In this document: positions 1 through 47,740 of the stretch, one piece after another | Layout of the letters: every line of letters begins with the position of its first letter | How positions within the stretch are numbered: the first letter of the stretch is position 1 | Assembly: GCA_026417495.1 (NCBI GenBank) | Contig: JAOADD010000007.1 | Coordinates: forward strand, 1 to 47,740 | Origin: Ignavibacteria bacterium | Lineage (GTDB): Bacteria > Bacteroidota > Ignavibacteria > Tepidaquicellales > Tepidaquicellaceae | Length of the DNA: 47,740 nt | Direction of reading: 5' to 3' | The notes under the pieces: generated by a model | The model's input: the letters and a program-made list of their open reading frames with translations, nothing else | What the model was told of the DNA's origin: nothing | Databases searched by the model: none | Position numbers and translations under genes: made by a program

Positions 1-503
1 CGTGGTTTGTGTTAAGAACTAAACCGAGGAATGAGAAAAAAGTGTATCAACAAATAATTTCTAAAGATATAGAAGTTTTCCTTCCATTATTACAAACAGT
101 TAGAATTTGGTCTGATAGGAAAAAGAAAATATTTGTCCCACTTTTTCCAAGTTATCTTTTTATACATGGAAATGAAGATGAAAGATTAAAAGCAATTCAA
201 GGTACAATAGGAGCAATTGGATATTTAATGTATATGAAAAGACCAGCAATTGTAACAGAGAGAGAAATTGAGAATATTAAAATTTCTTTAAAAGAACCTG
301 AAAGAATAAAAGTAGATAAACTTACAATAAAAGAAGGAGATTTAGTTGAAATAACAAGTGGACCATTTAGAGGCATGACAGGAATAATCATAGAATTAAG
401 AGGTAGTTATAAACTTGTTGTAAATATTATTGAATTAAACGCATCTATAAATATAGAATTAACATATTCAGAGGTTAAATTGCTTAAAACTCTAAAAAAT
501 TAA
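1..503 (+). CDS. NusG/RfaH/UpxY-like transcription antiterminator, 5'-truncated
   Basis: The reading frame is open to the window edge: codons from base 3 give W-F-V before LRTKPRNEKKV, which matches the usual NusG N-terminus (WYVLRTKP...). The true start therefore lies just upstream, and the GTG at 9 is internal. An N-terminal NGN domain (about residues 1-100) is followed by a KOW motif near residues 108-135 (EGDLVEITSGPFRGMTG). Specialised NusG paralogs of this size (RfaH, UpxY) keep RNA polymerase elongating through long polysaccharide operons. Its place directly before sugar-nucleotide genes, 11 bases from the next start, fits that role rather than housekeeping NusG, which normally sits beside ribosomal protein genes. 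The target-operon assignment is inference. Confidence 0.88.
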   Translation, partial: WFVLRTKPRNEKKVYQQIISKDIEVFLPLLQTVRIWSDRKKKIFVPLFPSYLFIHGNEDERLKAIQGTIGAIGYLMYMKRPAIVTEREIENIKISLKEPERIKVDKLTIKEGDLVEITSGPFRGMTGIIIELRGSYKLVVNIIELNASINIELTYSEVKLLKTLKN

Positions 504-514
504 ATTTTTTAACT

Positions 515-1822
515 GTGGACTTAAAAACTAAAATTGAAAAGAACAAATTTGTTGTGGGAGTTATTGGATTGGGATATGTTGGATTACCTCTTGCACTTGA
601 ATTTGCACAAAAGAGAATAAAAGTAATAGGTTTTGACACTGATGAAAGTAAATCTGAGTTTATAAACAAAAGACGAATTTCCTATATCAAGCATATCTCT
701 TCTAATAAGATTAGAGACTGTGTAGAAACTGGTTTCTTTTATGCTACGAATGATTTCTCAAGACTTAAGGATGTCGATATAATTATAATTTGTGTACCAA
801 CCCCATTAAATGCAAATAGAGAGCCAGATTTAAGCTACGTTATTAATTCTGCTAATATTATTGCTAAATATCTGCGAAAAGGACAACTTATATCTTTAGA
901 AAGTACAACTTATCCTGGTACAACAGATGAGGATTTATTACAAATATTTAATAAAACGGGTTTGAAAGTTGGTAAAGATTATTATTTAGTTTTTTCACCC
1001 GAAAGGGAGGACCCGAACAATCCCACTTATACAACTGCAACTATTCCTAAAGTATTAGGAGGAGTAACTACAAAATGTACTGAATTAGCAGTGAAAGTAT
1101 ATGAAAAAGTGATTAATAAAGTTGTTCCTGTTTCTTCCACAAAAGCAGCAGAAGCTACAAAACTTTTAGAAAATATTTACAGAGCAGTGAACATAGCTTT
1201 GGTTAATGAATTAAAAATGGTTTTTGATAGAATGGGTATTGATATTTGGGAAGTAATTGAAGCTGCTTCAACAAAGCCCTTTGGATTTACTCCATTTTAT
1301 CCAGGTCCTGGATTAGGTGGGCATTGCATCCCAATTGATCCGTTCTATTTATCGTGGAAAGCGAGAGAATATGAAATATCTACAAAATTCATTGAATTAG
1401 CAGGTGAAATTAATACTTTTATGCCGCATTATGTGGTTGAAAGAATTATGCATTTTATGAACATTAATAATACCTGCTTGAAAGGTTCAAAAATTCTTAT
1501 TCTTGGTTTATCCTATAAAAAGGATATAGAAGATTTAAGAGAATCTCCATCCTTGAAATTAATAGAGTTACTAGAGAAAGAAGGTGCAATTATTGACTAT
1601 AATGATGAATATACAAAAGAAATTCCTGAATTACGTAAATATAAATTCAAGAAAAAATCGGTACCACTAACAGCTAAAAATATTGCAAAATACGATCTTG
1701 TTTTGTTATCTACTGACCACTCGTATTATGATTATGAATTCATTGCAAAGCATGCGAAAATGATTGTTGATACTCGTAATGCTTTTAAAAATATTAAACA
1801 TAAAAAACTTTATAAAGCTTAA
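515..1822 (+). CDS. wbpA: UDP-N-acetyl-D-glucosamine 6-dehydrogenase (WbpA-type nucleotide-sugar dehydrogenase)
   Basis: The 435-residue protein has the three-part UDP-sugar dehydrogenase layout. The NAD-binding Rossmann motif is VIGLGYVGLPLA (about residues 15-26), followed by ESTTYPGTT and FSPEREDPNN. The catalytic cysteine is in GGHCIPIDP (Cys271). The phrases PGTT, FSPERED and PGPGLGGHCIP resemble the WbpA branch more than UDP-glucose dehydrogenase. It would oxidise C6 of UDP-GlcNAc in two NAD-dependent steps to UDP-GlcNAcA, a precursor for amino-uronic acids in O-antigen or capsule. The start is GTG, 11 bases after the NusG-like gene, and the next gene begins 3 bases after the stop, so co-transcription is likely. 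Substrate choice (GlcNAc or ManNAc) is inferred from motif resemblance. Confidence 0.9.
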   Translation: MDLKTKIEKNKFVVGVIGLGYVGLPLALEFAQKRIKVIGFDTDESKSEFINKRRISYIKHISSNKIRDCVETGFFYATNDFSRLKDVDIIIICVPTPLNANREPDLSYVINSANIIAKYLRKGQLISLESTTYPGTTDEDLLQIFNKTGLKVGKDYYLVFSPEREDPNNPTYTTATIPKVLGGVTTKCTELAVKVYEKVINKVVPVSSTKAAEATKLLENIYRAVNIALVNELKMVFDRMGIDIWEVIEAASTKPFGFTPFYPGPGLGGHCIPIDPFYLSWKAREYEISTKFIELAGEINTFMPHYVVERIMHFMNINNTCLKGSKILILGLSYKKDIEDLRESPSLKLIELLEKEGAIIDYNDEYTKEIPELRKYKFKKKSVPLTAKNIAKYDLVLLSTDHSYYDYEFIAKHAKMIVDTRNAFKNIKHKKLYKA

Positions 1823-1825
1823 ACA

Positions 1826-2962
1826 TTGAAGACAGCATTAATTACAGGAATTACGGGTCAGGACGGTAGTTACCTGACGGAAATTTTACTTGAGAAAGGA
1901 TATATTGTTCATGGTATAATTAGAAGGAGCAGTTCGTTCAATACAGGAAGAATTGATCATCTTTATAACAATCCAGAATTGCTTAACAAAAGACTATTTC
2001 TTCATTATGGTGATGTGACAGACACGAGTAATTTAAATCGTTTGCTGGAGAAAACCAACCCTGATGAAATTTATAACCTTGCTGCTCAAAGTCATGTTAA
2101 AGTATCATTTGAACTACCAGAATATACTACAGAAGTAGATGCAGTAGGGACATTAAGATTTTTAGATGCAATACGAGAGACTGAAATAAAAACAAAATTT
2201 TATCAAGCTTCAACAAGTGAATTGTATGGTAAAGTTAGAGAGATACCTCAAAATGAATTAACTCCATTTTATCCAAGAAGTCCTTATGGTGTAGCAAAAA
2301 TTTATGGATATTGGATTGTAATAAATTATAGAGAAGCTTACAATCTTTTCGCTTGTAATGGAATATTATTTAATCATGAGTCGCCACGGCGTGGAGAAAC
2401 ATTTGTCACGAGAAAAATCACTAGAGCTGCTTCAAGAATATCGTTTGGACTGCAGGATAAACTACTTTTAGGAAATCTTGATGCAAAAAGAGACTGGGGA
2501 TATGCTCCGGAATTTTGTGAAGGTATGTGGTTGATGTTACAGCAGGAAACACCTGAAGATTATGTACTTGCAACTGGTGAGACGCATTCTGTCCGGGAAT
2601 TTGTTGAATTAACTTTTAAATGGTTAGGTGTTCTAATAGAGTGGAAAGGAAAGGGAACTGAAGAAAAAGGTATAATTAGATCTTTCGATGTTGATAGATT
2701 TATTTCTTTAATGGATAAAGTTCCTGAAAAAAAATTATCAAAAGGTATTACAAAGAAAGAAATACTTGAAAATCTTAAAATTGGCAAAGAAATTGTAGGT
2801 GTTTCTCCAACATATTTCAGACCAACGGAAGTAGAATTATTAATTGGTGATTCTAGAAAAGCAAAGGAGAAGCTCGGATGGGAAGCAAAAGTAAAATTCC
2901 ATCAACTTGTCGAAATAATGATTGAAGCTGATTTTAAAAAAATATTAACAAGAGGTTTTTAA
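1826..2962 (+). CDS. gmd: GDP-mannose 4,6-dehydratase
   Basis: This is an extended SDR enzyme of 378 residues, about the family length of 350-380. The N-terminus [18 protein letters not shown] carries the NADP-binding GxxGxxG motif, followed by the [15 protein letters not shown] segment typical of Gmd. Catalytic positions are in TSELYGKV and the YxxxK of [23 protein letters not shown] and [12 protein letters not shown] are also Gmd signatures. It converts GDP-mannose to GDP-4-keto-6-deoxymannose, the branch point to GDP-fucose, GDP-rhamnose and GDP-perosamine. The start is TTG, 3 bases after the previous stop. Fcl, which would make GDP-fucose from this product, is encoded at 42309-43247 instead of next door. 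Confidence 0.95.
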
Positions 2963-2966
2963 AAAT

Positions 2967-4061
2967 ATCAAAAAAAATATCCAAATACCGATAACAAAAC
3001 CCTTTTTTACAAAAGAATATATTTCCATTAGAAAGATTCTGAACTCGGGATGGATTATGCAAGGTCCAAGGGTTGAAGAGTTTGAAAATTTGCTAAAAGA
3101 ATACACTGGTGCTAAATATGCAGTAGCTGTATCAAGTGGTACTTCTGCTTTACATTTATCTATGATAGTAGCTGGAATTAAAGATGGGGATGAAGTAATT
3201 TGTCCATCCTTAAGTTTTATTGCTACTGCAAATTCAATAAAGTTTGTAAATGCAAAACCTGTTTTTTGTGATGTTTCCAAGCATGGTTTGAATATTACAC
3301 CGCGTAATGCTGAAAACTTAATAACAAAAAGAACAAAAGCAATACTCATAGTCCATCAAATCGGAATTCCATGCGATATAAAAGGTTTCAAAGAATTATG
3401 CAACAGGAAAAATCTTATTTTAATTGAAGATGCTGCTTGTGCTTTAGGTTCGGAGTATTACAACAATAAAATTGGACATGATTCATTTTTAACTTGTTTT
3501 TCTTTTCATCCAAGAAAGATTATTACCACGGGGGAAGGTGGAGCAATATTAACAAATAATAAAGAAATTTATTTAAGGCTGAAACGTTTAAGAAACCATG
3601 GCTTTCAAGAACAGCAGTTTTTAGAAACTGGATATAATTATAGAATGACGGACATTCAAGCAGCTATAGGAATTGAACAGTTGAAAAAAATTGAAAAGTT
3701 AATTGAAGAAAGAAGAAAAGTAGCAGAATTATATAATATGGCTTTCATTTCTGATGAAAGGTTTAAACTAATTAGTACCTTACCAAATAGCAAAACAAAT
3801 TATCAATCTTATTGTCTTTACATAAATTCTGAGGTTGGAATTAATGCAAAAAATTTACTTTCGTATTTAAATAATAAAGGTATCTATGCAAAAGGAGGTA
3901 TTACTGAAATTCATAAACAGAAATCATTTAAAGAATACAATAAACTGGAACTACCAAATACTTCAGATATGGCAAAAAATTCCATACTTTTGCCTATATA
4001 TTATCCTATGAATAAATATGAAGTAAAATATATCATAAAAGAAATTTTAAAATTTAAATGA
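2967..4061 (+). CDS. DegT/DnrJ/EryC1 family PLP sugar aminotransferase with apparent non-AUG start
   Basis: This is a PLP-dependent sugar aminotransferase of the DegT/ArnB type. VSSGTSALHL binds the cofactor phosphate, IEDAACALGS holds the PLP-binding Asp, and the Schiff-base Lys is in FHPRKIITTGEGG (codon 3516-3518). The family N-terminus (IPITKPFFTKEY...SGWIMQGP) is encoded in frame upstream of the first ATG at 3057, yet no ATG, GTG or TTG occurs between the in-frame stop at 2946 and that ATG. ATC at 2967 would give MKKNIQIPITKPFF and lies 11 bases after AAGAGG, so it is placed here as the best guess; ATC at 2979 is an alternative. Lying directly after gmd, it could aminate a GDP-4-keto sugar (perosamine-like), but the substrate is not shown. 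Confidence 0.85.
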   Translation: MKKNIQIPITKPFFTKEYISIRKILNSGWIMQGPRVEEFENLLKEYTGAKYAVAVSSGTSALHLSMIVAGIKDGDEVICPSLSFIATANSIKFVNAKPVFCDVSKHGLNITPRNAENLITKRTKAILIVHQIGIPCDIKGFKELCNRKNLILIEDAACALGSEYYNNKIGHDSFLTCFSFHPRKIITTGEGGAILTNNKEIYLRLKRLRNHGFQEQQFLETGYNYRMTDIQAAIGIEQLKKIEKLIEERRKVAELYNMAFISDERFKLISTLPNSKTNYQSYCLYINSEVGINAKNLLSYLNNKGIYAKGGITEIHKQKSFKEYNKLELPNTSDMAKNSILLPIYYPMNKYEVKYIIKEILKFK

Positions 4062-4068
4062 GAAAAAA

Positions 4069-5256
4069 ATGAAAGTACCGTTGCTTGATTTAAAAGCTCA
4101 ATTTAACACAATAAGAGAAGAAATCAAGAATAAATTGAATGAGGTAATTGAATCTCAATACTTTATTCTTGGTAAAGAAGTACAGGATCTTGAAAAGAAG
4201 ATTGCTGAATATGTTGGAACAAAATATGCAGTGGGCGTATCTTCTGGTACAGACGCTCTTTTAATATCTTTAATGGCAATTGATTTAAAACCTGGTGATG
4301 AGGTAATATTACCATCGTATTCTTTTTTTGCGACTGCTGGTGTTGTTGCAAGAATGAATGCTATTCCTGTATTTGCTGATATTAATCCATATACCTTTAA
4401 TATAAATCCGCTTGACATTGAGAAAAGGATTACTGAAAAAACTCGAGCAATAATCCCAGTTCATCTATACGGACAAAGTTGTGAAATGAATGAAATTATT
4501 AATATTGCTAAGAAATATAATTTAAAAATAATTGAAGATGCTGCACAAGCTATTGGGACGCAGTACAAAAATGGTGTAAAAGTAGGTGCATTAGGGGATA
4601 TTGGTTGTTTCTCGTTCTTCCCAAGTAAAAATCTTGGTTGCTTTGGTGACGGAGGAATAGTTACGACAAATAATGATGAACTTAGTGAAAAATTGAAAAT
4701 TCTAAGAGTTCATGGAAGTAAACCTAAATATTACCATAAAATCATAGGTGGAAATTTTAGATTAGACGAAATTCAAGCTGCAGTCTTAAATGTTAAATTC
4801 CCATACCTTGACAAATGGTCTGCAAAGAGAAGGGAAAATGCAGAGTTATATACTCGATTATTTATCGAAGCTGGATTATCTGAGCAGGAAGGTAAGCTAA
4901 TTTACGATGAGAAAAATACAGTATTATTACCTAAAGCAATGTATAAAGGTTATAAAGATTCCAACGGTAATGAGATAACTAATTACCATATTTATAATCA
5001 ATATGTAATTCGTATTCAAGAAAGGGATGCATTAAAGAAATATCTTGCTGAGAATGAAATAGGTACAGAAATATATTATCCTGTACCATTTCATAGACAA
5101 GAATGTTTTAGATACTTAAATTGTGATTTGAATTCATATCCTATATCTGATGATTCTGCTAACTCTTCTCTAGCATTACCAATATACCCTGAACTATCTT
5201 ATGAACAAATTCATTATGTAGTCCAGAAGATATCTGATTTCTATTTTAAGAATTAA
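4069..5256 (+). CDS. DegT/WbpE-like UDP-sugar aminotransferase
   Basis: A second PLP-dependent DegT-family aminotransferase, 395 residues. It starts VPLLDLKAQFNTI, has VSSGTDALLISL and IEDAAQAIGTQY, and the Schiff-base lysine is in FFPSKNLGCFGDGG (Lys187). That last string resembles WbpE, the 3-oxo-UDP-GlcNAcA aminotransferase that acts after WbpA and WbpB, so it likely aminates the product line of the dehydrogenase at 515-1822. It is about 35 residues longer than typical WbpE because of an insertion around residues 275-305. ATG start, 7 bases after the previous gene. No WbpB or WbpD homolog is visible here; they would have to lie upstream of the window or elsewhere. Confidence 0.88.
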   Translation: MKVPLLDLKAQFNTIREEIKNKLNEVIESQYFILGKEVQDLEKKIAEYVGTKYAVGVSSGTDALLISLMAIDLKPGDEVILPSYSFFATAGVVARMNAIPVFADINPYTFNINPLDIEKRITEKTRAIIPVHLYGQSCEMNEIINIAKKYNLKIIEDAAQAIGTQYKNGVKVGALGDIGCFSFFPSKNLGCFGDGGIVTTNNDELSEKLKILRVHGSKPKYYHKIIGGNFRLDEIQAAVLNVKFPYLDKWSAKRRENAELYTRLFIEAGLSEQEGKLIYDEKNTVLLPKAMYKGYKDSNGNEITNYHIYNQYVIRIQERDALKKYLAENEIGTEIYYPVPFHRQECFRYLNCDLNSYPISDDSANSSLALPIYPELSYEQIHYVVQKISDFYFKN

Positions 5257-5478
5257 CGAAATTGTTATTTTTTATTTGATTTCTAAAAAGTTTTAACTTA
5301 GGATAGTAAACTTCATTTAAATTTTTTTCTTTTTCAAAATTTTCTTAAATACAACAAATAAGATATTTTCGGAATATTGATAAATAATTTATTTATTAAA
5401 ATTTTTTGGGTTTTAAAAATTATATTGCTTTTTAATTTTTAATTTTTTTATATTATAACAAGAAAAGTAAAAATTATC

Positions 5479-5496
5479 CCTTATTAAAAAATAAGG
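5479..5496 (+). promoter_or_regulatory. Hairpin overlapping the ribosome binding site of the barrel gene
   Basis: CCTTATT (5479-5485) and AATAAGG (5490-5496) form a perfect 7-bp stem with an AAAA loop. The right arm includes most of the AAGGAG Shine-Dalgarno (5493-5498) that precedes the ATG at 5507, so folding would hide the ribosome site. The structure is visible; a role in translation control is inferred. Confidence 0.4.
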
Positions 5497-5506
5497 AGTA
5501 AGTATT

Positions 5507-6223
5507 ATGAATAAAATCAATTACCTTTTAATTGGAGTGTTTATTGTCTTGATTTTTTTATCCAAAGCTTTTAGTCAAGGATATACACCACCTATGTTTA
5601 CTTTAGGGGTTACTGCTGAGGGGAGTTTTGCAATGCATGATGCATATGGTACAAATTTTCATGATTCTCTACGCACTTACGGTATGATGTGGGGTAGGGG
5701 AGTTGGTATACACATAAAGTTTGGCATTGGTACAAGGAAAAATCATAGAATCGTATTGATGGGGACTTATAATAAGTTTATAAATTCTGGTAGTGCTTCA
5801 AAATCTTTTATAGAGCCCAACCCTAAAGCGGGGAGACGTACTAATTATAATATATGGACTGTTATGTTAGGATATGAATATTGTTTTAACTCTAGATGTA
5901 GAAATAAGCAATTCCTTGGATGTGGTGTAACTGGAAATTTAATTAATGCCCAACCTGGTGCTATTGATTTTGACGACGCTTATAGGTTAGGTATTTATGC
6001 AAATGCAGGATATGAACTCGTGTTAGATCCCAAATTCAAGACTGGGATATTCATAGGGCTTAAATATAATTTAGCTAATATTATTGGGCATGAAAATGGT
6101 CCAAGGAAAATGAATGATGGGACAGGGTCTCCAGGAATTGGATTCTGGAGAAGATTTGGATATATTAGTTTGAATCTTGGTTTTAATTTCTACACGGGGA
6201 CAAAGATGATTAAAAAATATTAA
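5507..6223 (+). CDS. Predicted outer-membrane beta-barrel protein
   Basis: The 238-residue protein starts with a clear Sec signal peptide (MNKINYLLIGVFIVLIFLS, cleavage likely after KAFSQ). The mature part is rich in aromatic and glycine residues in alternating strands (for example GVGIHIKFGIG, WTVMLGYEYCF, FIGLKYNLANI) and ends in a short amphipathic strand (YISLNLGFNFYTG). This is the look of a small outer-membrane barrel of the OmpA/PorT-like size class, but no named family is recognised. AAGGAG lies 8 bases before the ATG, within a small hairpin. About 250 bases of AT-rich DNA separate it from the polysaccharide genes, so it probably has its own promoter. Its stop lies 5 bases from the end of the convergent MetH-like gene. 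Confidence 0.7.
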   Translation: MNKINYLLIGVFIVLIFLSKAFSQGYTPPMFTLGVTAEGSFAMHDAYGTNFHDSLRTYGMMWGRGVGIHIKFGIGTRKNHRIVLMGTYNKFINSGSASKSFIEPNPKAGRRTNYNIWTVMLGYEYCFNSRCRNKQFLGCGVTGNLINAQPGAIDFDDAYRLGIYANAGYELVLDPKFKTGIFIGLKYNLANIIGHENGPRKMNDGTGSPGIGFWRRFGYISLNLGFNFYTGTKMIKKY

Positions 6224-6228
6224 TTTAT

Positions 6229-7985
6229 TCAATTTACTGAAAAATATCGTGCGTCTTCTCTGTAAACAATGAGGGCATTTGTAGATTCTTCAGGTATCAT
6301 CTGAAATTGTTCAGTAAGTTCAATTCCGATTCTTTCAGGTCTTAATATTTCAAATAATATTTTTGTGTTTTCTAATTCGGGACAGGATGGATATCCGAAA
6401 GAATATCTTTTACCTAGATATGAGTATTTTTTGGGGAATCGAGAAATTATTTTTTCTATGGTTTCTATTTTGAGTTCTTTTATTATTAATGTATGAATAT
6501 ATTCTGCTAATGCTTCTGTATATTCAACAGCTAAACCATGAAAATATAAATATTCACTAAATTTGTTTTGATTGTAAAACTCTTTTGCATATTTAGAAGC
6601 TAAATCTCCAATTGTTACTATCTGCATTGGAATTACATCAATCACATCAGTATTCTTCGGTTTAAAAAAGTCACTCAAGCAAAGGTATTCTCCACTTTTT
6701 TGTCTTGTAAATTTTATACGCTTCCACTCTACAAGTTCATGCAATTTAAAAAGTGAAATAGAGCTATTTTTAATTTGCCAAGAAGAGAATAGTTCATTTT
6801 CATTTAAAGCAATTGGTTTATATATTATCAAGTCATCCCCATCAGATTGGCATGGGTAATATCCGTAAATTGCTTTTGGTATGAATAAGTTTTCTTTTAA
6901 TATAAAAGATTTTAATTCATTAAATTTAGGCTTTGCTATATTTTCAATAATATTTTTATGTTCTTCTTCTGATATATCTTTTCTTTTGTAATAATTCCAT
7001 CTACCTGCAAATAAGACTTTCTGATCAATATATTCAAAAATCTCTTCCACATTGATATTTGATAATATCCTACAGCCCCAAAATGGAGGTTTTGGTATTT
7101 TATATTCAACTTTCAACCTTTGCTCTATAATTTCTTCTTTTTTAGCAGTTGAATTTATTATTTTTCTTGGGAAATAAGTATTATTTTCAACGGTAGTTTT
7201 TTTATAAATACTTTGTTTATAATCGTTATTAATTATGTTTCTATTTAATTCTTTTATCTCACTCATATATCTCAAACCATCAAAAGCATCTTTTGCATAG
7301 AAGACGAGACCATTATATAAATTTTGTAGTTCGCTTTCAACATACCTCTTTGTTAAAGCAGCACCCCCCAAAATAACAGGTACACTTAAATTGCGTTTAT
7401 TTAATATTTCTAAGTTTTCTTTCATAACAAGAGTGGATTTTACAAGTAATCCGCTCATTCCAATAGCATCAGCTTTATATTCAAGGTAAGCATCAATCAT
7501 CTTTTCCAAAGGACATTTTATACCGAGATTTATTACTCTGTAGCCATTATTTGTCAAAATAATATCTACAAGATTTTTTCCTATGTCATGTACATCTCCT
7601 TTAACTGTAGCGAGAATCAGAGTCCCTTTATATATTGGTTCTTGGTTTTTATCAATGAATTGTTCAAGAAATTCTACTGCAAACTTCATACATTCTGCAG
7701 ATTGTAAGACAAAAGGTAACTGCATTTTTCCTGATCCAAAAAGTTCACCAACAATTTTCATACCAGTTAAGAGTATATCATTAATAATTTCTAAAGGTGA
7801 ATAAATTTTTAGGGCATTAGTTAAATTTTTTTCAAGATTTGTTTTATTACCCTCAACAATTTGGTTTATTAATATTTTATCTATTGGGGATAGAGTTGTT
7901 TCTCTTTCATGTGATACAAAATCCTCGGAGATTCCTTTGTTTTTAAAATATTCTATTAATTCTTCAAGGGGATCGTATATACATT

Positions 7986-8001
<16 letters not shown>
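6229..8001 (-). CDS. Cobalamin-binding and activation half of methionine synthase (stand-alone)
   Basis: The 590 residues match only the C-terminal half of MetH. A cap helical domain (about 35-115, with MKIVGELFGSGKMQLPFVLQ) is followed by the B12 domain with DVHDIGKN near residue 139, whose His is the lower cobalt ligand, and SGLLVKSTLVMKENL. The C-terminal AdoMet reactivation domain (about 300-590) has RYSFGYPSCPELE and RPERIGIELTEQFQM. The homocysteine- and folate-binding domains of full MetH (about 1,200 residues) are absent, and the gene before it is a P-type ATPase, so this is not a frameshifted remnant beside its other half. It probably works with separately encoded N-terminal modules. 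Its start overlaps the ATPase gene by 16 bases, which suggests translational coupling. Confidence 0.87.
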
Positions 8002-12822
<4,821 letters not shown>

Positions 12823-12824
12823 TT

Positions 12825-13514
12825 TTAAATTACAATCTCGTTAAAGTTCTTTATTATTATCTCCTGTATTTTTTTAATTAACATTTTGTCTTTGCTAAAT
12901 TCAATAGGTCTATCTATTTTCACTTTTACTGTACCTGATTTTATTTTACTTGTTCCTCTTGGTAAAATTTCATAGGAACCTTTTATCGTTACGGGGACAA
13001 GGTTACATTTTGCTTCTTCTGCTATTATTGTTAAACCTTTTTTGAATTCATGTATTGCACCATCGCTGCTTCTAGTTCCTTCTGGAAATATAACTAATGA
13101 TAATCCTTTCTTTAATAGTTTTGATGCTTTTTTAAGTGATTTTATTGCATCTCGCACATCACTTCTATCTATTGGTATATATCCTGCTAAATACATTGCC
13201 CATCCGAACAATGGTATTTTATTAATACTCTTTTTATATACAAACCTAATGTTGCCAGGTAATGCTTTCATCAATATTGGTATATCCATATAACTCTGAT
13301 GATTGCTAATATATAGGTATGATTCTTTAGTCGGTAAATTCTCTTCACCTTCAGTAATTACTTTTATACCACTAATTAGTAAAATTAAATTTCCAAAAAT
13401 TTTATAAAGTATATAAACGATTTTACCTTTATAATTAAAAATTGATAATATAACTGTTGCTATAGAAATAAACAAAACTACAAAAAGAATTCCTGTTATT
13501 CTTAATATATACAC
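12825..13514 (-). CDS. plsC: 1-acyl-sn-glycerol-3-phosphate acyltransferase (PlsC family)
   Basis: The 229-residue membrane-anchored acyltransferase has an N-terminal hydrophobic helix (about residues 3-27) and the HX4D catalytic motif in NHQSYMD (His72, Asp77). The second substrate motif is FPEGTRS (about 143-149), and VPVTIKGS is block IV. It would transfer an acyl chain to lysophosphatidic acid to form phosphatidic acid at the inner membrane. It sits 6 bases after the isochorismatase-like gene and 2 bases before kdsB, so an envelope-lipid role fits. A role in acylating another lipid cannot be excluded, as the PlsC family is broad. Confidence 0.9.
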   Translation of the reverse strand: MYILRITGILFVVLFISIATVILSIFNYKGKIVYILYKIFGNLILLISGIKVITEGEENLPTKESYLYISNHQSYMDIPILMKALPGNIRFVYKKSINKIPLFGWAMYLAGYIPIDRSDVRDAIKSLKKASKLLKKGLSLVIFPEGTRSSDGAIHEFKKGLTIIAEEAKCNLVPVTIKGSYEILPRGTSKIKSGTVKVKIDRPIEFSKDKMLIKKIQEIIIKNFNEIVI

Positions 13515-13520
13515 AGTTTA

Positions 13521-14066
13521 TTATTTAACTATACGAGAAATAGTCTTAAATTCTTCAGTCCCTGAGTACTCTAACATTTCAAAAAGTATTGATTCATAAG
13601 TTGTTATTATAGCTCCTTCATCTCGCATTCTTTTTATAGCTGTTCTTTTATCGTTCAAATTTCTTGAAGAAACGCAGTCTTCAATGACAACAACAATATA
13701 ACCTTTATCAAGTAGGTCTAAAACTGTTTGTAAAACGCATACATGTGACTCAATTCCTGTAATTATAACAGTATTTTTCCCTGATTCTTTCAACTTATTT
13801 TCAAAAGTATCTATACCACAACAACTAAAGGACATTTTCTCAAGAGGTTGATATTGACTTTCCAAACATTCCTTAACAGATTCAATTGTACTTCCTAACC
13901 CTTTAGTGTACTGTTCAGTAACTAAAATTTCTACCCCAAGTACTTTTAATCCTTTAATTAATTTACATAACTTTTCTTCTAAAATTTTATTTTCAGAAAT
14001 TACTGGGAATATTTTCTCTTGAACATCAATAACAACTGCAACAGAATTTTTTCTTCTTATTCTCAT
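13521..14066 (-). CDS. Isochorismatase-family cysteine hydrolase
   Basis: The 181-residue alpha/beta hydrolase of the isochorismatase/nicotinamidase superfamily has the full triad: Asp14 in VVIDVQEK, Lys77 in LEKMSF and Cys110 in GIESHVCVLQT, the last forming the usual cis-peptide and nucleophile region. The general layout resembles YcaC-like hydrolases. Substrate is not predictable: isochorismatase, nicotinamidase and N-carbamoyl amidase all share this fold, and no metal-binding DxH motif of nicotinamidase is seen. It is the first gene of the minus-strand operon ending at 6229 and diverges from the sodium symporter gene. Confidence 0.88.
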   Translation of the reverse strand: MRIRRKNSVAVVIDVQEKIFPVISENKILEEKLCKLIKGLKVLGVEILVTEQYTKGLGSTIESVKECLESQYQPLEKMSFSCCGIDTFENKLKESGKNTVIITGIESHVCVLQTVLDLLDKGYIVVVIEDCVSSRNLNDKRTAIKRMRDEGAIITTYESILFEMLEYSGTEEFKTISRIVK

Positions 14067-14088
14067 ATCTAAGTATTAGTTTAATAAA

Positions 14089-14166
14089 CAAAATTAAATA
14101 ATTTTTAAAATAAATACTTTGGTAAAATGAATTACTTTTAACATTTTAATAAATTATGTATTTTTG
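14089..14166. promoter_or_regulatory. Candidate divergent promoter elements (weak)
   Basis: In the 145-base gap between the divergent hydrolase operon and the symporter gene, TATTTTTG (14159-14166, plus strand) and the minus-strand TAATTTTG (complement of 14089-14096) both fit the Bacteroidetes -7 consensus TAnnTTTG. Neither has a clear TTTG element 19-21 bases upstream. In AT-rich DNA such octamers arise easily, so this is tentative. Confidence 0.25.
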
Positions 14167-14211
14167 GTAAAAAGATTTTAAGTATTTCTTAAAATTTAAT
14201 GGAGTTATTAA

Positions 14212-15762
14212 ATGAATCAACAAAGAGAGAAGTGGGGCACTAAATTAGGAGTTATCCTTGCAGTTGCTGGCAGTGCGGTTGGTCTTGGAAACTTTCTAAG
14301 GTTTCCAGCAAAAGCTACACTAAATGGTGGGGGTGCTTTTATGATTCCTTATTTTGTTGCTTTTCTTTTACTTGGTATTCCACTTATGTGGATTGAATGG
14401 ACGCTTGGAAGATATGGTGGGAAGTTTGGGCATGGTTCTGCTCCTGCGATTTTTGATTTAATGGGAAAAAATAGATACCTAAAATATATTGGTTCTTTAG
14501 GTGTAATTATTCCTTTTATCATTTTAATATACTATATGTATATTGAATCATGGACATTAGCGTATTCTTATTTTTCTTTCTCTGGACTCTTACTTGAAAA
14601 ACCAGATCCTGCTAGCATGAAAGATTTTTTACATTCTTATCAAGGGGTTGCTGAAGGTGCTCCTATCTGGCCTGCAATTACATTTTTTACTCTTACTTTT
14701 TTTCTAAATTTTTATTTCATATATAAAGGTGTTCAAGGAGGTATTGAAAAACTTTCTCGTTGGGGTATGCCTATTCTTTTTATTATTGCGATAATACTAG
14801 CAATCAGGGTTTTAACCCTTGGTACTCCAAATCCTGAATTACCTGAACAGTCAATTAATAATGCACTTGGTTTTGTATGGAATCCAGATTTCTCAAAATT
14901 GTTAAACGCTAAAGTTTGGATTGAAGCAGCAGGTCAAATATTTTTTACTTTATCTGCTGGTATAGGGTTAATTCTTACTTATGCTAGCTATGTTGATAGC
15001 AAAGAAGATATTGCACTATCAGGTTTATCTTCAGCTTCAATTAATGAGTTTTGTGAAGTTATTTTAGGTGGTTCGATTGTTATTCCCGCTGCTTTTGTTT
15101 TCTTTGGTGCTGCTGGTGCTCTTGAAAATGCTCAAGGTGGGATATTCAATTTGGGATTTGTTACTATGCCCTTGATTTTTGAGAAAATTCCACTTGGATT
15201 TGTTTTCTCTGGACTCTGGTTTTTACTACTTTTTATTGCTGGTATTACATCATCTGTTTCTATGATTCAACCAATGATATCATTTCTTGAAGATGAATTC
15301 AACCTTAAAAGGTCTACATCAACTATTATTCTTGGTGTAATAGCATATCTTTCTAGCTTACCTGTAATATTCTTTTTAAGTCACGGATTTCTTGACGAAC
15401 TTGATTTTTGGGGTGGAACATTTTTCCTTGTTATTTTTGCTACTGTTGAAGTTTTTGTTTTTGTTTTTGTTTTGAAATTTAAGAAAGGATGGGAAGAATT
15501 GCACGAAGGTTCTTTAATTAGAATTCCAAAGTTTTATAAATTCATAATGAAATACATTACTCCACTTTTTTTATTAATATTACTTGGATTTTATACATAT
15601 CAAGAATTTATTTCTAAAATTTTAATGGAAGATGTACAAGACCCTGTAGATAAACCATATTTGTGGGGAGCTAGAATTTTAATTATTCTATTTTTTGTTT
15701 CAACTTTTATATTGATTCATTTTGCATGGAGAAAAAAGAAAAGAAAGGAGGTTAGCGTATGA
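14212..15762 (+). CDS. Sodium-dependent transporter, neurotransmitter:sodium symporter (NSS) family
   Basis: The 516-residue polytopic protein has about 12 hydrophobic helices. It opens with KLGVILAVAGSAVGLGNFLR, the unwound helix-1 Na+ and substrate site that defines bacterial NSS (LeuT/MetP) transporters. Helix 6 and 8 segments (FFTLSAGIGLILTYASY; GITSSVSMIQPM) also fit. NSS proteins import amino acids using the Na+ gradient. A 43-residue membrane peptide gene overlaps the stop, and by comparison with the MetP/MetS pair of Corynebacterium (methionine and alanine uptake) this suggests an amino acid carrier that needs a small subunit. Substrate is inferred only. GGAG precedes the ATG. Confidence 0.92.
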   Translation: MNQQREKWGTKLGVILAVAGSAVGLGNFLRFPAKATLNGGGAFMIPYFVAFLLLGIPLMWIEWTLGRYGGKFGHGSAPAIFDLMGKNRYLKYIGSLGVIIPFIILIYYMYIESWTLAYSYFSFSGLLLEKPDPASMKDFLHSYQGVAEGAPIWPAITFFTLTFFLNFYFIYKGVQGGIEKLSRWGMPILFIIAIILAIRVLTLGTPNPELPEQSINNALGFVWNPDFSKLLNAKVWIEAAGQIFFTLSAGIGLILTYASYVDSKEDIALSGLSSASINEFCEVILGGSIVIPAAFVFFGAAGALENAQGGIFNLGFVTMPLIFEKIPLGFVFSGLWFLLLFIAGITSSVSMIQPMISFLEDEFNLKRSTSTIILGVIAYLSSLPVIFFLSHGFLDELDFWGGTFFLVIFATVEVFVFVFVLKFKKGWEELHEGSLIRIPKFYKFIMKYITPLFLLILLGFYTYQEFISKILMEDVQDPVDKPYLWGARILIILFFVSTFILIHFAWRKKKRKEVSV

Positions 15763-15890
15763 CTTTAGCAGGAATTATTTTTATGGCTATTTCTTGGGGA
15801 ATAATAATTTTCCTTGTTATTTTTGCTCATGTTAAAATGCTAAGGAAAGAAAATGTTGACAAAGTTGGACCTCGTGATGTTTTAGGGTAA
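15759..15890 (+). CDS. MetS-like NSS transporter small subunit (43 residues)
   Basis: A very short gene that overlaps the symporter stop by 4 bases (ATGA). It encodes 43 residues with one membrane helix (LAGIIFMAISWGIIIFLVIF) and a short charged tail (KMLRKENVDKVGPRDVLG). It has the strongest ribosome site in the region, AAAGGAGG at 15745-15752, seven bases before the ATG. Size, single helix and position match the MetS-type small subunits found after bacterial NSS transporters. The overlap implies coupled translation and a fixed ratio with the large subunit. The identification rests on context and topology rather than a sequence motif. Confidence 0.78.
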   Translation: MTLAGIIFMAISWGIIIFLVIFAHVKMLRKENVDKVGPRDVLG

Positions 15891-16190
15891 TTTTTAAATA
15901 AACTTTTTATTTAAATTTATTAGTATGATTTTAAGTTCAGTTTTTGTTAATATAATTTTTATTATTTGCTAATTAATCTTTTTGCTAAGAAGAGTCAATT
16001 ACTTTTTTAAATTATTTTAGCTGTTTATTTCTATTTATTAGGAGATTTGATTATAAGAATATAAAATAAATACGAAATACTATAAATATTATTTCTAATT
16101 ATTTATATTTTATACCAATAAAATTTTATATAAAATAGAAAATTATTTTCTTATATTGATATAAATTAAATTAACTAAAATAATAATTTT
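15891..16190. other. Non-coding AT-rich gap, nothing recognised
   Basis: This 300-base stretch is very AT-rich and has many stop codons in all frames. No clear terminator with a GC stem, no RNA gene and no good promoter pair was seen. It must hold the end of the symporter transcript and the promoter for the SPFH/NfeD genes. Confidence 0.5.
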
Positions 16191-17123
16191 ATGGTGGCAA
16201 CAATTATTATTGTATTTCTAATTTTATTTTTCATAATTCTTCTTTTAAAAACTGCTTATGTTGTCCCTCAGAGGACTGTTTATATCGTTGAAAGGCTTGG
16301 TAAGTATCATGCAACTTTGGAAGCAGGTTTTCATATCCTTGTTCCTTTTATTGATAGGGTTGCTTATAAACATACTTTAAAGGAAATGGTTATCGATGTA
16401 CCACCACAAATTTGTATTACGAAGGATAACATTCAGGTAGAGGTTGATGGAATTTTATACTTACAGGTTGTCGATCCTGTAAAAGCATCATATGGAATAA
16501 GTAATTACATAGTAGCTACAACTCAACTTGCTCAAACTACAATGAGAAGTGAAATAGGTAAGATTGACCTCGATAAAACGTTTGAAGAACGTGAAAAAAT
16601 TAACAGTGAAATTGTAACAGCAGTAGATAAAGCATCAGATCCTTGGGGGATAAAAATAACTCGTCATGAAATAAAGAATATTACACCACCCACAAGTATA
16701 AAAGATGCTATGGAAAAACAAATGAGAGCAGAGAGAGAAAAGAGAGCATTGATTGCGGAATCAGAAGGGGAAAAGCAAGCAAAAATTAATAGAGCGGAAG
16801 GAGATAAGCAAGAAGCAATTGCGAGATCAGAAGGAGAGAAGATGAAAAGAATAAACGAAGCAGAAGGACGAGCAGCGGAAATAGAACGAGTTGCAAAAGC
16901 AACTGCTTGGGGTATCAGGGAAATTGCTTCAGCCATTAATGAAAAAGGTGGAAGAGATGCCGTGAATTTGAGAATAGCAGAACAGTATATAAATGAATTT
17001 GGGAAACTTGCGATGAAGAATAATACAATGATAATACCTGCAGATCTTTCTAATGTTGCCTCATTTGTAGCAACAGTAGGAAAGGTATTTACTGAAATAG
17101 CAAAAGAGCAAAAAACAGAATAA
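16191..17123 (+). CDS. SPFH/Band-7 (stomatin-like, QmcA-type) membrane protein
   Basis: The 310-residue protein has one N-terminal membrane helix (about residues 2-20), then the Band-7 domain (VVPQRTVYIVERLGKYHATL ... VDGILYLQVVDPVKASYGI), then an Ala/Glu/Lys/Arg-rich coiled-coil (about 175-235) with repeated EGEKQAKI and EGDKQEAI units. Stomatin-like proteins oligomerise on the membrane in lipid microdomains and often regulate proteases or transporters. The NfeD-family gene follows after 10 bases, the classical stomatin-NfeD partnership. No Shine-Dalgarno is evident before the ATG; an AT-rich leader precedes it. Confidence 0.92.
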   Translation: MVATIIIVFLILFFIILLLKTAYVVPQRTVYIVERLGKYHATLEAGFHILVPFIDRVAYKHTLKEMVIDVPPQICITKDNIQVEVDGILYLQVVDPVKASYGISNYIVATTQLAQTTMRSEIGKIDLDKTFEEREKINSEIVTAVDKASDPWGIKITRHEIKNITPPTSIKDAMEKQMRAEREKRALIAESEGEKQAKINRAEGDKQEAIARSEGEKMKRINEAEGRAAEIERVAKATAWGIREIASAINEKGGRDAVNLRIAEQYINEFGKLAMKNNTMIIPADLSNVASFVATVGKVFTEIAKEQKTE

Positions 17124-17133
17124 TAATTAATTA

Positions 17134-17598
17134 ATGGTTGAAATGAATTTTGGCCCTTTAGTTTGGTTTATTGCTGGTATAATTTTTTTCCTATTGGAAC
17201 TTGCAATTCCGGGTTTTGTTATTTTCTTTTTTGGCTTAGGTGCATGGATTACAGCTATAGTAACTCTATTTGGGGTAAATGACATTAACATTCAACTTGC
17301 TGTATTCCTTGGCTCTTCACTTTTAACACTCATTCTTTTTAGGAAAGAGGGTAGAAAAATATTTGAGGGAAAAGTGAAAATAATGAATAATGCTGACGAT
17401 GAAATATTAGAAAATTTCAAAGGTCAGAAAGCTAAAGTTGTAAAAGAAATTATCCCTGGAGACATCCCTGGTAAAGTAGAATTTAGAGGTACACTATGGA
17501 ATGCTGTATCTGATGAGAAAATAGAACAAGATGAAGTGGTTGAAATTATTCAAAGGGATAATATTACCTTGAAAGTTAAACGAGTAAATAAGAGTTAA
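17134..17598 (+). CDS. NfeD-family membrane protein (short form)
   Basis: The 154-residue protein has three to four hydrophobic helices in the first 75 residues (FGPLVWFIAGIIFFLLELAI; GFVIFFFGLGAWITAIVTL; IQLAVFLGSSLLTLILF) and a soluble C-terminal OB-fold domain (about 90-152, GQKAKVVKEIIPGDIPGKVEF RGTLWNAVSD in two parts). This is the short NfeD form without the serine protease domain. It is co-transcribed with the SPFH protein 10 bases upstream, and the two are expected to form one membrane complex of unclear function. The initiating Met could be codon 1 or codon 4. Confidence 0.9.
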   Translation: MVEMNFGPLVWFIAGIIFFLLELAIPGFVIFFFGLGAWITAIVTLFGVNDINIQLAVFLGSSLLTLILFRKEGRKIFEGKVKIMNNADDEILENFKGQKAKVVKEIIPGDIPGKVEFRGTLWNAVSDEKIEQDEVVEIIQRDNITLKVKRVNKS

Positions 17599-17650
17599 TA
17601 GGAAATTTAATATTTTATTTGAAACCCGGAGTATTAAGAGACTAAAAAAG

Positions 17651-18610
17651 TCAATTATAGCTAATCCCTAATTTTTTACTAATTTCTTTCAGCATTATTT
17701 CTGTCATTTCCGAAAGTGAGTACCTATGCTGCCAGCCCCAATCAGTGCGAGCAACACTGTCGTCAATACTTTTAGGCCATGACTCTGCAATCTTCTGTCT
17801 AAAGTCGGGATTATAAGTAATAGTAAAATCTTTGATATGCTTTTTTATTTCTTCTGCTATCTCAGCAGGAGAAAAACTTATTGCTGCCATATTATAACTT
17901 GAACGAATTGTTAGTTTTTCTGATTCTGCTTCCATAAGTTTTATGGTACCATCAATAGCATCTGGCATAAACATCATTGGTAAAGTTGCATCAGCTTTTA
18001 AAAAACATTCATACTTATGTGATTTTATTGCTTCATAGAAAATCTCTACTGCATAGTCAGTAGTTCCTCCCCCTGCTTCTGTTTTATAACTAATTAGCCC
18101 AGGATATCTTAAACTTCTAACATCTACGTTGTATTTATTAAAGTAGTATTCACACCACCTTTCCCCTGCAAGTTTACTGATGCCATATACGGTATTTGGT
18201 TCAGTGTAAGTTAATTGTGGTGTCATCAGTTTTGGAGTTGTATTTCCGAATACAGCAATTGAACTTGGCCAAAAAACTTTTTTAATCCCTATTTGTTTTG
18301 CAAGTTCTAAAATACTAAGCAAACTTTTCATATTTATTTCCCATGCTTTCAAAGGTAATTTTTCAGCATTACCTGAAAGCACTGCTGCAAGATGATAAAT
18401 TTGTGTGATTTTATTTTTTACGACAAAATCCATAAGAGCATTTTCATTCATTACATCGAGAATTTGAAAAGGCCCTGATTCCAGAACATCTTGTGGGGGT
18501 TGTTTTATATCTGTTGCAAATACATTTTCGTTGCCGAAAATGTTTCTTAAAGCTATTGTTAAATCAGAACCGATTTGTCCTGATGCACCTATTATTAAAA
18601 TTTTTTCCAT
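17651..18610 (-). CDS. L-threonine 3-dehydrogenase, SDR (epimerase-like) type
   Basis: The 319-residue extended SDR has the NAD motif IIGASGQIGSDL at the start and YGISKLAGE as the YxxxK catalytic pair (Tyr about 143). The strings SYKTEAGGGTTDYAVEIFY and SWPKSIDDSVARTDWGW are typical of the short-chain threonine dehydrogenases described in Flavobacterium and relatives, distinct from sugar epimerases. It would oxidise threonine to 2-amino-3-ketobutyrate. The kbl ligase, often adjacent, is not here. The gene follows alpha-glucan phosphorylase by 24 bases on the same strand, though a shared function is not obvious. Confidence 0.9.
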   Translation of the reverse strand: MEKILIIGASGQIGSDLTIALRNIFGNENVFATDIKQPPQDVLESGPFQILDVMNENALMDFVVKNKITQIYHLAAVLSGNAEKLPLKAWEINMKSLLSILELAKQIGIKKVFWPSSIAVFGNTTPKLMTPQLTYTEPNTVYGISKLAGERWCEYYFNKYNVDVRSLRYPGLISYKTEAGGGTTDYAVEIFYEAIKSHKYECFLKADATLPMMFMPDAIDGTIKLMEAESEKLTIRSSYNMAAISFSPAEIAEEIKKHIKDFTITYNPDFRQKIAESWPKSIDDSVARTDWGWQHRYSLSEMTEIMLKEISKKLGISYN

Positions 18611-18634
18611 ATTGTTATTATTTTATTTAAAAAT

Positions 18635-20725
18635 TTATTTAACTCTCATATAAAATTTTTCTGTGTATTCCTGCACCATTCGCTCTGTATTAAAATATGG
18701 TGCTAATGTTAATATAGAAGATTTAATCCTTTGTATCCACTCCAATGGTATATTGTTTTCATTTCGTTTATAAAACAAAGGGATTATTTCATTCTCAAGT
18801 GTGTCATATAAACTATTTGCTTCAAATTTGTCTACTTCAAAATCAGATAAATTTTCTTCTTTTGGACTTTCAATTTTCCATCCATTAGTTTCCGTAAACC
18901 CTTCAATCCACCATCCATCAAGTATACTGAAATTTAATCCTAAATTTGCTACAACTTTCATTCCACTTGTACCTGATGCTTCTAGTGGTCTTCTTGGATT
19001 ATTAAGCCATAAGTCGCATCCCGATACTAAATATTTTGCGACATCAATATCGTAGTTTTCTATAAAAATTAATTTGTTTTTAAATGCAGGGTCATATGAA
19101 TATGATACAATCTCCGCAATTAAGTTTTTTCCACCTTCATCTTTAGGATGGGCTTTCCCTGAGAAAATGAATTGAATTTTATAGTCTGGGTTAGAAATTA
19201 TTTTCCTTAATCTATCAGGGTTATTAAATAGGAGTGTTCCTCTTTTGTATGTTGCAAATCTTCTTGCAAATCCTATTGTCAAGGCGTTTTCATCAAGTAA
19301 ATTCTCTACCTCCGCTAATCTTTCTTCCGATGCTTTTGCTAGTTTCAGTTTATCGGATATTCTTTCCCTTACATAATTAATTAGTTCCTTTCTATTTCTT
19401 ATCCTTGTTTGCCAGATTTCTTCATCTGGAATTTCAGTTATTCTGTTCCAAATATTCGATTGTTTAATCCAGTCTTTTCCAAAATATTTTATGTATAGTT
19501 TTTCTGATGCTTTTGACAGATAAGTTTTTATATGTATTCCATTTGTAATAGATACGATTTGGCTTCTGGTTGGTGGTAATGACCACATCTTTCTTGCAAT
19601 TTCACAGTGTGATTTGCTTACAGCATTTACAAATTGTGAATTATTAATTGCTAAATACGCCATATTGAAGAACCCATTATTATTACCATTTCTATTTAAG
19701 TCACCTTCCTCAAATAATCTATCAAAAGGAATTTCACATTCCTCTTCAGCATATCTTTTAAAATATTTTTCCATTAAAGATTTATGAAAAACATCGATGC
19801 CTGCAGGAACTGGAGTATGAGTTGTGAATATGTTTGAAAAATAGCAAAGAGTTTTGGCTTCATCAAACTTCAAATTGAATTTTTTCATAGCACCTCTTAT
19901 TCTCTCCAAACATAAAAAAGCGGAGTGCCCTTCATTTATATGAAATGCTTTTATATTAAAACCAAGGCTTTCAAGAAGTTTCATTCCACCAATTCCAAGA
20001 AGAATTTCTTGCTGAATTCTTTTTTCACTATCACCTCCATAAAGAATATCGGTAATCCTTTTATCCTCAACATCATTTTCTTCTACGAAAGTATCAAGTA
20101 AATATAATTTAATTCTACCTATACTCAATTCCCATATTTGGGCAAAAACCTCCCTCCCCGGTAAGGTTATAGATATTTTCAATGGTTTATATTCCTTATC
20201 AAGAACAAGTATCATCGGGAGATAATTAAAATCATGAACCTCATATAATTCTGCCTGACGATTTTCATTATTAATATATTGTCTTAAATATCCATGAGAA
20301 TACGCGAGTCCTATTCCAATTAATGGGATTCCGAGATCTGAAGCAGATTTTAGATGGTCACCCGAAAGTGTTCCAAGGCCACCTGAATAGAATTTTAGAC
20401 ATTTTGTAATTCCATATTCAGCAGATAAGTAGCAGATTTGTGGTTCTGTTGCTTTATAAAATTTTTCGTTGAAGTAAGTTTTCTCTTCGTTTAAATATTT
20501 TCTAAAATCACGATAAATTTTATATATTTTTTCCCTTAGGTTTTTCTTTTCAATTACATCTAGCAGATATTCACTATTTATTGAAGCTAGAAACTTAACT
20601 GGATTTTTTTGGCTCCATTTCCATATATCTTTGTTAATTTCCTCAAATACTTCGAAAAAATCATTGTTATAAGACCAATATAAATTGTAAGACAATTCTC
20701 GTAACTGATTTATTATCGTTATCAT
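18635..20725 (-). CDS. glgP: Alpha-glucan (glycogen/maltodextrin) phosphorylase, short bacterial type
   Basis: The 696-residue enzyme belongs to the short GT35 group in which a DUF3417-like N-terminus (LRELSYNLYWSYNNDFFEVF) precedes the catalytic core. Core motifs include YFSAEYGI-type LSAEYGITKCLKFYSGGLG, LHINEGHSAFL, the active-site loop ITNGIH and FARRFATYKR. The PLP-binding lysine is in EASGTSGMKVVANLG (about residue 590). It releases glucose-1-phosphate from storage or scavenged glucans. It is shorter than E. coli MalP/GlgP (about 800) because the regulatory N-terminal arm is missing, so allosteric control is unlikely. First gene of a two-gene minus-strand unit. Confidence 0.93.
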   Translation of the reverse strand: MITIINQLRELSYNLYWSYNNDFFEVFEEINKDIWKWSQKNPVKFLASINSEYLLDVIEKKNLREKIYKIYRDFRKYLNEEKTYFNEKFYKATEPQICYLSAEYGITKCLKFYSGGLGTLSGDHLKSASDLGIPLIGIGLAYSHGYLRQYINNENRQAELYEVHDFNYLPMILVLDKEYKPLKISITLPGREVFAQIWELSIGRIKLYLLDTFVEENDVEDKRITDILYGGDSEKRIQQEILLGIGGMKLLESLGFNIKAFHINEGHSAFLCLERIRGAMKKFNLKFDEAKTLCYFSNIFTTHTPVPAGIDVFHKSLMEKYFKRYAEEECEIPFDRLFEEGDLNRNGNNNGFFNMAYLAINNSQFVNAVSKSHCEIARKMWSLPPTRSQIVSITNGIHIKTYLSKASEKLYIKYFGKDWIKQSNIWNRITEIPDEEIWQTRIRNRKELINYVRERISDKLKLAKASEERLAEVENLLDENALTIGFARRFATYKRGTLLFNNPDRLRKIISNPDYKIQFIFSGKAHPKDEGGKNLIAEIVSYSYDPAFKNKLIFIENYDIDVAKYLVSGCDLWLNNPRRPLEASGTSGMKVVANLGLNFSILDGWWIEGFTETNGWKIESPKEENLSDFEVDKFEANSLYDTLENEIIPLFYKRNENNIPLEWIQRIKSSILTLAPYFNTERMVQEYTEKFYMRVK

Positions 20726-20872
20726 AGTTTATAAAAATAGATTAGCATAAAACCTATAAAAATATGATTATTTTTTTAATTTAAATATTCATTTTTATAT
20801 ACAATATTGATAAATAATTTTGTATTGAATTTATTAAATTTAAATTTTGTTTTTTTAATAAATAAAATTTGT

Positions 20873-21250
20873 ATGAATTATAAAAGAGAAAGCAGAAAAA
20901 CATTTACACAAGCTTTACAAGACTTGCAAAATAAAGTAGTGGAAAATGGATTTAGAGTTTTGCATATACATAATGTAAAGCAAACACTTGAAGAAAAAGG
21001 ATTTAAAATTGATGAATATTGTATAGTTGAGATTTGCAATGCAAAATTCGCAAATACAGTTATAAATATCAATAAGGATTATGGGGTTATGATGCCATGT
21101 AAGATTATTATTTATGTTGAAAATGGAAAAACGTTTATTTTAACTCAGGAGCCCGAGTTAATTGTAGCGAAATTTGGAATGGATGAAGTTAAAGATATTG
21201 CAAGAGAAGTTGGTACTATTATGAAAAAAATTATTGATGAGTCTATCTAA
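20873..21250 (+). CDS. DUF302-family protein
   Basis: About 125 residues are predicted from the ATG at 20873. An in-frame TTG at 20807 would add a hydrophobic, low-complexity stretch encoded by AT-rich DNA and is less likely. The sequence (FTQALQDLQNKVVENGFRVL, VEICNAKFANTVI, GVMMPCKIIIYVENGKTFI) matches the DUF302 fold, whose conserved cysteines (Cys in ICN and in MPC) are both present. DUF302 proteins are small soluble proteins of unknown biochemical role. The stop overlaps the convergent rluD end by 8 bases. Confidence 0.8.
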   Translation: MNYKRESRKTFTQALQDLQNKVVENGFRVLHIHNVKQTLEEKGFKIDEYCIVEICNAKFANTVININKDYGVMMPCKIIIYVENGKTFILTQEPELIVAKFGMDEVKDIAREVGTIMKKIIDESI

Positions 21251-22217
21251 TTAATTCTAAAATATTTTTCATATCATCAGGTAAATCTGTTCTGAATTCA
21301 ACGTACTCTTTTGTCTTTGGATGTATGAATCCAAGTAAAGATGCATGTAAAGCTTGACGTGGCATAAGCTCCAATAATTTATTAATTTTTGGTTTCAATT
21401 TTACTGTCATATTAATTGAATGAGGTTTTCTACCACCGTAGGTTTCATCTCCAAAAACTGGATGGCCAATTGAAGACATATGAACTCTTATCTGATGTGT
21501 TCTACCTGTTTTTAACTTTAATTTAATTAAACTTAAAAATTCAAATTCTTCTAATACTGAATATTCAGTAACCGCAATTTTCCCTTCTGTTTCACTTACA
21601 ACTGCCATTTTAGTTCTATCTCTTTTATCCCGACCTATATATTTAGTAATTGTATCCTTTTTTTTATTCAATTTTCCCCATACTAAAGCAATATATTCTC
21701 TATTAATCGTATGGTTGAAGAATTGGTCTGCAAGCATTCTATGTGAGACCTCATCTTTCGCAACTACCAGTATACCAGATGTATCTTTATCAAGTCTATG
21801 AACAATCCCCGCACGCTCAAACCCGTTCAAGTCAGATAGTTTATCACCAGACTGTTGAGAGTAATACATTAGCCCATTGACGAGCGTGCCACTGAAATTT
21901 TTATATGCTGGATGGGTTACCATTCCAGCGGGTTTATTAATAACAATAATGAATTTGTCTTCATATAAAATATCAAGAGGAATGTTTTCAGGAAGTATTT
22001 CTTGCTTTTCAGATATAGGTAATTCTATTTCTATATCATCAAAAGGTTTAACTATATAATTAGATTTGACGCAGTTTCCATTTACAGTCACGCAACCCAA
22101 GTTGATTGCTTTTTGTACTTTTGTGCGAGAAACATTTTCAATAAAATGAGATATATATTTGTCTATTCTTATTTTTTCCCTTACATTCGGGACCGTCAGT
22201 TTGTAAAATCTTTCCAT
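21243..22217 (-). CDS. rluD: RluA/RluD-family 23S rRNA pseudouridine synthase
   Basis: The 324-residue protein has an N-terminal S4 RNA-binding domain (about 15-75) followed by the pseudouridine synthase domain. The catalytic Asp is in HRLDKDTSGIL (about residue 140), and the fold-typical VINKPAGMVTHPA, LKTGRTHQIRVH and GHPVFGDETYGG segments are all present. RluD isomerises uridines in helix 69 of 23S rRNA; the paralog RluC has a similar layout, so RluD is the most likely but not the only assignment. Single gene, convergent with the DUF302 gene and divergent from the small exported protein gene at 22318. Confidence 0.9.
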   Translation of the reverse strand: MERFYKLTVPNVREKIRIDKYISHFIENVSRTKVQKAINLGCVTVNGNCVKSNYIVKPFDDIEIELPISEKQEILPENIPLDILYEDKFIIVINKPAGMVTHPAYKNFSGTLVNGLMYYSQQSGDKLSDLNGFERAGIVHRLDKDTSGILVVAKDEVSHRMLADQFFNHTINREYIALVWGKLNKKKDTITKYIGRDKRDRTKMAVVSETEGKIAVTEYSVLEEFEFLSLIKLKLKTGRTHQIRVHMSSIGHPVFGDETYGGRKPHSINMTVKLKPKINKLLELMPRQALHASLLGFIHPKTKEYVEFRTDLPDDMKNILELIR

Positions 22218-22317
22218 GTTAAAATATTCTATATAATTTTCATTATATGTAACAATTTAAAATTAGAATCGTATATAATAGTAGTTCAAGAGCTTAAATT
22301 AATAAAAAGGAGTAAAA

Positions 22318-22674
22318 ATGAAAACATTAAAATTAATAACATTAGCTATAATACTTTTTAACATAGCTTTGTTTTCAAATATTTCTAAAGCAAAAGAAAT
22401 TCCGAATCCAAACACACTTAGATTGCAGATTTATAAAGAATTCATTAGTCTATTTGAAAAACCTATCCCACTTATTTATGAAGATAAGAACCTTAAAGGT
22501 GAAACATTTGTTTCTATAGTAGTTGCTAATAATGGAAAATTGTTTATTTCTGATGTTGAAGGTGAAAACAATGTGCTAAATAATTATGTGTGTAATTTAT
22601 TTAATTCAAGAAATTTATGGACAAATCCTGATTTAGCAGGTACTACTTATAATTTTAAAATTATATCCAAGTAA
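22318..22674 (+). CDS. Small exported protein of unknown function
   Basis: This 118-residue protein has a signal peptide (MKTLKLITLAIILFNIALFS, probable cleavage near SKAKE), so it should reach the periplasm. The mature 90 residues contain FVSIVVANNGKLFISDVEGE, which recalls the strand pattern of TonB C-terminal domains, but no defining motif is present and it is not assigned to a family. AAAAGGAG just before the ATG is a strong ribosome site. A clean intrinsic terminator follows at 22711, so it is a one-gene transcript. Confidence 0.6.
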   Translation: MKTLKLITLAIILFNIALFSNISKAKEIPNPNTLRLQIYKEFISLFEKPIPLIYEDKNLKGETFVSIVVANNGKLFISDVEGENNVLNNYVCNLFNSRNLWTNPDLAGTTYNFKIISK

Positions 22675-22710
22675 TATTTGCAAAACCTCCATATTCTAAT
22701 CAAATAATAG

Positions 22711-22744
22711 AAGCGTCGTTTTTGAAACAACGACGCTTTTTTTT
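22711..22744 (+). terminator. Rho-independent terminator
   Basis: AAGCGTCGTT (22711-22720) pairs perfectly with AACGACGCTT (22729-22738) around an 8-base loop, followed by a T run to 22744. It ends the transcript of the small exported protein. Confidence 0.9.
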
Positions 22745-22817
22745 AGTTTAATTAATAAATAACTTGAAATTGCATATAATAACCTATATATTTTAAATGC
22801 ATTTATTATTTGATGTA

Positions 22818-25475
22818 ATGAAGCAAATAATTAGTAGAATTAGTGTTATATTCAGTTGGGGTATATCTCTAATCATTACAATGTATTTAGTTAGCTGTTC
22901 TGCTCCTGAACCAATTTCGGAAAATGAAGAAGAACGGTTAAGAAAACAAAGAGCTGCTGATTCAGTAAACTTTTATGAAAGCTTGGAAGAAAGTATGGAT
23001 CATTATAAAGAATCCTTGGAATTAAATTATGAAGGAGAAGAAGGTAAATCAAAAAGGGAATTTGAAAAAGCATTAGGTATACTCAGAAATATTGATGAAA
23101 AATTTCTGAAAGAGAAATCTTACAGCGAGTGGCAAAAGGATTACAAAGAACTTGCAAAGAACATTACTTATGATTATTTAACAATACATAAGGATATAGA
23201 ATCAACGAGTAATGTATTTTATTTTGCAGATTATCTTTCTATTGAATATGAAGAAATTTCAGAATCTGTTAGAATAGAAGATACAGAAGTAATACCAGGA
23301 AGCCAGGAAATAAATTTTGAAAGAAATTCAGCAGTTGATGAATGGATAGATTTTTTTACTCAAACATCAAGGGGAAAAGGTTTTATTGATAAAACTCTCT
23401 ACAGATCGGGCAGATTCTTTCCTACAATGAGAAAAATTCTAAGATTTCATGGTGTACCTGAAGACCTTGTGTTTTTATCAGTTCAGGAATCAGGGTTGAA
23501 TCCTACAATTGTTTCCAGAGCTGGTGCTGTAGGGTTGTGGCAATTTATGCCAGCTACTGGTGCTGCGTATGGTTTATATTATGATTCATATCGTGATGAT
23601 AGAAGAGATTTTGAAAAGTCATCTGATGCCGCTGCAAGACATCTAAAAGATTTATACAGAGATTTTGGGGATTGGTATCTTGCTTTTGCAGCATATAATG
23701 CTGGTGCGGGGAGAATTACCAGTGCAATCAATAAAGCTGGCTCAAGAGATTATTGGCAGATTAGAAGTTATCTTCCGTCAGAAACAAGAAGTTATGTTCC
23801 TTCGATTATTGCTATTTCATTTATATTCAGAAATCCTGAAGCATTTGGCTTTAAAAATGTAGAGTTTGCAAAACCAATTGAATTTGACAGAGTAAATTTT
23901 GACGGGACTTTGACAATACAGAGATTAGCAGAACTTTGCGAGACTGAAGTTGAGACTATTAGAGATTTGAATCCTGAATTAATTGCCGATGTTATTCCTG
24001 ATTATGATGTACCCTATCAAATGAGAATTCCCAAAGGGAGTTTCAGTAAATTCTTGAAGAATTATAAGAACAGTGATGAATTTTACTCCAATGGAATGAA
24101 GATACCAGAGTTTGCAGGGAATGAAAATTCATTATTTATTCAAACTGAACCGATTGTATCATACAAAGTTAAGGACTATAATCCTGAAGACATAAAAACA
24201 ATTGGAATAACAGATAGAAAGAAGAAAATAGAAGTATTATATAGAAAGCCACGAACATTGGAATCAATAGCAGATTCGTTCGGCGTGAGAACAGTAGAAT
24301 TAAGACAATGGAATGAAATTCCTTATGGTTCTTTGCCCAGAGACAGTTCAATATTGTATGTATACCTTTCTGAAAAACAGTATAATAAATTTTATGGAAT
24401 TGAAGAACCAAAGAAAGAAGTAGTTAAGGAAATAATTTATATTGAAGAAAAAGATACAACCTCAACAGTAGAAAAATCTGATACAACTTCAACAGAAGAA
24501 GATGAAGAAATAGTGGCAGAAAAAAAGGATGAGGTAAAACCAGAGAAAAAAGAAGATAAAAAAAATAAAACAAAACCCAAAGGAAAAGAAATTATTTATG
24601 AAGTAAAGGAAGGTGATTCATTAGGAAAAATAGCTTTAGAATATGGAATAAAAGTATCGGACATAAAAGAATGGAATAATCTTCAAAGTGATGTTATATA
24701 TGTTGGTCAAAAATTAAAATTATATCCACCGGATAATTATTCAAAAAAGAAAAAAACAGATAAACCAAAAATTCATATTGTTGAATCAGGTGAAACTCTC
24801 TCAACAATTGCAGAGATGTATGATTTATCCGTTAAAGATTTGAAAGAATGGAATAATTTAGAAGATGATATCATTTACCCTGGTCAGGAACTTAGATTAA
24901 CGAAACCAGAAACAAATAAAAAAGACAAAACAGAAAAGTCAAAGGTAAAAACACATATAGTTAAGGAAGGTGAAAATTTAACTCTTATTGCGGATAAGTA
25001 TGGTGTAACTGTTAATGATTTGAAGAAATGGAATAATTTAGAATCGGATATAATTAAAGTCGGAGAGGTTTTATATGTTTCCGATCCTAAGAAAACTCAA
25101 AAAGAGAAAAAACAATCAGGGAATAAAATTACGCACAAAGTAAAAGAAGGAGAAACCTTAAGTATAATTGCTGATAATTATAACGTAACCGTTGAAGAAA
25201 TAAAGGAATGGAATGAACTTGAAAGTGATAAAATAATAGTAGGACAAAATCTGATTATATTTACAAATAAAAAGATAAAAGACGAGAATACCAAAGATAA
25301 TAAAACCAAAAAAGATAAAACCACGAAGCAGAAAACATATACGGTAAAAAAAGGGGATACATTAGCGTCAATTGCTGAGAAGTTCGGTGTAACAGTAAAT
25401 CAACTTAAAAAGTGGAACAAATTAAAAACTGATAAAATAACAGTTGGACAGGTTCTAAAAGTATCAGGGGATTAA
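22818..25475 (+). CDS. MltD-like membrane-bound lytic murein transglycosylase with LysM repeats
   Basis: This is a peptidoglycan-cleaving lipoprotein. The start ATG at 22818 gives a positively charged MKQIISR n-region; ATG at 22797 would add 7 residues. The lipobox is YLVSC. The SLT domain has the catalytic Glu in [10 protein letters not shown] (codon 23487) and [17 protein letters not shown] plus [11 protein letters not shown]. The C-terminal third carries five good LysM units (starting near 24594, 24769, 24949, 25129 and 25336) separated by Lys/Glu-rich linkers, and two degenerate LysM-like stretches near 23910 and 24246. LysM binds glycan. E. coli MltD has only two LysM repeats, so this is an enlarged version (about 885 residues). 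Confidence 0.92.
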
Positions 25476-25496
25476 GCAGATTTTATACTATTTTCG

Positions 25497-25527
25497 TTGA
25501 AAAATTTTTTCAATTAGTCTATATTTG
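25497..25527 (+). promoter_or_regulatory. Promoter of tRNA-Thr, Bacteroidetes type
   Basis: TTG at 25497-25499 is separated by 20 bases from TATATTTG at 25520-25527, matching the Bacteroidetes consensus TTG/TTTG ... TAnnTTTG. The tRNA 5' end lies 9 bases after the -7 element. The same 20-base spacing occurs at tRNA-Ala and metK. Confidence 0.65.
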
Positions 25528-25536
25528 TAATACCTT

Positions 25537-25609
25537 GCTGGCATAGCTCAGTTGGTAGAGCAGTTGATTTGTAATCAACCGGTCGGGGGTTCAAGTCCCT
25601 CTGTCAGCT
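25537..25609 (+). tRNA. tRNA-Thr (anticodon UGU)
   Basis: A 73-base cloverleaf. The acceptor arms GCTGGCA and TGTCAGC pair with one G-T, the D arm is AGCTCAGTTGGTAGAGC, the anticodon stem is GTTGA/TCAAC with loop TTTGTAA (anticodon TGT at 25570-25572), and the T arm contains GGTTCAAGTCC. The discriminator is T and the CCA tail is not encoded. UGU reads ACA and related threonine codons. Confidence 0.95.
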
Positions 25610-25611
25610 CT

Positions 25612-25648
25612 AAAAACCCTGATGTAACTAATGCAGGGTTTTTTTATT
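25612..25648 (+). terminator. Rho-independent terminator of tRNA-Thr
   Basis: AAAACCCTG (25613-25621) pairs with CAGGGTTTT (25634-25642) around a 12-base loop, followed by more T residues. It lies 3 bases after the tRNA. Confidence 0.85.
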
Positions 25649-25762
25649 TTAGTAAGTGGATTTTCTATTTATTAGAAAGTGAGTAATAATTGATTTTTTA
25701 AGTAATAATAATATTATTACTTTTTTTATTTATTTTTATTATAATAAATAAGGAGGTCAAAT

Positions 25763-26329
25763 ATGAAATTTTCAATAGTTTTTATCCTAATTCTTTTAAT
25801 TTGTTCTTGCCAAAAAGAAAATCCTGAACAAACAATAAAGAACAATTTTAAAAGTGAAGAAAGGAGTAATATTCAAATGAAATTAACAAGTTTATCTTTC
25901 AAAGATGGGGAATTGATGTCCGAAAAATATACCTGTGATGGAGAAAATATATCTCCACATTTATCATGGACAGGGATTCCCGAAAACACAAAATCTCTTG
26001 CTTTAATTTCTGATGATCCTGATGCTCCTGTTGGAGATTGGGTTCATTGGGTAATTTACAATATTCCACCAGCAATTACTGAATTAAAAGAGGGATTCCC
26101 ACGCGATAAGGAATTTGAGAACGGAATCAAGCAAGGTAAAAATGATTTTGGTAAAATAGGATATGATGGCCCTTGCCCACCTGGTGGTACTCATAGATAT
26201 TACTTCAAATTGTATGCTTTAGATATTGTGCTTGAAAAAGATTTTGGATTAACAAAAAAAGAATTACTGAAACTTATGGAGGGACATATTTTAGCAGAAA
26301 CATCAATTATGGGAAAATATAAAAGATGA
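25763..26329 (+). CDS. YbhB/YbcL-type (PEBP, Raf-kinase-inhibitor-like) lipoprotein
   Basis: The 188-residue protein has a short signal with a lipoprotein-type end (LLICSCQKE), then the phosphatidylethanolamine-binding fold: SLALISDDPDAPVGDWVHWV holds the ligand-pocket DPDAP and HW, and GPCPPGGTHRYYFKLYALD is the second PEBP signature. Bacterial PEBPs bind small anionic ligands; their cellular role is uncertain. A strong AAGGAGG precedes the ATG at 25763. The stop overlaps the next start by 4 bases (ATGA), so the Mut7-C protein is probably co-translated. Confidence 0.9.
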   Translation: MKFSIVFILILLICSCQKENPEQTIKNNFKSEERSNIQMKLTSLSFKDGELMSEKYTCDGENISPHLSWTGIPENTKSLALISDDPDAPVGDWVHWVIYNIPPAITELKEGFPRDKEFENGIKQGKNDFGKIGYDGPCPPGGTHRYYFKLYALDIVLEKDFGLTKKELLKLMEGHILAETSIMGKYKR

Positions 26330-27078
26330 AATATTTAAATACAGCAAAATTTCGATTTTATCATAACCTAAATGATTTTCTCCCTGAAAAAAGAAGAAGA
26401 GTTGTTTTTGAGGTCGAATTCATTGGAAACCCTGCTATTAAAGATACGATTGAATCGTTGAATGTTCCCCATACTGAAGTTGATCTGTTAATAGTAAATG
26501 GTAACCCTGTCAATTTTAATTATAAACTGAAAGATGGGGATTCTATTTCTATTTATCCTGAATTTAAATCTCTTGAGTTACCACAAGAAATGCATTTGAA
26601 GAAGAAAATAGACGGTGTTCCAAAGTTTATCTGTGATGTTCAACTTGGAAAGTTAGCTAAATATTTAAGGATTCTTGGTTTTGATACTCTATATGATAAC
26701 AATTATAAGCCAGAAGATATAATTAAATTATCACTCGATGATAATCGAATTATTTTGACAAGAAGTATAACACTTTTAAAAAACCATAGGATTTCAATCG
26801 GTTATTGGGTTCGCTCTGAAAATCCAGTTGAACAACTTATTCAGATACTTTCACAACTTGAGTTGATAGAATTAATAACCCCTTTCAATAGATGCAGTGT
26901 ATGTAATGGAGAACTAGAAACTGCAGATAAGAAATTGATTGAAAATGATCTTTTAAATGACACGAAAAAATATTTTGATGAATTCTTTTTGTGTAGTAAT
27001 TGTAAAAAGGTTTATTGGAAAGGGTCTCATTTCAAAAGGATCAATGAGTTTATTCAGGGGATAAGAAAATCTATTTAA
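26326..27078 (+). CDS. Mut7-C ubiquitin/RNase domain-containing protein
   Basis: The 250-residue protein has two parts. Residues 1-85 fit the Mut7-C ubiquitin-like (beta-grasp, ThiS-like) domain (TARFRFYHNLNDFLP-type start, LLIVNGNPVNFNYKLKDGD). Residues about 95-245 fit the Mut7-C PIN-like RNase domain: FICDVQLGKLAKYLRILGFD, RIILTRSITLL, then a zinc ribbon (CSVC at about 189 and CSNC at about 225). The family is named from the C-terminus of nematode MUT-7 and is predicted to be an RNA nuclease; its bacterial targets are unknown. Its ATG overlaps the stop of the PEBP gene. Confidence 0.87.
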   Translation: MKYLNTAKFRFYHNLNDFLPEKRRRVVFEVEFIGNPAIKDTIESLNVPHTEVDLLIVNGNPVNFNYKLKDGDSISIYPEFKSLELPQEMHLKKKIDGVPKFICDVQLGKLAKYLRILGFDTLYDNNYKPEDIIKLSLDDNRIILTRSITLLKNHRISIGYWVRSENPVEQLIQILSQLELIELITPFNRCSVCNGELETADKKLIENDLLNDTKKYFDEFFLCSNCKKVYWKGSHFKRINEFIQGIRKSI

Positions 27079-27189
27079 AAATATTTGTCATATATTAAAT
27101 AAAGAAATTTTCAGGGGAGATTATACCCATCAAATAACCTTGAAACTTGTTTTTTTCGTAATGATTTTTACAAAAAACTACTATTAAGT

Positions 27190-27924
27190 ATGAAAAAAAT
27201 ATTTCTTCTTGTTTTACTGGTGTTTATTTTTTTTATGAAACCAGTTGAATCATTATCTCAAGTATTTTTAACCTTTGGACCATCAATTGGTATTAGCGTA
27301 CCTGTTGGAGATTACGCCGGGGAAACTGTGGATTTTTATAATGGAATTAAATATGGTTTAAAACCAGGTGTAAATTTTGGTGCAACTGGTGTTATAAGAA
27401 CAACTGTAATTAACTTAAAAGGTGTTTTATCATATTCACTATTGCAAAATTCAGGAAATGCTCAATATAATGTTGGTTCTGTAGATGTGAAACAAAATGT
27501 TTTTACTTTTGCTATTGGCCCACAATACAGTTATAGTCTCCCTCAGAAGAAAGTAAGAATGTATGCAGAAGCTTTGATCGCTTATTCTATATTTTCGGGA
27601 ATCACGAAATTTACTGATGCTCCCCACATTCAAAATGGCACTTATGATATGAATTCTACAAGCAGATTCGGTGCTCAATTTGGTATAGGTACTGAAGTAA
27701 AACTTGAACTATTCAGACTGGATTTTAATCTTACTTATGGGATTCTAAATTTTTCTAAAAAATTTATACCTTATGATACAGGAAGAGAAAATGCTTATAT
27801 AAATTTGAATGATGATGGAGATCCCTCTTATTCCTCGACAGATGTATCTCATCCAATAAGGACTTACCGAATGATTTCTTTATTAAAATTTAATGTATCC
27901 GTGGTTTATGATATAGATTTTTAA
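27190..27924 (+). CDS. Predicted outer-membrane beta-barrel protein
   Basis: The 244-residue protein has a Sec signal peptide (MKKIFLLVLLVFIFFMKPVE, cleavage likely after ESLSQ). The mature chain alternates hydrophobic and polar residues in strands (VFLTFGPSIGISVPVGDY, FTFAIGPQYSYSLP, KVRMYAEALIAYSIF, FGAQFGIGTEVKLEL) with a final strand LKFNVSVVYDIDF ending in Phe. This fits a small porin-like barrel of the OMP_b-brl type; no specific family is recognised. No Shine-Dalgarno is evident. It has its own upstream gap of 111 bases. Confidence 0.7.
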   Translation: MKKIFLLVLLVFIFFMKPVESLSQVFLTFGPSIGISVPVGDYAGETVDFYNGIKYGLKPGVNFGATGVIRTTVINLKGVLSYSLLQNSGNAQYNVGSVDVKQNVFTFAIGPQYSYSLPQKKVRMYAEALIAYSIFSGITKFTDAPHIQNGTYDMNSTSRFGAQFGIGTEVKLELFRLDFNLTYGILNFSKKFIPYDTGRENAYINLNDDGDPSYSSTDVSHPIRTYRMISLLKFNVSVVYDIDF

Positions 27925-28001
27925 TATTGTAATGTATATTTACTAAAAGAAACTATCACAGTATCAAAATAGTTAAAACATTAGAAAAAAATTGATATGA
28001 A

Positions 28002-30749
28002 ATGAATAACAAATTTAAATTTATTGTTATTCTTTTTTTAGTTTTCATTTCTACAATCTCATTAGCACAACCTTGGGAGGAGTTAGCAAGAAAAACTGTT
28101 CAATTGTATAAACAGAGAGATTATGAAAACGGAATTTATTATGCAAATCTTGCACTTGAAAAAGCCCTTAATGAATTTGGGAAAAATCATAAAAACTATG
28201 CTTCTTCTTTAAGTAATCTTGCATTACTCTATAAATCTGTTGGTAAATATTCAGATGCTGAAGTTCTATATCTTGAAGCACTAAGTATTTTAACCAATTA
28301 TTATCCCGATGAAAATTTCATTTATGCAATTACAATTGATAATCTTGGTAATCTATATGTCACAATGGGTAGATATGGTGAAGCGGAGACTTGTTATAAA
28401 AAAGCTGCTGATATTCTTAAACAATACAATTATGGTGAGAACTACGACTATGCAACTTGTCTAAATAATCTTGCAAATTTATATAAAGAAAGTGGAAGAT
28501 ATAATGAAGCTATTGAACTTTATAAAGAAGCCATCAGAATTTTTGGAATTACACTTGATCGTACTCATCCACTATATGCTATTGCTCTTGATAATTTAGC
28601 AACGGTTTATACATATCTTGGTCGGTATAAGGAAGCAGAACCTTTAATGAAAAAAGCACTCAATGTTTTTGAGATTAATTATGGAAAAAATAATGTTGAT
28701 TACTTAATCACATCAAATAACTTAGGAGTATTATATCTAACAATTAAAAAGTATGATGAAGCAGAAAGATATTTTAAGCAAACTATAGAAATATATAAAG
28801 ATTTGTATAGTGAGGAAAATATAGATTATGCTGTGACATTGAACAATTTAGGCCTTTTATACTCAGAACAAAGAGATTATAACAAAGCAGAAAAATATTA
28901 TCTTGAATCTCTTAAGATAATAAAAAAAGTTTTAAATGACGATAATCCTCAATATTCAACTACGATATTAAACTTAGGAGAACTTTATCAGGAAACAGGA
29001 GATTACTCAAAAGCAGAAGAATGTTATTCAAAAGCTGCTGAAATTAATTTAAATCACATATATAAGTATTTTCCTGCTTTAAGTGAAAAAGAAAAACTTC
29101 AATTTCTTGGAACGACTTCTTATGAATTTAGCATCATCAATTCATTTGCAATTAAGCATGGAGATAATTCAATATATGATAAACTCCTTAATATATCGAT
29201 TGCTACAAAAGGAATAGTTCTTAATTCAACTACTTTATTGAGGGAAAGGATAAAGAGAAGTAATGATAAGGGATTGATGGACTTGTATCAAAAATTTTTG
29301 ACATTACGCCAATATATCTCAAATGCTTTAAATTTATCTAGTAAAGAAAGAATATCAAGCAATATAAATCTTGACTCATTAGAGAAAATTGCTAATGAAC
29401 TGGAAAAAGAACTTAGTAAAAAATCAGAGGTATTTAACACTGAGTTAACACTATCTAATGCATCCTGGAGGAAAATTCAAGATGTATTAAAGGATGACGA
29501 AGCAGCAATAGATATAATTAATTTTCAATTTTATGATAATTATTGGACAGATACTGTGTGGTACTGTGCTTTTATCTTTAGAAATGATTCGAAGTATCCT
29601 GAATTTGTAAAATTATTTACTGAAGATGATTTACAAAAATACCTTGAAGCAAGTCCAGCAAGTAATTTTAGTTATGTGAGGAATTCGACTAGATCAAAAG
29701 AACTTTATACTAAAATTTTTAAGCCACTTGAAAAATACTTTTCAGGAATAAGTAAATTGTATATTTCACTTTCAGGTTCACTTAACAGAATCTCTTATCC
29801 AATATTGCGAACAGAGGATGATAAACTTTTAATAGAAAAATATAATCTACATTTTTATAATAATCTATCAGAATTACTAAAAATGAAACCCGCAGAAGAT
29901 AAAAATGTGTTTAACGAAGATTTCCTTGCAGTAATTTTTGGTGGGGCAAAGTATGATTTAGATACAACGGAGTTAAAAGCAATTGCTACAAGATACAAGA
30001 CTAATGTGAATGGTAATTTTCAAGTTGAAAGAAGTTTAAGTTTCATAGTTGATGAAAATATTAGAGGTAGTATTCCGAAATGGAATTACCTACCTGGTAC
30101 ATTAGAAGAAGCTAATTTGATTGAAAATATTTTTAAATCAAAAAATTACAAAACAGAAAAATACATTGGCTCTGAAGCCAGTGAAGATGTATTAAAAAAC
30201 ATAATAAGTAATAAGCCGATTACTATCTTACATATAGCTACGCACGGGTATTTTTTCCCGGAATTAGAGGATAAATTTAAAGATAAAAACATTCTTGGAG
30301 CAAGTGCTGCTATGACTATTAGAACAGCAAAGAATCCATTATTGCGTTCTGGAATTATTCTTTCGGGTGCTAATCTTGCCTGGGCTGAAGGTAAAACTAT
30401 AAAAGGTGCAGATGATGGTATCCTTACTGCGTATGATGTTTCAAATCTTGATTTGAATAATACTGAATTAGTTGTGCTTTCCGCGTGTGAAACTGGTCTT
30501 GGTGATATTACAAGTGGGGAAGGAGTTTTTGGCTTGCAACGAGCATTTAAAATTGCAGGAGCGAAATCATTAATCATGAGTTTGTGGAAAGTACCTGATA
30601 AGCAAACCGTTGAATTGATGAACCTATTTTATCAGTATTGGATTGAAGGTATGTCAAAATATGAAGCGTTCAGAAAAGCTCAACTTGAAATGAATAAGAA
30701 CTATCCAAAAGATCCTTACCTTTGGGGAGCATTTGTGCTAATAGAATAA
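28002..30749 (+). CDS. Exported TPR-CHAT domain protein (caspase-like peptidase)
   Basis: The 915-residue protein has a Sec signal (FIVILFLVFISTISLAQ). Roughly eight TPR units occupy residues 30-350; typical units read ALSNLALLYKSVGKYSDAE and NNLGLLYSEQRDYNKAE. A linker leads to a C-terminal CHAT domain (about 610-915). The His-Cys dyad of CHAT/caspase peptidases is intact: His748 in LHIATHGYFFPE and Cys829 in VVLSACETGLGD, followed by GEGVFGLQRAFKIAGAKSLI. TPR repeats would bind a protein partner. The exported location is unusual for a domain best known from cytoplasmic signalling and immunity. A GT2 gene begins 3 bases after the stop. Target unknown. Confidence 0.9.
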   Translation: MNNKFKFIVILFLVFISTISLAQPWEELARKTVQLYKQRDYENGIYYANLALEKALNEFGKNHKNYASSLSNLALLYKSVGKYSDAEVLYLEALSILTNYYPDENFIYAITIDNLGNLYVTMGRYGEAETCYKKAADILKQYNYGENYDYATCLNNLANLYKESGRYNEAIELYKEAIRIFGITLDRTHPLYAIALDNLATVYTYLGRYKEAEPLMKKALNVFEINYGKNNVDYLITSNNLGVLYLTIKKYDEAERYFKQTIEIYKDLYSEENIDYAVTLNNLGLLYSEQRDYNKAEKYYLESLKIIKKVLNDDNPQYSTTILNLGELYQETGDYSKAEECYSKAAEINLNHIYKYFPALSEKEKLQFLGTTSYEFSIINSFAIKHGDNSIYDKLLNISIATKGIVLNSTTLLRERIKRSNDKGLMDLYQKFLTLRQYISNALNLSSKERISSNINLDSLEKIANELEKELSKKSEVFNTELTLSNASWRKIQDVLKDDEAAIDIINFQFYDNYWTDTVWYCAFIFRNDSKYPEFVKLFTEDDLQKYLEASPASNFSYVRNSTRSKELYTKIFKPLEKYFSGISKLYISLSGSLNRISYPILRTEDDKLLIEKYNLHFYNNLSELLKMKPAEDKNVFNEDFLAVIFGGAKYDLDTTELKAIATRYKTNVNGNFQVERSLSFIVDENIRGSIPKWNYLPGTLEEANLIENIFKSKNYKTEKYIGSEASEDVLKNIISNKPITILHIATHGYFFPELEDKFKDKNILGASAAMTIRTAKNPLLRSGIILSGANLAWAEGKTIKGADDGILTAYDVSNLDLNNTELVVLSACETGLGDITSGEGVFGLQRAFKIAGAKSLIMSLWKVPDKQTVELMNLFYQYWIEGMSKYEAFRKAQLEMNKNYPKDPYLWGAFVLIE

Positions 30750-30752
30750 ATT

Positions 30753-31571
30753 ATGACATCTGCAAGTTTAATTATTTCAGTTTATAAGAAAATAGAAGAA
30801 CTCAATTTAGTTCTTAATGCTCTTTCCTTACAAAGTTGTAAAGATTTTGAAGTAATTATATCTGACGATGGCTCAGGTATAGAGATGGAAAAGTTTATTA
30901 CTACTATTAAAAACAAGTTTGATTTCAAAATAAATTTTGTTTCTCAGGAAGATAAAGGTTTTCGAAAAACAAGAATCTTAAATAATGCTATAAAGAGAAG
31001 TAAAACGGATTATCTAATTTTTATTGATGGTGATTGTATCCCACATAAAAACTTTATAAAATATCATCTCTTAAATAAAGCAGAAAATACTGTGCTTTAT
31101 GGAAGAAGAGTTATGCTGGGTAAAAAAATATCTAATGAAATCAAATGTGGAAAAATACCACTTGAGAAACTTAGCAAAATAAAGTTAAAACTACTTTTTG
31201 ACTCTTTTAAAAAGGATGAATCATCCTATCATATAGAAGAAAGCTTTATAATTAAAAATAAGTTGTTAAGAAATATTTATAAAATAAAAAGTAACCACCT
31301 CTCGGGTTGTAATTATTCACTTCCTAAGTGCTTAATTGAAGAGATAAACGGTTTTGATGAAAACTATATTGGTCCTGGTATAGGTGAGGATTCTGATATA
31401 GAATTCCGTTTAAAACAAATTGGGGCAAAATTTAAATCAGTCCGCAACCTTGCTATTGTTTACCATCTATACCATCCCAAAACAATAACATCTAAATCAA
31501 ACCTTTTATATTTTAATTCAGTATTACAGTCCAAGCAATACTTCTGCAAGAATGGTTTAAAGAAAGTATAA
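30753..31571 (+). CDS. Family 2 glycosyltransferase
   Basis: The 272-residue GT-A enzyme has the opening SLIISVYKKIEELNLVLNAL, the nucleotide-binding VIISDDGSG and the DxD-like metal motif in FIDGDCIPH (about residue 92). A C-terminal segment GCNYSLPKCLIEEINGFDE ... GEDSDIEFRLKQIG matches the glyco_transf_7C-type acceptor region. It is cytoplasmic (no signal or membrane helix) and would add a sugar to a surface glycan or protein. It is probably co-transcribed with the CHAT protein gene, 3 bases away. Donor and acceptor are unknown. Confidence 0.88.
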   Translation: MTSASLIISVYKKIEELNLVLNALSLQSCKDFEVIISDDGSGIEMEKFITTIKNKFDFKINFVSQEDKGFRKTRILNNAIKRSKTDYLIFIDGDCIPHKNFIKYHLLNKAENTVLYGRRVMLGKKISNEIKCGKIPLEKLSKIKLKLLFDSFKKDESSYHIEESFIIKNKLLRNIYKIKSNHLSGCNYSLPKCLIEEINGFDENYIGPGIGEDSDIEFRLKQIGAKFKSVRNLAIVYHLYHPKTITSKSNLLYFNSVLQSKQYFCKNGLKKV

Positions 31572-31630
31572 TTTTTTTTAGTTTGGATATGCTATTTTGA
31601 AAAATCTAAATAATATTATTTATACCCCTG

Positions 31631-31703
<73 letters not shown>

Positions 31704-31714
31704 AAAGAACTATT

Positions 31715-31746
31715 TAAAAATATCAATAAGTTTCGCTAAATTCAAA
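31715..31746 (-). promoter_or_regulatory. Promoter of tRNA-Ala, Bacteroidetes type
   Basis: On the minus strand TTTG (complement of 31743-31746) is followed after 20 bases by TATTTTTA (complement of 31715-31722), a 7-of-8 match to TAnnTTTG. The tRNA starts 11 bases further on. The same spacing is seen at tRNA-Thr and metK. Confidence 0.55.
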
Positions 31747-31931
31747 CCAAAAGATTTTGCAGATTAGTTTATGATTTGAGTTAAATTATGCAATAATTAG
31801 TGTATTGAAAAATATAGAATTAATATGAAAATTAAATTGTAATGATTATACTTTAAGTGGAACAATATTTCGAAACTGTTAGTTTACACATTGTAATTTT
31901 AAAAAGTTTAAAAATTATATTTTAGAATAAA

Positions 31932-32144
31932 TTGATTTTTATATTTGGATTTGGACATACAACTGAAAAGGATACTGGCCTTTCACAGGAGAGATACTGT
32001 CCTGTGTGTAGGGAAAATGTTTTTACAAGAATTTTAGAAGTCAGAAAATGGTTTACTTTTTTCTTTATTCCTATTATACCATATAGCAAAACAAAGTGGG
32101 AGGTGTGTCCAAAATGTGGAAATCTTTCTCAAATAAACAATTAA
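31932..32144 (+). CDS. Small zinc-ribbon protein
   Basis: The 70-residue protein has two CxxC knuckles (YCPVC and VCPKCGN) flanking the aromatic stretch VRKWFTFFFIPIIPYSKTKW. This layout is that of a small zinc-ribbon family in which a hydrophobic hairpin lies between the knuckles. The start is a TTG (31932), since no ATG fits before the conserved FIFGFG segment. It lies 6 bases before the next gene. Function is unknown. Confidence 0.7.
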   Translation: MIFIFGFGHTTEKDTGLSQERYCPVCRENVFTRILEVRKWFTFFFIPIIPYSKTKWEVCPKCGNLSQINN

Positions 32145-32150
32145 AAAATT

Positions 32151-33749
32151 ATGAATACCAAAAAGTTATTAGTCATTTCATTTTTGTTATGTTGCATTTT
32201 TTCATTTAATTCTTTTGCTCAACGGTATAATAAGCAAAAAGTCACACTTAGTATGGGGATTGAACCTATTGCTGTGAATTTAGATTATTTACCACCACCC
32301 GTTCCAATAGTAGAAAGAGGAATAGAGGAAACTAAAGAAATGGGCCCATTCAAATCTTATGAAGAATTTGAGCTTGAGCAAAAGAAATTGGTTACTCCCA
32401 AACAATTCATTAACATTCATTTTTCTGATAAAGCAGAAATTGAATATCTTTCAAATATCAGTATTAACGCAAGTTTTAAAGAAAACTCAAGGATTAAATT
32501 GACTCTTGAACCAGGTGATCCTTCTATTGCGGTTGGGAAAGAACAAGTAGTAATGTTGAATAACGATGGTATTTATATTTATAACAAGTATAATAATAAC
32601 TTAATCTATAAAAATAGTTATAGGAATTTCTTTAATTCTGATATGTTGATATTTGATCCAATCGTTATGTATGACTATGAAAATGAAAGGTGGATATTTA
32701 CTATTGTTGCAAGGGATGATATTTATAATCAGTCTTTTCTCTATATTGCAATTTCAAAAACAGATAATCCTACAGGTGAGTGGTACTATTATGTTATTGA
32801 TGGTGGACAGGATGGTATAAAGAGAACAAAATACTGGGCAGATAGACCTTATCTATCAATTTCAAGTGATAATAAAAATAAAAAGAAAGGTGCAATTGTT
32901 ATCACATCAAATCAATATGACTTTGTATATTATTACTACCAATATTGTAAAGTTAGATTGTTTAATAAAGAAGATTTATATAGTGGTAAGCCTTTATTAG
33001 AATATTGGGATTTCTGGCGGTTTCAGAGTAATTTAACTTCTGATATTTTCAATCTTGCTCCAGCGACACAACTAACACCAACACCAGATGCCAATGTTTA
33101 TTTCTTTCAAACCAATGCAAGTGGTGGGAACAGAGTTTTCTTGTGGAGACTTAACAATCCATTATCTGATAGCCCTGAAATGGAAGAAATTCGTAGTATC
33201 AACGTTACAAACTATTCGGTACCACCGTATTGTCCTGTAAAGGAGCAGAAAAAACAAGTCAATATATTCGATTGCAGGGTTTTGAATGTAGTTTATGCAG
33301 ATAATATTTTATATGCAGCATATAATACAAAATATGATTGGGGAGAAGGGAACAATTGTATATTTAGAGTTCTTAAAATATCAACTATAAATGGAGAGTT
33401 AATTTCTGAAAGTGGATACGGTGCTAAAGGATATTGGTATATGTTTCCGTGTATTATGCCATTAAAGGATGGAAATAGATTTAGTGATACATTACTTATT
33501 GGTTTTGTTAGAGGTGCTGATTTTTTGTATCCTGAATCCAGGGTTGTTTTATATGACGGGTCTTCAAAATGGGGTAAATCTGTTTTAGTATCTGAAGGTG
33601 TTAAACCTAAACAACCCATGGGTAGGCTCGGAGATTATAATTCAATCATTGTTGATCCTTATAATAGTAGAAGTTATTGGTTCGCTTCATGTATAGCAGG
33701 TTCTGATTTATGGAGCACAAATATTGCTAATATAGAAATAATTAAATAA
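32151..33749 (+). CDS. Secreted protein of unknown function (532 residues)
   Basis: The signal peptide is clear (LLVISFLLCCIFSFNSFAQ). The mature protein is rich in Tyr, Trp and Asn, and segments such as DPSIAVGKEQVVMLNNDGIY, YENERWIFTIVARDD and RPYLSISSDNK look like blades of a beta-propeller or a related all-beta fold. The closing GRLGDYNSIIVDP is a recurrent element in such extracellular proteins. No T9SS C-terminal sorting domain, lipobox or catalytic motif was found. I do not recognise a named family. It precedes the DUF6600-type lipoprotein by 30 bases and may share its transcript. Confidence 0.6.
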   Translation: MNTKKLLVISFLLCCIFSFNSFAQRYNKQKVTLSMGIEPIAVNLDYLPPPVPIVERGIEETKEMGPFKSYEEFELEQKKLVTPKQFINIHFSDKAEIEYLSNISINASFKENSRIKLTLEPGDPSIAVGKEQVVMLNNDGIYIYNKYNNNLIYKNSYRNFFNSDMLIFDPIVMYDYENERWIFTIVARDDIYNQSFLYIAISKTDNPTGEWYYYVIDGGQDGIKRTKYWADRPYLSISSDNKNKKKGAIVITSNQYDFVYYYYQYCKVRLFNKEDLYSGKPLLEYWDFWRFQSNLTSDIFNLAPATQLTPTPDANVYFFQTNASGGNRVFLWRLNNPLSDSPEMEEIRSINVTNYSVPPYCPVKEQKKQVNIFDCRVLNVVYADNILYAAYNTKYDWGEGNNCIFRVLKISTINGELISESGYGAKGYWYMFPCIMPLKDGNRFSDTLLIGFVRGADFLYPESRVVLYDGSSKWGKSVLVSEGVKPKQPMGRLGDYNSIIVDPYNSRSYWFASCIAGSDLWSTNIANIEIIK

Positions 33750-33779
33750 TATTTTCTTAAAAATTTAAATATAAATCCT

Positions 33780-35081
33780 ATGAAAAATGCACATTTTCTC
33801 TTATTTGCAGTATTCTTATTGTCAATAATAATGTTTTTTTCTTGTACAAAAGATTCTGAACAGCTTAAAAGTGAATTAATCCCTATTGAGATTACAGATA
33901 TAAAGGAATCTCCGAATGATTTACTTAGTGTAGATTTTCAGTTTTTCTATAAAGAATTATCATCAGCAGGTGAATGGATTGAAATTGATGCAAAGAAATT
34001 AGGAATCAACTTAAATACAACTACGTCAGAAAATTCTTTGGGAAATTTTCTCTCAGATATTTTAGGTGTAAAATATGCATATGCTCAAACGGGGGAACAA
34101 ATTTTTAACCTTTTTGTTTGGCGACCATCTAATGAACTCGTGGGAGATATGATGAAGGAAACAAAAGAATATATTCCTTTTAATAATGGTCAGTGGGTGT
34201 ATACAGATGAAGGTTGGTATTTTAAAGCAAACACATCTCAGGAAGAATTAACAAGCCATTATGGTAGGTGGACTCAGGATGAAGAATTAGGTTGGGTTTG
34301 GTTACCTGGTAAAACATATTCACCTGCCTGGGTTGACTGGCGACAAAATGATGACTATGTCGCTTGGGCTCCTATTCCACCTGGAAAATACATTGAAAAT
34401 GAATCAATTAAAATTGAAGATGTCAGTGAAAACAAATATACAATTGTTGAGAAAAAACATTTAATAGAACCATCTGTATACAAGTATAGGTATCAATATG
34501 TTGAAAACAAGAACAAGATTATGATTAAAGAAATGACAAAAACAGATGGTCTTATAGTTAAAGACAAAAAAGTAATAAATAAAGGGCCTGATATAACAGA
34601 AATAGAAAAGAAAACTGGTAAAAAAATAGAGCAAGTAAAAATAAATAAGGTGAATAAGAAAGAAGAATCTGGATTAAAAGGTAACTCACTTAATGTTTTT
34701 ACTCCTGAATTAAAAAAATCAAGAGAGGTAAGAAAAGAACCAATATCAAAACCTGAAAAACTTGTTTCCTATAAGGATGCTAAAAAGATTACAAAAGAGG
34801 AGAAAGAGAAACTGAAAGCAGAAGAGAAAATTGAGAAAAAAGAGGAGAAAGAAACTAAAAAACAGGAGAAATTAGAAGATAAACAGTTAAAGAAAGAACA
34901 AAAGAAGGAGGAGAAAGAAATAAAGAATAAAGAAAAACAAGAGACAAAAGAAATGAAAAAGGAAGAAAAATCAAAGAAGAAAGAAGATAAACAGGTAAAA
35001 GAAAAGGGTAAAGAGAAACGAGATGATGATAAAACCAAGGGAAAGAAAGACGATGATAAAAAGAAAAACAAAAAAAATTGA
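33780..35081 (+). CDS. DUF6600-like lipoprotein with long lysine/glutamate-rich tail
   Basis: The 433-residue lipoprotein has signal and lipobox ending MFFSC (Cys22). Residues about 130-200 resemble the DUF6600 repeat (HYGRWTQDEELGWVWLPG, YSPAWVDWRQNDDYVAWAPI), a Trp-rich beta module often exported. From about residue 300 the chain turns into a highly charged Lys/Glu/Asp region: the last 100 residues are almost only these, an expected long helix or disordered tail that could reach into the periplasm and bind an acidic polymer. The AAA/GAA/AAG-rich DNA of this tail makes a false minus-strand frame that is not a gene. Confidence 0.72.
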   Translation: MKNAHFLLFAVFLLSIIMFFSCTKDSEQLKSELIPIEITDIKESPNDLLSVDFQFFYKELSSAGEWIEIDAKKLGINLNTTTSENSLGNFLSDILGVKYAYAQTGEQIFNLFVWRPSNELVGDMMKETKEYIPFNNGQWVYTDEGWYFKANTSQEELTSHYGRWTQDEELGWVWLPGKTYSPAWVDWRQNDDYVAWAPIPPGKYIENESIKIEDVSENKYTIVEKKHLIEPSVYKYRYQYVENKNKIMIKEMTKTDGLIVKDKKVINKGPDITEIEKKTGKKIEQVKINKVNKKEESGLKGNSLNVFTPELKKSREVRKEPISKPEKLVSYKDAKKITKEEKEKLKAEEKIEKKEEKETKKQEKLEDKQLKKEQKKEEKEIKNKEKQETKEMKKEEKSKKKEDKQVKEKGKEKRDDDKTKGKKDDDKKKNKKN

Positions 35082-35139
35082 ATTATTTTTGAGTATTTAT
35101 ATAAATATTTTTCAAATAAGATAATATTTTATAATCTTG

Positions 35140-35171
35140 TTTGAAAAAAAGTTGAATTATTTTTATTTTTG
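35140..35171 (+). promoter_or_regulatory. Promoter of metK riboswitch transcript, Bacteroidetes type
   Basis: TTTG (35140-35143) and TATTTTTG (35164-35171) are 20 bases apart and match the Bacteroidetes consensus. Transcription would begin about 5 bases later, right at the first base of the riboswitch P1 helix (35176). Confidence 0.7.
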
Positions 35172-35175
35172 TATA

Positions 35176-35249
35176 GCATCAAGAGTATCAAATTTCAATA
35201 GAAATTTGATCGGCAACCGAGGCGAGACCCCACGGTGCTAAAATGATGC
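35176..35249 (+). promoter_or_regulatory. SAM-I/SAM-IV-clan riboswitch aptamer
   Basis: P1 is GCATCA (35176-35181) with TGATGC (35244-35249). P2 is a perfect 9-bp stem, ATCAAATTT (35187-35195) with AAATTTGAT (35202-35210), loop CAATAG. CGGCAACC (35211-35218) and CGGTGCTAA (35233-35241) are the SAM-I clan core, bracketing P3 (ACCG/CGGT). P1 closes directly after GGTGCTAA, so the P4 of classic SAM-I is absent, as in SAM-IV and SAM-I/IV. The gene behind it is SAM synthetase, so SAM feedback control is expected. Exact subclass is inferred. Confidence 0.82.
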
Positions 35250-35271
35250 GCGGAAAAATTCCGAAAAAAGT

Positions 35272-35299
35272 CTCTCAATAAGAAACCGCTTATTGAGAG
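35272..35299 (+). promoter_or_regulatory. Antiterminator hairpin of the metK leader
   Basis: CTCTCAATAAG (35272-35282) pairs perfectly over 11 bp with CTTATTGAGAG (35289-35299), loop AAACCG. Its right arm uses bases 35289-35294 that are also needed for the terminator stem, so the two cannot form together. That it is the ON state is inferred. Confidence 0.7.
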
Positions 35300-35331
35300 C
35301 GTTGTCAATGCTTGAAATAAGCGGTTTTTTT
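35283..35331 (+). terminator. Rho-independent terminator of the metK riboswitch
   Basis: AAACCGCTTATT (35283-35294) pairs with AATAAGCGGTTT (35316-35327) over 12 perfect base pairs, followed by a T run to 35331. It lies 37 bases before the metK ATG and would stop transcription when SAM is abundant. Confidence 0.85.
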
Positions 35332-35368
35332 ATTAAATACGCGTTCTATAAATTAAATTATTACAAAT

Positions 35369-36499
35369 ATGAATAGAGAATATTCTTTTACATCAGAATC
35401 AGTCTCAAATGGACATCCTGATAAAATTGCAGACCAAATATCAGATGCAATACTTGATGCTTACCTTAGAGAAGATAATAATGCAAAAGTTGCATGTGAA
35501 GTTTTAATTACTGATAATCTCATAGTAATTTCTGGTGAATTTAAGAAGAATTCACCTAATTCAATAGATGTTGAAAAAATTGCGAGAGATGTTCTTAGAG
35601 ATATAGGATATGAAAAAAGATGGGGCTTTGATCCTGATGAGTGTAAAATTCTATCGATTATTAAAGATCAATGTGAGGAAATAACAAAAAGTGTCGAGAA
35701 AGGGGAAGGAAAAATTGGAGCAGGAGACCAAGGTCTTATGTTTGGATATGCTACGAATGAAACGCCAGAATATATGCCTTTGCCTTTAGTTCTTGCTCAT
35801 AGACTTATGATTGAACATTATAAATTAAGACGAACTTTGGGCTTTGAGTGGCTTGGGCCTGATGCTAAGTCGCAAGTTACAGTTAGATATAAAAATAATA
35901 AACCACTTTATGTAGAAAGTGTAGTGCTATCAACATTGCATGTAGAATCTTATGAGAATAAAGTGGAAAAACTCATTCGTGAACATTTAATAGATAAAGT
36001 TATTCCCAAAGAAATTCGTTCGGAAAATTTCGAATTATTTATTAATCCCGGTGGATCATTTACACAAGGGGGTCCAAAAACTGATACTGGTTTAACAGGT
36101 AGAAAAATTGTTGTTGACACTTATGGTGGTTTCTGTCCAAATGGTGGGGGATGTTTTTCTGGAAAAGATGCAACGAAAGTTGACAGATCAGCTTCTTATA
36201 TGGCAAGATTTCTTGCTAAAAATATTGTTGCTTCTGGTTATGCAGAAAAATGTTCGATTCAAATTGCTTACGCAATTGGGCAGACAAAACCAGTATCCTT
36301 TATGGTAAATTTCCATAATACAGGTAAAGGTAGGATTGATGAGCAGACGATGGAAAAGATAATAATTGATAAGTATGATTTATCCCCTAGTGGTATAATT
36401 AATAAATTAAAACTAAGAACCCCAATATATCAAAAGACAGCAGCTTTTGGACACTTTGGTAGGGAAGAATTCGAATGGGAAAAATTTGAGGAGATCTAA
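35369..36499 (+). CDS. metK: S-adenosylmethionine synthetase
   Basis: The 376-residue enzyme is typical for MetK (about 380-400). Motifs: FTSESVSNGHPDKIADQISD (ATP and methionine binding), GAGDQGLMFGYATNETPEYM (the signature hexapeptide region and K+ site), GGSFTQGGPKTDTGLTGRKI (P-loop-like phosphate-binding GGPKxDTGLTGRKIxVDTYGG) and GGGCFSGKDATKVDRSASYMAR. It makes SAM from methionine and ATP. Regulation is visible: a SAM-I/IV-like riboswitch with a terminator lies upstream, and a Bacteroidetes-type promoter before it. No Shine-Dalgarno is seen before the ATG. Single-gene transcript followed by AT-rich DNA. Confidence 0.97.
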   Translation: MNREYSFTSESVSNGHPDKIADQISDAILDAYLREDNNAKVACEVLITDNLIVISGEFKKNSPNSIDVEKIARDVLRDIGYEKRWGFDPDECKILSIIKDQCEEITKSVEKGEGKIGAGDQGLMFGYATNETPEYMPLPLVLAHRLMIEHYKLRRTLGFEWLGPDAKSQVTVRYKNNKPLYVESVVLSTLHVESYENKVEKLIREHLIDKVIPKEIRSENFELFINPGGSFTQGGPKTDTGLTGRKIVVDTYGGFCPNGGGCFSGKDATKVDRSASYMARFLAKNIVASGYAEKCSIQIAYAIGQTKPVSFMVNFHNTGKGRIDEQTMEKIIIDKYDLSPSGIINKLKLRTPIYQKTAAFGHFGREEFEWEKFEEI

Positions 36500-36687
36500 G
36501 CAAATAACTAAAATTTAAAGATCTCTCTCTTTATTTAAATAAACTAATTAGAATATTTATTGACTCATATTATCTTTTTTATATTAAGATGTATTTAATA
36601 AATTTTCTCTAAAAATTTTTTCTTTAATATCTTTTTTTATTTAATTAAAAAAAATAAATTACAAGATAAGCATTAAAAAAATTCAAT

Positions 36688-39213
36688 ATGAAAAACTCAA
36701 AATTTACAATTATTAGTTTATTAATCCTTTGTGGGTTATTTCTATTCAGTTTCACCGATATGAGTGAAACGAAATATATGATGGTGAATGAAAAAGTTAT
36801 TAAAAGATTAAGTGATGGTGCATTGTATCAAAAAGGTATGATTAATATTAAGTTTAAAACTGATATAAGACTTATGGATAAACAACATTTTGGCATTGCT
36901 TCTTTAGATGAGTACTTAAACGATAAAAATGTTGTTCTAATTGAACAAAGGCATCCACTTAATCCAAATATATCCAAACGAAAAATTGGGGATGAAGAAC
37001 TAGCAAAAATTTATAAGATAGAATATAAAGCAGAAAAAGATCCAGGTGAATTTGCTGCAGAACTATATAACAGGAATAGTTCATTACTCGACTGGGCAGA
37101 GCCTGACTATGTAATGGAGGCAGATTTCATTCCTAATGATCCATCAATTAGTTTGCAGTGGTTCTTAAATAAAGTGAGTGCTTATTCTGGTTGGGATTTG
37201 AATCAAGGAGATACGAATATGGTAATTGGTATGGTTGATTCTGGTAGTGACCTTGATCATCCAGATTTGGCAGCAAATATTAAATATAATTATTTGGAAA
37301 ATCCAACAAATAATATTGATGATGATATGAATGGATATATAGACGATTGGCGAGGATGGGATTTTGCTGGTGCTGATTATCAAAATTTAAGTCAGGATAA
37401 TGATCCAAATATTTATGGTCCCAATTGCGACCACGGCTCTCACACTTCAGGATGTGCATCTGAAGTTACCAATAATGGAGTTGGTGGAGCGGGGATTGGA
37501 TTTAAATGTAAACTTTTGATTTGCAAACATGGAGCTGATAATGATTATACTAATGGTGGTACTTCTTATTTATATAATACCAATTTGGGAATGATTTATG
37601 TTTACCAGAATGGTGGGAAAATTATGAATTGTAGTTTTGGTAGTTCAACTTACAGTGCTTATACTCAAACAATAGTAACAAACGCATGGTATAACGGATG
37701 TATCGTAGTTGCTTCTGCTGGAAATTCTGGAACTAATACACCACGGTATCCTGCTTCTTATGACTATGCAGTTTCCGTTGCTGCTACTGATCAAAATGAT
37801 TATAAAGCATGGTTTTCTAATTACCATTCAACAGTTGATGTATGTGCTCCAGGTGTAAGTATATATAGTACTTTATGGAACAATACATATCAATATTATG
37901 ATGGTACTTCTATGTCTGCTCCAATTACCTCGGGAACATTAGCTCTAATAAGATGTAAGTTCCCAACTATGACTTGTGAGCAAGCAGTAAATAAATTAAA
38001 AGCTGGTGTTGATAGTATTTATAATTTAAATCCAAGTTATATTGGTCTTTTAGGGACAGGAAGAATAAATGTTCTTAAATGCTTGACTCCTTCTAGCGGT
38101 ACCTTACAAGCAGATTTCACTGCAAATCAAACAAATATTTCTCCAGGTCAAAGTGTAAACTTTACAGATTTGTCCACAGGTGGTCCAACAAGTTGGAACT
38201 GGTCATTCCCTGGTGGTAATCCTTCATCATCTAATCAACAACATCCACAGAATATTGTTTATAATACAATTGGCTCTTATGATGTAACATTACAAGTTAG
38301 CAATGGAAGTAATACGAGCACTTTGACTAAACCAAATTATATTAATGTTAGTCAGGGAAGTGTATATAAGTTATTTGAATCTTTTGAGAATGCATCTTTC
38401 CCACCATCGGGATGGATTAAAATTAATCCACTTGGAGGTCAATCAACCGGATGGGAAAGGCAAGTAAATGGTGTTACACCTGTTCCAGGATTCCAAGGTG
38501 GTGTTCTATTCACTCCTCCTGGTGGTGGTAATGCAATGGCTTTTTGTAATTATATTACAGGTAGCCCAAATGGTGGTAGCTCTGGTGCTTGCGATCAATG
38601 GTTGATAACTCCGCAAATTCTAAATATTCAACCTAGTGATTCTCTTACATTCTGGTTAAGAAAATTTGGTGCTTATGTGGATAATCTTTATGTAAGAATT
38701 TCTACTACAACACCAACTGTTGCTGCAATGAATGTTACTGTAGCAAATTTAACATTCTCTGTCTCAGATTCAGGATGGATGATGTATAAATATAATATCG
38801 GTGCTCTTGTTCCCGCTGGTTCAAATATCTATATAGGATTTAGAGAATATGTTTCAAATGTTGTTATTGATGGTGCTTCATTCTCACTTGACCTTGTTAG
38901 AGTTACCGGACAAACATCTGGAATTACCATAAATCATGGCGAGATTCCGACAACTTACATTCTTGAACAGAATTATCCAAATCCATTTAATCCCATCACA
39001 AATATAAAATTTGGGATTCCATCAGCTACTAATGTAAAACTCGTTGTTTATGACATAACTGGTAAAGAAATAGCAATTTTATTAAATGAATTTAAGCAAG
39101 CGGGTACATATACATATTCATTCGATGGTTCTGCATTAGCAAGTGGTGTATATTTCTATCGTTTAATGGCTGGCAATTTTGTAGATACAAAGAGAATGAT
39201 AATTGTTAAATAG
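36688..39213 (+). CDS. Secreted S8 (subtilisin-like) peptidase with PKD and T9SS sorting domain
   Basis: The 841-residue protein has a signal peptide (FTIISLLILCGLFLFSFT), then an inhibitor-like propeptide (about 40-130). The catalytic domain has Asp184 in GMVDSGSDLDHP, His249 in DHGSHTSG and Ser408 in DGTSMSAP. A PKD domain (about 474-555, VNFTDLSTGG), then a jelly-roll of the choice-of-anchor J type (about 564-745, GACDQWLITPQI) follow. The last 85 residues (LEQNYPNPFNPITNIKFGI ... GVYFYRLMAG, FVDTKRMIIVK) are a type A T9SS C-terminal signal, so it is exported by type IX secretion. A terminator follows at 39236. It likely degrades extracellular protein. Confidence 0.94.
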   Translation: MKNSKFTIISLLILCGLFLFSFTDMSETKYMMVNEKVIKRLSDGALYQKGMINIKFKTDIRLMDKQHFGIASLDEYLNDKNVVLIEQRHPLNPNISKRKIGDEELAKIYKIEYKAEKDPGEFAAELYNRNSSLLDWAEPDYVMEADFIPNDPSISLQWFLNKVSAYSGWDLNQGDTNMVIGMVDSGSDLDHPDLAANIKYNYLENPTNNIDDDMNGYIDDWRGWDFAGADYQNLSQDNDPNIYGPNCDHGSHTSGCASEVTNNGVGGAGIGFKCKLLICKHGADNDYTNGGTSYLYNTNLGMIYVYQNGGKIMNCSFGSSTYSAYTQTIVTNAWYNGCIVVASAGNSGTNTPRYPASYDYAVSVAATDQNDYKAWFSNYHSTVDVCAPGVSIYSTLWNNTYQYYDGTSMSAPITSGTLALIRCKFPTMTCEQAVNKLKAGVDSIYNLNPSYIGLLGTGRINVLKCLTPSSGTLQADFTANQTNISPGQSVNFTDLSTGGPTSWNWSFPGGNPSSSNQQHPQNIVYNTIGSYDVTLQVSNGSNTSTLTKPNYINVSQGSVYKLFESFENASFPPSGWIKINPLGGQSTGWERQVNGVTPVPGFQGGVLFTPPGGGNAMAFCNYITGSPNGGSSGACDQWLITPQILNIQPSDSLTFWLRKFGAYVDNLYVRISTTTPTVAAMNVTVANLTFSVSDSGWMMYKYNIGALVPAGSNIYIGFREYVSNVVIDGASFSLDLVRVTGQTSGITINHGEIPTTYILEQNYPNPFNPITNIKFGIPSATNVKLVVYDITGKEIAILLNEFKQAGTYTYSFDGSALASGVYFYRLMAGNFVDTKRMIIVK

Positions 39214-39514
39214 ATTTTAGACAAATTTTTTTGATAAAGGGCTGTTTGGACAGCCCTTTTTTTATTTTTAGATATATTAAAAATTTAATTCAAATTAATA
39301 CTTTTTACGAGTTGAGTTACTAATTTCTTTTTGATAAAATAGTGATTAATATTTTTATACCTTAATTGTGTCAACAAAATGTTGTTTATAACAATAGGAA
39401 TTTATTTTATGTGAATAGAGACAAAATATAATTGTAATATGTTATTTAATTAATTATATTATTTTAAGTTGTTATTGATTCAACAAAAATATTTCATTAA
39501 TTAAATTTAATTTT
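39214..39514. other. Non-coding gap: terminator, then nothing recognised
   Basis: After the subtilase terminator at 39236-39263 the DNA is AT-rich with no reading frame of note. CAACAAAATGTTG near 39372 is a short inverted repeat. No promoter pair with convincing spacing was found before the gene at 39515. Confidence 0.5.
39236..39263 (+). terminator. Rho-independent terminator of the subtilase gene
   Basis: AAAGGGCTGT (39236-39245) pairs perfectly with ACAGCCCTTT (39250-39259) around a TTGG loop, then a T run. It starts 22 bases after the stop codon. Confidence 0.92.
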
Positions 39515-39979
39515 ATGGATAATTATCAACAATATTCACAGCATGGTTTTGTAGGGCAACAAAATCAAGCACAATCAAATTTATCTCCTTATATATTGCA
39601 CAATTTGAAACAAACAGCTACATGGATGAGAGTGATAAGCGTAATCTTGTTTGTTTTAACAGCAATAGTTTTTTTATTTGCAATATTTATAATTGCTGCA
39701 GGTAGTGGAACGAGAAGAATTGGAGTTGGTTCAAGTATATCTTCCGCTGTTGGAATTTTATATATTTTACTTGCTGTTATAATTTATTTAATACCAGGAA
39801 TATTATTAATGATTCATGCAAACAGTTTATCAAATTTTTCCGTTACCAATAGTCTTATTGATTTAGATAATGCTGTTTCAAAAGGGAAGTCTTATTGGAC
39901 TTACATAGGTGTGCTCGCATTGATTGTTACAATAATATTTTTTATCGGAATAATAATAGCAATAGCAGCTGCGAGTTAA
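39515..39979 (+). CDS. Small integral membrane protein (DUF5362-like)
   Basis: The 154-residue protein has a Gln/Asn-rich polar N-terminus (about 1-25), then three hydrophobic helices (about 40-62, 75-98 and 128-150). LKQTATWMRVISVILFVLTA and SNSLIDLDNAV-type (VTNSLIDLDNAVSKGKSYWT) segments resemble the DUF5362 group of Bacteroidota inner-membrane proteins. Function is unknown. ATG at 39515 has no clear Shine-Dalgarno. A strong terminator lies 70 bases after the stop. Confidence 0.7.
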   Translation: MDNYQQYSQHGFVGQQNQAQSNLSPYILHNLKQTATWMRVISVILFVLTAIVFLFAIFIIAAGSGTRRIGVGSSISSAVGILYILLAVIIYLIPGILLMIHANSLSNFSVTNSLIDLDNAVSKGKSYWTYIGVLALIVTIIFFIGIIIAIAAAS

Positions 39980-40049
39980 TTTGCAAAACTTTATATAAAA
40001 AGCTTCTAAAATATTTATAATAAATTAATAAGTGATTTTAAAAATTGTA

Positions 40050-40081
40050 AAAAGACAGCAGTATCACCTGCTGTCTTTTTT
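40050..40081. terminator. Bidirectional intrinsic terminator
   Basis: AAAAGACAGCAG (40050-40061) pairs over 12 bp with CTGCTGTCTTTT (40068-40079), loop TATCAC. T runs lie on both strands, so it can end both the membrane protein transcript and the convergent minus-strand gene at 40103. Confidence 0.9.
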
Positions 40082-40102
40082 ATTTAAAGAGGTTAAATGA
40101 AT

Positions 40103-40624
40103 TTATCTATTTCTATATGGACAATTTCTCCAACCGTAACCTTTACCCCAACCTCTACCTCTACCTTGCCATGAGTCATCCTTATCACTATTCTTCCATC
40201 TCCAGCAACAGCAATAACAGTGACCCCAACCTCTACCGTGTCTCCATCCGAATCCTTTACCTTGCCAGTTCTTTCCACCTCTAGACCATAGTGGGAGTCC
40301 ATTTTCATCCGCAAGTTTTATTGTGTTTCCACTTTGAATAATTTCAAAAGGATAGATTTCGTTATATTTAGAATTCACTTCTCCTTTTATAGTTGCGGTT
40401 GTATTGACTTCCAATTTGTAATTGTTATCAATCCAATACCAATATGGTCCCATCCTAACTTCGTATTCAGTTCCATCATCTGCCTTAAAAATAGCAATTG
40501 GATGATTTACACTTATAATGGTTCCGTTTAATTCTTTTACATCATCAGGGTTAAGTGTTCTTTGAGAAAATGCAACTGAAAAGGTTATAAGAACCATCAT
40601 TAAAATTAAAATTTGCTTTTTCAT
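40103..40624 (-). CDS. Exported protein with Gly/Trp/Arg-rich cysteine-cluster tail
   Basis: The 173-residue protein has a signal peptide (ILILMMVLITFSVAFSQ). Residues 25-115 look like a small all-beta (OB-like) domain: LNGTIISVNHPIAIFKADDG, EYEVRMGPYWYWID, ATIKGEVNSKYNEI. The tail (about 112-173) is rich in Gly, Trp, Arg and Lys (GKNWQGKGFGWRHGRGWG) and holds a cysteine cluster, HCYCCCW. The pattern WQGKGFGWRHGRGWG resembles exported metal- or stress-related proteins, but no family is named. AAGGAG lies 9-10 bases before the ATG on the minus strand. It diverges from the aldehyde dehydrogenase, across a region with two palindromes. Confidence 0.65.
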   Translation of the reverse strand: MKKQILILMMVLITFSVAFSQRTLNPDDVKELNGTIISVNHPIAIFKADDGTEYEVRMGPYWYWIDNNYKLEVNTTATIKGEVNSKYNEIYPFEIIQSGNTIKLADENGLPLWSRGGKNWQGKGFGWRHGRGWGHCYCCCWRWKNSDKDDSWQGRGRGWGKGYGWRNCPYRNR

Positions 40625-40697
40625 TTTTGTTATCTCCTTATAATTTTGTTTTTATTATTTTCATTTTGTTTACTTTATGAAGTGCAATTTATGTGCC

Positions 40698-40713
40698 AAA
40701 TCAAAATTGATTT
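40698..40713. promoter_or_regulatory. Inverted repeat 1 (operator-like palindrome)
   Basis: AAATCAAAATTGATTT is a 7-bp-arm palindrome with AA at its centre. Its core TCAAAATTGA (40701-40710) is repeated exactly at 40771-40780. It lies 73 bases before the minus-strand gene start at 40624. A regulator site is inferred. Confidence 0.45.
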
Positions 40714-40767
40714 AATTTTGTTAAATATGTAAATTTTTTTCTTATTTTCCATTATTGAAATATTCTT

Positions 40768-40783
40768 TCGTCAAAATTGACGA
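40768..40783. promoter_or_regulatory. Inverted repeat 2 (operator-like palindrome)
   Basis: TCGTCAAAATTGACGA has 7-bp arms and an AA centre, sharing the core TCAAAATTGA with the first palindrome 70 bases upstream. TATTTTTG at 40829-40836 (a TAnnTTTG match for the aldehyde dehydrogenase) lies 45 bases downstream, so an upstream activator or repressor site is possible. Inference. Confidence 0.45.
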
Positions 40784-40855
40784 GAATTTTAAATTCTTTT
40801 TAATGTAAATTCAGTTATATTTAAAGTATATTTTTGTAATTTTAAGAAAAATTTT

Positions 40856-42286
40856 ATGGAAGCTGAAAAATATTTAATCGGAAACCAATTTTATTCGTCA
40901 GATTATATTGTTGAAGTCAAAAATCCATACTCTAATGAGGTTGTAAAAAAATATTATAAAACTCCGATAAATGAAATAAATACTTCACTTGATTATTTAA
41001 ATGAAGTTTACGAAAAATTTAAAAGAATCCCAATTTATCAAAGAGCACAACTTATTGAAAGAATAACCAGTAAATTGCAAGAGAGGAAAGAAGAACTATC
41101 GTATTTATTAACTCTTGAGACAGGAAAGCCTATTAAGCTTTCAAGGATAGAGCTAGAGCGGGCAATCTTTACTTTCAAATGTGGTGCTGAAGAAGCCAAA
41201 CGAATTCAAGGTGAAATTATCGATTTAGATCAATTACCTGGTTCCGAAGGGAAGAAGGGGTATATTAAAAGATTTCCAATTGGAATTGTTCTTGCTATTA
41301 CACCTTGGAACTTTCCCGTTAATCTTGTTGTACACAAAATTTCTCCTGCACTTGCTTCTGGTAATGTTGTTCTTTTAAAACCAGCAAGCGCTTCTTTAGG
41401 TTGTGGTCTTGAAATAGGAAGAATTATAAAAGAGGTATGTGATGAAATGAAACTTGGATTTACACCTGTAAATGTTGTAGTGTGTAGTGGAAGTGAGATA
41501 GAGAGTTTTGCTTCTGATGAAAGGGTTAAAATGGTAAGTTTTACAGGGAGCCCACTTGTAGGTTGGAATTTGAAGAAAAAAATCTCCACTCAAAGAATTT
41601 CACTTGAGTTAGGTGGAAATGCTGGTGTAATAGTTGATGAATCAGCAGATTTGAAATTGGCAGTTAGTAAAATTATTATGGGTGGTTTTGCACATGCAGG
41701 ACAGAGTTGTATCTCAGTTCAGAGAGTTTATGTTCATGAAAAGATTTTTGAGAAATTTAAAAATTTAATTTTTGAGGATTCCAAAAAAATTAAATTTGGT
41801 AATCCATTTGAAGAAGATACAATTGTCGGACCAATGATAAATGAGACTGAAGCAAAACGAGTAGAAGATTGGATTAAAGAAGCCTTGGATTCTGGAGGAA
41901 AAATTTTCCTCGGAGGTAATAGAAAAGGTGCTCTACTTGAGCCTACAATAATGTTAGATGTTCCAAAAAATTGCAGTGTAAATTGCAAAGAAGTATTTGC
42001 TCCTTTAATTACTTTGCAAGAATTTAGTGATTTCAAAGACGCTATAAGTCAGGTAAATGATTCTGATTATGGTTTGCAGGCAGGAGTATTCACAAATAAT
42101 TTTGCCAATGTTATGTATGCATTTGAAAATATTGAAACAGGTGGAATTGTTATTAATGATGTTTCAACTTATCGAATGGATTCAATGCCTTATGGTGGTG
42201 TAAAGCGGTCAGGAATTGGAAGGGAAGGTGTTAAGTATGCTATTGAAGAGATGACAGAGCGAAAGATACTTGTTGTCCAAATTTAA
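40856..42286 (+). CDS. NAD(P)-dependent aldehyde dehydrogenase
   Basis: The 476-residue ALDH-superfamily enzyme has the cofactor segment AITPWNFPVNLV and KPASASLGCG, the general base Glu251 in LELGGNAG and the nucleophilic Cys285 in HAGQSCISVQR. EVFAPLITL and MPYGGVKRSGIGREG are further ALDH signatures. Sequence flavour is close to lactaldehyde/glyceraldehyde-3-phosphate-type ALDHs, but substrate cannot be fixed. It is preceded by two matching palindromes and followed 22 bases later by fcl. If the two are co-transcribed, an aldehyde arising from deoxy-sugar (fucose, rhamnose) catabolism such as lactaldehyde is one possible substrate, though this is only a guess. Confidence 0.92.
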   Translation: MEAEKYLIGNQFYSSDYIVEVKNPYSNEVVKKYYKTPINEINTSLDYLNEVYEKFKRIPIYQRAQLIERITSKLQERKEELSYLLTLETGKPIKLSRIELERAIFTFKCGAEEAKRIQGEIIDLDQLPGSEGKKGYIKRFPIGIVLAITPWNFPVNLVVHKISPALASGNVVLLKPASASLGCGLEIGRIIKEVCDEMKLGFTPVNVVVCSGSEIESFASDERVKMVSFTGSPLVGWNLKKKISTQRISLELGGNAGVIVDESADLKLAVSKIIMGGFAHAGQSCISVQRVYVHEKIFEKFKNLIFEDSKKIKFGNPFEEDTIVGPMINETEAKRVEDWIKEALDSGGKIFLGGNRKGALLEPTIMLDVPKNCSVNCKEVFAPLITLQEFSDFKDAISQVNDSDYGLQAGVFTNNFANVMYAFENIETGGIVINDVSTYRMDSMPYGGVKRSGIGREGVKYAIEEMTERKILVVQI

Positions 42287-42308
42287 ATTGATAAAATAAA
42301 AAATATCT

Positions 42309-43247
42309 ATGGAAAAAAATTCAAAAATTGCAATATTTGGTGGTACTGGTATGTTAGGGCGTGCTGTTACTAAGAGGTTAAAAGCGCATGGCTATAATAA
42401 TATAATTACTGCGAGTCTCGAAGATGGTTTTAATTTACTTAACAGAGAAAGTGTTGATGATTTTTTTAAAAGAATTCAACCTGAATATCTTTTTATGGTT
42501 GCAGGACTTGTCGGTGGTATACAAGCTAATAATACAAGACAAGCAGATTTTCTATATCAAAACGCAATGATGATATTAAATACATTAGAAAGTTTAAAAA
42601 ATTATTCCCCCAGCACAAAAATTTTATACACAGGTTCAACCTGTATTTATCCAAAAGAAAATCCACAACCGATAAATGAAAAAAGATTTATGGCGGGATA
42701 CCTTGAAGAAACAAACAAAGGTTATGCTGTTGCAAAAGGAATGGGTATTGTTGCCTGTGAATTATATAGAAAACAATATAATATTAACGCAATAGCAGTG
42801 ATGCCTACTAATATGTATGGACCAGGTGATAATTATAACATTGAAACGGGACATTTCATTGCTGCGGTTATTAAAAAAATTGTTGATGCAAAATACAAAG
42901 GTATCATTCCTACTTTTTGGGGAAGTGGAAGACCTAGAAGGGAAGCACTTTATTCTGAAGATTGTGCAGATGCTCTGATTTTTTTAATGGAAAATTACAA
43001 CAAGCCAGAAATAGTTAATATAGGAACTGGTTTTGATTATTCGATAAAAGAATATATTGAAATCACAAGCAGAATTGTTGGATATGATGGTGAGATAAAA
43101 TGGGATACATCAAAACCTGATGGAATGTATGAGAAGCGAACCGACATTTCTTATTTGAAAACTATTATGCCACATTTCAATCCGAGGCCTTATGAAGAAG
43201 GACTTAAAGAGGTTTTAAGAATTGATTTTGGAATAGAGATTAAATAA
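42309..43247 (+). CDS. fcl: GDP-L-fucose synthase
   Basis: The 312-residue SDR epimerase/reductase has the NADP motif IFGGTGMLGRAV, the GDP-fucose synthase string VAGLVGGIQANNTRQADF, YTGSTCIYPKENPQPINE with the catalytic Ser and the cysteine of CIYP, and YAVAKGMG as the YxxxK pair; MPTNMYGPGDNYN completes the signature. It would epimerise at C3 and C5 and reduce at C4 of GDP-4-keto-6-deoxymannose, the product of Gmd encoded at 1826-2962. The 23-base spacing after the aldehyde dehydrogenase suggests co-transcription. That it stands apart from gmd by 40 kb is unusual. Confidence 0.93.
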   Translation: MEKNSKIAIFGGTGMLGRAVTKRLKAHGYNNIITASLEDGFNLLNRESVDDFFKRIQPEYLFMVAGLVGGIQANNTRQADFLYQNAMMILNTLESLKNYSPSTKILYTGSTCIYPKENPQPINEKRFMAGYLEETNKGYAVAKGMGIVACELYRKQYNINAIAVMPTNMYGPGDNYNIETGHFIAAVIKKIVDAKYKGIIPTFWGSGRPRREALYSEDCADALIFLMENYNKPEIVNIGTGFDYSIKEYIEITSRIVGYDGEIKWDTSKPDGMYEKRTDISYLKTIMPHFNPRPYEEGLKEVLRIDFGIEIK

Positions 43248-43276
43248 CTTTACTCTTTATTAAAAATGAAAATATA

Positions 43277-43951
43277 ATGAAAACACTAAAATTTTTATTT
43301 TTTATCCTTTTTATTGTTGGTTGTTCTCTTTTTCTGATTTCATGTGGGAGTAAAGAAAAAGATAAAGCTCTAAAATATATTAAAGAATTGAATGAATATA
43401 TAAAATCAACAGAACTTTTAAATTTATCATATAATTTAGTTAATACCGCAATTGTAAAAGATGCTAATGGGGAAATTAACTTTGATAATGCAAAATTTGT
43501 CCTTGAATTTAATAACGCTCTGGAAAAGAAAAAAGAGGAGATAGCAAAAAAAGCTGGGTTTAAGGATTTTAAGGAAGCAGAATCGGTTTTGGATAAGCTT
43601 AAAGATGAAAAAGAAATAAAGGAACAATTAGATACATATAAAAACGAATTAAAGAAAATACAAGGTGATTTGGAAAAAGAAGGATTGAAAAAGGTAGAGG
43701 ATATGAGACAACAACAAGAAAACTTTAAAAAAGAGCAAGAAATTAAGTTCGATCCTGAGACAGGGGAAGTTTATGACGATGAAACAGTATCAGGGAAAAA
43801 AACTGTGAAAGATTCTCAATCTGAAAAGAAAGAAAGTAAAGAAGTAAAAAAAGATACTAAGGAACAACAAAAAGACAAAAAAGAAATTCAAACAGAAAAA
43901 CCTAAACCTAATAATAATAAAGTAGAACATCCAGAGGACAATCTTCCTTAA
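43277..43951 (+). CDS. Lipoprotein with charged helical tail, unknown function
   Basis: This 224-residue protein has a lipobox (FLISC, Cys23) and is mostly helical. Residues 25-140 form a heptad-rich Lys/Glu coiled-coil-like region (KKKEEIAKKAGFKDFKEAES, DTYKNELKKIQGDLE). Residues 145-224 are low-complexity Lys/Glu/Gln/Asp (SQSEKKESKEVKKDTKEQQK) with a Pro/Asn end. No catalytic motif. Lysine-rich lipoprotein tails recur in this window (33780-35081). A peptidoglycan- or envelope-spacing role is possible but unproven. Confidence 0.6.
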   Translation: MKTLKFLFFILFIVGCSLFLISCGSKEKDKALKYIKELNEYIKSTELLNLSYNLVNTAIVKDANGEINFDNAKFVLEFNNALEKKKEEIAKKAGFKDFKEAESVLDKLKDEKEIKEQLDTYKNELKKIQGDLEKEGLKKVEDMRQQQENFKKEQEIKFDPETGEVYDDETVSGKKTVKDSQSEKKESKEVKKDTKEQQKDKKEIQTEKPKPNNNKVEHPEDNLP

Positions 43952-44234
43952 CAAATTAATATTTTGCGATCGTAATGATATTAACTATTAATTCTCTAAT
44001 ATTCTTCTATTATTGTTTTTGCTTTTGGCTTTTTGATACTGAATTACAAGTTTAATTTTTTAGAGGGAATTTTTTTAAAATTAATAAGTTAAACAGAAAT
44101 TTGTTAAAAGAATACTGAAATCTTTATATAAAAGAAATTATATTTAAAAATATAAAGAAACATTTTACCTTAAAGTTATTTTTCATTTTTGATTTATGAA
44201 CATAATGTGAAATAATATTGTTTTATTATTTATT

Positions 44235-45656
44235 ATGAAAATTCTTATTACTGGTGCAACCGGGTATATTGGACAGCGATTGATCCCATTTTTATTAGAC
44301 AAAGGATACAATCTTGTTTGTTGTGTTCGAGATAAACAAAGGTTTGAGTCTATTAAATACAATACTAATAATTTACAAGTAATTGAAGCAGATTTTTTAA
44401 GAAGAGATACTCTTGAATATATTCCTAAGGATATAGATGTAGCATACTACTTAATTCATTCAATGGCAACGAATGTAAAAAATTTTGATGAACTTGAAAA
44501 AACTTCTGCAGAAAATTTCCGTGATGTAATTTCAGCAACAGATGCAAAACAGGTCATTTATTTGAGTGGGATTGTTAATGAGAATAAGTTATCAAAACAT
44601 CTAATGTCGAGAAAGAATGTTGAGCTTATTATATCGAAAGGTAAATATGCATTGACAACATTGCGCGCTGGGATAATCATAGGTTCTGGAAGTGCTTCGT
44701 TTGAAATTATAAGGGATCTTGTTGAGAAACTACCAATTATGATTGCACCGAAGTGGTTAAATACATTATCACAACCTATTGCTATAAAAAATGTAATTGA
44801 ATATTTAATTGGGGTTTTGGGTAACTCAAAAACTTTTGGAAAAAGTTTTGATATAGGTGGACCTGATATTTTAACATATAAACAGATGTTATTAAAATAT
44901 GCTGAGGTAAGAGGATTGAAAAGAAAAATAATTATTGTCCCAGTACTTACTCCAAGATTGTCATCATATTGGCTTTATTTTGTAACCTCAACTTCTTATA
45001 GCCTTGCAAAGAATTTGGTAGATAGTATGAAAGTAGAAATAATTTGTAGGAATAACGATATAAGAGATATTATAAATATTAAATTAATTAATTATGAGAC
45101 TGCTTTAAAATTAGCATTTGATACCATAGAGCATTATGAAGTAATATCAAGTTGGAAAGACGCTTTGACCTCTAATCTGCTAACTGATGGAATTTCACAG
45201 CATATAAATGTTCCCGTGAAAGGTTGTTTAAGAGAGACAGTAAAAAGAAGAATTAATGATGAGAGAAGTGTTTTGGATAAAATTTGGAAAATTGGAGGCG
45301 ATACTGGTTGGTACTATGCCAATTTTTTATGGTCGATTAGAGGTTTCATTGATAAATTAATTGGTGGAGTAGGTTTAAGAAGAGGGCGAAAGAATCCTAT
45401 CGAAATTTCAACAGGTGAGTGTCTTGATTTTTGGCGTGTATTATTTGCAAGTAAAAAGGAGAAAAGACTGCTTCTTTATGCAGAAATGAAACTACCTGGA
45501 GAAGCATGGCTTGAATTTAAAATAGAAAATGAATTTTTAATACAGACTGCTACTTTTAGACCGAAAGGGTTAGCGGGAAGAATTTATTGGTATTTACTTT
45601 TACCCATACATAAATTGATTTTTAAAGGAATGGCAAAAAGAATTTCAGAAATTTAA
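44235..45656 (+). CDS. NAD(P)-binding SDR-DUF2867 fusion protein
   Basis: The 473-residue protein has an atypical SDR N-terminus with the Rossmann motif ILITGATGYIGQRLIPFL and the AYYLIHSMATNVKNFDELE segment (about 1-290), then a DUF2867 C-terminus (about 320-470, GDTGWYYANFLWSIRGFIDK and PGEAWLEFKIENEFLIQTA). This two-domain form is widespread in Bacteroidota and others; its enzyme activity is unknown. Next to it (26 bases) is an SRPBCC protein, and the pair is probably co-transcribed. ATG at 44235 has no Shine-Dalgarno. Confidence 0.88.
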   Translation: MKILITGATGYIGQRLIPFLLDKGYNLVCCVRDKQRFESIKYNTNNLQVIEADFLRRDTLEYIPKDIDVAYYLIHSMATNVKNFDELEKTSAENFRDVISATDAKQVIYLSGIVNENKLSKHLMSRKNVELIISKGKYALTTLRAGIIIGSGSASFEIIRDLVEKLPIMIAPKWLNTLSQPIAIKNVIEYLIGVLGNSKTFGKSFDIGGPDILTYKQMLLKYAEVRGLKRKIIIVPVLTPRLSSYWLYFVTSTSYSLAKNLVDSMKVEIICRNNDIRDIINIKLINYETALKLAFDTIEHYEVISSWKDALTSNLLTDGISQHINVPVKGCLRETVKRRINDERSVLDKIWKIGGDTGWYYANFLWSIRGFIDKLIGGVGLRRGRKNPIEISTGECLDFWRVLFASKKEKRLLLYAEMKLPGEAWLEFKIENEFLIQTATFRPKGLAGRIYWYLLLPIHKLIFKGMAKRISEI

Positions 45657-45682
45657 ATGTCTTTAAATTAAATAATAAAATT

Positions 45683-46141
45683 ATGTCTTTTACAACTTTA
45701 ATTTGGGAACAAAAAATTAATACAACTAAAGAAAAGCTTTGGGATTTTATTGCAACCCCAAGAAATCTTAAAATCATTACTCCTGAATATATGGGCTTTA
45801 ATATCATTACAAAAGATTTACCTGAAAAAATGTATCAGGGTCTGATAATAGCATATAAAGTAAAACCTCTTATTGGAATTGAATTAACATGGGTTTCAGA
45901 AATAACACATATAAATGAGTTTAATTATTTCATAGATGAGCAAAAAATTGGACCTTATAAATTCTGGCATCATACTCATATAATCGAACAAATTAGTGAA
46001 GGGATTCTAATGAAAGATATTCTTAATTATAAACCTCCACTTTCATTTTTAGGTAGCATAGCAAACGAGTTGATAATAAAGAAGAAACTTGATGAAATAT
46101 TTGCATACCGTAGAAAGAAAATAGAAGAGATTTTTACTTAG
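45683..46141 (+). CDS. SRPBCC (START-like) ligand-binding protein
   Basis: The 152-residue protein fits the SRPBCC helix-grip fold: an opening strand FTTLIWEQKINTTKEKLWDF, then ATPRNLKIITPEYM, a central sheet, and the long C-terminal helix ANELIIKKKLDEIFAYRRKK. Its pocket-lining WHHTHIIEQ is typical of the group. SRPBCC proteins bind hydrophobic ligands. It is 26 bases from the SDR-DUF2867 gene, and such pairs recur in bacterial genomes, suggesting both act on one lipid-like substrate. Function unknown. Confidence 0.87.
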   Translation: MSFTTLIWEQKINTTKEKLWDFIATPRNLKIITPEYMGFNIITKDLPEKMYQGLIIAYKVKPLIGIELTWVSEITHINEFNYFIDEQKIGPYKFWHHTHIIEQISEGILMKDILNYKPPLSFLGSIANELIIKKKLDEIFAYRRKKIEEIFT

Positions 46142-46418
46142 AAAAGTATTATTTAACATTTCTTTATCTAACATTGTTATTGCTTAAGAATTGGATGTTT
46201 CTTATGAGAATTGTGGGGTAAGAGAAAAATGAATTGTAAATATTCTAGAATTAACTAACTAATAAATTTTTGATTATAAAGTTAAAAAATTATTTCCATT
46301 TGAAATAATTGTTTTTTAATATGATGCGAGTGATAATTAAAATACAAAATATATTACCTATAAAATAAAAGTTAAGTTATTTAAATTTATAAATTAATAA
46401 ATTAATAATTAACTGACT

Positions 46419-47740
46419 GTGAAGCCAAAAGACATTTTCGATAAAATAGTATCACTTTGTAAACGCAGAGGATTTATTTTTCAATCATCGGAAATATATG
46501 GGGGGTTGAATGGTTGTTATGATTATGGTCCGCTTGGTGTGGAACTCTTAAGAAATATTAAAGAAGCTTGGTGGAGGGAAATGACTCTGAGAGAAGATAT
46601 TGAAGGTTTGGATTCCTCAATCTTAATGCATCCTCGAGTGTGGGAAGCATCAGGGCATGTAGAAAACTTTACAGACCCAATGGTAGATTGTAAAGAATGT
46701 AAAGCAAGATTTAAAGCAGATGCTCTCGAAGATAGTGAATGCGGGAACAAAGCTTATAAAGGACGAAAAGCAATTAAATGTTTTCAAGAGGGTAAATTTA
46801 CTGAAGCAAGGAATTTTAATTTGATGTTCAAGACTTTTATTGGACCAGTTGAGGATACATCAAATGTTGTATATTTAAGACCTGAAACCGCACAGGGTAT
46901 TTATGTTAATTTTTCTAATGTTAAGGATTCTATGCGACAGAAAATACCATTTGGAATTGCACAGATTGGTAAAGCGTTCAGAAATGAAATTAACACGAAA
47001 AACTTTCTTTTCCGTACTCGAGAATTTGAACAAATGGAAATGCAATATTTTATTAATCCAGCTGATGATACAAAATGGTTTGATTATTGGAAAGAGGAGA
47101 GAATTAATTGGTATATTAAATATGGAATGAGAAGAGAAAAAATGCGTATTACAGTGCATGAAAAACTTGCACACTATGCAAAATCTGCAATTGATATTGA
47201 ATATGAATTCCCATTTGGGTGGGGAGAAATAGAAGGTATACACAACCGAACTGATTTTGATTTAAGAAGACATTATGAATATTCAGGAAAAAAACTCGAA
47301 TATTTTGATGAAGCAACTAAAGAGAGATACATTCCATATGTAATAGAAACATCTGCGGGGGCTTCCCGTGGGTTAATGGCATTTCTCTTTGATGCGTATC
47401 ATGAAGAAGAAGTAAATAATGAACTTAGAGTTGTTTTAAGATTCCACCCTGCTATTGCACCAATGAAAGCAGCAGTATTTCCACTTGTAAACAGGGATAA
47501 TATGCCAGAGATTGCCAGAAATATTATAAATGACTTAAAACGGCATATAAAAGTTTTTTATGACGATTCGGGAGCAATAGGTCGCAGATATAGAAGGCAG
47601 GATGAATGTGGAACTCCATATTGTATTACAGTTGATTCAGATACACTTAAAGATGGAACAGTTACAATACGAGAGCGTGATTCAATGCAACAAGAAAGAG
47701 TAAATAAAGATAATCTTCTTTCGATATTGAAGGAAAAGAT
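46419..47740 (+). CDS. glyS: Glycyl-tRNA synthetase, class II dimeric type, 3'-truncated by the window
   Basis: From GTG at 46419 (in-frame stop TAA at 46410 bars an earlier start) the frame is open to the window end, giving 440 residues with no stop. VKPKDIFDKIVSLCKRRGF, SEIYGGLNGCYDYGPLG, GHVENFTDPMVDCKECK, FNLMFKTFIGP, LRPETAQGIYVNF, and motif 2 (AQIGKAFRNEINTKNF, FRTREFEQMEM) identify the bacterial alpha2 GlyRS (Thermus/Bacteroidota type). IETSAGASRGLMAFLFDAY and the anticodon-binding start VVLRFHPAIAPMKAAVF follow. It charges tRNA-Gly. The usual second zinc knuckle (CPxCG) reads CFQEG, so one Cys is missing. About 20-40 residues should lie past the window. Confidence 0.95.
   Translation, partial: MKPKDIFDKIVSLCKRRGFIFQSSEIYGGLNGCYDYGPLGVELLRNIKEAWWREMTLREDIEGLDSSILMHPRVWEASGHVENFTDPMVDCKECKARFKADALEDSECGNKAYKGRKAIKCFQEGKFTEARNFNLMFKTFIGPVEDTSNVVYLRPETAQGIYVNFSNVKDSMRQKIPFGIAQIGKAFRNEINTKNFLFRTREFEQMEMQYFINPADDTKWFDYWKEERINWYIKYGMRREKMRITVHEKLAHYAKSAIDIEYEFPFGWGEIEGIHNRTDFDLRRHYEYSGKKLEYFDEATKERYIPYVIETSAGASRGLMAFLFDAYHEEEVNNELRVVLRFHPAIAPMKAAVFPLVNRDNMPEIARNIINDLKRHIKVFYDDSGAIGRRYRRQDECGTPYCITVDSDTLKDGTVTIRERDSMQQERVNKDNLLSILKEK

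Follow-up and report, generated by a model that had tools for sequence, protein, structure and literature searches.

The analysed window is a stretch of 47,740 nucleotides, one contig of the 2.19-Mb genome of an Ignavibacteria bacterium. Its plus strand carries metK, the gene for S-adenosylmethionine synthetase (35369-36499, 376 aa; TIGR01034, 504.5 bits with a cut-off of 309.4 bits), which is the next gene directly downstream of a match to the Rfam SAM-I/IV model RF01725. This match (35171-35279, plus strand) covers the full length of the model (positions 1-99) with 60.9 bits and E 1e-7, well over the gathering score of 41.1 bits, and bears out the sequence-only reading of this DNA, which had placed a SAM-clan switch before metK and pointed to the Rfam models of this clan as a check. 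A genome-wide Rfam model search found no second RF01725 site. We are confident that the metK leader, with metK as the proposed regulated gene, represents a SAM-I/IV family riboswitch turning metK off by transcription termination; by analogy with the family, transcription of metK would very probably be stopped when SAM is plentiful.

Upstream of the leader lies an open reading frame of 433 aa (33780-35081), the product of which begins like a signal peptide and is very rich in Lys/Glu in its C-terminal part; no NCBIfam match was found for it. A subtilisin-like protease that is secreted and carries both a choice-of-anchor J domain and a sorting tail for type IX secretion is encoded at 36688-39213, and two tRNA genes occupy positions 25537-25609 and 31631-31703. 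A possible promoter, TTTG-N20-TATTTTTG, is located at 35140-35171 of the plus strand as a weak match to TTTG-N20-TAnnTTTG, which we take to be the Bacteroidota-type promoter pattern; this pattern has three matches on the plus strand of the window vs 1.4 expected per strand, that is, weakly above chance. If used, this promoter would possibly place the transcription start at approximately the 5' end of the P1 helix. The sigma-70 promoter scan remained at chance level (11 vs 10.3).

The aptamer is closed by P1, in which GCATCA (35176-35181) pairs with TGATGC (35244-35249), and contains P2 (35187-35210), a simple hairpin of 10 bp (35187-35196 with 35201-35210) having no internal loop, as is characteristic of RF01725. 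P3 (35211-35239) carries the SAM-pocket sequence GGCAACC ... GGTGC within the core CGGCAACC, starting at 35211, and GGTGCTAA, starting at 35234, and has the loop CGAGAC (35223-35228); all of the conserved pocket sequences of RF01725 (AAGAG, GGCAACC, and GGTGC) are present. Located 3' of P1, as in other RF01725 members, are the P5 hairpin CGGAA-AAA-TTCCG (35251-35263; 35251-35255 with 35259-35263) and the second strand of the pseudoknot PK-2, where GTCTC (35270-35274) pairs with GAGAC of the P3 loop (35224-35228). The fold of the whole leader has z = -6.66 relative to dinucleotide shuffles, and none of the 200 shuffles was equally stable. The sequence-only reading had recognised the clan core, the P1 of 6 bp, the lack of P4, and the uninterrupted P2, although this hairpin was given as 9 bp rather than 10 bp, and P5 was absent from it. 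Its figure of 74 bases is correct as the P1-to-P1 span; the aptamer does not end at 35249, however, since P5 and PK-2 belong to the fold, and the functional aptamer therefore runs to approximately 35274 (about 99 nt).

The view that this aptamer has one of the shortest layouts proved wrong within RF01725. Among 46 members with a recognisable P1, the P1-to-P1 span varies from 58 to 76 nt (median 63), and 43 of them are shorter than the window's 74 nt, which is thus near the top of the range and excludes an ultra-compact aptamer. P4 is missing in 44 of these 46 members, as judged from linkers too short to hold it, and the window follows the same pattern.

The SAM-I/IV family (SAM-I-IV-variant, RF01725) was described by Weinberg et al. 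2010 as having P2 without an internal loop (PMC2864571). Its crystal structure is 4L81, and the crystallised RNA, the sequence of which is given in PMC5393176, carries an ACGGAC/GUCCGU complementarity that is the counterpart of PK-2. The family, the missing P2 internal loop, PK-2, and the 3D structure are all published (PMC2864571, PMC5393176, PMC6890682), and the metK leader is an additional member of this known family with a legible attenuator. It shares with RF01725 the core, P1, the uninterrupted P2, P3, and P5, as well as PK-2 joining the P3 loop to the strand after P5 and the location before a SAM-pathway gene, while the crystallised RNA differs from it in possessing a P4 hairpin. PK-2 joined to P5, the lack of P4, and the same ligand core are also found in SAM-IV (RF00634), where, unlike the window, P2 is split into P2a/P2b with PK-1 (PMC6890682). 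The likeness to SAM-I (RF00162) consists in the ligand core and in the attenuator logic with an antiterminator and a terminator; the window has neither the P4 helix nor the internal loop or kink-turn in P2, and its link to the expression platform is PK-2, not P1. Neither RF00162 nor RF00634 gave a match at E <= 0.001 when the whole genome was searched, which rules out a classic SAM-I or SAM-IV identity.

The pocket sequences also bear on the nature of the ligand. SAM-clan aptamers with a changed ligand exist, and one of them, the spermidine-sensing SAM-I variant altered in J1/2 and in the internal loop of P3, has been found before a metK gene (PMC10853860). A changed ligand is very improbable for our leader: AAGAG, GGCAACC, and GGTGC are unaltered in comparison with the SAM-binding members, being identical to the published SAM-I construct, while GGCAACC and GGTGC are identical to the SAM-I/IV construct as well (PMC5393176). 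The spermidine-type variant itself is ruled out because the J1/2 and P3 internal-loop positions fit the SAM-binding consensus. SAM as the ligand, together with the direction of switching, is suggested by the family to which the aptamer belongs.

RF01725 was detected in 3/3 genomes examined of the genus, 6/29 genomes of the family, 13/294 genomes of the class sample, and 34/395 genomes of the phylum sample, and also in named genomes of Polynucleobacter, other Burkholderiaceae, and Flavobacteriaceae; the same riboswitch is present in CP054675.1 (Ignavibacteria bacterium isolate Ch128a). Across 19 members, 91% of the cells in P1/P3 are paired, double-sided changes occur at 8 of the 14 pairs, and the covariation score is 0.429 vs 0.150 in shuffles and <= 0.130 in slid controls. 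Since the MAFFT alignment (A1) was out of register for P2, P5, and PK-2, these elements were judged by separate folds and a swap test. In almost every one of the 19 members, P2 and P5 re-form as hairpins from other sequences, although P5 does not do so in L062. PK-2 covaries among 39 distinct members: the score between a member's own loop and tail averages 10.65 vs 8.23 when they are swapped between members, and 0/1000 swaps reach the observed value, although this does not represent an exact probability because related sequences are not independent. The paired strands are GAGAC/GTCTC in the window, AGCCGGAA/TTCTGGCT in L003, CCAAG/CTTGG in L004, TCCAGGA/TCTTGGA in L007, and AACTCG/CGAGTT in L059; in a few members (e.g., L033b and L081), PK-2 was not seen by the simple pairing score. 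The covariation by which the sequence-only reading had proposed to judge the aptamer stems is therefore present in P1 and P3, and the re-formed P2 and P5 hairpins and the covarying PK-2 agree with it.

Between the aptamer and metK, a predicted intrinsic terminator and a competing antiterminator are located. The antiterminator hairpin (35272-35299; 11 bp, -13.3 kcal/mol alone) is formed by CTCTCAATAAG (35272-35282) and CTTATTGAGAG (35289-35299), while the terminator (35280-35331) has a core of 12 bp, extendable up to 15 bp, between AAACCGCTTATT (35283-35294) and AATAAGCGGTTT (35316-35327), with an apical stem of 35297-35303 and 35307-35313 and a T7 run at 35325-35331. The CTTATT sequence (35289-35294) is common to the 3' arm of the antiterminator and the 5' arm of the terminator, and the last 3 nt of PK-2 (35272-35274) are at the same time the first 3 nt of the antiterminator, so that three helices overlap. 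The terminator/antiterminator reading given earlier, including the lengths of both stems and the CTTATT shared by them, holds. On the minus strand, the antiterminator hairpin (35299-35272) reads as a terminator followed by ACTTTTTT, which is complementary to the A-rich linker. We saw no gene on the minus strand that ends at this point, and this match is probably a coincidence.

No other fold of the full-length leader comes near the terminator in stability, as would also be the case if the terminator acted independently of the aptamer and the RF01725 match were a decayed relic. We consider such decay extremely unlikely because the match is of full length and well over the threshold, the pocket is intact, PK-2 covaries, and the aptamer is kept in both other species examined from this genus as well as more broadly across the class.

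The preferred reading, a functional riboswitch ending in an attenuator, needs a connection between the aptamer and the antiterminator, which the sequence-only reading left unexplained because it missed PK-2 and P5. The elements are synthesised in the order P1-P2-P3-P1', P5, the PK-2 3' strand (35270-35274), the antiterminator 5' arm, the terminator 5' arm, the terminator 3' arm, and T7. At low SAM, the region 35272-35299 would form the 11-bp antiterminator holding the terminator 5' arm, resulting in read-through into metK. In the presence of SAM, the P1/P3 pocket would close and PK-2 (35224-35228 with 35270-35274) would be stabilised, taking the basal bases 35272-35274 from the antiterminator and leaving only an 8-bp remnant; the weakened antiterminator would then give way to the apical stem of the terminator and next to its main stem, transcription being stopped at T7 and metK turned off.

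Folding of the growing transcript, in which 35270-35274 were blocked to mimic PK-2, is consistent with this scheme. The antiterminator has approximately -14.6 kcal/mol with these bases free vs -7.2 kcal/mol with them blocked. When they are blocked, the apical stem becomes possible once 35312 is made, that is, earlier, because bases 35297-35299 are freed; as long as the antiterminator is intact, takeover by the terminator has to wait until approximately 35324, just before the T run. Against the scheme, PK-2 and the antiterminator have only 3 nt in common and the 8-bp remnant could coexist with PK-2, so that the two exclude each other only in part and would have to do so kinetically. The argument is also kinetic because, once the leader is complete, the terminator is the most stable fold whether or not 35270-35274 are blocked. 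Judging from this anatomy, the kinetic link from the aptamer to the terminator through PK-2 is probable.

The usual SAM-I scheme suggests another connection for the same aptamer, in which the stability of P1 drives the switch as in classic SAM-I attenuators and PK-2 is only a structural brace; in a SAM-I variant, the right shoulder of P1 does compete with the antiterminator (PMC10853860). For the metK leader, we regard this scheme as unlikely: the antiterminator 5' arm begins 23 nt beyond the end of the P1 3' strand (35272 vs 35249), and PK-2 is the only aptamer element overlapping the antiterminator. The P1 3' strand was also rejected as the switching strand because no fold examined pairs it with the antiterminator region. 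The overlap with PK-2 explains how SAM binding could reach the terminator though P1 does not touch the antiterminator.

The PK-2/antiterminator overlap recurs with different sequences in L002, L004, L016, L023, and, weakly, L003, of which L002 is not independent because it is nearly identical to the window; some antiterminators are weak (-3.9 kcal/mol in L003 and -1.6 kcal/mol in L058). We find it fairly probable that SAM-I/IV riboswitches of Ignavibacteria work through PK-2, the 3' strand of which doubles as the antiterminator 5' arm while both sequences vary. A terminator is lacking in many of the other RF01725 members compared from the phylum, so this platform is not a feature of the family. 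In Polynucleobacter and other Burkholderiaceae (L031, L046, L049, and L056), a short terminator begins only a few bases downstream of the PK-2 3' strand; no antiterminator was seen in L049 and L056, the two folds readable in full, and these four leaders may use a different mode of switching.

Five metX/metY-type leaders of the class (L004, L007, L016, L023, and L058) contain a SAM-I/IV aptamer with a terminator followed by a SAM-II-like aptamer, and a further terminator-like hairpin with a T run lies between the latter and the gene. The RF00521 matches in these leaders (30.1-33.0 bits, E 4e-4 to 3e-3) are below the gathering score of 36, and no RF00521 match was obtained in the genome of the window. 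This tandem is not a new arrangement, as SAM-II after SAM-I/IV was reported previously in two examples and the reverse order in seven (PMC9481103), and the five leaders extend it.

The presented analysis leaves the catalogue of riboswitch classes unchanged. According to Trausch et al. 2014 (PNAS), SAM reportedly stabilises PK-2, which is said to be a part of the regulatory switch; hence, any novelty would be confined to the attenuator form. If the proposed mechanism is true, the driving element of this attenuator is a peripheral pseudoknot and not P1. The analysis places metK of a little-studied group under probable feedback control by SAM, and the metK leader is a compact natural example in which the pseudoknot, antiterminator, and terminator are readable from the sequence, which makes it useful for testing pseudoknot-driven attenuation.
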